DNA from: Branchiostoma floridae
Lineage: Eukaryota > Chordata > Leptocardii > Amphioxiformes > Branchiostomatidae
Direction of reading: 5' to 3'
DNA: 64,000 nucleotides
Assembly: GCF_000003815.2 (NCBI RefSeq)
Contig: NC_049985.1
Location: 25,829,104 to 25,893,103 of the forward strand
A model generated the notes under the pieces. The model saw only the letters and a list, made by a program, of their open reading frames with translations. It ran no database searches and was not told the DNA's origin. The first letter of the stretch is position 1. Every line of letters starts with the position of its first letter. The position numbers and the translations under genes are program-made. Positions 1 through 64,000 of this stretch are shown piece by piece.

Positions 1-124
1 GATGCAATTAACATGCTACAAGAGTTCGCTGGCCGAGGAGTGCGGTTTGCGTCCAGCTAACTCCGCTGGTATCTTATCTGTCTAATTGTCCAAACGCTAA
101 TTGTCCAAACGCTAAACGGTCTTG

Positions 125-480
125 TGCCCTTGGGAAAGGCACTTTACACGACTTTCCTCACTCTCAAGTGAAAAATGAGCCGTCCCTCGGATAGGACGTT
201 AAATGGAGGTCCCGTGTATGGGGAGAGCCATACCCCATGCACGTTAAAGAACCCGTGCGATGGCGCGGTGTGCGTTGGTGCAAATCCTTCTGTCGGAAGT
301 TGGTGTTTCACTACAAATCACCCGGATGGAGGCCTGGCGACCTCTGTCTCGTATCAGCCACATGGTGATCTACATCATTCACCCGGACGGGTGTGTCACC
401 CCGTAAGGGGAGGTATAACCCGTCGTTGTGCGAACATGTGCAAACATGTATATAGGGCTCCCTTGGAAATCAGTTACTAC
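125..480 (+). repeat. SINE-like interspersed repeat
   Basis: Contains GGGAAAGGCACTTTACACG and CGTTAAATGGAGGTCCCG followed by CACGTTAAAGAACCC, phrases recurring in tRNA-related SINEs of lancelets and other deuterostomes (from memory). Partial relatives occur at 32135-32205 and at the far right end (63870-63900). The 104-codon open frame over it is judged not a gene. Confidence 0.5.
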
Positions 481-774
481 GTTAACTGAAGGGACTACCC
501 TAAAAGATCAATAAATTAAATGATTAACCTGTATTCACCAAACAAGAGGACAGAAGAAGTGGAATTCTTTAAAGAAATGCACAAGCTAGCTCAAGAAAAC
601 GGCAGGACAGTTATCATAATATTTCCCTAACAGAATTAGACAGAACAGGAGGAAGACCCATTGACAACAAGAATTATGCAATAATCAAATGAACAAACTG
701 CTTACTAAATTCTTTTGATATAGCTGATGTATATGGCGGGAATCAACCAAAAAAGTAGACATTATACTTGGCAC
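481..774. other. Non-coding spacer
   Basis: AT-rich sequence with no splice-consistent open frame and no recognised element. Confidence 0.4.
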
Positions 775-1270
775 AACAAGAGTTCGGAGACCTCATACCT
801 CCATGAAATGTTCTGATTATGCAGATAACTCACATCTGCATAATTTATGCTTGCTTATGTAGACCTTTCACTAACTTACACAGGTCACAATGTTGACAGC
901 CCAATTATTTACTACATGTAATAAGAAGAATTAGGACACTTTTCCACTAATTATGCAAATTAGGGAATTATTTGCACGATTAGAATATGCTTATCTTCCA
1001 CCTGCCACAAACTAAATCACATGTATTTGAGTTCTATATTGGAAAACACTGTAAATATAGATTTTCCTCATTAAATATCATGGAAATCCATCATTCCTAT
1101 GTTCTGTTATGCTCATTGGGAGATTTTGACAGAAACCCTCCTGCGGTTACAGGGCAAGCTGCTAGGGATACACACACACACGCACACACGCGCACACACA
1201 CACACATACATGCACACACACACACACACAGACAGACATAACAAAAACCATACCTCCATTTTTCATAGAA
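775..1270 (+). mobile_element. Copy of the GAGTTCGG...CTCCATGAAAT element family (truncated)
   Basis: Begins GAGTTCGGAGACCTCATACC and ends with a (CA)n tract, GACAGACATAACA and CATACCTCCATTTTTCATAG. That is the same start and end as the copies at 1336-3229 and 21418-22517. It holds the octamer-bearing ATTATGCAAATTAG motif at about 950. Transposon class not determined. Confidence 0.5.
1169..1231. repeat. CA microsatellite
   Basis: Imperfect (CA)n with CG and TA interruptions. It creates spurious His/Thr and Cys/Val open frames on both strands. Confidence 0.9.
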
Positions 1271-1335
1271 ATGACATATTTACTCACTAAGAACAAAATA
1301 TGAAAGATATCCAACAACCTGGTCTTCAATAGGAA

Positions 1336-3229
1336 ACTAGAGTTCGGCGACCTCATACCTCCATGAAATATTGAGTGTTTTTGTCGATTTTATGCTTGTT
1401 GATGATGACTTGTATGTAATGATATTCGTGTTATTTCTACTAGTTGTGTGGATAGTTATCACATGGGCACTATGGTAACATGCAGCAGGTGTGGGGAATG
1501 ATGTTTATATTATCATGTTATGATAGTACTGGCAACTTGCAAGGTAGAGAGTATGTTTCAGAATCCATAACAAATTACTGCGACACATCAGGATACAAAC
1601 ACATCTTCAACACAAGCAATAAGACACAAAATGTCCATCAACCAATACCCACATATAGGTTACGGGGACAAGTTTATGCCAGATATATGATAATCCAAGT
1701 ACATACCAACATAACATCAGCGTAACGCCACGTGGAGCACGAAACATCTAACAGCATAAAAGAAGTATAACACACCAGGTCCCCAAAGGCACAAGTGGAT
1801 GAATACAAAGTTAATTATCATATTCAAATTGTCCAGGATCGGCAAACAGTTGCTCTAAGGAATCAACTGTTACAGATGCCCTAACCAGTTGCTATATGAC
1901 GTCAACTGTTCAGATAGGGTAATACCAAACACATCCACATAATATATATCTAATAAAACCGAGTACATACTAACAAAACTTCAAGCAAGGTGGACCACAT
2001 AACATCTAACAGCACAAAAGAAATATAATACAGCTTGTTCCTAAACGCACAAGTACATAAATACAATTTATTGTCACTTTCAAAATTGTCCTGGTTCCCC
2101 CCCAACAGATGCTCTACGATGTCAACTGTATATCGCAGATATAGGGGTGATTTCTGATATTATTACATCGATTATAACGACAGATACGGGTCCCATAATC
2201 TAATCACTTCCAGCAATCATCACACCCCACCAACACATCAAGTATGAAATCAATCCACCCAGCCGTTCTTCAGTGGAGGCTATCGTTTTCCCCAAACAGT
2301 TGTTGTCAACTGATCCAAAAAAACATATGTTCATGGCTATCACTGGCGAAACAAATCACCTCACCATCTGCTTGGAGATAAGGTGATTAACAAAGAGGGA
2401 AACCACGATGCCTGTTCCAATATATCGCAGATATAGGGGTGATTTCGTATATTATTACATCGATTATATCGACAGATACGAGGCCCAAAATCTAATCAAT
2501 TCCAGCTATCATCACACTCCACCAACACACTAAGTATGAAACCAATCCACCCAGCCGTTCTTGAGTCGAGGCTATCGTTTCCCCCCAACAGTTGTTGTCA
2601 ACTGATCCAAAAAAAAAACATATGTTCATGGCTATCACTGGCGAAACAAATCACCTCACCACCTGCTTGGAGATAAGGTGATTAACAAAGAAGGAAACCA
2701 CGATGCCTGTTCCAATATATCGCAGATATAGGGGTGATTTCTTATATTTTTACATCGATTATATCGACAGATACGAGGCCCAAAATCTAATCAATTCCAG
2801 CTTTCATCACATCCCACCAAAACAACAAGTATGAAACCAATCCACCCTGCCGTTCTTGAGTCGAGGCTATCGTTTCCCCCCAACAGTTGTTGTCAACTGA
2901 TCCAAAAAAACATATGTTCATGGCTATCACTGGCGAAACAAATCACCTCACCACCTGCTTGGAGATAAGGTGATTAACAAAGAGGGAAACCATGATGCCT
3001 GTTCCAATATAACGCAAATATAAGGGTGATTTCTGATATTATTACATCAATTATAACGATAGATACGGCTCCCAAAATCTCATCGATTCAAGCTTTCATC
3101 ACATCCCACCAAAACAACAAGTATGAAACCAATCCACCCAGCCGTTCTTGAGTAATCATCTACACAGACAGAGACACATAACAGAAAATATAACCTCCAT
3201 TCCATGACATTTCATGGAGGTAATAATTG
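1336..3229 (+). mobile_element. GAGTTCGGCGACC element, internally expanded copy
   Basis: Starts ACTAGAGTTCGGCGACCTC with CATACCTCCATGAAAT and ends CATTTCATGGAGGTAATAA, so the termini share an inverted CCTCCATGAAAT. It is about 1.9 kb against about 1.1 kb for the relative at 21418-22517. The extra length is four tandem ~290-bp units (next feature). No protein recognised. Confidence 0.55.
2126..3155 (+). repeat. Four tandem ~290-bp units inside the element
   Basis: Unit starts are marked by TATATCGCAGATATAGGGG at about 2130, 2422 and 2717, and a diverged TATAACGCAAATATAAGGG at about 3007. Each unit contains CAGTTGTTGTCAACTGATCC and CTGCTTGGAGATAAGGTG. The single-copy equivalent is at about 22298-22440. 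Confidence 0.8.
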
Positions 3230-3974
3230 CAAATTGCACGTACGGTGAGTTGTGCCCTTAGCTTTAAACAAGAACATGCAAACGAATATATGATACTGTA
3301 TTCTAATATCGAAAAACACGCTGCACCCCCAGGAGAGAAAACGAATTCGAAATCACACGCCATTGGCAAAGATAACACCGAGAGAGCCTATACTGCCTTT
3401 ATTGCTACAAAGTTACAGTGCGTTCAATACAAGCTAATTCACCTGGCTACAAACAGCTGGCTTAGAAAACCAAACCTAGCAGAAACCGACCAGTGTAACA
3501 ACTGTTAAGAAAAACATAGTCTATTGAATATTAACTTCTGTATTATAAAGACGTGGAAACATTTGGAAACATTTCTGTAGCAGGTGGAATAGGTATAACG
3601 TTACCAGCCAAGACCTGGTACTAGATGAAAATACGATTATATACGGTGTAATGAAAGGCTTTCATCCTACCGCACACATATTGTATTCTGATTGCAAGAT
3701 ATTGTTTCTATGTTTTTAAAAGAAATGTGCCAAACTTTGAGTATTCTAAAAACAGGTTAAATAACACTATAAAAATAACTATAGAAACAACGGCATACTT
3801 TAAAAAACAGAACCTTAAGTTTATAATCTCATGAACTCAATTTGATTATAACTACTTTCCGGTGTATCTTCGTGTATGTATTATATTCTCTGTACACTGT
3901 TATATGAATGTTAAGAAAGGTTGGTTTTGAAAAAAAACCTACAGTAAATTCTTTCAAAGGAAAAACCCACAGTG
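3230..3974. other. Spacer with a solo MITE terminus
   Basis: 3233-3266 carries GCACGTACGGTGAGTTGTGC then CCTTAGCTTTAA, one end of the element found complete at 8884-9236 and 13774-14117. The rest is AT-rich with nothing recognised. The 93-codon open frame at 3227-3508 is not supported as a gene. Confidence 0.45.
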
Positions 3975-4034
3975 GTTGTAACGTTTGTTATCGACAACGG
4001 AAATTCATGATATACCGTTCGCGGAAAACACACA

Positions 4035-4134
4035 ACCACACACACACGCACATAGACACTCACACACACACACAGAGAGAGAAACACGCACGCACAGAGA
4101 TAGACACACACACACACATACACCTACACACACA

Positions 4135-4174
<40 letters not shown>

Positions 4175-4307
4175 CATACATACACACATGCAGACACACA
4201 CACACACACTGACACGCACGCACACACACCTACACACACAAACATCTACATTCACACACACACACACACACCTACACACACATACACACACACACGCACA
4301 CACACGG

Positions 4308-4338
<31 letters not shown>

Positions 4339-4340
4339 AT
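4035..4340. repeat. Long CA microsatellite (about 300 bp)
   Basis: Interrupted (CA)n with CG, GA and TA variants. Open frames on both strands across it are artefacts. It lies inside the left arm of the inverted duplication; the right arm has a shorter GT tract at 11800-11880. Confidence 0.92.
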
Positions 4341-4484
4341 GCTGGAATGTTAATGCCCGACTAGTATACTGTTGAATACAAAAACTTTGTACCGAATCTC
4401 CTCATATCGGATACGTACCACATACTACATTGATACTACATAATATTCACAATTACCAATCATGTTGTTGTGGTACAAAAGAAA

Positions 4485-5231
4485 TCACATACCCGTTGCC
4501 TTTCGACTTTCATAGAGCTGGTCTAACTCATCGTCTTGTCCTGGCAATGAAGAGGTCTTCACCGCTGTCCGTGTGGTCTTCGCTCCCTCCTTCCGTGGCG
4601 AGGACGGTTCCCTGTGTACTACAGCGTGAGTCGTGACGGTTGTTCTCTCTCTAACGTTGGACTGGGTATTCTCAGCCGGGCGTCCGTACGACTCTTGCCG
4701 CCCGGGCGCTGTTTCTTCCTTCCGTGGCGAGGACGGTTCCCTGTGTACTACAGCGTGAGTCGTGACGGTTGTTCTCTCTCTAACGTTGGACTGGGTATTC
4801 TCAGCCGGGCGTCCGTACGACTCTTGCCGCCCGGGCGCTGTTTTCCGCCGCCTGTTTTCTTCCTTCTGTGGCGAGGACGGTTCCCTGTGTACTACAGCGT
4901 GAGTCGTGACGGTTGTTCTCTCTCTAACGTTGGACTGGGTATTCTCAGGCGGGCGTCCGCATAACTCTTGCCGCCCGGGCGCTGTATTCCGCCGCCTGTT
5001 TTCTTCCTTCCGTGGCGAGGACGGTTCCCTGTGTACTACAGCGTGAGTCGTGATGGTTTTTCTCTCTCTAACGTTGGACTGGGTATCCTCAGCCGGGCGT
5101 CCGCACAACTCTTGCCGCCCGGGCGCTGTTTTCCGCCGCCTGACGGACTGCTTTTTCTTGGTCGGAGTAAAACCTTCCAAATAGCCGCTCATTTTTGGCC
5201 CCCTATCCATCGCATCTACGCTTTCAGTCAT
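4485..5231 (-). CDS. Unknown basic repeat protein, left copy (open, 248 codons)
   Basis: Minus-strand open frame starting MTESVDAMDRGPKMSGYLEG. It then has four tandem ~48-residue units of the type TAPGRQELCGRP, NTQSNVRERTT, THAVVHREPSSPRKEENRRR (144-bp DNA units), then a unique tail ending DDELDQLYESRKATG. The final codons abut a GTATGT donor (about 4492), so this may be the first coding exon of a spliced gene. No further exon could be identified on this side. Rich in Arg, Lys, Glu, Ser and Pro with no hydrophobic segment, so probably disordered. No family recognised. The same unit structure occurs in inverted orientation at 10614-11680. Could be a host gene or a transposon-borne frame. Confidence 0.45.
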   Translation of the reverse strand: MTESVDAMDRGPKMSGYLEGFTPTKKKQSVRRRKTAPGRQELCGRPAEDTQSNVRERKTITTHAVVHREPSSPRKEENRRRNTAPGRQELCGRPPENTQSNVRERTTVTTHAVVHREPSSPQKEENRRRKTAPGRQESYGRPAENTQSNVRERTTVTTHAVVHREPSSPRKEETAPGRQESYGRPAENTQSNVRERTTVTTHAVVHREPSSPRKEGAKTTRTAVKTSSLPGQDDELDQLYESRKATGM

Positions 5232-5615
5232 TTCGTCCTAACTGTCTCTCGCATGGAAAAGTTTCTGACGCGTCAAATCCTCTGAAATGAAGTGTTGTTT
5301 CTCTCCGAGCTTTAGAGGTTCGCCAAAAATGACAAAACGTCACCGCAAGGGGTTATTTTGCTGCTGTTGCCATGGAGGAAATTCCGAACCACCTTTTTCA
5401 TTTGTAATAAGCCGCTGACCACAAAGGACTCAGGTATTTCCTCTGAAATTAATTCGTCTGTTGTTTGCTATATTGCAGGGAGGGGCAAATGTTCATATGA
5501 CAGATTTGTCAATTACTTGTGTAGAAGCTTCAGAGGCCATGTTTTGTTACTCTGTGACGGAGGGTAACCTCCGGCGAAAGAGTATTGTAGTTGTCAGATG
5601 TGATAAGTGTTCGCA

Positions 5616-7319
5616 TCTGTATCTCTATCTTTGTTTGTCCCACCCTGAAAACAATAAAAAATTGAACAGGTGTACCCTACAGGCCAAATACTACCTTTTC
5701 TGCACCGCCATTGGCAATGCGTACCCCACGTACGTTCGAATTCCATGCCGTAAAACATAGACTACTAGAGTATGCTTAAGGTAGTGTTAGTGGTTTCAAA
5801 GTGATGTAAGTGTCTATAGCTAGAAATTCGAGAGCCAATTGTAAAGTTTCATAGTTATGTATCTGTTGTAGTCGAAGATGCAGTCATGAAGCTGTACGTG
5901 CAATTGCAAATGTAACAACGTCCAGGATTTCGAGAGCAAATTGTTAAGTTATATAGTTATGTGTCTGCCGTAGTCGGAGATGTAGTTATTAAGCTATACA
6001 TGTAAATGTCACAATAGGTGTAATTGTTCTGATTTTTCAATAAAGGTTTGAAAATAAATAAAATGAAAATAAAATGAAAAATCTGTATCTCTATGTTCCA
6101 TTTGCCGCGTTCGTATTAATTTGGCATGCCGTCTGCACGTAATTGCGAGATGATGCACTTTTTTTGCCTTGGCGTCCTTCGTGAATTCTTGGTCGGGCTA
6201 CAGCATCCGGTCACAGCGGTCGTCCTTGGGTCGACCCATCCCAGTACTGACCGGACTGCACGTTGCTTAACTTCCGAAATCGAGAGGATAGGGTGTATCA
6301 ATACGCCACACGACCGTAGCTAACATGAAAAAAAAAATCACAAATTTTGGCCCGATTAAAAAAACAACAAACACATCACTAGAAGGAAACTGGGCGTTTC
6401 CTAGCAAAATTTGCCACATCTAAAAACAAAAATCCTAAAATGATTAGTCAAAAGCCAATCGAGGGTCTCTACTGTACTGTGCAACTCAAGGACTGGTCCC
6501 TCCCGTCAAGTAGCATCTCCATAGCCAAGGGATACAGTTGGCTTGTTTGACGGTTTTTATATATATATTCAACATATCCTCTCTTTAAGTGATTTTTGCT
6601 GTTTCTTGACATGACCACCAAACATGCGTTATTTTGAAATATATTTAGCAATGTGTATCAGTGTGTAGACATGGACACAGGGCCGCGGTTGGCACCCCGC
6701 GGTGCCTTGGGCGGGGCAAATTACCCTGACAACGCGGACAAAAGCATAGCAACCGGACCACCGTGATATCTTACATGTCAGCTGCTCCCCCTAGTGGCCA
6801 GGGTGCGAGGTGCAGGAATGAGGACATGAGAAATGAAAATAGTTGAAATCGATCCACAGACAGACTTGAGACGCGTTTCTTGTAGCTGGTAGGTATGTAA
6901 AATGTAAACCGATGGTAAGAAGTCAATAAACATTGCACCAACATTATCTGGCCATGGATTTTAAAAGGAGTCTAAACGCATGTTTTTAAAGCATTCTGCA
7001 ATATGTTGAATATACCCAAAAGTTCAGTTTTTACTTGTTTTACGTTAGTCCATCATAGATTAGCGTTTCCAAAACATTTGAAACTCCCGCCGTTGTGTTG
7101 TTAGCCTGGTATCCAGCCGTGATATAGCTCCCGAGTCTCTTCTTTCCTCTTTGCAATTGGCTATTGTGTTGTCGACCCCGTCTTGTTATGTGTTGTTTGA
7201 TTGGCCGTCGCCCCTCATTAATACCGAAAATATTCACGATAAAGGAAGTGTGTGTAGTGTACGTATAGGAAACACATGGGCAGGGTCTGCCTGGGTTTAG
7301 TCGCACTCGTGGTGGTAAC
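5616..7319. other. Non-coding repeat-derived spacer
   Basis: Contains a diverged internal duplication: CGAGAGCCAATTGTAAAGTT (about 5828) and TCGAGAGCAAATTGTTAAG (about 5930), each followed by ATAGTTATGT. There is an AATAAA-rich end at 6040-6080 and a GC-rich patch at 6678-6720. The segment 7200-7300 resembles the reverse complement of 12950-13020. No gene recognised. Confidence 0.4.
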
Positions 7320-7475
7320 GTTTATTTGGTGGTTAAGTTGATTTGGTTCTGTTGAACTTGATGTATGATTTATGTTCGGGGTTCTCCCCCCAGGGGGCTT
7401 TGAAAAACGCCATCAGGCGACATGCTTTACCCTGGTTAAATAAAGAATAAACAAACAAACAAACAAACAAACTCG
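7320..7475 (+). mobile_element. 3' end of a non-LTR retrotransposon-like repeat
   Basis: Ends CCTGGTTAAATAAAG followed by AATAAACAAACAAACAAAC. A poly(A) signal next to a simple (CAAA)n tail is typical of LINE or SINE 3' ends. No coding part is visible upstream. Confidence 0.45.
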
Positions 7476-8443
7476 TGGTGGTAACGTTTGTAACCGAATT
7501 TGGCGACAGGCATAACCCAACTCACACAGCCTCCAAGATCAGTGACTGTAGCGATATGACGTGATCGGTCAGAGGGCCCGGGTAGCCGGTTTCACCTGCC
7601 GAACAATCATTCTGGAAACTGAATTATCACATTATTTGCTTCTATTTGAATTCTTTGTGTCTTCATAGGCGACAGACATTCTTTAGGGGGTGAAATCCCA
7701 CCAGTGGCTATGATAATCGTCCAAGCCAGAATGTTGTGGTGCATATCTTGCAAACCATTGGCATTGCAGGGGTTGTGGAAAAACGAAGGGACCAATTAAG
7801 TTGTCTATAATTTGCTTCACATCAAGTCGTAAAGGCAGGCGTCAGCATTTATTACATTTCAATGAGAACAAGCCATTTGCACTTTACTCTTTATAACTTA
7901 CCCCGTGCTTTTCTGAGAACTCCCTTTATCTCTTGTTGTGGGTTTCATCACGTCATATCTTTTTCTCAACCTGGAGTAATGAAACCATATCCGAAAATTA
8001 GCTAGCTAGAGCTGGACACGTAAGGTAGAAACACAGTATTTCCGATTTCTCACTTCTGACATAATATGACATGGAGTGTGTGAAGTACTGGATCAGAAAA
8101 GTTTAGTGATGACACGAAGAAGAAGAAGATATGACATATAAGGATTACAATTAAAAAATTAAATCTCTTGATAAATGCTGGATCAGAAAAGTGTAGTGAT
8201 GACACGAAGAAGAAGAAGATATGACATATAAGGATTACAATAAAAAATAAAATCTCTTGACAAATGCTGAAAATTTGCCATCCAGAGTGAGCGGTATGCT
8301 AGCCAATACAATTGGGTGTGAAATGTCGAGAAATACCTTCATCTCCTGATTAAAAAATCCCGGAGACCAGGAATGCAAGCATACAGCATGTTGAAACCGA
8401 TCATAAGAAATATGTGGGACATATAGCTTCAAACGCCGTAGCT
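7476..8443. other. Spacer with a ~93-bp tandem duplication
   Basis: 8087-8274 holds two copies of a unit containing CTGGATCAGAAAAGT and GATGACACGAAGAAGAAG. The rest has no recognised content. Confidence 0.5.
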
Positions 8444-8701
8444 AAGGTGGTATCTCACTGTACTTGGGGCACCGGTGTGGCACTTCGGGGTTCGTTCCCT
8501 GCAACACTGATCTATTATTTTCGCTGATTTTCTTTTATAATTCATATATCTCATATTTACGTAAAAGTATGACTTACAAGACAACAAAATACAGAAAACG
8601 TAACAAAATGCGTTCTTTATCTCTGAAATTCGTTAAATAATCTTTCGAACTCCGCAGATACGTGCCGCACCGGTGCCCCAGGTGCAGTGAGATACCACCT
8701 T
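8444..8701. mobile_element. MITE with ~37-bp terminal inverted repeats
   Basis: Left end AAGGTGGTATCTCACTG followed by GGGGCACCGGTG. The right end is the near-perfect reverse complement. Element 258 bp, non-coding. No clear target-site duplication (flanks CTA and TTA). Confidence 0.7.
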
Positions 8702-8883
8702 TACTAACAAGATACAGGTACAGATCTGCGTGCACGGTAGCAGGGTCATTCACACCAACAACCTTGGGCAGGAATCGGGAACACCCGCATGTATATTAAT
8801 ATCAAAGGCCCCTGTTTTAGTTGCCTTCGCCTGTATTACGAGAGTTCCACAACCTTATACGTTTGTCTAATCGTGATGACCTG

Positions 8884-9236
8884 TAAAGCTAAGGGCACAA
8901 CCCGCCGTACGTGCAATTTTGTCCGTACTTTATTTGGGAGCCCACGTCCGCCACGTATTTCTGAAAACGTTCAGGCTGCACAGGGAAGGCGCGTCGCCCG
9001 TACTGGCACGTACGGGGGGGGGGGGGGGGGCGAATCCGCAGCCCGATGGCACACAAAGTTTTGCCTGCACGCTACGTTCTACGGCGTGTCTGCGTGCTCC
9101 AAAATCCGTCGGATTCCCTACGAGTTCGTACGGAGGCGGTACTTAACCACTTACCGTTACGGATCCCAAAAGATTGCCTACGTTAACGTAGAGAGCACTT
9201 ATTTGCATGTACGGTGGGCTGTGCCCCTAGCTTTAG
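8884..9236. mobile_element. MITE, GGGCACAACCCGCCGTACG termini (copy A)
   Basis: Left AAGCTAAGGGCACAACCCGC, right reverse complement ending GCCCCTAGCTTTA. It is rich in CGTACG-type motifs throughout and holds a G homopolymer at about 9013-9030. The 150-codon open frame over it is an artefact of the element. Confidence 0.7.
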
Positions 9237-10244
9237 ATTGACGTATCACGAGATACGCAAACCGGTCGTTCTGCTGCAGTACCGCAGCAAGCCACTAGGA
9301 GGCCCACTATACACCTTGATCTTTGCTTTTTCGCTAACCATTTACAGATCCATTCACAGTATAGTAACTCGAGTTATGATTTCCACAAACTCACCCACAT
9401 ATACATACGCATGCATGCTTCGTGGCGAAGGCAATGGTTGTTCTGACTTACGTTCTCGGCCTCACCCAGAAATAATACAAACAACTCAAATTTTGAGGCA
9501 CAACTTCATAATATGAAACTTTTCATCAATATTCTCTAAATTTCAAATCATTGCAGTCATTACTTTCCAGACATTCATTTATTGAAAATCAGAACGTAAG
9601 TGGCGAGAAACACAATTAGGGTGAATTGTGATCAGACATGTGTGGGTCGAGTTTCCCATGCCGTATATTCTTTGTTATTAACAAGATACATTATCAACAT
9701 GTTACATAATGATTCTTTTCCTATTTCGATCAGAAAGAAGTGGGTATTTGACTTCCAGCAGCGCAAGTTGACGCGCACACCTCAGGTTGCAGCTCAATTC
9801 TCCACTTTTTTTCCTCCTCCCTTACATAACGTTACTGGGTGTCGCCTTCAAAGTAATGACCACAATAATTTGACTTTTTAAACACATTCATATAAGAATT
9901 TATACTTGACATCTGTGCTTCGAAATCTGAGTTGTGCTTATTATTTCTGGGTGAGACCGAGAAGTATTGATCACCCCCTGTATGTTTGTAGAAGACGAGC
10001 ATAACTCAAGAACGCCTGGATGGATTGCATTTATATTCGGTATGTGGGTAGGTTTTGATGAGACCTGAAAACGATTAGATTTGGGGCCCCCTAGCGACTG
10101 TAGTGGAACTTCCGAGTTTGCTATTTTGAGTACTAAACATGCTGCGGCTATAATTTTTGAGTGGTAATCAAACAAAATCATATGATATAATACACGGGGT
10201 GTAAAGTATTATCACTTGTAAAAGCGCCAAGAAAAACGTCATAT
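9237..10244. other. Repeat-derived spacer with inverted segments
   Basis: 9263-9320 holds the phrase TTCTGCTGCAGTACC...CACTAGGAGGCCCA, also seen at 20938 and 25084. The segment TCTCGGCCTCACCCAGAAAT at about 9453 recurs inverted at about 9940-9965. No gene recognised. Confidence 0.4.
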
Positions 10245-11798
10245 CAAATATTCCATCTACAACTTTGACTCGTCCTGTTCTTAAACAAAGTATAACAAAA
10301 ACACGGCATCTTTTACGAAGGCAACTGACCACCAACTCTTTGATGAATATTTCCCCCTCCCTGCATAATCGCAACCGTTAGTAATGCAGACCAATTAAGT
10401 TCGGAGGAAATACCTTAATCGTTTCTCGTCAGCAGCTTATTAAAAAAAAAACGTGGTTCGGAATTTCCTCCATGGCAACAGCTTCAAAATAACCCCTAAC
10501 GGCGAGGTTTTGTCATTTTTGTTCAAGGACCTAGGCTCGGAGAGAAACAACACCTCATTTGAAAGGAGTTGACGTGTCAGAAACCATGTCATGTGAGAGA
10601 CAATACGGGCGAAATGACCGAAAACATAGATGCGATGGATAGGGGGACAAAAATGAGCGGTGATTTGGAAGGTTTCACTCCGGCCAAGAAAAAGCAGTCC
10701 GTCAGGCGGCGGAAAACAGCGCCCGGGCGGCAAGAGTTGTACGGACGTCCGCCTGAGGATACCCAGTCCAACGTTAGAGAGAGAAAAACCATCACGACTC
10801 ACGCTGTAGTACACAAGGAACCGTCCTCGCCACGGAAGGAAGAAAACAGGCGGCGGAAAACAGCTAGCGCCCGGGCGGCAAGAGTTGTACGGACGTCCGC
10901 CTGAGGATACCCGGTCCAACGTTAGAGAGAGAACAACCATCACGACTCACGCAGTAGTACACAAGGGACCGTCCTCGCCACGGAAGGAAGAAAACAGGCG
11001 GCGGAAAACAGCTAGCGCCCGGGCGGCAAGAGTTGTACGGACGTCCGCCTGAGGATACCCAGTCCAACATTAGAGAGAGAACAACCGTCACGACTCACGC
11101 TGTAGTACACAAGGAACCGTCCTCGCCACGGAAGGAAGAAAACAGGCGGCGGAAAACAGCTAGCGCCCGGGCGGCAAGAGTTGTACGGACGCCCGGCTGA
11201 GAATACCCAGTCCAACGTTAGAGAGAGAACAACCATCACGACTCACGCAGTAGTACACAAGGAACCGTCCTCGCCACGGAAGGAAGAAAACAGGCGGCGG
11301 AAAACAGCTAGCGCCCGGGCGGCAAGAGTTGTACGGACGTCCGCCTGAGGATACCCGGTCCAACGTTAGAGAGAGAACAACCATCACGACTCACGCAGTA
11401 GTACACAAGGGACCGTCCTCGCCACGGAAGGAAGAAAACAGGCGGCGGAAAACAGCGCCCGGGCGGCAAGAGTTGTACGGACGCCCGCCTGAGGATACCC
11501 GGTCCAACGTTAGAGAGAGAGAACAACCATCACGACTCACACTGTAGTACACAAGGAACCGTCCTCGCCACGGAAGGAGGGAGTGAAGACCACGCAGGTA
11601 GCGGTGAAGACCTCTTCGTCACCACGTCAAGACGATGAGTTAGACCAGCTCTACGATAGTCGAAAGGCAACGGGTATGTGGATTTTTTTTTGTACCCCAA
11701 CAACATGACTAGTGATTGGGAATAAAATGTAGTCGGTCGTACATAAATCCGATATGAAGAGACCTATTCAATAGTCGGGTACGTATTGCAATCTGGCC

Positions 11799-11835
<37 letters not shown>

Positions 11836-11935
11836 TGTGTGTTTGTGTGTGGGGGGGGGGGGGCGTGTCTGTGTGTGTGTGTTTTCGGCGAAAGGTAATT
11901 AATTTCCGTTGCCGATAACAGACGTTACAACAGTA
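10245..11935. repeat. Right arm of the ~1.65 kb inverted duplication
   Basis: Reverse complement counterpart of 3975-5610. Shared landmarks include GGAATTTCCTCC at about 10458, the repeat units, the tail exon with donor, the GT/CA microsatellite (about 11800-11882) and the CCGTTGCCGATAACA segment. Arm ends were judged by eye and are approximate. Confidence 0.75.
10614..11680 (+). pseudogene. Unknown basic repeat protein, right copy, frame-broken
   Basis: Inverted second copy of the 4485-5231 gene. It starts MTENIDAMDRGTKMSGDLEG and retains the same tail (DDELDQLYDSRKATG) and the GTATGT donor at about 11674. It has six repeat units instead of four. Units 2 to 5 carry an extra 4 nt (CAGCTAGCGCCCGG instead of CAGCGCCCGG, at about 10861, 11009, 11157 and 11305), giving 148-bp units that shift the frame. 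The first and last junctions lack it. The open frame stops at about 10904. A possible next exon follows an ATCTTTCAG acceptor at 11980. Whether any product is made is unknown. Confidence 0.5.
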
Positions 11936-12119
11936 CACTTTTCCCTTTTTCCTTTATGGATTTGTTGGCTACATCTTTCAGGACTAAGGAGAAGTACGCA
12001 AAACTATGGACGTTTAGAAACAGGGCAGCTTTCAAGATTACGTCAAGTCAAATACTGTTAAGATTTTCTCCGGCGAGACTGGTTCCAAAGGGCAGTAAAC
12101 GGTCCCTTTTAATGAATGA

Positions 12120-12800
12120 ATGAGAGACCTTTATTGTACATTCATGCCTCGACGGGCTAGGTACAGGTCACTGATAACAGACATAACTGATGACAGACAT
12201 TAAAAATATATGCAAAAACATCAAGATACAATTTAACTAGTTGAGGGTACTAAGCTAACAGGATGGTCGACGTCTTCTCGCTTCTTTGTACAGGTGTAGA
12301 TATAGGAACAAATAATGTTTGATATACAGGGTTTGTCTAGACACATCAAAAATAGAAATTTATCCGTTGCATTAAGATGTTCAAAATATGGGAACTCTTT
12401 TCTGATATATTCATAAAGCACAATCCGTTCATTATGGTACAGTTTACAGTGTAAAATAAAATGCTGTTCATCTTCTACATGTTGTAGATCACAAAATTAA
12501 TGTGTTCCTTTAGAGAGTGTCTTTGTGGCGCAACGGCTAGAATGTTGGAATCAGAATCAGTAAGTCCTGAGTTCGATACTCGCCATGCCCCTGCCCCCAT
12601 GACGGTGGAGCGATGCCCACCGAGCCTCACGGCTAAATCTGTCTAAAGGTGCCAAAAAACACCTACGAATTTGGTGCTGCCAGTCTGTCAACATCTGTAC
12701 ACTTGCCACTAAGACCCGTGAATTTTTTTTAGAGAGTCAGTCAAGTGTAGAATGTCATAAAAATGGCAATTTTTGTCTTACATGATGGTATTGGATATTA
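12120..12800 (-). mobile_element. LINE-like 3' fragment (minus), split by a SINE
   Basis: Minus-strand reading gives VEDEQHFILHCKLYHNER followed by a Cys/Ile-rich tail. This is the C-terminal Cys/His segment also present at 23640-24240 and 62105-62595. A poly(A) signal (AATAAA as TTTATT at 12130) and a short ATTCATTC tail mark the 3' end. The SINE at 12518-12727 interrupts it. Only the end of the ORF is present. Confidence 0.55.
12518..12727 (+). mobile_element. tRNA-derived SINE with target-site duplication
   Basis: Pol III-like boxes: A box GTGGCGCAACGG (12524-12535) and B box GAGTTCGATAC (about 12570), then a tRNA-unrelated body and a T-rich end. Flanked by the direct repeat TTTAGAGAGT at 12508-12517 and 12728-12737, which proves insertion here. 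Confidence 0.8.
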
Positions 12801-13773
12801 AAGGGGTATTCCACCGCAGAAGGGAGTGTTATTTTCCAATAGATAATGTATCAATAGATATATAATCAGCCGACCTTTGGTGGAATTCCACTTGTGGTGC
12901 ATTACGCAATGTGTGTTTGTAAAACAAAATGACACTCACTAAACCCATGCAGACCCTACGCGTGTAGACACTTCTTTTATCGTGAAAATGTTCGGCATAA
13001 ATGAGGGGCGCCGCTAAGCATAACAAGAAGGTCAGTTGTTCACAAGATATGAAAGAACACACAATAGACATGTTTTTCTTTGCGCCACTGAAATTAATTT
13101 TGTTTGAATCTAAGCCAGCCGTTGTCATTCACATTGTATTCAGCTACAGGCTGAGATTGATTAATTTATTTAGAGGGCACTCTGGGAGTTTTGTAGAAAT
13201 CTGAATGCTTTTTATTCGCGTTGCGCTAATGGGTACTAATGGTAACGTATAAACTGAAGTAGAATACATTTGTCCCTTCCTAGAATTAATATCTTTCGGA
13301 AAATATCGTCCTTCAAAATGCCCGAAGTTAGCGATCGTACGTCGATTGCCCACCTATGTAACCACCTCCTTAGTAGTCTGGTCACCCAGGGTAGTGATTA
13401 GATGAATTGTTAAATATCATGTCCTTGGAGGAATAAATCTGTGCATAAATCCTTGCATAACCATTTTGTAACAAACACGTGACCGGCACTGCGCCCGAGT
13501 CTTATGCATACCCATAATCATATATATGCATGTCGGGCACAGGACATGAATTATTTAAAGTACGAACGCCCACAACGAAAAACACAAAGTACTGTTCCTG
13601 CGCGCAGGGGAGGAAATGGTTTGTGTGGGCAACGAAAGTTGTCGTTGTGCGTCCCAGTAGTTCCACACAGCCTTTTCATGCCCAGCTGTATTTCTGTGCA
13701 TCGTTCCGTAAATACAACTTGGCAATTGCATGAATCATCTGACATATTCCAGTAACATCATAAGTTTGTCTCT
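12801..13773. other. Non-coding spacer
   Basis: 12950-13020 is a diverged inverted relative of 7200-7300. Several short open frames occur but none has splice context or recognisable content. The missing first exon(s) of the 14153 gene could lie here but could not be identified. Confidence 0.35.
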
Positions 13774-14117
13774 TAAGCTAAGGGCACAACCCGCCGTCCG
13801 TACGTTTTTTTTGGAGGCCACGTCCACCACGTATTTTTGAAAACGTTCAGTCTGTACAGGGTATACGTAGGCGCGTTGCACGTACTGGCACGTACGGGAG
13901 GCGAATCCGCAGCCCGATGGCACGCAAAGTGTTGCCTGCACGTAAAGTTCTACGGCGTGTCTGCGTGCTCCAAAATCCGTCGGATTCCGATCCCTACGAG
14001 GTCGTACGGAGGCGGTACTTACCACTTGCAGATCCAAAAAGATTGCCCATGTTTTGGCACGTAGTCAGCACGTATTTGCACGTACGGCGGGTTGTGCCCT
14101 TATATACTAGCTTTAGC
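13774..14117. mobile_element. MITE, GGGCACAACCCGCCG termini (copy B)
   Basis: Left TAAGCTAAGGGCACAACCCG, right GTACGGCGGGTTGTGCCCTTA. Same family and length as copy A at 8884-9236. It sits just 35 nt upstream of the first visible exon of the Tyr-motif receptor gene, inside its intron. Confidence 0.72.
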
Positions 14118-14152
14118 TTTGGTCGCGCCATTACCTATCCTTGATATTTCAG

Positions 14153-16584
14153 TGTCTCGGCCCGCTGTGGTTCGACCGAAGGAACGAACACCTCATCCGG
14201 CCAATGCACCCTGCCGCCCGCCGGACCCGCTGTACGTCAGACGGGTGGGACAGAGGTTCTGGTCCACAAAACGGATCCTCGACTGGCAGAGACAGGCACT
14301 GCGTGCAAGGCCAAGGGAAGATCCAGGCGCAGTTTTGAAGCCTGTTATAGAATATGGCGAGGACGCTGTCCTTGACTATGCCGGAAACGGAGAAGCTGAA
14401 TTCCCAAACCATGACAACACGAATTATGAGAACAATAGGGAGCACGCGCACTACGAGAACGATAGAGAACATGCACAAAACAGGAACAATAGAGGACAGT
14501 CACACGCACATTACGAAAATGATAGAGGACACGTGCACTACGAGAATGATAGAGAACACGCACATAACAGGAACGATAGAGAACACGCACATTACGAGAA
14601 CGATAGAGAACACGCACAAAACAGGAACAATAGAGGACAGTCACACACACATTACGAAAATGATAGAGGACACGTGCACTACGAGAACGATAGAGAACAC
14701 TCACACAACAGGAACGATAGAGGACACACACATTACGAGAATGATAGAGGACACAAGCACTACGAGAATGATAGAGGACACGCACATAACAGGAACGATA
14801 GAGAACACGCACATTACGAGAACGATAGAGAACACGCACTTTACGAGAACGATAGAGAACACGCACATTACGAGAACGATAGAGAACACAAATATTACCA
14901 GTACGATAAAAATCACGCACATTACGAGAATGATAGTGAACACAAATATTACCAGTACGATAAAAACCACGCACATTACGAGAATGATAGAGAACACAAA
15001 TATTACCAGTACGATAAAAATCACACACATTACGAGAATGATAGAGAACACAAATATTACCAGTACGATAAAAATCACGCACATTACGAGAACGATAGAG
15101 AACACGCACACAATTACGAGAACGATAGAGAACACGCACATAATTACGAGAACGATAGAGAACACGCACACAATTACGAGAACGATAGAGAACACGCACA
15201 TGATTACGAGAATGATAGAGAACACGCACATAATTACGAGAACGATAGAGAACACACACATAATTACGAGAACGATAGAGAACACGAACATCATTACGAG
15301 AATGATGACGAACAGTCCAATCTATCAACCCACGTTTATGCTGATTTAGACCCTGACTTTCTGGCAGCTCAAGACGCGATCCGAAATGCCTCTGCTCAGC
15401 CGTTCTATGAGATGGACATCTCCCCCGCTGATGATGAACAAGAACAACCATTTTACAAGATGGACGTCACCACTGCCAAAGACAAGCTACAAGAAGAGCA
15501 GCCCTTTTACGAGATGGATGTTGTCTCAGCAGCCGATGGTGACAAAGAAGAACAGCCTTTTTACCAGATGGACGACACTCGACTGGACAAGTCAGCCTCA
15601 TCAAGTAACGTGTACGCCGATTTGGATCCCGAGTTTGTCGCCGCTCAAGATGAAGCTTGTAGGAGACACCGGGTCAGGGAACAGAACAGAGGTGAGTTAT
15701 AAGTTAGAACACGATACCAAGTGCGCACATATAATTTAGTTTAAGGCCATTCTTTGTCTATTGTATCTGCCAGGGCCTTATAGGACCTTTCACTCCCCCT
15801 CCACCCCCTAACTAGTACCTTGACCATGCATGACAGCCATCTTCGATACCGAAGGACTACCCAGAAGACTACAATGTACATTTATGCAATTTGAACTGGC
15901 TTATAGTTTCATACCAGTGCCATTCACATAACTATAAGTTTCCTAAGGTTGGTACACAAATTATAATGCAGTTACTTACTGCACAACCAAAGGCATTCAC
16001 CTGGCACATTTTAGGAATTCATTCTACCAGTTTCTTTCATGTCTCTAGGACAATGCTAATTGATTCTACTCTACCCTGAGGACGGTAGCACATTGATATA
16101 AACGCTGGAGTCCTACAATCATCCCTGTCTGTCTGTGTTGCTTCACAGGAGCTGATAATGACGACACGAGGTGCAGTCAGAACTGCCGCGTATTCTCCAG
16201 GTCCCGTCTAGGGTGCGTGGTGGCTGTCTGCGTTGGTGTCATCTTTGCCGCTATTGCGACAACTGCGGTCAGCGTAGTCTTTAACCGCTCTGACGACTTG
16301 GTAAGGTTTCCCATTTATATCAGCTGTCATTCATTCATATCACTCTGTCTTTCTTTCTTTCTTTCTTTCTCTGTGCTTCTGTATATACCACCCTCTGTCT
16401 CACACATTCACTCAATGTAAATACACGATCACACACATGAGCACATAAACAAATATGAACACACACACACGATCTACAAGCACGCACACACACACACGAA
16501 CACACACACACGAACACACACACACTCGAACACACATATTCACATACACGCACGTATGCACACACACACACACTAACACACACA

Positions 16585-16616
<32 letters not shown>

Positions 16617-18644
16617 TACACACAAACACACGCACATGCACAAACATACACACACAAACACACAGACACACACACACATACACACAAACACACACACACA
16701 AACACGCACATACACACGTGACACAGACACACACAGACACACACATACACACCTCAAGTGAATGACTCTTCTCATTGTCATCATGACATGAGGCAAATGA
16801 TTCTATTGTGTTTGTCACCAGATGAGCCAGAAAACACTTCCAACGACCGCGACAATGACGTCACTACAACTGCCGGTCACAACACCGACTACATCATCAT
16901 CCTCGCCGCATACACCGACTACAGAGGGAACAGGTAAGCATGAACAGAATGTTTTGTACGAATAAAAGTTTAACGTTACTTTGAGAATTTGCACAGCAGT
17001 AATAGAGCGTTCTCACATGACGTCACCGCTGTGCTCATCGCCATGTTGATGTCCCTATTTGAATTTCAGTGAATCATAGCTCTGGTGTTTTAGGATAATT
17101 GCTTTTCTGGAACTCTTCATTGCAAATACCACTGTCATATCTCTACACAAAAAAAGAAAATATCAGAAGGATGGTTGCAGATAAAACAAAAGATGTGTGT
17201 ATTTTCTAAAGTAACTGTTAGCACTGTTAGTCTTTTCAGTCCGATGTCAACTTTGCCCGTGTGATGATAGTCTGAAGCTAGCACTTTTCATTTCTAACAG
17301 GTTGTCCGGAGTTGATACGCTGTCCGGAGCTACAATGTGGCTTGTAGCATACGAGGTTGCATGTTGCTACATGTGTTTAATGAATAATGACACTGCCCCC
17401 CCTCCCCCTCCTCATATACCAGTAACGTACTTGCCTGCTGGCATGCCGGAATCAAAATGCATGGCTCGGAGTTTGGATTGAGGATGAATATTGATTGTGG
17501 TTGTACAGTTCTCCTACGCAGATTCGAACCATAGATGAGAGAACGTGGGTTCGTCTCTGTGTATAGTAGAATGAGGTTGTAAGAAAAGTATTCCCCTCCT
17601 TTTCTTGCAGATTGGCAAACCGAGTGGGCCTTGTACATCAGAGAGTACTTTGGAGAAAACAGCGATGGCGCCACAGCCCTGGAGGAACGTTATGCTGGAA
17701 ACGATGTCGTGATGTCCCTGTTACAAGACAGGTACTTCTGGCCCTGGGTGTGTCGGTACTGGGCTCTGGACAGGAGTCTCCCATGCACCTTAGCCCAGGC
17801 TGTTGCCTTCTGCGTCAATACTGGTACTTCAAACGAGTACATGGCGTCACATGGCTTCTCAGCGTACAGTGAGTTCTTTTCCATCGTGCGTAACGCCTTG
17901 GAGGCACTGCAGAACGTGACAACAAGCACAGGTAGTGAGCTAATATGTATTCCCGCTGTGTTATCCCTACCATCTAAACACACTCTGTCAGATAATGATG
18001 TTACGGCTCTGGTTACCCTTTTCCCATATCTGGAAGGTACGGGAACGCTCTTGATGGTGAACTGCAACATTTCAGCAAAGGCGGCAACATCAATGGCTGA
18101 ACATCTTCACCACCTGAGGACTCTGACACATATTTCTCTTCAAAACAATAAGATTGGAGACGATGGCGTCAGAGCGATTGCAGAGAAATTTTCCCACCTG
18201 AAAAAACTGAGAGCTCTAGACATTACAAACAATGAGATAACCGAGGTGGGAGGAGAAGCCATGGCAAAGAGTTTGGTTCACCTGCAGGAGCTACAGAAAC
18301 TCTTCTTGTCGGACATCGCGCTGGCTCTCAGTCTCTCCTCACTGGCAAAGGCTTTTGTCAACATGTCGAGACTGGAGCATGTCAAGTTTGACGTGACGTG
18401 TAGAGCCGCGTCATTCCGCATGGCGGCGCAACAAGCACGTGCCGCCGTCCACACGATTGCAGGACAGGTCAATCGCAGGGCCGGTCGCACTACGTATACC
18501 CTGTACGACGGTTCTCGTGCAGGCGACACGCAGGAACTGGCATGGCAACGAGTCAAACAGGAACTGCAAACGGGAAAATTGTTACAGATTTTAAGGGGAC
18601 GGTTGTCAGTGTCTTTACGAATCAGGTCGTTGCTATTAACGTAA
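14153..18644 (+). CDS. Type II membrane protein: Tyr-motif array tail, TM, Ser/Thr stalk, LRR ectodomain (5' end missing)
   Basis: Four exons in consistent phase: 14153-15691, 16149-16300, 16822-16933, 17611-18644 (TGA). Exon 1 shown is not the first: it opens after a TTGATATTTCAG acceptor with no early Met, so one or more upstream exons are unidentified. It encodes a Pro/Arg-rich start, the YENDREH-type array (14420-15315) and a block of VYADLDP and PFYxMD motifs. The next exon gives basic FSRSRLG then one hydrophobic span (GCVVAVCVGVIFAAIATTAV). The third is a Thr/Ser/Pro stalk (LPVTTPTTSSSSPHTPTT), likely O-glycosylated. The last has an unrecognised ~110-residue Trp/Cys-containing domain (EWALYIREYFGENSDG), then about four ribonuclease-inhibitor-type LRRs (LTHISLQNNKIGDDGVRAIA, LRALDITNNEITEVGGEAMA). 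Arginines before the span and the stalk after it argue for N-in, C-out. Lancelet type II C-type lectins have a similar build (from memory). Function unknown; a receptor role is inference. Confidence 0.75.
14420..15315 (+). repeat. Coding minisatellite (27-33 bp units) encoding 23 Tyr-Glu-Asn motifs
   Basis: Tandem units of the form TACGAGAACGATAGAGAA plus a short His codon spacer. Translated in the gene frame they give 23 YEN motifs (mostly YENDREH or YENDRGH) spaced by HAH, HTH, HVH or HAHN. Interspersed are NRNDREH units (Tyr to Arg), NRNNRGQSH units and four KYYQYDKNH units. The last seven units are regular 33-mers with NYENDREHAH. The frame stays open through all units, which argues for selection on the protein. 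Alternative-frame and antisense open frames over the same DNA are by-products of the repeat. Confidence 0.85.
16440..16755. repeat. CA microsatellite in receptor intron
   Basis: Imperfect (CA)n of about 300 bp in the intron between the TM and stalk exons. The long Cys/Val open frames on the minus strand are artefacts. Confidence 0.9.
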
Positions 18645-19430
18645 TTGGACAGGTACATTAGTGATGCGGGAAATACATCCTCCTAACGCCCGGTCCCGAA
18701 CGGCATTAGCCTATGGGGCACTGCTATTTCATGCCCTATCAGTGGTTATCATGATTGTCGCCACAAACCAGCTGTCAACCAATCAGAGAAAAGGCTTTTC
18801 TTGGGCTTTGTTGTCGCAGGCTGTCTCGCAAAGGCCGCTGGGAAGCTATCAGCCAATCATGTTACGTATCACATGGCTCCACCCTCCTACGCCCAATCCC
18901 AACGGCTGACTGCCCATATAAGGGCAAGCTCATTAGTATTTATAGGTAGGGCGGTCCCTAACTGGTCTGAGTGCACAAGGTAGCAGCGGTAAACACAAGG
19001 AGTTTTGACACGACTTTGGTCCCTCTGCGTAGGAGAATGGGGAAATAGTGTATTGGGGTATGACATGCGATGGTATGACTTAAACATTTGGTTAATGTAA
19101 CTAAAAATGGGAAAAATCAATAGATATAAATCATTCAAATGGATGCCTTATTTCCTCATTTGCATAATAAATGATAAAATAGTATAGTACCAAAATGATT
19201 AATGAACTTCACTTGTGGTATTTGGGCGTTAACTAAAGATGAACGTCATTAGACATAAATCAAGCAAATTTGGGTCTCATTTGCATAATTAATGTGGTCT
19301 GGAAAATGCCACAAAGCCTTTTTTCCTTTCACAATTTGGACTACTTGTGTTATTTGGTAAAGAATATGCAAATGTGACCTAATTGCATAATCAATCCAAA
19401 AAACTTTTGAATACGTCAACTGTAAATGTC
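18645..19430. other. Receptor 3' flank
   Basis: 3' UTR and spacer. The first AATAAA-like hexamer (CATAATAAATG) is at about 19166. Several ATTTGCATAAT octamer-type motifs (19157, 19278) mark repeat-derived sequence. Confidence 0.35.
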
Positions 19431-19436
19431 AATTAG

Positions 19437-19614
19437 TCTCCAAGCAGACCCAACGGTGCCTTAGAGATAGTATCAAAGCTGGCCAGGGACTTAGTATAGC
19501 GGCACCGGTGCCCGTTTGACTCCCTTAGCCGGCTATCTCCCTTTGGCCGGCTATATTCCTTTGCCAGCTTTAATATATTATCTCTAAGGCACCGATGGGT
19601 CTGCTTGGAGACTA
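19437..19614. mobile_element. MITE with TCTCCAAGCAGACC termini
   Basis: Left GTCTCCAAGCAGACCCA then GGTGCCTTAGAGATA; right is the reverse complement, ending GGGTCTGCTTGGAGAC. About 178 bp. Diverged relatives lie in NUMA1 intron 6 (29445-29632) and intron 30 (58262-58430). Confidence 0.75.
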
Positions 19615-20470
19615 AATGTATTGGTATCATATATCACAAAGGTATGAGGTCACGGAACTCTAGTTTGTACTTAGTTTGAACAGCTGTCAAATTTACAATA
19701 TGTACCAGATTTTGCTTAATCTTTAAAAAATCACCACTACCATTCCACCAAAATGATAAAAAAATTTGTCGTAAACTGAGAAAAATATGAACTCAAGTTT
19801 TATTATTACCTTCACATCGAAGCCTTTGAGATGCGCGAGTAAGATTTGCTCGACCATCGTGGAATGAACGTTCGTCGATTCTTTCATGATGTAAAATTCC
19901 TGTGAAGAATTTTGATCATATTTTACTTTTCCGATCACGAGTGTTAGCCGCACCTTGTTTGTCTCGCACGCTAAATTGGCGTTTCTGAATATTGAATCAT
20001 GTTGAAAATCAAAATTTAAGTGGTGTCATGTAATTGGAAACCAAGTCTTGGGGAACACATACAAGTCATTTGATACAAACATGTCACAGGACATAAAAAA
20101 GTGAACATTTTGTCACGTGTAGGGACCAATCAGCGCCTGCGTCCAAAATTTGGACGATGGTCCGCGTTCCCAGACGGAAACACAGAGAAGCGACTGTATT
20201 ATTATAGTAGTGTATAATGAATGTCAGAGCTCGAAGCGACTATATAGTATATAATGAACGCCGGAGCGAATTACTTTCCGGATGGTACCCAGGCTAGAAC
20301 GGGACATGATTGGTGTCAATCATCCTCCTGCCTGTGATCTTCAGCAAACCATATATATAAATTTCATATAGTATCATCAAGAATTTAAATGCCATTGTAA
20401 TAAAGAATTCATCTTTATATCAATATGCTGTTCATACAATGGATGATTGTATCTTAAAAAATATCTATCC
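19615..20470. other. Spacer with an interspersed repeat end
   Basis: 20185-20300 (GCGACTATATAGTATATAATG, GAGCGAATTACTTTCCGG, ATGGTACCCAGGCTA) has an inverted relative at 61315-61415, indicating a dispersed element. Nothing coding recognised. Confidence 0.45.
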
Positions 20471-20479
20471 AACAAGCAG

Positions 20480-21200
20480 AAAAAAACACCTTTGACTAAC
20501 TTACACAGGTCACAATGTTGAAAATCCAATCATTTACTACATGTCAACATTGCATCATATATGATACTTTCACATGATTTATGCAAATAAGGGACTCATT
20601 CGCATAATCAGTATCTGCTTGTCTTGCACCTGCCACAAAAACATTTGAGTCCTATAGTGGAATACACTGTATATAGAATTTCCTCATTGGATACGTAAAT
20701 TATGTCTTAATTTGCATAATTTACACTTAGTTATGTACATCGATATCTCTGCATACTAAATATAATGGAAATCCATCGTTCCTATGGACCGTTATGCTCC
20801 TTGGAAGACTTTGACAAAAACGCCCCTGCAGTTCTAGAGCAAGCTGCTAGGGGGCCCAAATACATACCACTTATCCCTTACATCACAAGCTATCTGTCAT
20901 CAAAAACATCAAGACCATAGCATGTCCAGGTCAAAAGTTCTGCTGCAGTACCAAGACCACATACCAGGGGGCCAAAATTGACATTGACCTTTGTCTTCCC
21001 AATACTTCCTACATACTAAATATCTTTTTGAAATCTCATCAAAATAATCCATTCGATGCTTTTCTTGAATTATGTTGTTCATCCACACAAAGAAACATAG
21101 AAACAAAGGCTAGGCCACACCAATTTTATTTGTTGCTTCTCATATTCTCCTTTCCCTTTTTTGTTAAAAAATTAATTCCTGAGGAAAAAAGAATTTTGCT
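20480..21200 (+). mobile_element. Octamer-bearing element, partial copy
   Basis: Shares ACTTACACAGGTCACAATGTTG with 865-890 and the TTCTGCTGCAGTACC phrase with 9263 and 25084. It carries ATGCAAAT-type motifs. Class unknown. Confidence 0.45.
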
Positions 21201-21417
21201 AGAATTACCATTCAGAGCCACATACACACAATTTCAGTAAAAAATGTCTTTTCTTCAGAAAGTAACAAATCAAAGGAAGGATTCATTGTAGTGTACTATA
21301 AAACGTGCCAACAATGAAAACACTGAAACATTGTTGTTGTTGTCCTTTATTTTTTGGCTAGACGTCGTCTCTTGAAAGATGTAAAAAAGAGCTGGATAGT
21401 ACGTAAACATTTACATA

Positions 21418-22517
21418 ACTAGAGTTCGGGGACCTCATACCTCCATGAAATATTTATTGCTTTTTGTGGATGGTATGTATGTTTATAGTCGGTTGTATTT
21501 GAGAGTAATGGTTATATAATATAAATGTTATGGGAAAGTAGTGGTGTATTTATTTAATGACACAGAGGATGTACATCTGATTAGTAATTATCAAAATGTG
21601 ACACTTAATTGTGTAATGTGCGTTTAAGAGGTCGACGGCATATGGTAGCGTGGTGTTCCTTAAGCTTGATGTTTGGCATTTAAAATGTCTAAGGTTGTCA
21701 GCATTATTGAGGTTCGACTATGTGCCTCAGAGCTGTGTGGTGGGAGGAAGTTGGGAAACTCAGAAAGAAGAAGGGATGTGGCCAACTTTAGTCAGATTTG
21801 ATTTTCCACCAATATGTCATAACATCAGCTGTTCACACGGCACAAAAACGAGATGCACACTTTCCTCTGACAGCCCTACACCAACTGTAAGATGAATACT
21901 TGGCGCCAACCCCGTCTGCTAAAAAAGAAGTACCATTGGCTATGAAAGAGACAACTAACAACTGCCCCTTATCGTAACAAAATCAGAACATCTGTATCGC
22001 CCATAAAACTTGTGACACCCAACCCAGATGAGAGGACCTAATGGCATTTTAATCACCATGTCACTCAAATCAGCAGTACAGTATGTGAGACATCCATACC
22101 TGTTAAGCATTATCGTTAAATGTACCTCAACTTCTTACAATTATACTTACGCTTCACATCTCCATGATATCCTAAGCAGACATAAATAAAACTAATTATC
22201 ATATTAAAAAAACTCGGGGTTCCCCAAACAGCTGTCACCTCACCATCTGCTTGGAGCTAAGCCCATTAACAAACACAGAAAGCACGATGCCTGTACCAAT
22301 ATATCTCAAATATAGGGGTGATTTCTGATATTATTACATCGATTATAACGACAGATACGGCTCCCAAAATCTCATCGATTCGAGCTTTCATCACACCCCA
22401 CCAACACAACAAGTATGAAACCAATCCATCCAGCCGTTCTTGAGTAATCATCTACACAGACAGAGACACATAACAGAAAATATAACCTCCATTCCATGAC
22501 ATTTCATGGAGGTAATA
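21418..22517 (+). mobile_element. GAGTTCGGGGACC element, ~1.1 kb copy
   Basis: Starts ACTAGAGTTCGGGGACCTC and ends ATTTCATGGAGGTAATAAG. It has one copy of the unit that is repeated four times at 2126-3155. No protein recognised. Confidence 0.55.
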
Positions 22518-22673
22518 AGTAGTGTTAGATAAAAAATCAATGGGGGTTGTTGAACTCCCGGGCCCGCTGAAACGCAACACCTCTCTGACTAACGTTATGT
22601 TGACTGCAAAACTAATGTGTCTCGCTAAATATCGCTGCTACGTTCCCTCTACTACTCTTGATACGAGGGGCAT

Positions 22674-23241
22674 TCAATAAGTAATGTCCCTGACCCATTT
22701 CCCATAGCAGGAGATTAATGAAACTTGGCACAGTTATTAGTCTTTCTCTTCATAGGAACCACCCAGAGTTTTGCATTTCTCCCATCATTTGATGTAGCTC
22801 TGGACACCGTTCTTGTAGGACATCCCAGGTTGGTCCTCCGACAGATGCCTCATCAATGGCAGAAGAGGGACGACCAGGTCTGGGAGCTGTTTCCACAGAC
22901 TTCCGACCTTGTTTGAATTCAGGATGCCAGCGTTTTACAAGGTCATATGATGGGGCATCATCACCATAAGTTTTTTTCATTTCATCAAAAGTCCCCTTTG
23001 GTGTGCGTCCTTTCAAATACAAAAACCGGATCACTGCGCGACACTCAACTTGCTCCATTTCACACTTGGTCCATTTCACACCTGACTCAGTTCAAACACC
23101 AGTAAATCAGTAACCACAATTAGTTCAGAGCTGTTTTTTGCAACATAACCCATAGAGATATGACTCATTACACATGCAAAATTTCATCTAGATCAGACAA
23201 CTGGAAGTGGGTCAGGGGCATTACTTATTGAATGCCCCTCG
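22674..23241 (-). mobile_element. Deleted mariner-type transposon
   Basis: Terminal inverted repeats CGAGGGGCATTCAATAAGT, flanked by TA on both sides (22672-22673, 23242-23243). The minus-strand frame (about 22750-23079) encodes an N-terminal helix-turn-helix region of mariner transposase type (CRAVIRFLYLKGRTPKG, FKQGRKSVETAPRPGRPS). The catalytic part is absent, so the copy cannot be autonomous. At 568 bp it is under half of a full mariner. Confidence 0.85.
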
Positions 23242-23370
23242 TACCAGGTTTCACTTTAAACGTACTATTTCAGCTCATAACATGAGAAATTTTGTCCCTT
23301 TTTGTAATTTTTTATAATAATGAATATCATAACGAATGTCCAAAAGGTCCTTAACTGATGCCTGATTTAA

Positions 23371-25285
23371 ACTAGAGTTCCACGAACACATACCTTTGCC
23401 AAATAAACCAGGTTTGTTATGTAGAATGATGTCTGTAGACAAATGCGTTACTCATTTCATTTTCTTCATAATTATATGCTTGGAGTTGGTTTATAAAATT
23501 TCGGCATTGATTATGCAAATTAGATCCCAAGTTACAATTAATTGATATCAAATTGTATCAAGCATAACTTAAGCTATCAGCATACCAAAAATCATGATGA
23601 TCCTTTGATCCATTCTTGACTTATTCTCTTTCAAAGTCTTTAAAGATACAATCTTTATTGACACGACAAAAGTACAGCGACTTTCGTAAGGTCTACATGT
23701 ATAACAACTACTTACAGTACAACTAAACACACATATGGATATCTATAGGTATGATTAAATCAACATATAGGGTCTAGCATGTCATTAACACTATTAGTTC
23801 TACGGTATAAACATTCGTGGATATATTTGCCTACTTGTACACAGTGAGGGTTATCGCCTCCCAGAATGTAGTTGAATTTATCTATCGAACAGAGAGTAGC
23901 AAATTCTTTAGAACAAGCGGAAAGTAATGTGAACAGCTCTGTGCGTTTATCATTATATCGAGAACAATCCATAACAAAGTGACGTTCGTCTTCGATCTCA
24001 TTTGGGCAAAATGGACAAAACCTCTGGTCACGGGGAATTTTAGTTTATCTTCCGCCGGCTTCTATATTTAGTTTGTGACTACTGATTCTCATCTTTGTAA
24101 TTGCTCTACGAAGTTCGAAACTGTGTACATTCGAAAGATACTTCTTTTGTCCGTATCTTTCCTTTAGCGTAGAATAAATGCAAAGTTTTGAGTTATTCTG
24201 GATAGAAGAATGCCATTTTAAATACACCTCTTACTCTCTTCCCTATTTCTCAGTTACATATGTGACAACTTTCATGAAAGTACTATAATGGAATGCAGTG
24301 GATTTATAAACTTTTCCTCATCAATTATGCAAATTAGCTGTTAATTAGCATAATAAGTATCACATTATATAAGTCTTCACTTTGGCTATCTACATGCCAA
24401 AAATCATGACGATCCGTCAACACGTTCACATTTTCTCATTAATTATGCAAATGAGATCATCATTTGCATGATAAATATATATTGACATTTCTCTCTTTCT
24501 CAGCTACATATGTGACAAGTTTTAAAGTCCTATCATGGAACGTAGTGAATTTATAAAACATCCTCATTAATTATTCAAATTAGCTGTTGATTTGCATAAT
24601 TGGTATCTCATTATGTTTGTCTTCACTTACGCTACCTACATACCAAAAAACATGATGATCCGTCAACATCTTCATATTTTCTCATTAATTATGCAAATGA
24701 GGCCATCATTTGCATAATTGATATCTACCGACATTTCTCTCCTTCCCAGTTACATATGTGACAAGTTTGAAAGTCCTATCATGGAATGCAGTGGATTTAT
24801 AAATTTTCCTCATTAATTATGCAAATTAGCTGTTGATTTGCATAATTAGTATATCATTTTGTAAGTCATCACTCATTCTATCTACATACCAAAAATCATG
24901 ACGATCCGTCAACACGTTGTAGAGTTATTCTCATCCAAAGTTTGAAAGGAAACCGGCGCCTGCAGTTCCAAAAAAGCCGCTAGGGGGCCCAAACTCACAG
25001 CACTTACTCTCTGCCTCGAGGGCTATCTACCACTAAAAAATCATGATCACAGCATGTCCAGAACAGGAGATATCAAAAATTGAGGTTCTGCTGCAGTACC
25101 TTAGCAAGCCGCTAGGGGGCCCATTATCGAACTTGACCTTCGTTTTCCCGACCCCTACCCACCTACCAAATATTATCGGGATTCATCCAAAACTTCTTGA
25201 GTTATGCTGTTAACACACACACACACAGACACACACACAGACTCACAAGCCCAAAACATAACCTTAAGGTCTCATTGATGTATTA
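23371..25285 (+). mobile_element. Long GAGTTCCACGA element with tandem ATGCAAAT-rich units
   Basis: Begins AACTAGAGTTCCACGAACAC and ends with TTATGCTGTTAACACACAC, a short CA tract and CATAACCTTAAGG. Internal units of about 115-250 bp (about 24310-24920) repeat TCATTAATTATGCAAAT, TTTGCATAAT and CATGATGATCCGTCAACA. It was invaded by, or shares, the LINE fragment at 23640-24240. Confidence 0.5.
23640..24240 (-). pseudogene. LINE-like ORF 3' fragment with Cys/His motif
   Basis: The minus strand encodes LKERYGQKKYLSNVHSFEL then, after a frameshift near 24045, RFCPFCPNEIEDERHFVMDC followed by FNYILGGDNPHC. The CPFC...H...C pattern is the C-terminal Cys/His segment seen in some invertebrate non-LTR retrotransposon proteins. 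A stop and an AATAAA (TTTATT at 23654-23659) end it. Broken and 5'-truncated. Confidence 0.6.
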
Positions 25286-26014
25286 CTCCGCGAGTGGGCA
25301 CTAAACTAGATCCGAGCCAAAAAATAAACGGCTGCATGGACGCGTGCTTTTAGCGGTGAGAAATTCCCTTTTAGCCAGCGGAACTGATCTCAAAAGTTAG
25401 ATTGGTGAAAGCTTGTTTTTAACTGAAGATATTAGCAGGTAAAGTTTTGCAGCCGCGCGCTAGGTCGGAGGTACACAGCCTTGGGTTCTGAGTGGTGCGG
25501 TTGTACACTCAAAGCGAAAAAAGTGCCTTTTGTGGGGATTGACTAATCGTCGTTTGTAATTGCTATAAAAAACGTTCCTACGTATAGTTTACGTTGACAA
25601 TTTTTTCCCACGATATAGGGTAAATGTGCTCAACATAGAATGACAAATCTGCTAAAATTTTACGTAGCGTCATTATGAACGCGCCCATGAAAAACACGAA
25701 TTATAACATACAGGTCTATGGAAAGAAGAAACTCATCAATGAGACCTTAGCCATTCTGGCAAAGGTAATAAGCACCAGTAACATCTACCTAACATCGGGA
25801 ACGAGAAGGGGTATGTACCATAATCATAATTTTCTGTTTCGAATTGACGAGATACTAATGGGGCAAAATTAGTCGTATACTTCGCAAAAATTAATAGATA
25901 TTTTACATTAGTTATCTTTCATCATCAAACTAGCCCATTTATTTGTGTAAACTATGATATTTATTCATTATTGTCAAAAATCACCACCCCCGTGTTAGAG
26001 ATAGACTGTTCCAA
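25286..26014. other. Upstream flank of NUMA1
   Basis: Mostly unique AT-rich sequence with a GC-richer patch at 25340-25520. A 65-codon open frame (25675-25872) containing a GTAATA site is not convincing as a gene. Confidence 0.35.
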
Positions 26015-26182
26015 TTTTGTTTGGTCACGTGGTTTAACCGACACCGCCATATTTAAATTTTCAGACGAGTGGCTGTCAGACTGTTCTTTTTCTTCGACGG
26101 AACTCTTATTCTTTGTCTCGTATTTTGTCCGTCTTTACTGGTTTTTCTGAGAAGGTGAAGAAACTACATGTAACAGCCAGCA
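26015..26182 (+). promoter_or_regulatory. NUMA1: Likely NUMA1 promoter / 5' UTR
   Basis: Just upstream of the start codon lies a canonical E-box CACGTG (about 26025), an A/T-rich TATTTAAA (about 26051) and a pyrimidine-rich leader (CTGTTCTTTTTCTTCG) running to the ATG. A transcription start inside 26050-26110 would be typical, but it is inferred from composition only. No upstream exon is needed, because the family's N-terminus is already present. Confidence 0.4.
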
Positions 26183-29100
26183 ATGCCGTACAACAGGGGG
26201 AAGTTGAATGCCCTCTTAGGCTGGGTAAGTCGTGTTTTTAGACATTTTGTTTGTGAAAGTTGTCGGTTGTTTTTCTGTTTGCGACCATGACGCGACATGT
26301 CTAAGCTGTGGTTTGTTTGTTTTCTTGGACGAAATTGTTATGTTTTAGCTACATTTTCCTTTGACTAACGTAGAATTAGATTTGTAGAAGAGTTGGGAAG
26401 AGAATTGAGACGAATTTTAGAGGTGGTAAGGTAAAAAATAGAGGTAAAACTTCTTAATATCCGCTCAGAGTCGGACAAAAGTTTGGGCAAGATGGCGCCC
26501 GTGTTGCACGTGCAAAAAAATGATATAAAATGTTATTTTGCCACAATATTTTCTCTTTTTCAATTTGAATCAACTTTCGGCATAAAAGGAACCCTAATTT
26601 CGTGTTAATCTTTTTCTGTATCAATTAGATATTATATACCTTAATAATTACTATCATACAAGTCGTTTTTACTCCCAAACAAATTTTGCCCGTAGGCATA
26701 TTGTCTAATGTTCAACGGTAAAATCTTGTTGGGTGTGATAATGATTTTCAAAAAAAGTTGCAATGACTTTTGTCAGATTTTCTGCAAAGATTTATACCTG
26801 GAAGACAAATAATATTTATGTTCCCCTTTGCTTAATAATGCCTTAAACGTACTATGACTATACTACAAGTATTGCAGCTGTGTACTCCTAAACAAATTTT
26901 CAGTTACACAGGTTTAGGTACAAGTTCAGACCTGAATCTCTCTCTGAACTACTTGTTCAAGTAAAAGTCAATCTTCCAAAAGGAAAGAAGCATGTTTGAA
27001 CCAATAAAAACTTGTTTTGAATTGTGATAGACACATGATGCAACAACAGTTTGAAATTATAAAATTGTTGTTTCTTCCCTCGCTGAGGCTTGGAGACTGT
27101 TATGTTTTTTTCACGGTTATTTTGTTTGGCCATTCCTGTACAGTATCTTGCCTGGCTTGCGTGGACTAACGGTAGTTTAATTTTTTCTTCAACTTTCCTT
27201 TGCAGGTCAATCTGCTTGGGGTGGGGACAGTTGAATCCCTGAAAGAGCTCCGGGACGGACATATATTGGTCAGGATCGTTCAGCTCATGTAAGTTTGTGT
27301 CAACCATGATATACTTTTCTTCAAGTTGTATGCAAACCACATAGGGGGCTAACACTGGGATCCATCACTGAACAATTTGAAACCCCCATGCCACTATCCA
27401 GTCATTCCAGTACTGTCGCCAATTGTAAAAAAAAATTCCATCCCACTCATTGTTTAAAAGCCAGCATTGTAAAATTTTAATCATTAAATGTGTTGAAAGT
27501 TTTTGAAAGAAAATACAATCATCTATTTCATGTTGTGAAGTTCAGATTTTTTGATGGACAGGGCGATTTTTTTCTGTACCAACCAGGCTGATAAGCAAGA
27601 AACAACAACACAAAGAGGCAGTAACCAGCCTGTGCCCATTTGTTTCTTGGAAGATCACAATTTTTAAACATCATGCTTATGTGGTGCATTGATGTCACAG
27701 CATCTCTCCCTGAATATTGGTGTTATGTTCTGGAATGTTTCAGTGATCCCAAGGTAGAGAGTGATGCAGAGGATGCAGATGGAAGGGCAGAAGTGGTGAA
27801 GAGTTTCCTGGAAGGTAGGAACTTACCGTAAATCTTTAACTTTCACGTTGGCTTTGTTTTTGCTGGGACCTCTTTCTTGCAAATTTGAGACATTGTGAAT
27901 ATGTGTACCTTGTAAAAGTTGTATGATATAACTACAAATTTTCTTTCAATGAATTTCACTGCTTATTTAAACAAACAACTTTTGTAACTTCTGTGAATAT
28001 TTTAATCACGTTGGTAAGTCACTAGAAAATATATAGTTCTTTGTGCACAGCCAGGAAGCTTTTGTTTTACCTGAGCTAGCATTTCGTGGAACCTGTTGGT
28101 ATTGTCCAGAGGATTTTGGCAGAATAGCATTTCGTTATGTAGAAAGAGCTTTGTTTCCCATTTGCAACTTAGTCGACTTAGTCAAAGAATAGATAGTGAA
28201 ATGGTAACATGTGTAGCAAATAATGCAATCAATGCAAAGTTTTGCACAGGAAAGCTAAGAAACAAATAATCATCATTTCTTCTTCCCAGGCTTCCATGTG
28301 ACCAACTTTGGAAACAACGCATACCTGAACTGGGACGCCATCAAACGGGCCAATGAGGATGAGATCGCCAAGGTAAGGTCTCACTCAAGTGGGTCTTTTC
28401 ATTTTCTGACTGAAGAGTTTCAAGTATTGTGTGTCACTTTGGGTGTAACGCAACGGCTTTGTACAATACTTAGACCTGTAGGTTTGATCTACTCACACGG
28501 GGATGGACTCCTAGTCTTACTACTCTTTTGATAAGTGTTGTGTTTTTTTTTTAACATGCTTAGGGTACATGGTTAAGTGTCACTTATGATATAGACAAAT
28601 ACAATAAAGGTTCAAGGCTACCACACAACATATTTTCCCTCTCTACTTTCTCCTTTTTTTGGGTCAAAATCGGGTGAAAGTTAATGAGCGTGCTGATGTC
28701 ATCCATAAAAGTTACTTGCTGTGGCCTTACGAGTAAGTAAATGTTGATACCATTTCTTGAACCTTAACTTTAGGCAGCCACCCTGCTCCTCTACACTGCC
28801 TTTATGAGTGATGCCCGAGATCAGTTCATGTCTAAGATGGACGGGAGGATGGGGAAGGACTGGGAGGTCACCATCAAGGACATCCTGGAGTTCAACATCA
28901 CCAACGATAGGAAGGGCCCGCGCCCGGACTTCGCAGAGATCCTCAAAGTGCAAAGTAGGTTTTCAGTCACGTTTTTGTTATAGTTTTCATCTTACACTGT
29001 TTACTTTGAAAAAAAATCATTCGTTCAAAGTTTTTCTAGTCGATGTACTTGAATTGGTTTATCATTATAAGACTATTTGACATTTTTATAGGAGTTTCTA

Positions 29101-29934
29101 CGTTGTCTGAAGAGATTATTGCCAGCGATGCTGATGGCTCAGGTACATTTTTGTTTCCCAAGAGCAGCGGTAGTACCTTACTTTATGTGGAAGCTTCTTG
29201 AAGGTTGCATACCCATAGTTCACGTGTGCATGCAAAGGGTTTAAAGGTAAATTCTTGGAAAAAATTTTTTGACTCTTCAGTAGATTCCTTTATTTTTGTG
29301 GTGGCTTTATTTTGCAAGTTCAGGGTTCAAAGGAGGTTTTCCCGGTTATAAGTTGGCTGTTGAAAGGCAAATACAGAATGGCTTATACTGCTACTTCTAC
29401 ATATTACACGACAAAGTGCCCCAAGGCACATTGCGTCCTGGGAACTAATCTCCAAGCAAATCCTACGGTAGCATATAAGATAGTATCAAAAGCTGCCAGA
29501 GGAGTGAAGCCAGTCTTAGGAGTGTGTTTGGCTACGGGGCAAATGGACACTTTTGACTGACTACACTCCTTGGCTTGGCCAGTTTGGTACTACGTATGTT
29601 ATGCCATTGTATGATCTGCTTGGAGATTACCAGAGAACCAGGGTGCAGGTAGTGTGGCAGGTGGTAGTGCACGAAAAAGTATAAAAACGAATGGGAAAAA
29701 ATGTCCATACTCTAGATATAAAATGGTTATAACAATTTGTCTTTCCCTCTAGGTATGGTGTCGCCTGATGGCATCAGCGACGGCGGAGACCGTAAAGGCA
29801 GCCTGACCAATGGGAGCATCAGGCACTGCTCCGTAGCGACTCCGATGTCCCCGGGACCGGTGGTGACACGGCTGTTCGACAGCCCCATGTCACCTGTGCG
29901 ACACCTGATGCAGTCTCCGCAGATGCAGTATAAG
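26183..29934 (+). CDS. NUMA1: NUMA1 exons 1-7: head domain and Ser/Pro linker
   Basis: Codons 1-153 (exons 1-5) form the globular head that in vertebrate NuMA adopts a Hook/calponin-homology-like fold and binds dynein light intermediate chain. Visible family features are the opening LNALLGWVNLLGV, then LKELRDGHILVRIVQL, an FLEGF motif, a central NAYLNWDAIKRANEDEIAK segment and the helix LLLYTAFMSDARDQF. Exon 6 is only 51 nt. Exon 7 (codons 170-231) is a Ser/Pro-rich linker containing several SP sites (for example PMSPGP, DSPMSP, QSPQM). These are minimal proline-directed kinase sites, so mitotic phosphorylation is plausible but not shown. The start ATG at 26183 is the only one giving the family's N-terminus. 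Exon 1 contributes only 14 codons before a GTAAGT donor. Confidence 0.9.
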
Positions 29935-32900
29935 GTATGTGGGTAGAGCAGGGTTCGGGACAGGGCTCTAGCCAGCTCGAATTTTTTTCCGTCAGCCCAT
30001 TTCCATTGTCTCGAAAACACTATTCCAGGAGGTAGATATAGACTGAACTGAGACCTTGAAAAACGGGTTTTAATGAGATTATCATATGCGAAAGGGCACC
30101 GACACACATTGTCAACAATCATAACAATAGCAAGACAAACAGTGTGTGGCTTTTACGACCGTCCCCAAGCCGCCTGTAGCTTCCACCAAGGAGCTTTTAT
30201 CAGATTTTTGTCCGTCAAGGTTGACGGATTGGTTTTAAAATTTTTCCGTCATACGCAGCAAATTTCCGTAAATTGATGGAAAAACGGACGCTGGCTAGAG
30301 CCCTGGTTCGGAATATGGGTGGGTACCTGTGCAAACCGTTTTTTTTGTTGGACTGGTACGGAAAAAACAGACCCCAAAAAATCAGTAGACCAGATGTTGG
30401 ACCAATTAGAAGATGAACAGATTATACCAGCACTACGGCAGCAGGCCTTCACATGTTTTGAGGCTTATTGGTCAAGAAAATAGCAAGAGCAAAGTAGAGG
30501 AGAGTTGATAGTAATTTTTATGAAGTTTCTACGGTCAAACTTGGTCAAACTTAACAGGCGGTAACAGTCATTGCAGCTAATAACAATCCACATACACAGC
30601 ATAGGACATTTGTGTATAAAACCCAGTACATGGACCAGTGCAGGTTAGGTGCAGATAGACACCAGAGATACCTGCACAGCTCCAATTTAAACCTGCAAAT
30701 GCACTAACCTGCAAATGCAGGTGGTATTTCCAGCCCTGAAGAAGAAATAACAGTTTAACAACTGCATCTCACAGATTGCTCTCACCAAGGCCCAGCAGCA
30801 GGTACAGCAGCTCAAGGTAGAGCTGGGGACTAAAAACCACATCATCGAGGAAGGTGACATCCAGGTCCGGAGGATGCAGAGGGCGCTTGAACAAAAAGGT
30901 CAGTGCTTTTTGTTTTGAACACTCGCTGTACACAGTAGGTGCAAACTGCATAGGGCTGAACTGTAAGGTTTGATCCACTCACACCTGAAAGGACCCCTAC
31001 TCTTTTTGATAAGTGTTGTGGTCTTGCACGAGGTGTGGCTCTCCTTGGACCAGGCTTTTAGCCAGGCATGCGTCAAGGCGTCATTTGGACACACTTTTCT
31101 TAAAATAAGAAGAAATTGGATGCACTAGACGCCCTTACAATTTGGGGAGCAGATCCTCTGACAAGCATGAGATTCTGATTGACCAGGGATGCCACTAGAT
31201 CATTTGTGGTCACAGTCTTCTGCTGTGACCTCTTTGACAGTAATTTTGCCCCTCAGGATACCTTGGAATACACCAATTTATTTTTTACTCTTCACAGATT
31301 CCGAGATGCGAGAATTGGCTGCGAGACTGGAGGGCCTGAGAGCGTTGCAGGATGAGAACGACGCCCTGCGCTCTGGTGAGGACCAGCGCAAACAGCTGCA
31401 GCAGAAGTGTGACAGGTACATGTACATACATAGAGAATACTTCACTGTGTTGTTTGTAGATGCAGAATGCACTATTCTTCAGGGCTCGAAATACTGGGGT
31501 TTTGTGCACCCAGGTGTACCCAAAATTGGAGCTGTCAAATGAATTAATGAGGACAGTCCTCGGGAACGTGTACAGTCCTCTAAAAAAGCGGACAGTCCTC
31601 GACTTGTAAGCGTACAGTCCACTTGGAAAACGGACGTTCCTCCCTTTATTAGCATACTGTCCTCGGAATGTCCGCAGCCGAGGACTGTATGCTAATAAAG
31701 GCAGGAACGTCCAAGAGGACTGTACGCTTGAAAGTCGAGGACTGTCCGCTTTTTTAGAGGACTGTACACGTTCCCGAGGACTGCCCCCATTCGATTGGTC
31801 GGGGTGATTAGCCGGGATAGAGTTGTTGCTTCATATTCAAACTAACAACAGGTTCAATTGACATGCTCCACTTTAATGATGCCCTCTTAAAAGATAACTT
31901 AGCCTGGACAAGGTGTTAGAAAAGTGACCAATGATTTTTGTTGTTCTTCAAGGCTGACAAAAGTGCTGCAAGAGTACGAAGTCTACAAGAGTGAGTGCCA
32001 GGAGTTGAAGAAACACAATGACCGACTCTTTGAGGAAAAACACCAGATGGAGGATTCTGTGAGTTACCTACTGCTTTCCTGTACCTGTAAGAGTACCTGT
32101 ACGAGTACCTGTCTATAGCTAGGGCCGACCCTAACTGAAGAATAGAATGTTAAATGGAGGTCTGTGTTTGAGGAGAACCCCCCCTCAAACCCATAAAAGA
32201 ACCCACCATACTAGGGCTATGTACCTAAATACAGCGTACCTGTACCGTACCTGTAAAATTGTTTAGGTACAGGTCCGGACCTAAACATCTGTGTACCTGC
32301 ACCTAAACAATATAAATCACTATTACACTACTTTTTAAGACTGCCGGACAAGTAAATCCCGAATCAACAATGACAATGGTGATAATCTTGCAGTTGAAAC
32401 TTAAGAAAACTTGCAAAGAAATTGTTTTGAGGTTCAAATATGTAATTCCCCATACAAAGATGACAATTTATCACTAGAAAAGACAGTTAGCTACATGTTT
32501 AACTCATGTATATACTCTCACCTCTCAAATAAACGTACCGGTACGTTTATTTTTTTCCGCCTCAAAATCCACCCGGTACGTCCTTATTTTAGACGGTACG
32601 TTTATTTTTTTTTCAAATTGGGGCTTTCTTTACTAACCTGGGACCCCAAAAATATTGAAAGTTTGGTATTTTCTGCCCATATTTCCGCTGTATTTTTGCT
32701 TAATATTCACTATTTTTCGGACGAGGCATCGCGGATTTCCCTGCCGCTAGCGCTATGACCCAAACATAACTAGGGATGCGTACCGGTACGCAGGACCAGT
32801 TCTGGACTTGCAAAAACGTTTCGGTTCAGGTCCAAAAATACCGGAACACAAGTGATTCGGCACTGGACTCGTAAAAAATATATCCTTTTCGTTTTAGACC

Positions 32901-35900
32901 ATCTTTAACCTTCCAAAAATCTTGAAATGTTGCGCTGAACAAAGACGAAAACATCGAGGTCACATGCTACACACACAGTCGCTTACTTCCGTAAATTCTC
33001 TATCAAAACACAGAAATTAACCACCAACCAAACAAATTAAAAAGTTACCAATACTTTTCCACTATTTTTCATCCGTAGTCAACTTGTTTTAATGTTCCAG
33101 CAACGAAAAAATCATTCCAAAACAAAGCATAGCGTTCAATCGGCTCGAAAAGATCCGCCATGTTGGATTCATCAACTCACGCCGAATCTCGCGGTAATGT
33201 GCGAGAGAATCATATATTTTCTGCAGTACCGGTATTTCTCGATAGGGGGCAGTGTCTATGACCTTGGTTTCTGCAACATTGAAAATATCACAAGTGGTGA
33301 ATAAGGTATTCTAAGTTGGAATGTTTCTTCAAAATGTTATTTTGTAACAATGGTTATAAAATAAACTTCTCTTTTTATTTCTTCAATTTTTATTTTCATT
33401 CATTTTTTTACTTTTATTTTAATCTTTGTTGATGGTGTGACACTCAGATAAAGAAAATATGTGCAATAACATAGGAATTATTCTGTTCATTATTTATACA
33501 ATTAAATGATATGGTAATAAAAAAAATAAAAAATAAAAAATAACTGATATGCTACTGAGGCATAAATAAATAAAAAGAGCCTACCTGCTTATCATCTTCT
33601 CTTGGACTGAAGTAGCATGGGCACAGTTTACATGTCAATTTGGTATTTTTCCGGGGGGTACTTTTATTCCAGGGGGTACTTTTATTAGATTTTGAAGATT
33701 TGTCCGGGGGGTACTTTTATTCCAGGGGGTACTTCTATTTGAGAGGTGAGAGTACTTGGTTTAACTTTTTTTAGGTACAGGTGCAGGTCCGGACCTGTAC
33801 CTAAACCTGTGTACCTGTACCTGTACCTGAAATTTGTTCAGGTACACAGCCCTACACCACACTTCACAAAAATAGTAGGCCTGGATCCTTCCCGGTGTGA
33901 GAGGATCAGTTAAATCTGTCAGGTCATATATGCAGCTTGTACTCTTTAGACTTTTAAATTCAAGTTCAGTACAAACCTGGTGTGTTACACCATAACTTCG
34001 GGTATGTAATACAAACAAACAAATATCATTTTCTCCCTTGCATCGCAAAGGTAAATTCCCACAAACATTTCTAGCGTGCCATAACTTATAGAACTGTTTT
34101 CCAACCCTTCCTGCAGTTGAAGAGTAGTAAAGAGATGGTTCAACAGGTTCAAGAGCTTCAGGCGGAGCTCCACCATGCAGACATTTCCCCATTTACGGTA
34201 TCTCACGACTTATAGAACTGTTTTCCAACCCTTCCTGCAGTTGAAGAGTAGTAAAGAGATGGTTCAACAGGTTCAAGAGCTTCAGGCGGAGCTCCACCCT
34301 GCAAACATTTCCCCATTTACGGTGTCTCACGACTTATAGAACTGTTTTCCCAACCCTATCTGCAGTTGAAGAGTAGTAAAGAGATGGTGCAACAGGTTCA
34401 AGAGCTTCAGGCGGAGCTCCACCCTGCAAACATTTCCCCATTTACGGTATCTCACGACTTATAGAACTGTTTTCGCACCCTTCCTGCAGTTGAAGAGTAG
34501 TAAAGAGATGGTGCAACAGGTTCAAGAGCTTCAGGCGGAGCTCCACCCTGCAAACATTTCCCCATTTACGGTGTCTCACGACTTATAGAACTGTTTTCCC
34601 AACCCTTTCTGCAGTTGAAGAGTAGTAAAGAGATGGTGCAACAGGTTCAAGAGCTTCAGGCGGAGCTCCACCATGCAGACATTTCCCCATTTACGGTATC
34701 TCACGACTTATAGAACTGTTTTCCCAACCCTTGCTGCAGTTGAAGAGTAGTAAAGAGATGGTGCAACAGGTTCAAGAGCTTCAGGCGGAGCTCCACCGTG
34801 CAGACCAGCATGCACAGTCCCTGCAGGAGTCCCTGGCTGCCAAGGACAGGGAGCTGGTCCACATGCAGCAGGAGAAGGCCCATGTGCTGGAGCAGGCTCG
34901 GTACACCCAGGAGAGACTCCGGGAGACAGAGGAGGAGCTAAGGGAGACCATGCACAGCAGTGGGGGTAAGGAACTGATCATCAGTTCATACTAGGTTCTC
35001 CTGTTAAGCTCACAGTATTACACTGTCTTACCACTGTTGAACATACACTGTGATTTATACACTGTGATTTGTATCCCTTTGCTGTGATTTGTATATACCC
35101 TATGCTGTAGTTTGTGTCCCCTATGCTGTGATTTGTATCCCCTACACTGTGATTTGTATCCCCTACATTGGGATTTGTATCCCCTATGCTGTGATTTGTA
35201 TCCCCTACATTGTGATTTGTATCCCCTACATTGTGATTTGTATCCCCTACATTGTGATTTGTATCCCCTACATTTTGATTTGTATCCCCTATGCTGTGAT
35301 TTGTATCCCCTACATTGTGATTTGTATCCCCTACATTGTGATTTGTATCCCCTACATTGTGATTTGTATCCCCTACATTTTGATTTGTATCCCCTATGCT
35401 GTGATTTGTATCCCCTACATTGTGATTTGTATCCCCTACATTTTGATTTGTATCCCCTATGCTGTGATTTGTATCCCCTACATTGTGATTTGTATCCCCT
35501 ACATTGTGATTTGCATCCCCTACGCTGTGATTTGTATCCCCTACGCTGTGATTTGCATCCCCTACACTGATTTGTATCCCCTATGCTGTGATTTGTATCC
35601 CCTATGCCGTGATTTGGACCCCAATGCTACATGTTTCAACCAGTGTAAAGGGCTTTTATGTTATTTTGTAACAGAGATTAAAAAATGTTGGCTTTCATTA
35701 AATTTGGCACTCAATAGGAGGGCAATCTGACTTGCCGGAGGGCTGGGAACAAGTGTGATGCAGAATGCGCTGTGTTCTATTTTTTTGATGTCAATGTGCC
35801 AGATGTTGAGAAAATTTGTTGTCCTCTAACCAAAAATGGTAGCAACGGCAGTTCCAATATGCAAATCCTGTATTCGAATTTCGACCACTCCACACTCAGT

Positions 35901-38900
35901 GTGTTCAGTTTATTAGATGGAAGTGTTATCAAAGTACTAACCCCATGTGACACACAAGTTATCGCCTGGTCAAGAACACCCGTATTGAACGTTATCACAG
36001 CCTATAGTATGACATAGATAAGTAGATGAATGTGATATCATAATTTATGACTGTAATGAGACCTGTTACAGTAATTCAGTAATTCCATTTATCAATTGGT
36101 TACTGGAGTTGTTCCTCTTGCCCACAGTTGAGTCCATGGCCCTTGGTGAGTCCCTAGGAGGTATAATGGATAAGCATGCCCAGCAGCTGGAACAGGAGCT
36201 GGCCCTGTTACGGGACACATGGACCAGCCCGGAGGAGGCTGCCAAACAGGAGGTAAGGGTTTAAACCTCTTTCTGTTTCCACATCTCCATACAAAAACTC
36301 TGTTGGTCTGGGCCAACTTTTCACTGGCCCAAAATTTGAATGACTGTTCTTTGTATTTTTACTTGCAGCAAGGAATTTATCCTTTTTGTTTCTTGACAGC
36401 TGTTTCTTGTTTTGTGACTTGACAATTTGTGTGGATGTCAAGTGGCATGAACAATTTTCACTTTTACTTGCCCGAACCAGCTTTTTTCTTTCCTAAAATT
36501 CAAATGACAATCATTCTTTTAGTATGTATATTCACTTCCAGCAATGTAATTCTTTCATTATTGGCAATATTTCCCTGTGTTGATCAATGCTTGATGCCTT
36601 GACTAAACAATAACAAGAATCAAAATATCACTAATTGAAAAAAATCTTACTTGGACTTGTCCAACCCTAGTATTGCCTTAAGGAAGATGATTGTTGGTCA
36701 CTGAAATTTCGGTTGTAATGCGAACTTTGTATTCATATTGATACAGATGTCCCTTCCCGTTTCTCTCCTCCATAGGAGAAACACAGAACGGACATTCATC
36801 AGCTCCAGCAGGACCTTCAGAATCTCCAGAATGAAGCCGCGATGGAGAAGGAAGCTCTCCAGTCCAAGCTGGGTGCGGTCTGCGCAGCCAAGACCGCCAT
36901 GGGTGTGACGCTAGAGAACGAGCGCTGGACCTTCCAAGCCAAGAAGGATGCTTACAGGGAGGAGATTCTAGAGATTGGGAGGAAGTTTGAAGGTAGCAAA
37001 CAGAGGATAGCGCAGCTTGAAGAGGAGAATAGCGTCATCATGGCAATGATGCAGGATGAAAAGGATGCTCTCCATCGTCAACTAGAAGAGATGTCCGCTG
37101 CGGCAGAACAGAAGTGCCTGCAGTTGAACGACCAGCTTAGCCTCCTACAGGAAGAAAAGGCGGCCGTCGTGGCCAACCTTGAGGGCTTCACAGCCAGGAT
37201 GGAAACAAAGGTAGCGGGGCTAGAGAAAGAACTGGAACAAACAGCCCACGACAAAACTGCTGCGGAGAGCACGCTTCGCGTTACTACAGAGCAGCTGACC
37301 GCTGTAGAAAGGGAGAAAGCAGCAGTAATGTCGGAGCTGGAGCAGGTCAAGGCTCAGAAAGACAAGGAGAAAGGGCAGCTGCAGGATCGACTGGTGGCCA
37401 TGGCAACTGAGAACTCCGCCCTATCCGCAGAGCTGGAGAGTAAAGGAAAGCTGTGCCTCACCCTGGAGGCTGAGAAGTCCATGCTAGCGGATGCCATCGG
37501 GAAGCTCGGTGCGTCATCGGAGAAGGAGAAGAACGAACTCCAAACCCTTGTGGATGGTCTCAACACCGAGCGGGACGGTCTGTTGGACCAATTAGAGGTC
37601 ACAAACAGGGAGAAGGAAGACCTACAACGGCAGAACGCAGACCTCCGCACCGAAGTCGACAGCTACACGCAGGACAAGGGAGGCGTCATGCAGAAATTAA
37701 CCGAGGTAGCTGCATCGAATGCCGAGCTGAAGGCAAAGTTGCAACATAGCCGTTTAGACTCCATCAGCGATTGCCTAGACATCCTCATATCCTCCCAGGA
37801 GGATTCCATGGACAGTGTCCGACAAGAGCATGCGGAGCTCTGCATGGAAAACAGGGAACTCCTCAAGAAAACGGAAGAGCTGAAGAAGCTCCTAGAAGAA
37901 AACTCAGACCAGCTCCACCTCGTGACGGAAGAAAAAGAAGTCAAGATCTTGAACCTGGAGTTGGAAGTGCGGGATCTGCAGTGTTCTCGGGACAAAGCGC
38001 AGCAGGAAACGTGGTCGCTGCAAGCCGAGATCTCCCAGATGGAGAGAGCTGCTGAAGTCCTGAAAGAGCAACATGCACAATTGCAGCAGTTAGAGTCAAA
38101 CAGTCAAGAACAACTGGAGAAGGTAATAAATAAGGAAAGCAGGGCTCAAAATTAATTTTTGGGATAGAGTGCACTGGTGCACCCAGCAAAATTTTTGGGT
38201 GCACCACATGAAATAAAGTATGTAGAATGTGAGAAAAGCTAATTACAAAACTTAATTACAAGCTATTAAATTTTTGTACCATGACAGACATTTTATTATC
38301 TTTCTCACACTTGGATGTCAAGAATATGATGTATACTAGTATACTTTGCGTGCGTCAACATTAGAAAATGTTTTTAAAAAATTGGGGGCACAGTTCCAAT
38401 TTAGGGTGCACCAGGGTGCGCAAACACCCAGTATTTCGAGCCCTGGAAAGGAATGGAAATTCAGTTGTATGACTTATTTTTGTTGCCATAAAATGGAGGG
38501 TATTCCCTCAAAATTAACACCAATTTTTTATATGTCAGGCGGCAGGCATGCAGACGGAGCTTCAGTTTATCCAGGATAGACTGGTTCTTAGTGAAACTGC
38601 AAAGAACAGGGTAAGACAAAGGAACAGAACAATATGGTATTCAGTACAATCCAGGGTTGAACAAGTTTTCTAAAATCCCATTGTCCTACCGGGCAAGCAC
38701 ATAATAAATGTACTTGCCCGAACCAATTTTTCACTTGCCCAAAATTCAAATGTCACTGTTACTAGTATATGCATTTTCACTTCAAGCAATGGAATTCTCT
38801 GTAGACAATTGCTTGATGTCATGACTGTAAAAAGTAACAAGTATATCAAAATTGCACTAAAATCAATGGAAAAATCTTACTTGCCCGATCGGACAAGTGG

Positions 38901-41900
38901 GGTAGGACATGCACTTGCCCGAACAGCACTTTTACTTGCCCTGGACAATAGGGCTAGTGGACTTGTTTATCCCTGATCATGACAATCTCACTCACTCATC
39001 CACTCAGCCAAATGAGTACACTTTACTAGTATGTCACCTTCGCCGCCTTTAAAATTGTAGTTTGCGAGGAGTTGGAGCGCTACTCTTTTTTGGCAAATTT
39101 ACCAACATTGCGCATGGCAATATCAATCATTTTCTATTTGACTTTGGCAGGGTCAGTTGAATTTTGAGACGATCAAGACAGTGTTACTTGGTGAGAAAGA
39201 TAAGTGGGTACTGAAATCATGTGTAACTTATTGCTCGTGCCAGTTGTGGTTAATTGATCAACATTTTCTCTATAATGGCCACCAGTCCTGTCTACAGTGA
39301 CCACATTTCTCCAGACCCTTAAAGGGACATAATGTAAAAAATAAAGTCACTGTTTTCGGTCATTTTTCTACATTATGAGTTGAGTCTATCTTATTACACT
39401 GCACAGCAATATTCACAACGTACGGATACGACTTTGTTGCAAGGCGGGGACGTCTTGAAATATGCGCACTTCCCACCGCCGCTTGAGTTGCCCGCCATCT
39501 TTTCCAACTCCCCGGCGAACCAAAGTGTGTTTTAGAACGTGTTCGGTGGTTCGCTCGAATCGTTACTGAAGTTTGTTGAAAGTCCCCACTAAGCTCCGAA
39601 GATCTGCGACCGCAACGGTCGATTCGGAAATCTACAGCCGGCTTACTTCCGGTAGGCTACTCGGAAGTAAGAGAATTTGGTCGTGGCTTACGTTGGCTTT
39701 GTTAATTAGCGCTAGAAATGTGATAAAGTGACGCAGATATGTTGGAAATAAGTTACAAATGTCAATCTGACTGGTGATTTTCAAGTTCAGAACATTTGAA
39801 ATTTTGGCGCCAAATTTCTACACTATGTCCCTTTAAGTGGCCGCTAATAGACAGGTTTGACTGTATGTATGGATTTTATCAAACTTGTTTAATCCTGATC
39901 TCCAGGTTGAAGCCCAGAATATGGAGCTGTGTTCAGAGATACAGACCATGAAGGAACAGGTGTCGTCTCTGGAGTCTGCCATCAGTGTCCACCAACAGCA
40001 GCTCCAGGACAAGGAGGAGGCTATCACGGTTAAGGACAAGATAACACAGGAGCTGCAGGTACTGTATTTAAGTTTGCGGGATATGATTTATCGGTAGCGA
40101 GAAGATAGAGAGAGAGATAGATCAGGGCTCAAAATACCACCTGCATATGCAGGTTAGTGCAGGTAACATATTGAAGCTGTGCAGATATTTCTGATGTCTA
40201 CCTGCACTGGCCATATAACATGCATTGGCATAATACCGGCCGTAAGACTTATACCGGCCGATAAAAAATAATGGAATTTAAAGAGATCTACACATGCAAC
40301 AATAGTTATTTCTGAGGTATGCACACTTCAGACATCTAGGTGTCCAAAGGTAAGCTGTAACAGCAACATGTAACTGGAGAAAATGATACGTTGATCATTT
40401 GCCAAATTAGCATTGCTTGAGAAATTGCAGTAAACCTGCCGGTATTATGCCAATGGATGTTACTTGGTTTTATACATAAATGTCCTATAATGTGGGTGTT
40501 TGTAGATTGTTATTAGCTGCATTGACTGTTACTGCCTATAAAGTATAAAAGAAAAAATAGCAATGGTCCCTTAACAATTTTAGTATGATCCATACTGCCT
40601 CAATTCAGAGCAGTGCAGGTGAAATTTGTCCGGTGCAGGTAATTTTCAATATTACCTGCACCAGTGCAGGTAGACAGGAAAAGCTGTTTTGAGCCCTGCA
40701 CATACTGTAGTTACATACTGTAATGGAAAAATATTTGCGGTGGCTGTCAGTTTGCGATGAAACGGCATCCGTTAACACTGAACATAAAACCACAGTATTT
40801 GGATGGTTATGGGCAGATTTTGGAACAGGAGATAGCGTTACTGTAAATTGTAAAACTTTTGCAGCATTCGCATTCTTCCATGTGGTTGCTTTACTGCAAA
40901 TTCATAGCACTAGTGTACCACAGAATTGTTAAACTGCATGACATTGTATAACGTTACCTCATTTTTCCTCATACTTAGAAATATATCTGTCACAGTGGAG
41001 ATCACGATCCAGGAGAATCGCCGATCCTCCTAGGAGAGATCGCGATCGGAGTTTCTCCTAGGAGAAACTACGATAGATATAGGAAACAGATCCCGATCGC
41101 AATCTGTACTAGTAGAATCGGCGATTCTCCTAGTACAGATTGCAATCGGGATCTCTCCTAGGAGAAACTCCGATCCAAACTCAAACGATGCTAAGATGTA
41201 TGAAACAGCAATAATTATTTTGATAAGCAATGATTTTATTCAGTTTCAAATGCAAACCTACTAACTCATTACCAACTACACTCAAGCCTACTTCTGTACT
41301 TCTACAATGTTAACTTCACCGAAGACTACCACACTTGAGTCACTTCTGCAACTTTACTCAATGCACACTTCTACTCAATGCTACCTCACTATTGTCACTT
41401 CTACAACTATACTCAAGATACCATACTGGTCTTCTTCTTCTTTCGTGTCATCACTACTGGCGTCACTACAACTATACTAAGGCAACCACACTATCATATA
41501 GTATATAGCATCATTTTTCTAACAGNNNNNNNNNNNNNNNNNNNNNNNNNNNNNNNNNNNNNNNNNNNNNNNNNNNNNNNNNNNNNNNNNNNNNNNNNNN
41601 NNNNNNNNNNNNNNNNNNNNNNNNNNNNNNNNNNNNNNNNNNNNNNNNNNNNNNNNNNNNNNNNNNNNNNNNNNNNNNNNNNNNNNNNNNNNNNNNNNNN
41701 NNNNNNNNNNNNNNNNNNNNNNNNNNNNNNNNNNNNNNNNNNNNNNNNNNNNNNNNNNNNNNNNNNNNNNNNNNNNNNNNNNNNNNNNNNNNNNNNNNNN
41801 NNNNNNNNNNNNNNNNNNNNNNNNNNNNNNNNNNNNNNNNNNNNNNNNNNNNNNNNNNNNNNNNNNNNNNNNNNNNNNNNNNNNNNNNNNNNNNNNNNNN

Positions 41901-44900
41901 NNNNNNNNNNNNNNNNNNNNNNNNNNNNNNNNNNNNNNNNNNNNNNCACATTGCTTGATCACCTGTTGGTGTCTTCCACATATTATAAGATTTTTGCCAC
42001 TGTTTTAAAAGAAATTACTTTATCAGAAATTACTTTATCAGAAAACATACATGAAATTTACCATGAAAGTGATGCTATATACTATAGTGTACCTTGAGTA
42101 AAGTTGCAGAAGTGACTAAAGTGTGGTAGTCTTCGGTGAAGTTAACATTGTAGAAGTACAGAAGTAGGCTTGAGTGTAGTTGGTAATGAGTTAGTAGGTT
42201 TGCATTAATACCGAATAAAATCATTGTTTATCAAAAAAATTATTGCTGTTTCATACATCTTAGCATCGTTTGAGTTTGGATCGGAGTTTCTCTTAGGAGA
42301 AATCCCGATCGCAATCTATACTAGGAGAATCGCCGATTCTACTAGTACAGATTGCGATCGGGATCTGTTTCTTATATCTATCGTAGTTTCTCCTAGGAGA
42401 AACTCCGATCGCGATCTCTCCTAGGAGGATCGGCGATTCTCCTGGATCGTGATCTCCACTGTGACATATCCATAGCAATTAGGGCTGGATACTGGTTCGG
42501 CCGGACCGGTTTTTACCGGTACAACATCCGAGAACCGAGTCCAAAAAACCGAAAGTCATGAACCGGTTTTTTGGACCAGAAGGCTGAACAATTTCAAGAA
42601 ATATATTGTACTTAGACATCCTAGTAGTACTCCGGCCATGGAATGGTGAAATAGCCCTGAATCAAACTAACTTAGCCTACAATAAATTCATATTCATCCC
42701 TTTGTGTACCTGTCAGCTCCATTTTTGGTCAACAATGACAATGTGCTACGAAAAAACATCAAATTTTTGCCACGGCATGAGGCCGACCGACGTACTGGAA
42801 TCGTGGAAAATTCCTCAATTATTCTGGTAAATGTTCATCCAAACTGAAGAATCTGCACCCAGAAAAAATTACCATGGGACAAACAACATTTCTTTCTTCT
42901 TCTGCACGTGTATTCAATCCATTTTTCCAGCTTTGAGGCGATTTGTGTGGTCTTGCAGGAAGAAATTTTAGCGCTCTGCGAAACAGACGGGCCACCATCT
43001 TGGATTCTACCCAAAACATATCGGATTCTCGCCAGTTCTCGCCTCAAGTCTCCCGAGAATGCAGTGTAAGCTTGCTCGCTAGATGGCGTTGTTTGATTTG
43101 CTGCAATGCGATTAGCTGCAAATTAAGCCAATATTTTGTGCTTTCGCGCCATTTTCGACAGAAGAGAACTTCTGAGGAGAGGGAAGTCATGCCAAAGCAG
43201 AAAAAAAGCAAAGTTTGCAGTGAATTATGTGTAGTATGTTCTCCAAATAAATATAAAACTGCTTTCAATCTTCTCTCTGCTTGTTAGTCACTGACAAAAA
43301 GGCATAAAAAGTACACTAATCTGAATATCGGTTTAATAAACTTTATTTAACTTAAGATTACAAAGTAAGATATCAACTATAGAGGATCAGGTTCAGGTCC
43401 GGACCTGAACCTAAACCTCTGGACTCGGACCTGGACTCGAACCTAATCAAGCCAAAAGGTATCCAGCCCTAATAGCAATAGTATCTGAATTTTACAGTAC
43501 TTTACATTGTTTAAAAGACAGAGAGTTCGTGGATAAAGGTTAGATATCCAGGTAATAACTAATGAAATGAGCCAAGTAGCATGCAATAACTCAAGCTACA
43601 GGATATATGGTTCTAAAACTAATTGTCATTAGCAACTGCTATTTGGCAAAGTCTTTTGTTGGAAGACAACTCAATGATTTTAGAAAGGGCTCAACTCACT
43701 GAAATGAAGTATATTTGTATACTGATTATTGTCTTGTAATATGATTTCAGAGTCAGCTGGAAGTGAACAGAATGGAGAAAGAAGCAGCACAACAGCAGCT
43801 TGTCATGGTACAGTCAGCGTTAGACCAGGCAGAAGCTGGCAAGGCAGACCTCAGGGGACAGCTCTCTACAGCCCAACAGCACCTGGAGGAAAGTACAGCT
43901 GGTAGTCAAGAGCTTCAGAGACAACTTGAGACAGCACAGGTACAGCTAGAGGAGAGGAAAACTGCCAATGATGACCTTCAGAGCCACATAAGTACAGCAC
44001 AGGAACAGCTCGAGTCTGCCAGGGCCAACTTCCAGTGTCAGCTCCAAAGTGTACAAGGACAGCTGAAGCAGGCTGAAGCTGCTAGGAGTGACCTTCAAAG
44101 CCAGCTACAGACAGCTCAAGAACAGCTTCATAAGAAGGATACTATACAAGGTGAACTCCAGAACCAGCTGCAGACAGCACTGACCAGTCTACAGGAAAGC
44201 AAAGATAGCAGATGTGACCTTCAAAGCCAGCTAAAGACAGCTCAAGAACAGCTTCATAAGAAGGATACTATACAAGGTGAACTCCAGAACCATCTTCAGA
44301 CAGCACTGGCCAGTCTACAAGAAAGCAAAGATGCCAGATGTAACCTTCAAAGTCAGCTACAAACAGCCCAAGAACAGCTTCATCAAAAGGATGCTGCACA
44401 AGGTAAGCTCCAGAGCCAGCTGCAGACAGCACAGGCAAGTCTACAGGAAAGCAAAGATGCCAGGTGTGACCTTCAAAGCCAGCTTCAGACAGCTCAAGAA
44501 CAGCTTGGGCAAAGAGATGCTGCACAAGCCGAGCTCCAGAACCAGCTACAGACAGCATTGGCAAGTCTACAGGAAAGCAAAGATTCCAGATGTGACCTTC
44601 AAAGTCAGCTTCAACAGAAGGAAGCTGCCCAAAGTGACCTCCATAATCAGCTACAGACAGCAGTGGCAAACCAACGAGAAATTGAAGTTGCCAGGAACAG
44701 CCTTCAAAGTCAGCTGCAGACAGCACAAGAGCAGCTTCAACAGAAGCATTCTGCCCAGACTGACCTACAAGTTCAACTAGAGACAGCAGTTGCAAACCAA
44801 CAACTGCTTGAAGCTGCCAGGAACAGCCTTCAAAGTGAGCTGCAGACAGCACAGGAGCAGCTTCAACAGAAGCATTCTGCCCAGACTGACCTACAAGTTC

Positions 44901-47900
44901 AACTAGAGACAGCAGTTGCAAACCAACAACTGCTTGAAGCTGCCAGGAACAGCCTTCAAAGTGAGCTGCAGACAGCACAGGAGCAGCTTCAACAGAAGAA
45001 TGCTGCCCAGACTGACCTACAAGCTCAACTCGAGACAGCAGTGGCAAACCATCAACTGCTTGAAGCTGCCATGAACAACCTTCAAGGTCAACTGCAGACA
45101 GCACAGGAGCAGCTTCAGCAGAAGAATGCTGCCCAGACTGACCTACAAGCTCAACTCGAGACAGCAGTGGCAAACCAACAACTGCTTGAAGCTGCCAGGA
45201 ACAACCTTCAAGGTCAGCTGCAGACAGCACAGGAGCAGCTTCAACAGAAGAATGCTGCCCAGACTGACCTACAAGCTCAACTCGAGACAGCAGTGGCAAA
45301 CCATCAACTGCTTGAAGCTGCCAGGAACAACCTTCAAGGTCAACTGCAGACAGCGCAGGACCAGCTTGAACAGAAGAATGCTACCCAGACTGACCTACAA
45401 GTTCAACTTGAGACAGCAGTGGCAAACCATCAACTCCTTGAAGCTGCCAGGAACAGTTTTCAATGTCAGCTGCAGACTGCACAGGAAGAGCTTCAACAGA
45501 AGGATACAGAAATGAGCAGTCTCCACAGCCAGCTAGAAACAGCACAGGGACAGCTGAAGGAGACTGAAACTGCTCGAAACATCCTTCAGACACAGCTTGA
45601 GCAGACGGAGGCAGGGAGGAACGACCTCCAGACCCAGGTGGACCTGGTGCAGGCTCAGTACCTACAGAACCAGACCAGCTCTGATGAGGCTGTTGCTGAA
45701 CTCCGAGTCCAGGCAGCACACTTCGAACAGGAGTGCTCCCAGCTACAGGGGGAAAAACAGCAGCTGCTCAAGCAGTGGGAGGAGATGATGGCGTACAAGG
45801 TAATGTGGCATGTCTCTGATATGATTAGCATCCACCAGGCCTTTACTATTGGGGTAGGGGAATCATAGAATTTGGCATAAAATCAGGAAATTGGTCAGTT
45901 CACGCTAAGATAAATGTTTCACCTCTGGCCAACTCCTCTGGTAGCGAAACTCCTATTATTCTCCATATAAAGCATAGTCAGTCTGGTAGATAATCTTCAA
46001 ATTAAGCAGTCTTCTCAAAATACTTCATGTCTGTTTCGACTGTGAATCAGATTTTGGTTAAAAAATCTTATTTCCCTTGACAGCGTGTAACGCTAGGGTT
46101 GTTTGAAACACAGCATAGGGGTCCAGATCACAGCATAGAAATCTCAGTGTAGGGCCCCCTATGCTCAACTAAGCTGGCGAGAACCCTGTCCCCTCATCAA
46201 ATTCACATCAAATTCGCGACAGCGTCTAACGCTAGGGACAGTTGGTTTCGTCTAGGGTCGGTTGAGTAACTGGAGACAAGACAAAAGTTTTTCCCAGGCC
46301 TAACATCTTGCTGTCCCTCCGACAGGTACAGGTGGAACAGCAGCACAGCACCTTGAAGAGGGAGCTGGGTGAGGCAGCTGCGTGCTGTCAGCGGCTGGAG
46401 GCCAGCAATGCAACACTGTGTGCACAGCAGCAGGAGATGCTCGCTAAAGAAAACAGTTACAGACAACAGGTATATTTAAACTCTTTACTAGGCCGTAGAT
46501 GGCAATTGTTTGATTGGGTTTTATGCTAGCTGTTAAAGAGTGGAGTATGAATAGATAAAAACAGTGTATATGCCTCTTGTACACTGAAGTACAAACTAGG
46601 GCTGTGTACCTAAACATCAGTTACAGGTCCAGACCTTTACGTGTGTGCCCAAACCGGAACCTGCAAAAAATCCCTCCCCACCCGAAAGATCTTTTACGCT
46701 GTCCCTGAGTGTCACTTTGGCCACGTTTTTGTCGCATGAGGTTCTGAGGTAAAAATTAAACTAAAACATTTTAATTTCAAAGATGGCTCTGATTTCAAGT
46801 ATCAGCGCAGCATTTTAGGTCTTGTGCTAATTTTTTGTCTCCGTGGTAGGGTTTTATCATGTTCAGCAAAAAAAAAGTAATGCTTTATATTCATTTAATT
46901 TGGTACCGTACAGCACTGGTACTTTAATGATCTGGTATTTTGGACCTGTACCAATACCAAACAAACTTGTTGTGTTATGCCAAGAGCGGTTTACCAGGTT
47001 TGCAACTTACAAACAAAAGAAATAGTTGAAGGTACATTTACTGAATTTTGCTACCCTTGTCCCAGGTGGAGACAATGCAGCACCACATCGAGGAACAGCT
47101 AAGAGGTGTCAATGAGCTGCAAGGTGCACTGGAGGAGACTCAGAGCCAGAAGAAGTTGCTGGAGGAACATCTTCAACAGTAAGAGTCTATTTCTTTATCT
47201 GTACACATTCTAACTGCTGGCAGTAGTGAATGGTTTGTATAATGGGGCTATAGAATATGGAAGAATACAATTCTGATAATGACTATCTTACAAAATAACT
47301 GCACAGCTAATGGCGTATTTTTAATGTTAAAAACTGGTATGTTGATGTGATGGTGAAAATGATATAGTGGAGCAGTACCGTATATTCTCGAATAAAGTAC
47401 GCACCCCAATTAAAGTACGCACCCCTGATTTTGGACAAGTCTTAGACAAATCTTTGGGACTGAAAGGTAAAATGGAAAAACTCAAATAAAGTACGCACCC
47501 CTTCTCCTCCAGTTTTGAACAGACCTTTAACTAAATAAATTCGAATTTATGATGTTTTCCCCAGGTCATTTTGCATAAAATAACCTGGGTTTACACTGTC
47601 ATTGTCTTTATAAATTGCCTGCTGCAAATTATAAAAATCACGGAGAACTGGTAGAAGAAATCAGGCAAAACCAGTTGTACAAGTCAAAGTCACTAACTCA
47701 AAAGGATTGTATGCAAATGCCACTGTTAATATGTAAATCATGTTAAGACAATTTCTTTGTTTCATGTTTAGACAACTTCAAGACAACAACAATGTGTATG
47801 TTTTGAAACATTACTAGAAGTGTAGCTCCACCTTGCTTTATTTTAGGCTTTTCTTACCATTTATCTGTGCAGTAACCTCAAATAAAGTACGCACCCCAAC

Positions 47901-50900
47901 TTTGGCAACAACTTGTAGCACCTTTTCAATTTTGAAAAGTTAAAAAAGTGCGTACTTTATTCGAGAATATACGGTAGAGTTGTCCAGTTGTGTCATCTAG
48001 TGGTTTGTGACCCTGCATGCTGGAGCAATAAGTTGCGGGTTTGAATCCTGCATTTGTAGGTGGTATCACTTGGAAAGGGTCACTAAGTAGGACAGGATGT
48101 TAAGCCTTGGTCCACTGTTCCTTGTACTGTTTGAAAAGAGCTTAGGGTTACCCGTTATTTCCTCGGTACTATGAACCTGGAAATATCTGCCTCTGTCACG
48201 ACCAGTGGAAGAAATGTAGCCCTTCAGTGAGCTTAATTCGATGGAGATTACAATCCCTTTAGCTTTCAGTTGTTCCAGTCTTGCTTTACACGTCTCACAG
48301 TCTTGTTATATTGCAATCCATACATAGTATGGATGCAATATACTGTTTTTCCTTTGTTTCTCCTGTCAAATCTTTAAATGGGATTAATTTTTTCATTTTT
48401 TGACCAAATGAGCTGAAATTTGGCAGGGAGGTAGAAATAGCAAATACCCCCAGGCATTTTTTTCACTTTCTTGATAGAGGCCTTAGAATTTATGATATTT
48501 AGGGTTTTTGGTCATTTTTAGACAAAATATTTATATTTTGGGCCCCTGTGCCCTGGTATTACAAGCTAATGACCTGAAATTTGGTACAGAGGTGCATTAG
48601 ACATATGAGCACAGAAAACCATCAACACTTTCTTCATAGATCACTTCAAAAATTAGTTATTTTAGGGTTTTCGGCCATTTTTGACTAAAAATGTATATTG
48701 TTGGCTCCTATGCCCTTGTATTAAAACCAAATGACCTGAAATTTGGTACATAGGTGCGTTTGACATATGACCACAGAACCCCATCAACGCTATGTTCATT
48801 GTTTACTCCAAAAATGAGTTATTTTAGGGTTTTTGGCCATTTTTGACTAAAAATGTATATTTTTTGCTCCTATGCCCTTGTAAAGAAACCAAATGACCTG
48901 AAATTTGGTACAGAGGTGCATTGAACATATGCCCACAGGACCCCATTGACACTTTCTTCATAGATCACTTCAAAAAATAGTTATTTTGGGATTTTCAGTC
49001 ATTTTTGACTAAAAATGTATATTGTTAGCTTCTATGCCCTTGTATGTAAACCAAATGACCTGAAATTTGGTACAAAGGTAAATTGGACATATGACAACAG
49101 GACCCCATCAACACTTCCTTCATAGAGCACTTATAAAATGAGTTATTTTGGGATTTTTAGCCTTTTTTAACTAAAAAATGTATATTTTTGGCTCTTATGC
49201 CCTTATATTGAAACCAAATGACCTAAAATCCGGCATGAAGGTGTGTAGGACAAGTGCCCACAGTACTTCATTTTCCCTTTGAGCAAACATTACTTCAAAT
49301 TGTTGAATTTTGGGATTTTTTCAAGGATGAAGATGGATTGCAATATGCTGTATTTGCTCCTAAGCAAATGTCGGCCTTTCTAGTTTTTGTTTCCTTTCCG
49401 TGTGCAGGTCGCAGTCCCAGCAGCTGCAGGTGTCTGAACAGCTGAAAAGCTACCAGGTGCACTACCAGGCTAAGAAAGACCGGATCCAGGACCTGGAGAA
49501 GTCACTGCAGAAACAGCAGAATGCCTATGTATGTCATCATTACAACAACTCCCTCTAGCAAGATATTTGCAAACTGCAAGCAACTGTAGCCTGGAGATGT
49601 ACTTTCTTAATTGAGATGGCTCCCTTTTGATTTTTTTGGGGGGCAGAACTTCACTCGTACCTCTGTGAGAATGGTGGTACTGTTTTTGGTTTGTTTGTCT
49701 TACTGTGTGTGCAATTAAGTTCTTACATGCTTACAATATGGTTGTAGTGGGGAAAATTTCACTTGTACCTTCTTGAGGATGTTGGAAATATTTTGTGCAT
49801 GTGTGTATGTGTGTGTGTGTAAATGTGTGTGTGAGTATACGACGTACAAGTTTCCTGCTTCTCTGGTCCAAAGCGGTAGTTTGTGATTTGGAAAATGGTT
49901 TAATTTGAGACTTGCAGGACGGGAAGACTGTTTTGGCCCCAGCCCAAAGTTGTTGCCATAGGGTTGGTTTGGTTCCAAAGTTCAGCAGAAAGGCAGGAAA
50001 ATGCCTACAACTAGACAAATTTGCAACAATGGATAAATATGACATTTGTTGAGGAAGGTGTTTAAAGCAAGATGTGTGATCTTTGAATTCTTGTTTTATT
50101 TTGTCATGTGAGAAAAGTAGAACACTTTCAGCTAGTTGCTTTGTGATCTACAGTGAATGCAGAAATGTTCGAGGTGGTTTTATGTTCACGGTTCACCGTG
50201 AATTTAAAACCACCGCGAACGTTTTTCCATGCCAGTAAGAGACTACAGTGCATGGTGCTACCGCGAAATTAAAACCACCGTGAAAAGTCCTTTTTCCCAC
50301 TACTGCGAAATTAAATCCCCACGAACTTAAATGCATTAATTTTGCAGTATTTTCATTAAAGAAATGTTTGACACTGTGTGCCTGTTGTTAATGGATGTAC
50401 CATTTCTACATCAACCCAGGAGTCGGTGAAAATCCAGCTGGAAACAGAACATCAAGAGAAGAACAAACTGAAGAAGGAAAACTGCAGTCTCTCCACGGAT
50501 GTGAAAACAGCCATAGAAAAACTCAAGGAGGAAGAGGCTACATCCAAGAAACTTTATCAACAGGTTAGGACAACTAAAATTGTGCATGCATTTTTGATGT
50601 TAGCTACAGATCTTTAGGTTCCAGCTCTAAAGAGAGGCAGAACCTAAAGTAAGGTTTGTAATTACAGTGCTCGAAATACCCCCTGCATATGCAGGTTAGT
50701 GCAGGTAAAATTGGAGCTGTGCAGGTATTTCTGATGTCTACCTACACTGGTCCATGTACTGGGTTTTATACATAAATGCCCCATGATGAAGGTGCATGTG
50801 GAATATTATTAGCTGCATTGACAGTTACCACCAATAAAGTATAAAAGAAAAAATAGCAATGGTTCCTGACAATATTTGTATTTCCGTACTTCCTAAATTC

Positions 50901-53900
50901 AGAGTCGTGCAGGTAAAATTTGTCTGGTGCAGGTATGCAGAAAAAAATATTTCGAGCCCTGTACATGTACAGTAAAACCTGTCCATTGATAATTACCTTT
51001 AGCTCTACATAAGGACCACCTGACCAATGTGACTACTTTTTGGTGGTCCCATAGTTAATTTTGCCATTGACACAATACTGTAAATGCAGAAATGTTCGCG
51101 GTGGATTAATGTTCGCGGTTTTCGCGGTGACCACATCACCACGAACTTAAAACCACCGCGAACATTTTTCTATTATGGTATTAGACTGCAGTCTATGGTG
51201 TTACTGCGAACTTAAATCCACCGCGAAAAGTCCCTTTTCCCGCTACCGCGAAATTAAATCCCCGCAAACTTGAATGCATTTACAGTAATTAAGAATCCTG
51301 TCTACAGCAACCACCTGTCCACAGAGGCCAGAGTTAATCTGTCCTCTGGATGGTCTTCTTGGGCAGTTTTCACCAAATCCTAAGAATGAGTTTCTTGTGT
51401 TATGAGTTATTTGTCTTCAGCACCTATTCTGTGTTGTGTTTTGACAGGTGCGTTCGCTGGAGGCACAGGTAGACCTGGCCAATCGGCAGCTTCGGCAGCA
51501 GAAGCTCGAGGAGGACGGGCCTGCCCGCAGTACGCGATCTAGCAGTGTGTTCTTCATCCCCGCTGAGCACTTCAACGCCACCACAGACAGCATAGAGGAC
51601 AGCACTAATGGTACTGTCTTACTTACTTCAATAATTCTCCTTGAATTGCAGTTTCTTTGCAAACTGCTAGGAGGTGCTCACACTCTTGTGTGCCACTATT
51701 GCAATTTGTAGCTCAAGTCTCCAAGGAAGACTATGATTAGTTAGGTTGTCATGCTCATAGCATTTTAGGCTCTAGTAGAAGCTATTTGAATCTCCTCATA
51801 AGCAATGCTACGAAGTTTATGTTTTTGATAGCAGTAGCATTTCAAATCAAGAAATGATGCATGTACTTCTTACACTATTAATGAAATGATGAAATTTTGG
51901 ACCCCCCGGCAGCTATCCTCAAAACTGCATCAGTTTTTGGTATCCTGTGATCTGTGACTGGTTTTGGTCATGATTTCGAGGAGGTATATGATAGCCCTTC
52001 TGCTTGTGAAGAATTGACATACAATACAGTCACATACATTTGGGCCCTCTTGCAGCTGTCTTTGGTATTGCAGAGTATGTTTTGGTTGCAGACTTTAAAA
52101 CAGTGACAAATGTATATTTAGGATTTTTCTTCTTCCCTGTTTGCTTGGCAGATGTGACGTTTGACTTGAGGCCGCGCTCGCGGCACAGCACGACGAGAGA
52201 TGACCTTGACAGGACGCTGTCCAACAGCCAGGGGTCAGACGAGAATGAAGACAGGAAAAACAGGACCATCAGCACAGACAGTCTGGAAGGGGACAGCCTC
52301 GATACATCAGTGTACAGCAGGAGTTCACAGGACAGGTAGATTTCTGTTTTACTACAACCACGATCCTACCTGGTCATGTTATACAGTCAAACATGTACTA
52401 GTGACCAAATGATGATGAGCACCTCTACAGTATATACTGTAAGGACCACCTGGCAATTGATATACTGTCAAACCTGTAGTACAAGTGACCACCTCTACAT
52501 AAGGACCACCTAACCATTGAAAGTTTGGCTTGCTATGTATGTATGTAACAATAATGTTTTCCTAATACAATTGTCTGAAAATTATCATAATGTTGTTTCA
52601 ATTGAAGTGTTGTTTTCTGTTTGTGTTGTTCAGTTCGGTGTCCACACATAGTCAGCGGCGCCGCACCACGGTTAGTATCGAGATGGTCCAGACAGATGAG
52701 TCTCTGTCCCGTAGGTTGTCCCGTACCTCCACGGAGCACGTAGACCTGGGGTCTTCTATCGGATCAGCCTCCAGTTGGAGGGGAGGTGGGTGTCATAACC
52801 AGGATGTGTTCCGTTATTTCAATGCCAAGAAGATCATGTTGATTGTACTTGAATTGAACTGAAGTTGCCGGAAATACTGCAAATGCATTTTAAGTTCGCG
52901 GGGATTTAATTTCGCGGCAGTGGGAAAATGGAATTGGTGGTTGCTTTGAATTTGCGGTATTGCCATCCCGCGAACCTATTTACAGTATACTGTACTGTAC
53001 TGTACTGTACCGTACAGTAACTGTAGTACCATACTGTATTTATGAATATTTGCGGTGGTTCCAAGTTCGCTGCTCAGCCGCCACCGTGAGAACCATGAAA
53101 ATAAAGCCACCATAAAGTTTCTGTATTTACAGTATTGAAATTTTCACAGGGTTTGATTTCTCTAGTTTTCAGAGACCTCTTCACCGCAAATCACAAGACC
53201 ACAACTTTGTGCCGAAGTTTCTATTGTACTTGATAATTGTAAATACAGACTTGTTTTAACCTTGTACTTAAATAAAATGTCCCCTCCTACTCAACAAATT
53301 TAAACAAATTTGCTGTAAATCTATTTCTTTGTGGGATTGGCAGGAGGTATGGCCCCTCTGAGTCTGTACATTTAGTTGGATGATTTGTGAAGGAACTTAT
53401 GTGTGTAAATTGTTTCCCTGTAACTACAGCAGCTCCCAGGTTCTTTGTGTCAGAGTGTGAAGAGGAACCAGAGCAGTACGACTGGGACCGCCTCTCCGAG
53501 CTGCAAAGAAGAAACACCCTGCAGCCAAGACATCTTCAGAGCTGTTATCCCTTAGAAACCCAGGTATACACACCACTTCTGTTTACAGTATTACACCACC
53601 CAAGGTTCTAGCCAGAATCTGTCCTTTGACGGAATTATGCCGCTGGGGACAAACAAAGATTTCGTCCATTCTGTCCGCTGTGATAATTAAAAATCGGCAT
53701 GTAATTGTAAAGATATTAATTGAACCAAGCATCTACCAGCAAAATTTGCACCTCAAACCATAGGAAATAGAATTTCAGACTGGGTCTAGAGTTCAAAATT
53801 TTCCTGGGGAAATACCCCCTGACCCCTTTAGGATTGTTGTACCTTCAACAGGATTTCCAGACTGGTGTTTTTTTTCCTTAGGATGATAGGTAATGTTTGA

Positions 53901-56900
53901 TTTTTTTTCTGTGTCATTCAGGGTGCAGAGTTGGAGGAAACTGAAGACTTGAGTAAGACGATACGCGGTGCAACACTACGCTCCTCTCAGGCCGCAAAAA
54001 CCATCACCCCGGGCAAGAAAAGGAGGCACGAAGTGGATGAGAACGGTTCTACCAGAAAAAAGGTAGTCAGAGTTTCTCAAACTCCTGTGTTAAACTTTAA
54101 ACAACGACGACCTTTAAGTGAAAAATCATCATGTTGTTTTACCTTTTCTCTACTTTTAACGTTACCACAACCTTAAACTCTATGAACTGACCCTAATAAG
54201 AAGCCCTGTCTTACTCGGAAGACTCCACATAGGATGAGGCGGCGTAATTCCATCGGACCGGCCGAAATCATGGCCCCCGAACTCGTGTCAGAGGACGGAC
54301 TGTCCCTGAGGGTCGAGCCCAAACCTCGCCGCCGCCGCCGAATGTCTCGCACTGTCAGTCAGGCGGACATGTTCGTTGTGGAGAGGGCAGAGATAGAAGA
54401 GTGTGAATATGACGATGGGATCAACGTGAGATGATATGTTTTGAGAGCATGGTGGCTAGCCGGTGACTTGGGAGTAGCAGAACACTACTTGCTTTCCGTT
54501 TCAGCTCAAGGGTCGTGAAAATTTGAGTGCCTCCAGGGTTGTCTTCAGCTTTAGTCTTTTCTGGTCCACTCATTGTTCTGAAGACCATGTTTTAATTTTT
54601 GTTCTTGAATTGGACATTATTAAGTTGATTAAAATTCATCTATTTTGTGTCATGAATTCAAGATTTTTCAGATAGACTGGATAAGTCTTTAGTTTTTTTT
54701 GAACAAGCAAATCTGTTGTCCCAAGACAAGTTCTGAAGACAGCCCTTTTAGGCACATAGGCACAGACAATTCTTTGTTTTATGATTTCTTTTTTCTTCAA
54801 GGTGAAAATATCTGATCAATTCCAGACTTTTCTTAGTGGCCTGGTGACTGGAAGCAGCTGAAGGGCTACATAGATTTCACTAGACACATGCAATTCCTTG
54901 CTTTTTTAATGATTTCTTTTCACCAAGGTGTAGATGCCCTAGACGTTAAGTTCCAGCATGCATTAAACCCTCAAAAACAAAGGAAGGTTGTAAAATAGAT
55001 GAGGTGGCCTGGTAGTGGTAGACATGTCTTAAACTCAAGCATGTTACTGTATCTAGTGTTTTGAGATGCTTATCATGCTCAAATTGTTCTTATTTGCCAT
55101 ATTTTCCTTGATGAAGACCAAAGCAATGGATGTACAATAAAGTACGTGTATGATTGTTTCTACCAGGTTGCTGGATAGTGGAATTTGGCCAAATAAACAG
55201 ATATCATGCCAGATGAGTTAGCTGGCCGACGGATAGAGTTTCCAAATCTTCTGTCATGAAACCTGTTTATTTGGCTAATATCAACTATTTTACTAGCAAC
55301 CCCTGTGGAGTCTGGTAGAGTATTAGACATGATTTAAAGAATATGTACATTGTTCCAAAATACTTTGTTAGGGTACAACTTACAGCAAATACAGCACATT
55401 TCAGTATCATCTGCCAAAATCTGCTGTAGATTTCTATTTGAATCAAGTGTCAAATCTGGTCCAAATGATAAAAATACCACGATGTAAAATGGAGGAATTC
55501 ACACCACTGTAACGATTTTTTGGATTTTGCTCAAACTGTAAACTTAAGATATACCTTATGAAGAAAACAGTTTTTGTGGAGTCAAATTTGTCTCTTTGTA
55601 GTGACTTTCCCAGCCTCAATTCCATGTTACCTTACCCTTCCATATTATAGTGTATGCAGGGGACGGTACATTTACATTTTTTACTACACTTAATATATTT
55701 GTTAGAACACCTCCTCACTAGTACTGTTTTCTCTTCTTTCCCCAGACCATGGTGATTCCCAGCACACCCAAGTCCATCTTGAAGACTCCCAAGAAGATCG
55801 CCTCTGCAGCAGCTAGTGTCTTCAAGAAGCCAGGTATGTAGATTTGAAGCTTCAGTCCTCTCCAGCACTTCTTTTATATTATCAAGTTTGTTTTTCCTTT
55901 TTCAAAATTTTTGTGACTGCAAATTGCATTGTCCACTGTTTCTCTACTGGACTACAGAATTTGTGCAACTGCAAATTCAAAATATTGCAAAAACCTCTGA
56001 CTGCCAAAACTATATGATCTCTGCATGTCTTGTATTCCTTTTCTTCTGATTGAAAGGAAATTTTTGTGTAGTGTTTCTGTAATATTGGTACAGTGACCGG
56101 GTAGGTAGAATGTTTGCCTTGCTGTCGGTTAGGCTGTAAGTTTGATCCTTGGCAGAGTCCTACCAAGGCTTTAAAAATGGTACATGTTGCTTTCTCTGCC
56201 AGCATTCAGAATCTGGGACAGTGTATGTTAGTTGAACACACACCACTACCAGTGGACTAGCCTCCTGCTGTTAGTGATTGCTTAAAGTTGTGTGGCCTAG
56301 GTCTACAGAAACAGATTTTTTCTAAGTATCAGTACTGCTTCGTGTCCACAGGTAAGACTCCCGCCAAGAAGGCAAACACGCCCAACAGGAGGCGGTCACC
56401 GCGTCTTCAGGGTCGGGGGAAGTCTCCCGCCAAACGGCAGAACAGGACCTTCAACAAGACGCCCACCAAAACCCCCAATAGCCTTAATGTACAGCAGCCT
56501 AAGCAGGTACGTGTCATCTTACTTTACTACCATCTCTTGTGTAATTATTCAACTGGTCAGTTCAGACATACAAGGGCGATTAGAAAGTAATGCCACAAGT
56601 ATCATAACAGGTTCATTTTTTGCGCAATATGTTTTGAAATTTGGCACAAGTGTAATGGCAAATGTCTCAAAATATCTCAATTTGCTGTTCATCATTTCAT
56701 AAGGGACTGAGTCAATTTCAAGATCCTTGGAAGTCTGTCAGAAGCAAAGGACAGTACAAGGGAGGTTCAGTCTCAAAAAGATACTTGCCTTTACATTTGT
56801 GCTAAATTTCAACTTGTATCATAGGAAAATGAACAACTATCATGATACTAATATCATGAATAATAGCATTTAACTTACTTTATTACATAACCCTCCTAGC

Positions 56901-58774
56901 AACTGGTATTACATTGTATAGCATATCAATAACTGCTGAGTGAACCACAATTTTTTATCTGAAATCAAAAAATGTGTTTTTAATTGCTGCAGGACCCACG
57001 AAGGCAGAGTATTGCCTTCAACATCGGCTTCAGCCCCATGAAGGCCTTCAGGAAGTCTAATCGCAAGGAGGCGCGGAAGGAGCCGTCACAGGTGTGTGAA
57101 GAACTTGGCCACTCGTGTCTTAGATGCGAAATGTTCTGTTGTGTTCTGTCAATTTCGCTGACACCCTGTCAATTCTGTGTTCTGTCTATCACAGTAACTA
57201 ACATACATGTTTGTATAGCAGTGGCAACCCTTGGATGGCATGTTTTGCTTGCTAAGCTTTAAACATTGTACATTTTAGCCCTTGAAAGTATTTCTTAGAA
57301 AGTGGCATTTGCTAGTGTTTCAATTTGTTGAGGTACAGGTACATGTACAGTGTACACTGTCAGGTACAGGTACATCTGATTCAGATGTCTGGACTTGTAG
57401 TTGTATCTATTTTGGATATTAGGTACTACACAGTACTATAAGGGCTTAAGTATGTACATGTGTGCCAAAAGGCTACAAGCAAAATATTCCCTTCAAGAGT
57501 TGCCATGGCTTACCGTTTGTACTTTCGCAAAGCACAGTTCACTTGTTATGTAAGCGTCCTAAAACACTTATTCTTTACTTGCAGCGGAGAATGAGCATTG
57601 CCAATGTAAAGACCTTCCTCCACATGAATAACTCCAAACCAGACAAGGTTCATAAATATACACAAAGTCATATTTTCTGCAACTCCTCTAACTGCAAATC
57701 AAATGTCCCACAGAGATTTTTGCCTGTACCTTTAAAAAGTCTGGTCCAGTTGTAAGAAATTGTATTGAAATTACGTCGATGAAGGTTACACATTCAGTTG
57801 AAAAGATTCAAGACATAAGTTACTCAAGCAACTTGAGAAGTTCGATAAATGGTCATTTGGTTCCTGTCAGTGATGAAAAACAGCAACTTCTGTCTTGAGT
57901 TGTCAGACTGTTTAAAAACTTTTTTGTGTGTTCCAAAAAGGGACTTGTACTGAAACCACTTCGTAAAAAAATGAGAGAGATCGAGAGAGACCTGGAACTT
58001 TATGAAAAACTGGCAATGTATCTAAATGGGACTGAAAACAAATCATGCTTCTATCGCTGCATTCTGGTAACAACAGATAATCCGCTGCATGTGCTGCTTG
58101 TAAAATTGCTTGCAATGTAGAAGAAAAGTGCACAGCCTCATAAGTGCATGTAGCCTTAGACAGAACCTGCCATGCTTTTAACAAACAGCATTAAAGCTTA
58201 CTTCTGGTGTGACAGCCATACAATCAACCTTCCTTTAATCATTAACTTGTTTGGGCAAACCTAATCTTCAAGCAGATGTAACGGTTGGCTCATTCTTGGC
58301 ATTTCGTGTTAGACTGTTTTTGTAACTTATAATTACCCTTTTGTCGTATAGTTGTATTTTGTGATACAACCAGTATTGGAAAACCAGGCGTAAAACAAAG
58401 AGACCCATTACTTCTGCTTGGAGATCGTCCAAAGAATCATTCCAGTATAATTGGGCTTAGCAAACAGTGTTTGTAGATTTAGCTAAGTTCCACTTAGGTT
58501 GCGATCTCACTACGACCGACCGTCATAGATGAAAAATCCTTTGTTGTCTATTCAATAATCATTTTGCATGTTAGTCCAATAATGAAGATAAGGGTTACAC
58601 AAACGAAATTAAGGTTGTAGTGTGATCACTGTCAGGTGGAGTGGGTGCCTAAAGAAAGACGACCCTTTCCTCGTTTATTATTATTAATTAACCCTTGTTA
58701 ACTTGTTTCCTCTACAGGCAAAGGCAGGCCGTAAACCCTTGGCAACAAGGAACAACGCACAAACAGGGGTGTAA
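26183..58774 (+). CDS. NUMA1: Nuclear mitotic apparatus protein (NuMA) orthologue, complete, 31 coding exons
   Basis: Exons (all GT-AG, phases consistent): 26183-26224, 27206-27288, 27744-27814, 28290-28372, 28774-28954, 29092-29142, 29753-29934, 30775-30898, 31298-31415, 31953-32058, 34740-34965, 36128-36252, 36776-38122, 38539-38610, 39906-40058, 43751-45799, 46326-46469, 47066-47178, 49408-49528, 50420-50563, 51448-51610, 52152-52335, 52634-52785, 53430-53563, 53922-54062, 54201-54425, 55746-55833, 56352-56506, 56993-57091, 57585-57647, 58718-58774. Total 6996 nt, 2331 aa (human NuMA about 2115). NuMA tethers dynein-dynactin to spindle poles and, through LGN, to the mitotic cortex; in interphase it is nuclear. 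Recognisable family blocks are the N-terminal head, the SPMSPVRHLMQSPQMQ linker, VRSLEAQV at the end of the coiled coil, EPEQYDWDRLSELQRRN (LGN-binding peptide) and RRQSIAF near the C-terminus. The identity is firm. Exon 26's acceptor is the only weak junction. Confidence 0.93.
28430..28545 (+). mobile_element. tRNA-like SINE fragment, NUMA1 intron 4
   Basis: Carries AACGCAACGGC (A-box-like) and GTAGGTTTGATCTACTC (B-box-like), then TTTTGATAAGTGTTGTG. That last phrase recurs at 31005 in intron 8, so these are one family. Confidence 0.5.
29445..29632. mobile_element. MITE of the TCTCCAAGCAGA family, NUMA1 intron 6
   Basis: Left AATCTCCAAGCAAATCC, right GATCTGCTTGGAGATT. About 188 bp, diverged from 19437-19614. 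Confidence 0.6.
30560..30745 (-). mobile_element. TGCAGGT-rich element fragment, NUMA1 intron 7
   Basis: Reverse-complement relative of 50670-50960 and 40125-40698 (phrases GCACTAACCTGCAAATGCAGG and GGTATTTCCAGCCCTG). It ends only 30 nt before exon 8's acceptor. Confidence 0.6.
30775..36252 (+). CDS. NUMA1: NUMA1 exons 8-12: start of the coiled coil
   Basis: Five exons (30775-30898, 31298-31415, 31953-32058, 34740-34965, 36128-36252) encode codons 232-464, a Gln/Glu/Lys-rich helix without prolines for most of its length. Exon 8 opens IALTKAQQQVQQLKVEL, exon 9 carries MRELAARLEGLRALQDEN and exon 10 LTKVLQEYEVYKSECQELKK. Exon 11 begins LKSSKEMVQQVQELQAEL and is preceded in intron 10 by five partial copies of itself (see 34117-34696). 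Exon 12 contains a Gly-rich break (ALGESLGGIMD) before the helix resumes. Exon 11 enters in phase 0 and leaves in phase 1. Confidence 0.88.
31546..31791. mobile_element. Near-perfect ~246-bp palindrome, NUMA1 intron 9
   Basis: The two arms (31546-31660 and 31678-31791) are reverse complements, sharing CAGTCCTCGGGAACGTGTAC, AAAAAAGCGGACAGTCCTCG and TTTATTAGCATAC. The main length difference is a 7-nt insertion in the left arm. ACAGTCCTC or its complement recurs several times. Probably a hairpin-type MITE. Confidence 0.8.
32204..33856. mobile_element. GTGTACCTAAA element with a second element nested inside, NUMA1 intron 10
   Basis: Outer element: CTAGGGCTATGTACCTAAA at left and CAGGTACACAGCCCTA at right, with internal CAGGTCCGGACCT palindromes. 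Its interior matches the uninterrupted copy at 59606-59947 in inverted orientation (AAGATGACAATTT, TTTTGAGGTTCAAATAT). It is split by the element at 32515-33750. Confidence 0.65.
32515..33750. mobile_element. Nested element with CTCTCACCTCTCAAAT termini
   Basis: Left CTCTCACCTCTCAAATA, right TATTTGAGAGGTGAGAG, flanked by TA on both sides. About 1.24 kb. It contains repeated GTACCGGTACGTTTATT at left and GGGGGTACTTTTATT at right, so subterminal repeats are inverted too. No transposase frame recognised. Confidence 0.65.
34117..34696 (+). repeat. NUMA1: Five tandem decoy copies of the NUMA1 exon 11 acceptor and 5' end
   Basis: Units of 124-125 bp start at 34117, 34241, 34366, 34490 and 34615; the true exon starts at 34740. 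Each unit has the CCCTTCCTGCAG-type acceptor, then the first ~65 nt of exon 11 (LKSSKEMVQQVQELQAELH), then diverges to ATTTCCCCATTTACG before GTATCT or GTGTCT. Acceptor to this GT is 81 nt, so each copy is a phase-0, stop-free 27-codon potential cassette. Confidence 0.85.
35046..35615. repeat. 21-bp tandem repeat, NUMA1 intron 11
   Basis: About 26 copies of TTTGTATCCCCTACATTGTGA with GCTG, ACTG and TTTTG variants. Because 21 is a multiple of three, long open frames (Cys-Ile-Pro-Tyr type) arise in more than one frame. They are not genes. Confidence 0.92.
36776..38122 (+). CDS. NUMA1: NUMA1 exon 13: large coiled-coil exon (449 codons)
   Basis: Uninterrupted 1347-nt exon (codons 465-913) bounded by a CCATAG acceptor and a GTAATA donor. 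It encodes a continuous heptad-rich coiled coil of Glu, Lys, Gln and Leu with few helix breakers (EEKAAVVANLEGFTARM, LQDRLVAMATENSALSAEL). Unlike exon 16 it shows no obvious tandem DNA repetition. The long rod of NuMA is thought to give the parallel dimer its length. A hAT-like short element (38142-38452) sits about 20 nt after the donor. Confidence 0.92.
38142..38452. mobile_element. hAT-like MITE, NUMA1 intron 13
   Basis: Termini CAGGGCTCAAAATTA and CAGTATTTCGAGCCCTG, with inner GTGCACCCAGCAAAAT and GGTGCACCAGGGTGCG. Related end at about 31480. No clean 8-bp duplication. Confidence 0.55.
38539..40058 (+). CDS. NUMA1: NUMA1 exons 14-15: coiled-coil continuation
   Basis: Exon 14 (38539-38610, 24 codons) reads MQTELQFIQDRLVLSETAK; exon 15 (39906-40058, 51 codons) reads MELCSEIQTMKEQVSSLE and later HQQQLQDKEEAITVKDK. 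Both begin and end in phase 0, as do exons 13 and 16. Either could therefore be skipped without a frameshift. The intron between them contains a TTAA-flanked short element and a hAT-like element. Confidence 0.85.
38652..38975. mobile_element. ACTTGCCC-rich hAT-like element, NUMA1 intron 14
   Basis: CAGGGTTGAACAAGTT at left and CTTGTTTATCCCTG at right, with repeated ACTTGCCCGAAC motifs. A relative lies in intron 12 (about 36300-36670). Confidence 0.55.
39319..39836. mobile_element. TTAAAGGGACATA MITE, NUMA1 intron 14
   Basis: TTAA at both ends, with termini AGGGACATAATGTA and its near complement TACACTATGTCCCT. 518 bp including TTAA. TTAA duplication with AGG termini is the hallmark of the T2/piggyBac-like MITE group described in Xenopus; the class is inferred from the ends only. 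Confidence 0.7.
40125..40698. mobile_element. CAGGGCTC element with TGCAGGT repeats, NUMA1 intron 15
   Basis: Termini CAGGGCTCAAAATACC and GCTGTTTTGAGCCCTG, with internal CTGCATATGCAGGTTAGTGC. Shorter relative at 50670-50960. It may itself hold another insertion (40220-40450, GCATTGGCATAATACCGGCC to GCCGGTATTATGCCAATG). Confidence 0.6.
40996..42462. mobile_element. Fold-back element with ~400-bp inverted arms around the assembly gap, NUMA1 intron 15
   Basis: Left arm TGTCACAGTGGAGATCACG through GTGCAGTAC-free unique sequence to about 41370; right arm is its reverse complement, about 42095-42462, ending CGTGATCTCCACTGTGACA. Both arms carry the internal palindrome TCTCCTAGGAGAAAC several times. 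TATC abuts both ends and may be the target duplication. Left-arm start by eye near 40990. Confidence 0.7.
41526..41946. other. Assembly gap (421 N)
   Basis: Unsequenced or unresolved run inside the fold-back element. Open frames spanning it are meaningless. Confidence 0.99.
42480..43471. mobile_element. Non-autonomous hAT-type transposon with 8-bp target duplication, NUMA1 intron 15
   Basis: Termini TAGGGCTGGATAC and its exact complement GTATCCAGCCCTA. The 8-bp direct repeat ATAGCAAT lies at 42472-42479 and 43472-43479. An eight-base duplication is the hAT superfamily signature. 992 bp, no transposase recognised. Internal CCGGACCGGTTTTTACCGG and CAGGTCCGGACCTG motifs. Confidence 0.85.
43751..45799 (+). 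CDS. NUMA1: NUMA1 exon 16: 683-codon coiled coil built from 42-residue repeats
   Basis: Uninterrupted 2049-nt exon (codons 989-1671), Gln/Ala/Leu-rich, with motifs such as LQTAQEQLQQKNAAQ, TDLQAQLETAVAN and LLEAARNNLQGQ. The 42-residue unit equals exactly six heptads, so adding units keeps the coiled-coil register. The matching 126-bp DNA unit is near identical in seven consecutive phased copies (CTGCAGAC start points at 44714, 44840, 44966, 45092, 45218, 45344, 45470). Older, more diverged units extend upstream to about 44040 (LQTALASLQESKDARCDLQSQ type). The expansion helps explain a protein longer than human NuMA. Collapsed or expanded copy number in the assembly is possible. Confidence 0.92.
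44040..45520 (+). repeat. NUMA1: 126-bp coding repeat inside NUMA1 exon 16
   Basis: Seven near-identical phased units between 44714 and about 45595, with older units to the left. Each unit encodes 42 residues. Long antisense frames over it (for example 44268-45299) are shadows. Confidence 0.88.
46326..51610 (+). CDS. NUMA1: NUMA1 exons 17-21: distal coiled coil and start of tail
   Basis: Exons 46326-46469, 47066-47178, 49408-49528, 50420-50563 and 51448-51610 cover codons 1672-1899. The stretch VHYQAKKDRIQDLEKSLQ corresponds to the vertebrate segment with THYDAKKQQNQELQ, and VRSLEAQVDLANRQL to VRSLEAQVAHADQQL, which ends the rod. After this comes a low-complexity acidic/Ser stretch (RSTRSSSVFFIPAEHF) that starts the globular tail; the FxPAEH piece resembles the family's YFTPIPAR region. 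Exon 18 ends within a Gln codon (phase 2) that is completed by exon 19. Confidence 0.88.
46597..46690. mobile_element. GTGTACCTAAA element fragment, NUMA1 intron 17
   Basis: CTAGGGCTGTGTACCTAAAC and ACAGGTCCAGACCTTTA match the ends of 59606-59947. The other end was not found. Confidence 0.5.
47378..47974. mobile_element. CCGTATATTCTCGAATAAAG element, TA target, NUMA1 intron 18
   Basis: Long termini CCGTATATTCTCGAATAAAG followed by TACGCAC, exactly mirrored at the right end, with TA at 47376-47377 and 47975-47976. Inner copies of TAAAGTACGCACCCC. 597 bp, non-coding. A TA target fits the Tc1/mariner group. Confidence 0.8.
47988..48260 (+). mobile_element. tRNA-derived SINE, NUMA1 intron 18
   Basis: A-box-like TCATCTAGTGG (about 47992) and B-box-like GCGGGTTTGAATCCTGC (about 48035), at tRNA-like spacing, followed by a non-tRNA body. 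It lies directly after the TA element. Confidence 0.6.
48340..49390. repeat. 162-bp tandem repeat array, NUMA1 intron 18
   Basis: The phrase GACCTGAAATTTGGTACA and diverged forms recur at 48411, 48571, 48733, 48895, 49057 and 49220 (spacing 160-163). Each unit holds GTTATTTTAGGGTTTT, TTTTGACTAAAAATGTATAT and TATGCCCTTGTA. The array ends about 20 nt before exon 19's acceptor. Confidence 0.88.
50155..50352. mobile_element. GTTCGCGGTGG MITE, NUMA1 intron 19
   Basis: TACAGTGAATGCAGAAATG at left and AAATGCATTAATTTTGCAGTA at right (diverged), with inner AAAACCACCGCGAAC and GCGAAATTAAATCCCC. Same family as 51078-51292 and 52866-53132. Confidence 0.65.
50668..50962. mobile_element. TGCAGGT-rich element, NUMA1 intron 20
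   Basis: AGTGCTCGAAATACCCCCTG at left and ATATTTCGAGCCCTG at right, with inner CTGCATATGCAGGTTAGTGC. A shorter relative of 40125-40698. Confidence 0.65.
51078..51292. mobile_element. GTTCGCGGTGG MITE, NUMA1 intron 20
   Basis: TACTGTAAATGCAGAAATG and its complement GCATTTACAGTA at the ends. Inner blocks ACCACCGCGAACATT and CGAAATTAAATCCCCGC. The best-preserved member here. Confidence 0.75.
52152..54425 (+). CDS. NUMA1: NUMA1 exons 22-26: LGN-binding peptide and basic NLS region
   Basis: Exon 22 (DVTFDLRPRSRHSTTRDD) and exon 23 (QRRRTTVSIEM, matching the vertebrate RRRTTQIINITM) precede exon 24. Exon 24 encodes EPEQYDWDRLSELQRRN followed by QPRHLQSCYPLE. In vertebrates this segment is the core that threads through the TPR repeats of LGN/GPSM2 to recruit dynein to the cortex. 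Exon 25 carries a bipartite-looking basic signal (GKKRRH then STRKK). Exon 26 is Arg-rich (PKPRRRRRMSRT). Exon 26 starts at 54201 after a TAATAAG acceptor with a poor pyrimidine tract. The better-looking CACATAG at 54231 would put a stop in frame, so it was not chosen. Confidence 0.85.
52866..53132. mobile_element. GTTCGCGG MITE relatives, NUMA1 intron 23
   Basis: AAATACTGCAAATGCATTTT at left and TTCTGTATTTACAGTA at right, with a (TACTG)n stretch and a second, diverged CGCGAACCTATTTACAGTA end in the middle. Possibly two elements in tandem. Confidence 0.6.
54426..55745. other. NUMA1: NUMA1 intron 26
   Basis: 1.3 kb, AT-rich. Two segments repeat loosely (CACATAGGCACAGACAATTCTTTGTTTTATGATTTC-like near 54755 and ACACATGCAATTCCTTGCTTTT near 54885). 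No element class recognised. Contains an AATAAA near 55136 that could allow a truncated transcript, which is inference only. Confidence 0.4.
55746..58774 (+). CDS. NUMA1: NUMA1 exons 27-31: basic C-terminal tail
   Basis: Exons 55746-55833, 56352-56506, 56993-57091, 57585-57647 and 58718-58774 encode codons 2179-2331. The tail is rich in Lys, Arg, Pro and Thr with repeated TP/SP sites (TPKSILKTPKK, NTPNRRRSPRLQ, NKTPTKTPN), as expected of the microtubule- and DNA-binding tail of NuMA. DPRRQSIAFNIGFSPMK in exon 29 matches the vertebrate RRQSMAFSILNTPKK block. The protein ends RNNAQTGV before TAA at 58772-58774. The vertebrate proteins also end in a short basic tail (from memory). Confidence 0.87.
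56085..56305 (+). mobile_element. tRNA-derived SINE, NUMA1 intron 27
   Basis: Begins TTGGTACAGTGACCGGGTAG, with B-box-like GTAAGTTTGATCCTTGGC, then CCTACCAAGGCTTTAAAAATG and a long tRNA-unrelated body ending near TGTGGCCTAGG. The phrase order is typical of lancelet SINEs (from memory). It ends about 45 nt before exon 28. Confidence 0.6.
56568..56770. mobile_element. Mariner-like terminal fragment, NUMA1 intron 28
   Basis: ACAAGGGCGATTAGAAAGTA followed by AAATTTGGCACAAGTG resembles the left terminus of the mariner at 22674 (GGGGCATTCAATAAGTAATG then AAACTTGGCACAG). No second end was identified. Confidence 0.4.
58262..58430. mobile_element. MITE of the TCTCCAAGCAGA family, NUMA1 intron 30
   Basis: Left AATCTTCAAGCAGATG, right CTTCTGCTTGGAGATCG. 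About 169 bp. Confidence 0.6.
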
Positions 58775-59460
58775 CAGCAGGACAATCGAGTCAGTTTGGT
58801 ACCCCTGGGTGGATACATGTAGTTTGCAGATCTTCAACATTGAAATCAGTGCAATAGAAAATTTGGGTAGAGGACACATTTCAGTGTGATGGTGATTAAA
58901 CACGTAAATCTTGTAAATCTATGTCGTGAACCAGTTAAGTTGGTCTCCTGTAAAATCATGCCAGACTTGGCCAGACCTGTTTTCGCTTTAAAGACTACAG
59001 CAGCTACATTGTTCACGGTGATTCATAAAAAAGCGTAATTTGCACAATGTATAAAACTTATCATCATGGGTGTTTTTTTTTTATTGCTAATTGCTGTAGT
59101 ATTGTAAGGGACACTAAAGTGTTCATAAGTACCAGAGTTGAATATTTTCCTAGACTATTTTATCAATAAGATAGCTCTTATTACAGGCATTATAGAATTT
59201 GGTGAATCGTTTGTGTTTACTGTTGTACGAACATTTAATAAAGGATTTGTTTGTCCAATTTTTACAGTAGAAAAGAAAAAGTGTATGTTGAACAACACTG
59301 ATCTGATAAAGAATGGATCTTTATTATTGTAGTTCTCTTATGACAGCCTTATAATGCTTAACTGTATATATGTACTGTACAAATTCTTCCTCTCTAAGGG
59401 TGATCTATTGTGTGATTGTTTTCCTATGTCTGGATAAATAAATATGATGTCTGTCTATAC
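58775..59460 (+). other. NUMA1: NUMA1 3' UTR with poly(A) signals
   Basis: The sequence after the TAA stop is unique-looking and AT-rich. It contains two AATAAA hexamers, at 59237-59242 and 59437-59442. The second is followed by a TG-rich stretch (GATGTCTGTCTATAC) typical of a downstream element, so it is the likelier cleavage signal. Confidence 0.6.
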
Positions 59461-59605
59461 AAGTTGGCTGGTCTATTTTCTCAAGTTCACCAAAAATAGT
59501 TTTTCTTTAGACCTGTTCTTGAAACTAAATATTCAAAAGAAAGGTAGGAGGCTTTTTTCTATTAGAGATGACAATTGGTGAGTGATCAAAATTGAACTTA
59601 AGTGA

Positions 59606-59947
59606 AGAGCTGTGTACCTAAAGAAATTTTACTGGTACAGGTTCGGACTTTTATCTGTACCTCAACAAGTTTGATCAATTATCTGTAAGTTAACCTTTTC
59701 AGTTAGAAATTCTCATCTTTGTATGAGGATTTAGATATTTGAACCTCAAAACAAAGTTTTCTTAATTTTCAATGGCACGATTATCACAATTGTCATCTTT
59801 AAATTGGAATCAACTTATCTTTAGTCTCAAAAAAAGGTATTCAATAGTGATATAATATGTTTACTAAGGTACAGGTACACAGGTGTTTAGATCCAGACCT
59901 GTACCTGAACAATTTTATAGGTACGGATATTTAGGTACACAGCCCTA
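59606..59947. mobile_element. GTGTACCTAAA element, intact copy between NUMA1 and RNF121
   Basis: Left GAGCTGTGTACCTAAAG, right ATTTAGGTACACAGCCCTA, with internal CAGACCTGTACCTGAAC and CAGGTTCGGACTTTTA. 342 bp. The interior matches the split copy at 32204-33856. Confidence 0.7.
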
Positions 59948-60589
59948 CCATGCATGCCAAAAGAACAAAAATCTTTCCTTTTTTTAGCTTTTTTCTAGAC
60001 TGGTATCTAAACCTATTACAGTCTCTTTTTGCTTGTGCAAATATTTGCGCATACTAAGGGGACAAAGAAACTCAGCACCTACAATAGGTTTGGATACCAG
60101 ACAAGCTTTGTTTATTGAGCGGTCTGTCAAATAATTGGTCTCTCAGTGGTTACAGCCTCTTGTAGAAAGGGTGTGTAAGCTTAAGGAACAATATAGACAT
60201 ATTTCCAGCTTCTGACAATTTTAAAGTTGGACAGATTGTATGAAAATGCTTTGCCAGAAAGTGGAAGACTGAAGCCTACTCATTGCACAAAATATATAAA
60301 AATTAGAGAAGGATTTCACCTGAATTGGCTCCAAGCCTGCCCTATAAGTTTAAAATAAAAACAAACTGTACATACTGTGTATAGCAAACTCATTAGCCTC
60401 CTACACAGACCTTTTGGGTTGCCAGTTACATGTATCTATGGCTCTTTAGCTGGCATGCTCAACCTTGTGTGTCAGTAAGCAAAACTGGACTAAGAACATT
60501 GCAAATCACCCCCCTCCCCCACCAAAAGAAATACCTGTTCAGCTGCCTAATAGGGGGTGTTATCTTTCAATAGATAATAATTTTAGAAG

Positions 60590-60770
60590 AAAAACAATAC
60601 AAAGCACTACTTCACTGTAAGTGTATGATAAAGTTCCCACTAATCGGGAGCAAGCTAACTAGGATGATACTCAAGCTAACTACCAGCAGGTACAGGGATC
60701 AAAACCAGGCTATAACCATACAGCAGTCTAACCTTTGGGAGTTGGGGCATGTGAAGCAACATTAGCTACG
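60590..60770 (-). mobile_element. tRNA-like SINE fragment (minus)
   Basis: The reverse complement carries a B-box-like CCTGGTTTTGATCCCTG and an upstream CATGCCCCAACTCCC. The remaining intergenic sequence (59948-60589, 60771-61029) shows nothing recognisable except a diverged GTTCGCGG-type end near 60975 (GGATTTACAGTATA). Confidence 0.45.
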
Positions 60771-61029
60771 TTATAAAATACAACACTACATCTTAGAACC
60801 CTTGTGGTGTTTTTATTTTCATGGTGACTTCTCTGCCATGAACAGTCATAACAAAACGTATAACATTATGCACTTCCATATTGTATTGCCATAATTTTTA
60901 CTATGGAATAATTTCAACTGTGAACTTAAAACATTGCAGGGAAGTAAAATAAAACCAACACAAAAGTAAATGGATTTACAGTATATATGTCCAGTGGTTC
61001 ATGTGCTACTAAGGCACAGAGACAGTTTT

Positions 61030-61035
61030 TTTATT
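61030..61035 (-). terminator. RNF121: RNF121 poly(A) signal candidate
   Basis: TTTATT on the plus strand is AATAAA on the minus strand, 110 nt past the RNF121 stop. It is the first hexamer downstream. Its choice over later A-rich sites is inference. Confidence 0.45.
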
Positions 61036-61144
61036 GATATTAAAAGATTTGAAAGACCAGTTTACTTTACAAAGATCTTTTATCACCCCAGATCTACTTG
61101 TAGTTGCCATTTCTGTTCCATTCTAACTAGTAGCTAAATCCGCA

Positions 61145-64000
<2,856 letters not shown>

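Follow-up and report, generated by a model that had tools for sequence, protein, structure and literature searches.

LAT-like transmembrane adaptors carry a very short ectodomain, and the substrate domain of p130Cas is a soluble disordered scaffold with tandem short tyrosine motifs. Among established tyrosine motifs, the ITIM consensus reads [ISVL]xYxx[ILV] and the ITAM consensus YxxL/I-x(6-12)-YxxL/I. LAT binds Grb2 via three YxNx sites, and the valence of this binding matters (PMC3291652). The conserved Grb2 core in the immunoglobulin tail motif is likewise given as YxN in PMC4263166. BbLcLRR from Branchiostoma belcheri is an Lck-associated LRR receptor that is phosphorylated by Lck on cytosolic tyrosines (PMC8211107), and lancelet Grb2 co-precipitates another LRR protein (PMC10199209).

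Here, we analyzed a stretch of 64,000 nucleotides from Branchiostoma floridae (the window). An earlier note on this DNA had described 23 Tyr-Glu-Asn (YEN) motifs in one exon and read them as a potential pTyr-x-Asn docking array on the cytosolic side of a membrane protein with an LRR ectodomain. We find that the window gene comprises five exons, whose predicted product is a type II membrane protein. These exons, the array and one exon of a sister gene (L009) are:

10614 to 11673, plus strand: exon 1, with a Met start, six tandem 'KTAPGRQELYGRPPEDTQSNVRER..' units and a phase-1 donor GTATGT; frame-broken here, with open homologous exons in sister genes
14153 to 15691, plus strand: exon 2, made of head, array and tail, with phase 1 on either side; a further 15 loci carry a homologous exon
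14425 to 15303, plus strand: tandem array of 23 YEN motifs, predicted to be disordered (from repeat finding and structure prediction)
16149 to 16300, plus strand: exon 3, basic juxtamembrane sequence CRVFSRSR and transmembrane (TM) segment LGCVVAVCVGVIFAAIATTAVSVVF
16822 to 16933, plus strand: exon 4, stalk rich in Ser/Thr/Pro
17611 to 18644, plus strand: exon 5, the last, with a helical stretch and ribonuclease-inhibitor/NLR-type (RI/NLR-type) LRRs; stop codon at 18642-18644
4493 to 5231, minus strand: intact exon 1 of sister gene L009, with four tandem units and no hydrophobic N-terminus

Exon 2 is bounded by an acceptor at 14150-14152 and a donor directly after 15691. It consists of a conserved head (i.e., VSxPA.VRPKE..DPLYVRRVGQRFWSTKRILDWQRQALRA), an array built from three kinds of unit (i.e., YEND, NRND and YYQYDKN) and a conserved tail in the order VYADLDP, four PFYxMD motifs and again VYADLDP. 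The TM, stalk and LRR exons are present downstream of the array, as the earlier note had it; the TM segment and the stalk occupy the two short exons 3 and 4. The LRR exon is predicted to be well folded (pLDDT 88) and matches NLR proteins, ribonuclease inhibitor and RanGAP, being of the RI/NLR type in both sequence and fold. Pfam scans of exon 2, the LRR exon and a sister exon 1 revealed no NACHT domain. A possible short alternative exon around 17301, which would fall between the stalk and LRR exons, was rejected by eye, as it runs into a stop within a few codons. Elsewhere on the plus strand of the window, long Gln/Glu-rich, coiled-coil-like open frames occupy 36776-38155 and 43745-45868, the latter with an in-frame 126-bp tandem repeat; both gave nothing above the Pfam cut-offs. 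Moreover, a 21-bp minisatellite of ~27 copies lies at 35058-35616, with several frames open, and a 292-bp tandem repeat at 2129-3153 falls, by its position, into intron 1 of L009.

The 23 YEN motifs were confirmed in a single frame (14425-15303). Shuffling the exon 2000 times yielded 0.54 such motifs on average and four at most; as the array units are tandem copies, the 23 are not independent events. Consecutive YEN motifs are spaced by 9, 10, 18 or 20 residues, which gives units of 9 or 10 residues instead of the ~10-11 proposed before, and TRF detected periods of 27 and 54 bp. Five NRN units and four Y-x-YDKN units are interspersed. The exon encodes 60 His residues and 24 HxH motifs, has no Pfam match and is predicted to be disordered (pLDDT 35.4). 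Its frame is open over 545 codons from stop to stop, in agreement with the earlier note. As a sign of selection, this openness does not hold up: three of the six frames are free of stops over 14420-15315, so that the open array frame alone is weak evidence, and we discarded it as proof of selection.

We searched the lancelet's own genome with the end of exon 2 as a query. The array-exon family counts at least 16 loci, that of the window gene included, on contigs C1, C2, C4, C5, C7, C9 and C10; scoring covered 150 of the 166 candidates, which makes this count a minimum. The weak matches L024 and L025 (on C8 and C14; 32% and 30% identity) were dropped, as they matched none of head, tail, TM or LRR. 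A tree of 14 loci splits into two clades with five rows (clade A) and nine rows (clade B), at a support of 100/100. L014 and L020 were left out of the tree and the head count, and L014 also out of the unit and tail counts because its exon-2 DNA is identical to that of L013. These two loci (C10, at 774 kb and 868 kb) differ in their LRR exons, one of which has an early stop; their identical exon 2 points to a recent duplication, a conversion or a duplicated haplotype.

The exons located around the 16 loci share a common order and phase pattern. The TM exon is readable at 15 of the 16, with only a fragment at L010. The LRR exon is complete to its usual end at 11 loci (the L019 copy was found in the L015 region), truncated by a stop at four (L013, L015, L018 and L023) and missing from the DNA examined around L010, which contains 545 N. 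Some members of the family are thus either in decay or badly assembled. Two spliced models combine canonical sites with the absence of internal stops, L009 with 1133 aa and 17 YxN sites in exon 2, and L017 with 872 aa and 11 such sites; L016 was excluded owing to the non-canonical acceptor of its TM exon. Unit numbers range from 4 to 25, aside from L012, whose array is a single unit cut by an assembly gap. Leaving aside the gapped L012, each of the other four clade A arrays has 11-23 YxN sites, and the ten clade B arrays counted have 3-12. The array frame is open at 14 of the 16 loci, in both clades; L012 has stops and the gap, and L020 is partly masked.

Comparison with these paralogues also located the 5' exon that the earlier note had been missing, at 10614-11673. 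Exon 1 follows one plan, i.e., Met, a short lead, TAPGRQELYGRP-type units (in clade A), a conserved end (e.g., DDELDQLYxSRKAT) and a phase-1 donor. It is open in every clade A locus other than the window gene (L009, L010, L011 and L012). The clade A units number 12 in L010, six in the window gene, four in L009, three in L012 and one in L011. This tandem repeat is thus expanded in four of the five loci and is unrelated to the YEND array. In most clade A loci the units carry a repeated YGRP, a YxxP sequence, whose Tyr is changed to Cys in one of the 12 units of L010, in two of the four of L009 and in the single unit of L011. Across the family, an exon 1 of this type occurs at 14 of the 16 loci and was absent from the DNA examined around L014 and L022; at L015 an Ile aligns with the usual Met, and the L020 frame is short. 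Exons 2-5 of L009 lie outside the window, around C7:25826112-25826678.

In the window gene itself, four of the six exon 1 units contain an extra CTAG (4 bp), and the frame runs for 96 codons from Met to the first of eight stops. As CTAG is common to four units, the frameshift was seemingly multiplied through tandem duplication. By eye, another small insert is visible in unit six. With its exon 1 broken, the window copy is probably a non-functional recent pseudogene or null allele, and a working gene at this position is not supported; an assembly error may be the source of the break. This copy thus cautions against taking a frame kept open by stop-free repeat units as evidence of function, and the family is of more interest than the window copy.

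We then compared the segments of the family for signs of constraint. Pooled pN/pS amounted to 0.30-0.44 for the head, 0.23-0.38 for the tail and 0.49-0.64 for the LRR exon; the window head gave a dN/dS of 1.07 against L010 and 1.25 against L011, from only four and nine changes, respectively. All six aligned Tyr columns of the tail (two in VYADLDP, four in PFYxMD) are unchanged in each of the 15 distinct paralogues, four of these columns showing synonymous TAC/TAT variation, and the six Phe columns are invariant as well. The array comparison covered 182 units, drawn from 15 arrays. Position 0 is Tyr in 157 (absent in 25) and position +2 is Asn in 179, where the detection threshold of 4 of 6 core matches biases every core position alike towards conservation. 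Changes between units were counted on a minimum spanning tree, with the ts/tv ratio taken from 26 intron alignments. This first test gave ratios of 0.86 for Tyr (P=0.51), i.e., near neutral, 0.11 for Asn(+2) (P=0.003), 0.23 for His(+6) (P=0.038) and 0.25 for Asp (P=0.081), these being nominal P values from seven positions with 7-14 events per codon. With ts/tv obtained from the units themselves the ratios rise, and a direct comparison of Tyr with Asn yielded a Fisher P of 0.08. A second test used 13 pairwise alignments of arrays, which are uncertain for repeats and non-independent as pairs; here the residue was changed in 26% of columns for Tyr, 27% for Asn and 15% for His, with nonsynonymous/synonymous values of 2.5, 1.8 and 1.3, leaving room for mild constraint on Tyr. 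Judging from these comparisons, the array tyrosines appear to be weakly kept at best and the tail tyrosines strictly. The earlier note had named freely degenerating Tyr codons as speaking against its array; this is partly what we observe, between paralogues rather than between alleles.

On which side of the membrane the array lies was judged from the spliced models and from charges. The sister models examined contain neither a signal peptide nor a hydrophobic N-terminus, and on this basis we rejected the upstream signal peptide that would have placed the array outside. L009 and L017 have one strong hydrophobic segment each, and the stalk following it consists of 43-46% Ser/Thr in three models. 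The Met start of exon 1 together with the lack of a signal peptide favors a cytosolic array, in line with the cytosolic N-terminus proposed earlier. The basic residues that the earlier note saw before the span are clear in clade A, where the N-terminal flank carries +3 or +4 and the C-terminal flank 0 or -1 (four of four loci tested, window included), but weak in clade B, which is mostly positive on both sides. Using equal-length, exon-joined flanks at 11 of 14 loci, the N-terminal side was more positive at nine with 15 residues (L017 equal, L015 reversed) and at seven with 10 residues (three equal, one reversed). Sequons, which occur both in exon 2 and in the LRR, count against this side assignment. 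The reverse topology, with the array outside and the LRR cytosolic as in NLR proteins, draws on the fact that RI/NLR-type LRRs are usually cytosolic and on the ambiguous charges of clade B, with L015 more positive on the C-terminal side; against the missing hydrophobic N-terminus, the consistent charge difference in clade A and the Ser/Thr/Pro stalk on the LRR side, we consider it improbable. The exon order is established by sequence and comparison, and the orientation with a cytosolic array and the LRR outside is likely. The LRR part of the earlier claim is supported as well, by the RI/NLR-type matches and fold, and we regard the predicted type II layout as a whole, for which the orientation is inferred, as highly probable.

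With the array probably facing the cytosol, it might itself be the functional element, a dense pTyr-x-Asn lattice that would work as a longer LAT and recruit Grb2-type adaptors in numbers proportional to its units. YxN is the Grb2 SH2 core (PMC4263166 and PMC3291652), the YxN counts reach 11-23 in clade A and 3-12 in clade B, and lancelet Grb2 has served as a bait for receptors (PMC10199209). However, 25 of the 182 units lack the Tyr, its ratio is near neutral while those of Asn and His are constrained, Asn is retained without Tyr in the NRN units, and the second test allows mild constraint on Tyr only. We therefore rate such a lattice as rather unlikely. Of the earlier docking claim, the YxN motifs and the favored cytosolic side stand, whereas the Tyr losses and the Tyr ratio tell against it, and the claim of a 23-site Grb2 array in the window appears weakened. 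Its broader form, a receptor family whose putative cytosolic pTyr-x-Asn array grew by tandem duplication, so that adaptor valence differs per paralogue and perhaps per allele, seems quite unlikely to us. If it were true, the 3 to 23 sites, together with the YxxP array in exon 1 of one clade, would make up an evolvable LAT-like scaffold joined to an NLR-type LRR shown outside the cell. Selection could alternatively have acted on a His/Asp/Asn-rich repeat for metal- or pH-dependent binding, charge pattern or phase behavior, with Tyr being incidental. The abundance of His and HxH in the window exon, the strongest constraint falling on Asn(+2) and His(+6), and the changed fraction of His (0.15), the lowest among five residues in the aligned arrays, are consistent with this, but event counts are small for seven positions tested, the exon lacks a Pfam match and Tyr nonetheless occupies 157 of 182 first positions, which makes this account distinctly unlikely. 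Finally, the array could be a near-neutral tandem repeat, lengthened and shortened by slippage and tolerated as a disordered segment with a role in spacing only. Its unit number and composition vary widely, changes between units are 52 nonsynonymous to 25 synonymous, disorder is predicted, half of the frames are open anyway, and a second, unrelated repeat expanded in exon 1. Against this stand the constraint on Asn and His and the array frame, which both clades keep open (14 of the 16 loci), and we judge near-neutrality to be rather unlikely as well.

Our preferred reading, which we hold tentatively and at slightly less than even confidence, is a lineage-specific family of tyrosine-signaling LRR receptors with a repeat-expanded tail, in which the array would act as a floppy spacer. 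The array would form one portion of the N-terminal tail, on the cytosolic side, of single-pass type II receptors encoded by a multigene family. Their predicted layout is an exon-1 segment (present as tandem copies in most members of one clade), head, disordered YEND array, tyrosine tail, TM segment, Ser/Thr stalk and RI/NLR-type LRR ectodomain. Binding of a ligand to the faster-evolving ectodomain would cluster the receptors, tyrosine kinases of the Src/Syk kind would phosphorylate the invariant tail tyrosines (two in VYADLDP, four to five in PFYxMD), and these would recruit SH2 proteins. The array may serve as a disordered spacer, acidic and rich in His, that is able to expand and to contribute a variable number of YxN sites, which are not preserved individually. 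As judged by sequence conservation, the invariant tail tyrosines are better candidate signaling sites than those of the array. The tail motifs matched none of the SH2 consensus sequences tried. VY[AT]DL departs from the ITIM consensus, its -2 position being H, Q or N in 15 of 15 aligned tails, and the spacing of the two YxDL motifs, 89-108 residues at each of the 16 loci, exceeds that of an ITAM. Should the intact members prove to be surface receptors, they would combine an NLR/RNase-inhibitor-type LRR with a tyrosine-rich, repeat-expanded tail in type II order. We know of no described receptor of such layout, and the top literature matches listed, all under open licence, contained neither such a receptor nor a paper on this family. 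With YxN sites ranging from 3 to 23, the paralogues offer a natural series on which the effect of docking valence on signaling could be tested.

Comparison with the known systems shows which parts are shared. With NLR proteins, ribonuclease inhibitor and RanGAP the family has the type of LRR domain in common; it differs from NLR proteins in the absence of NACHT from the exons scanned, in its membrane anchor and in the predicted position of the LRR outside the cell. Its tandem, short and disordered tyrosine motifs, including the YGRP (YxxP) of the exon-1 units, resemble by description those of p130Cas, a soluble scaffold in contrast to the membrane-anchored window family. Like LAT, LAB and LAX, it has several YxN sites in a tail that is inferred to be cytosolic (23 YEN motifs in the window) and a putatively variable Grb2 valence (PMC3291652). 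LAT, as described there, has three distal Grb2 sites, whereas the window family has 3-23 repeated YxN motifs with putative Grb2 binding, in type II order. The short ectodomain of such adaptors has no counterpart here, as a 344-residue LRR exon and a stalk form a large part beyond the TM segment. BbLcLRR is likewise a lancelet membrane LRR protein with tyrosines, which are cytosolic, phosphorylated and active in signaling in its own case and are candidate signaling sites in ours. According to PMC8211107, BbLcLRR carries LRRNT, LRRs, WSC and LRRCT before its TM segment, and its cytosolic tail is C-terminal and contains ITIM-like motifs, whereas the window family combines a predicted type II order with an RI/NLR-type LRR and an N-terminal tail of tandem repeats.
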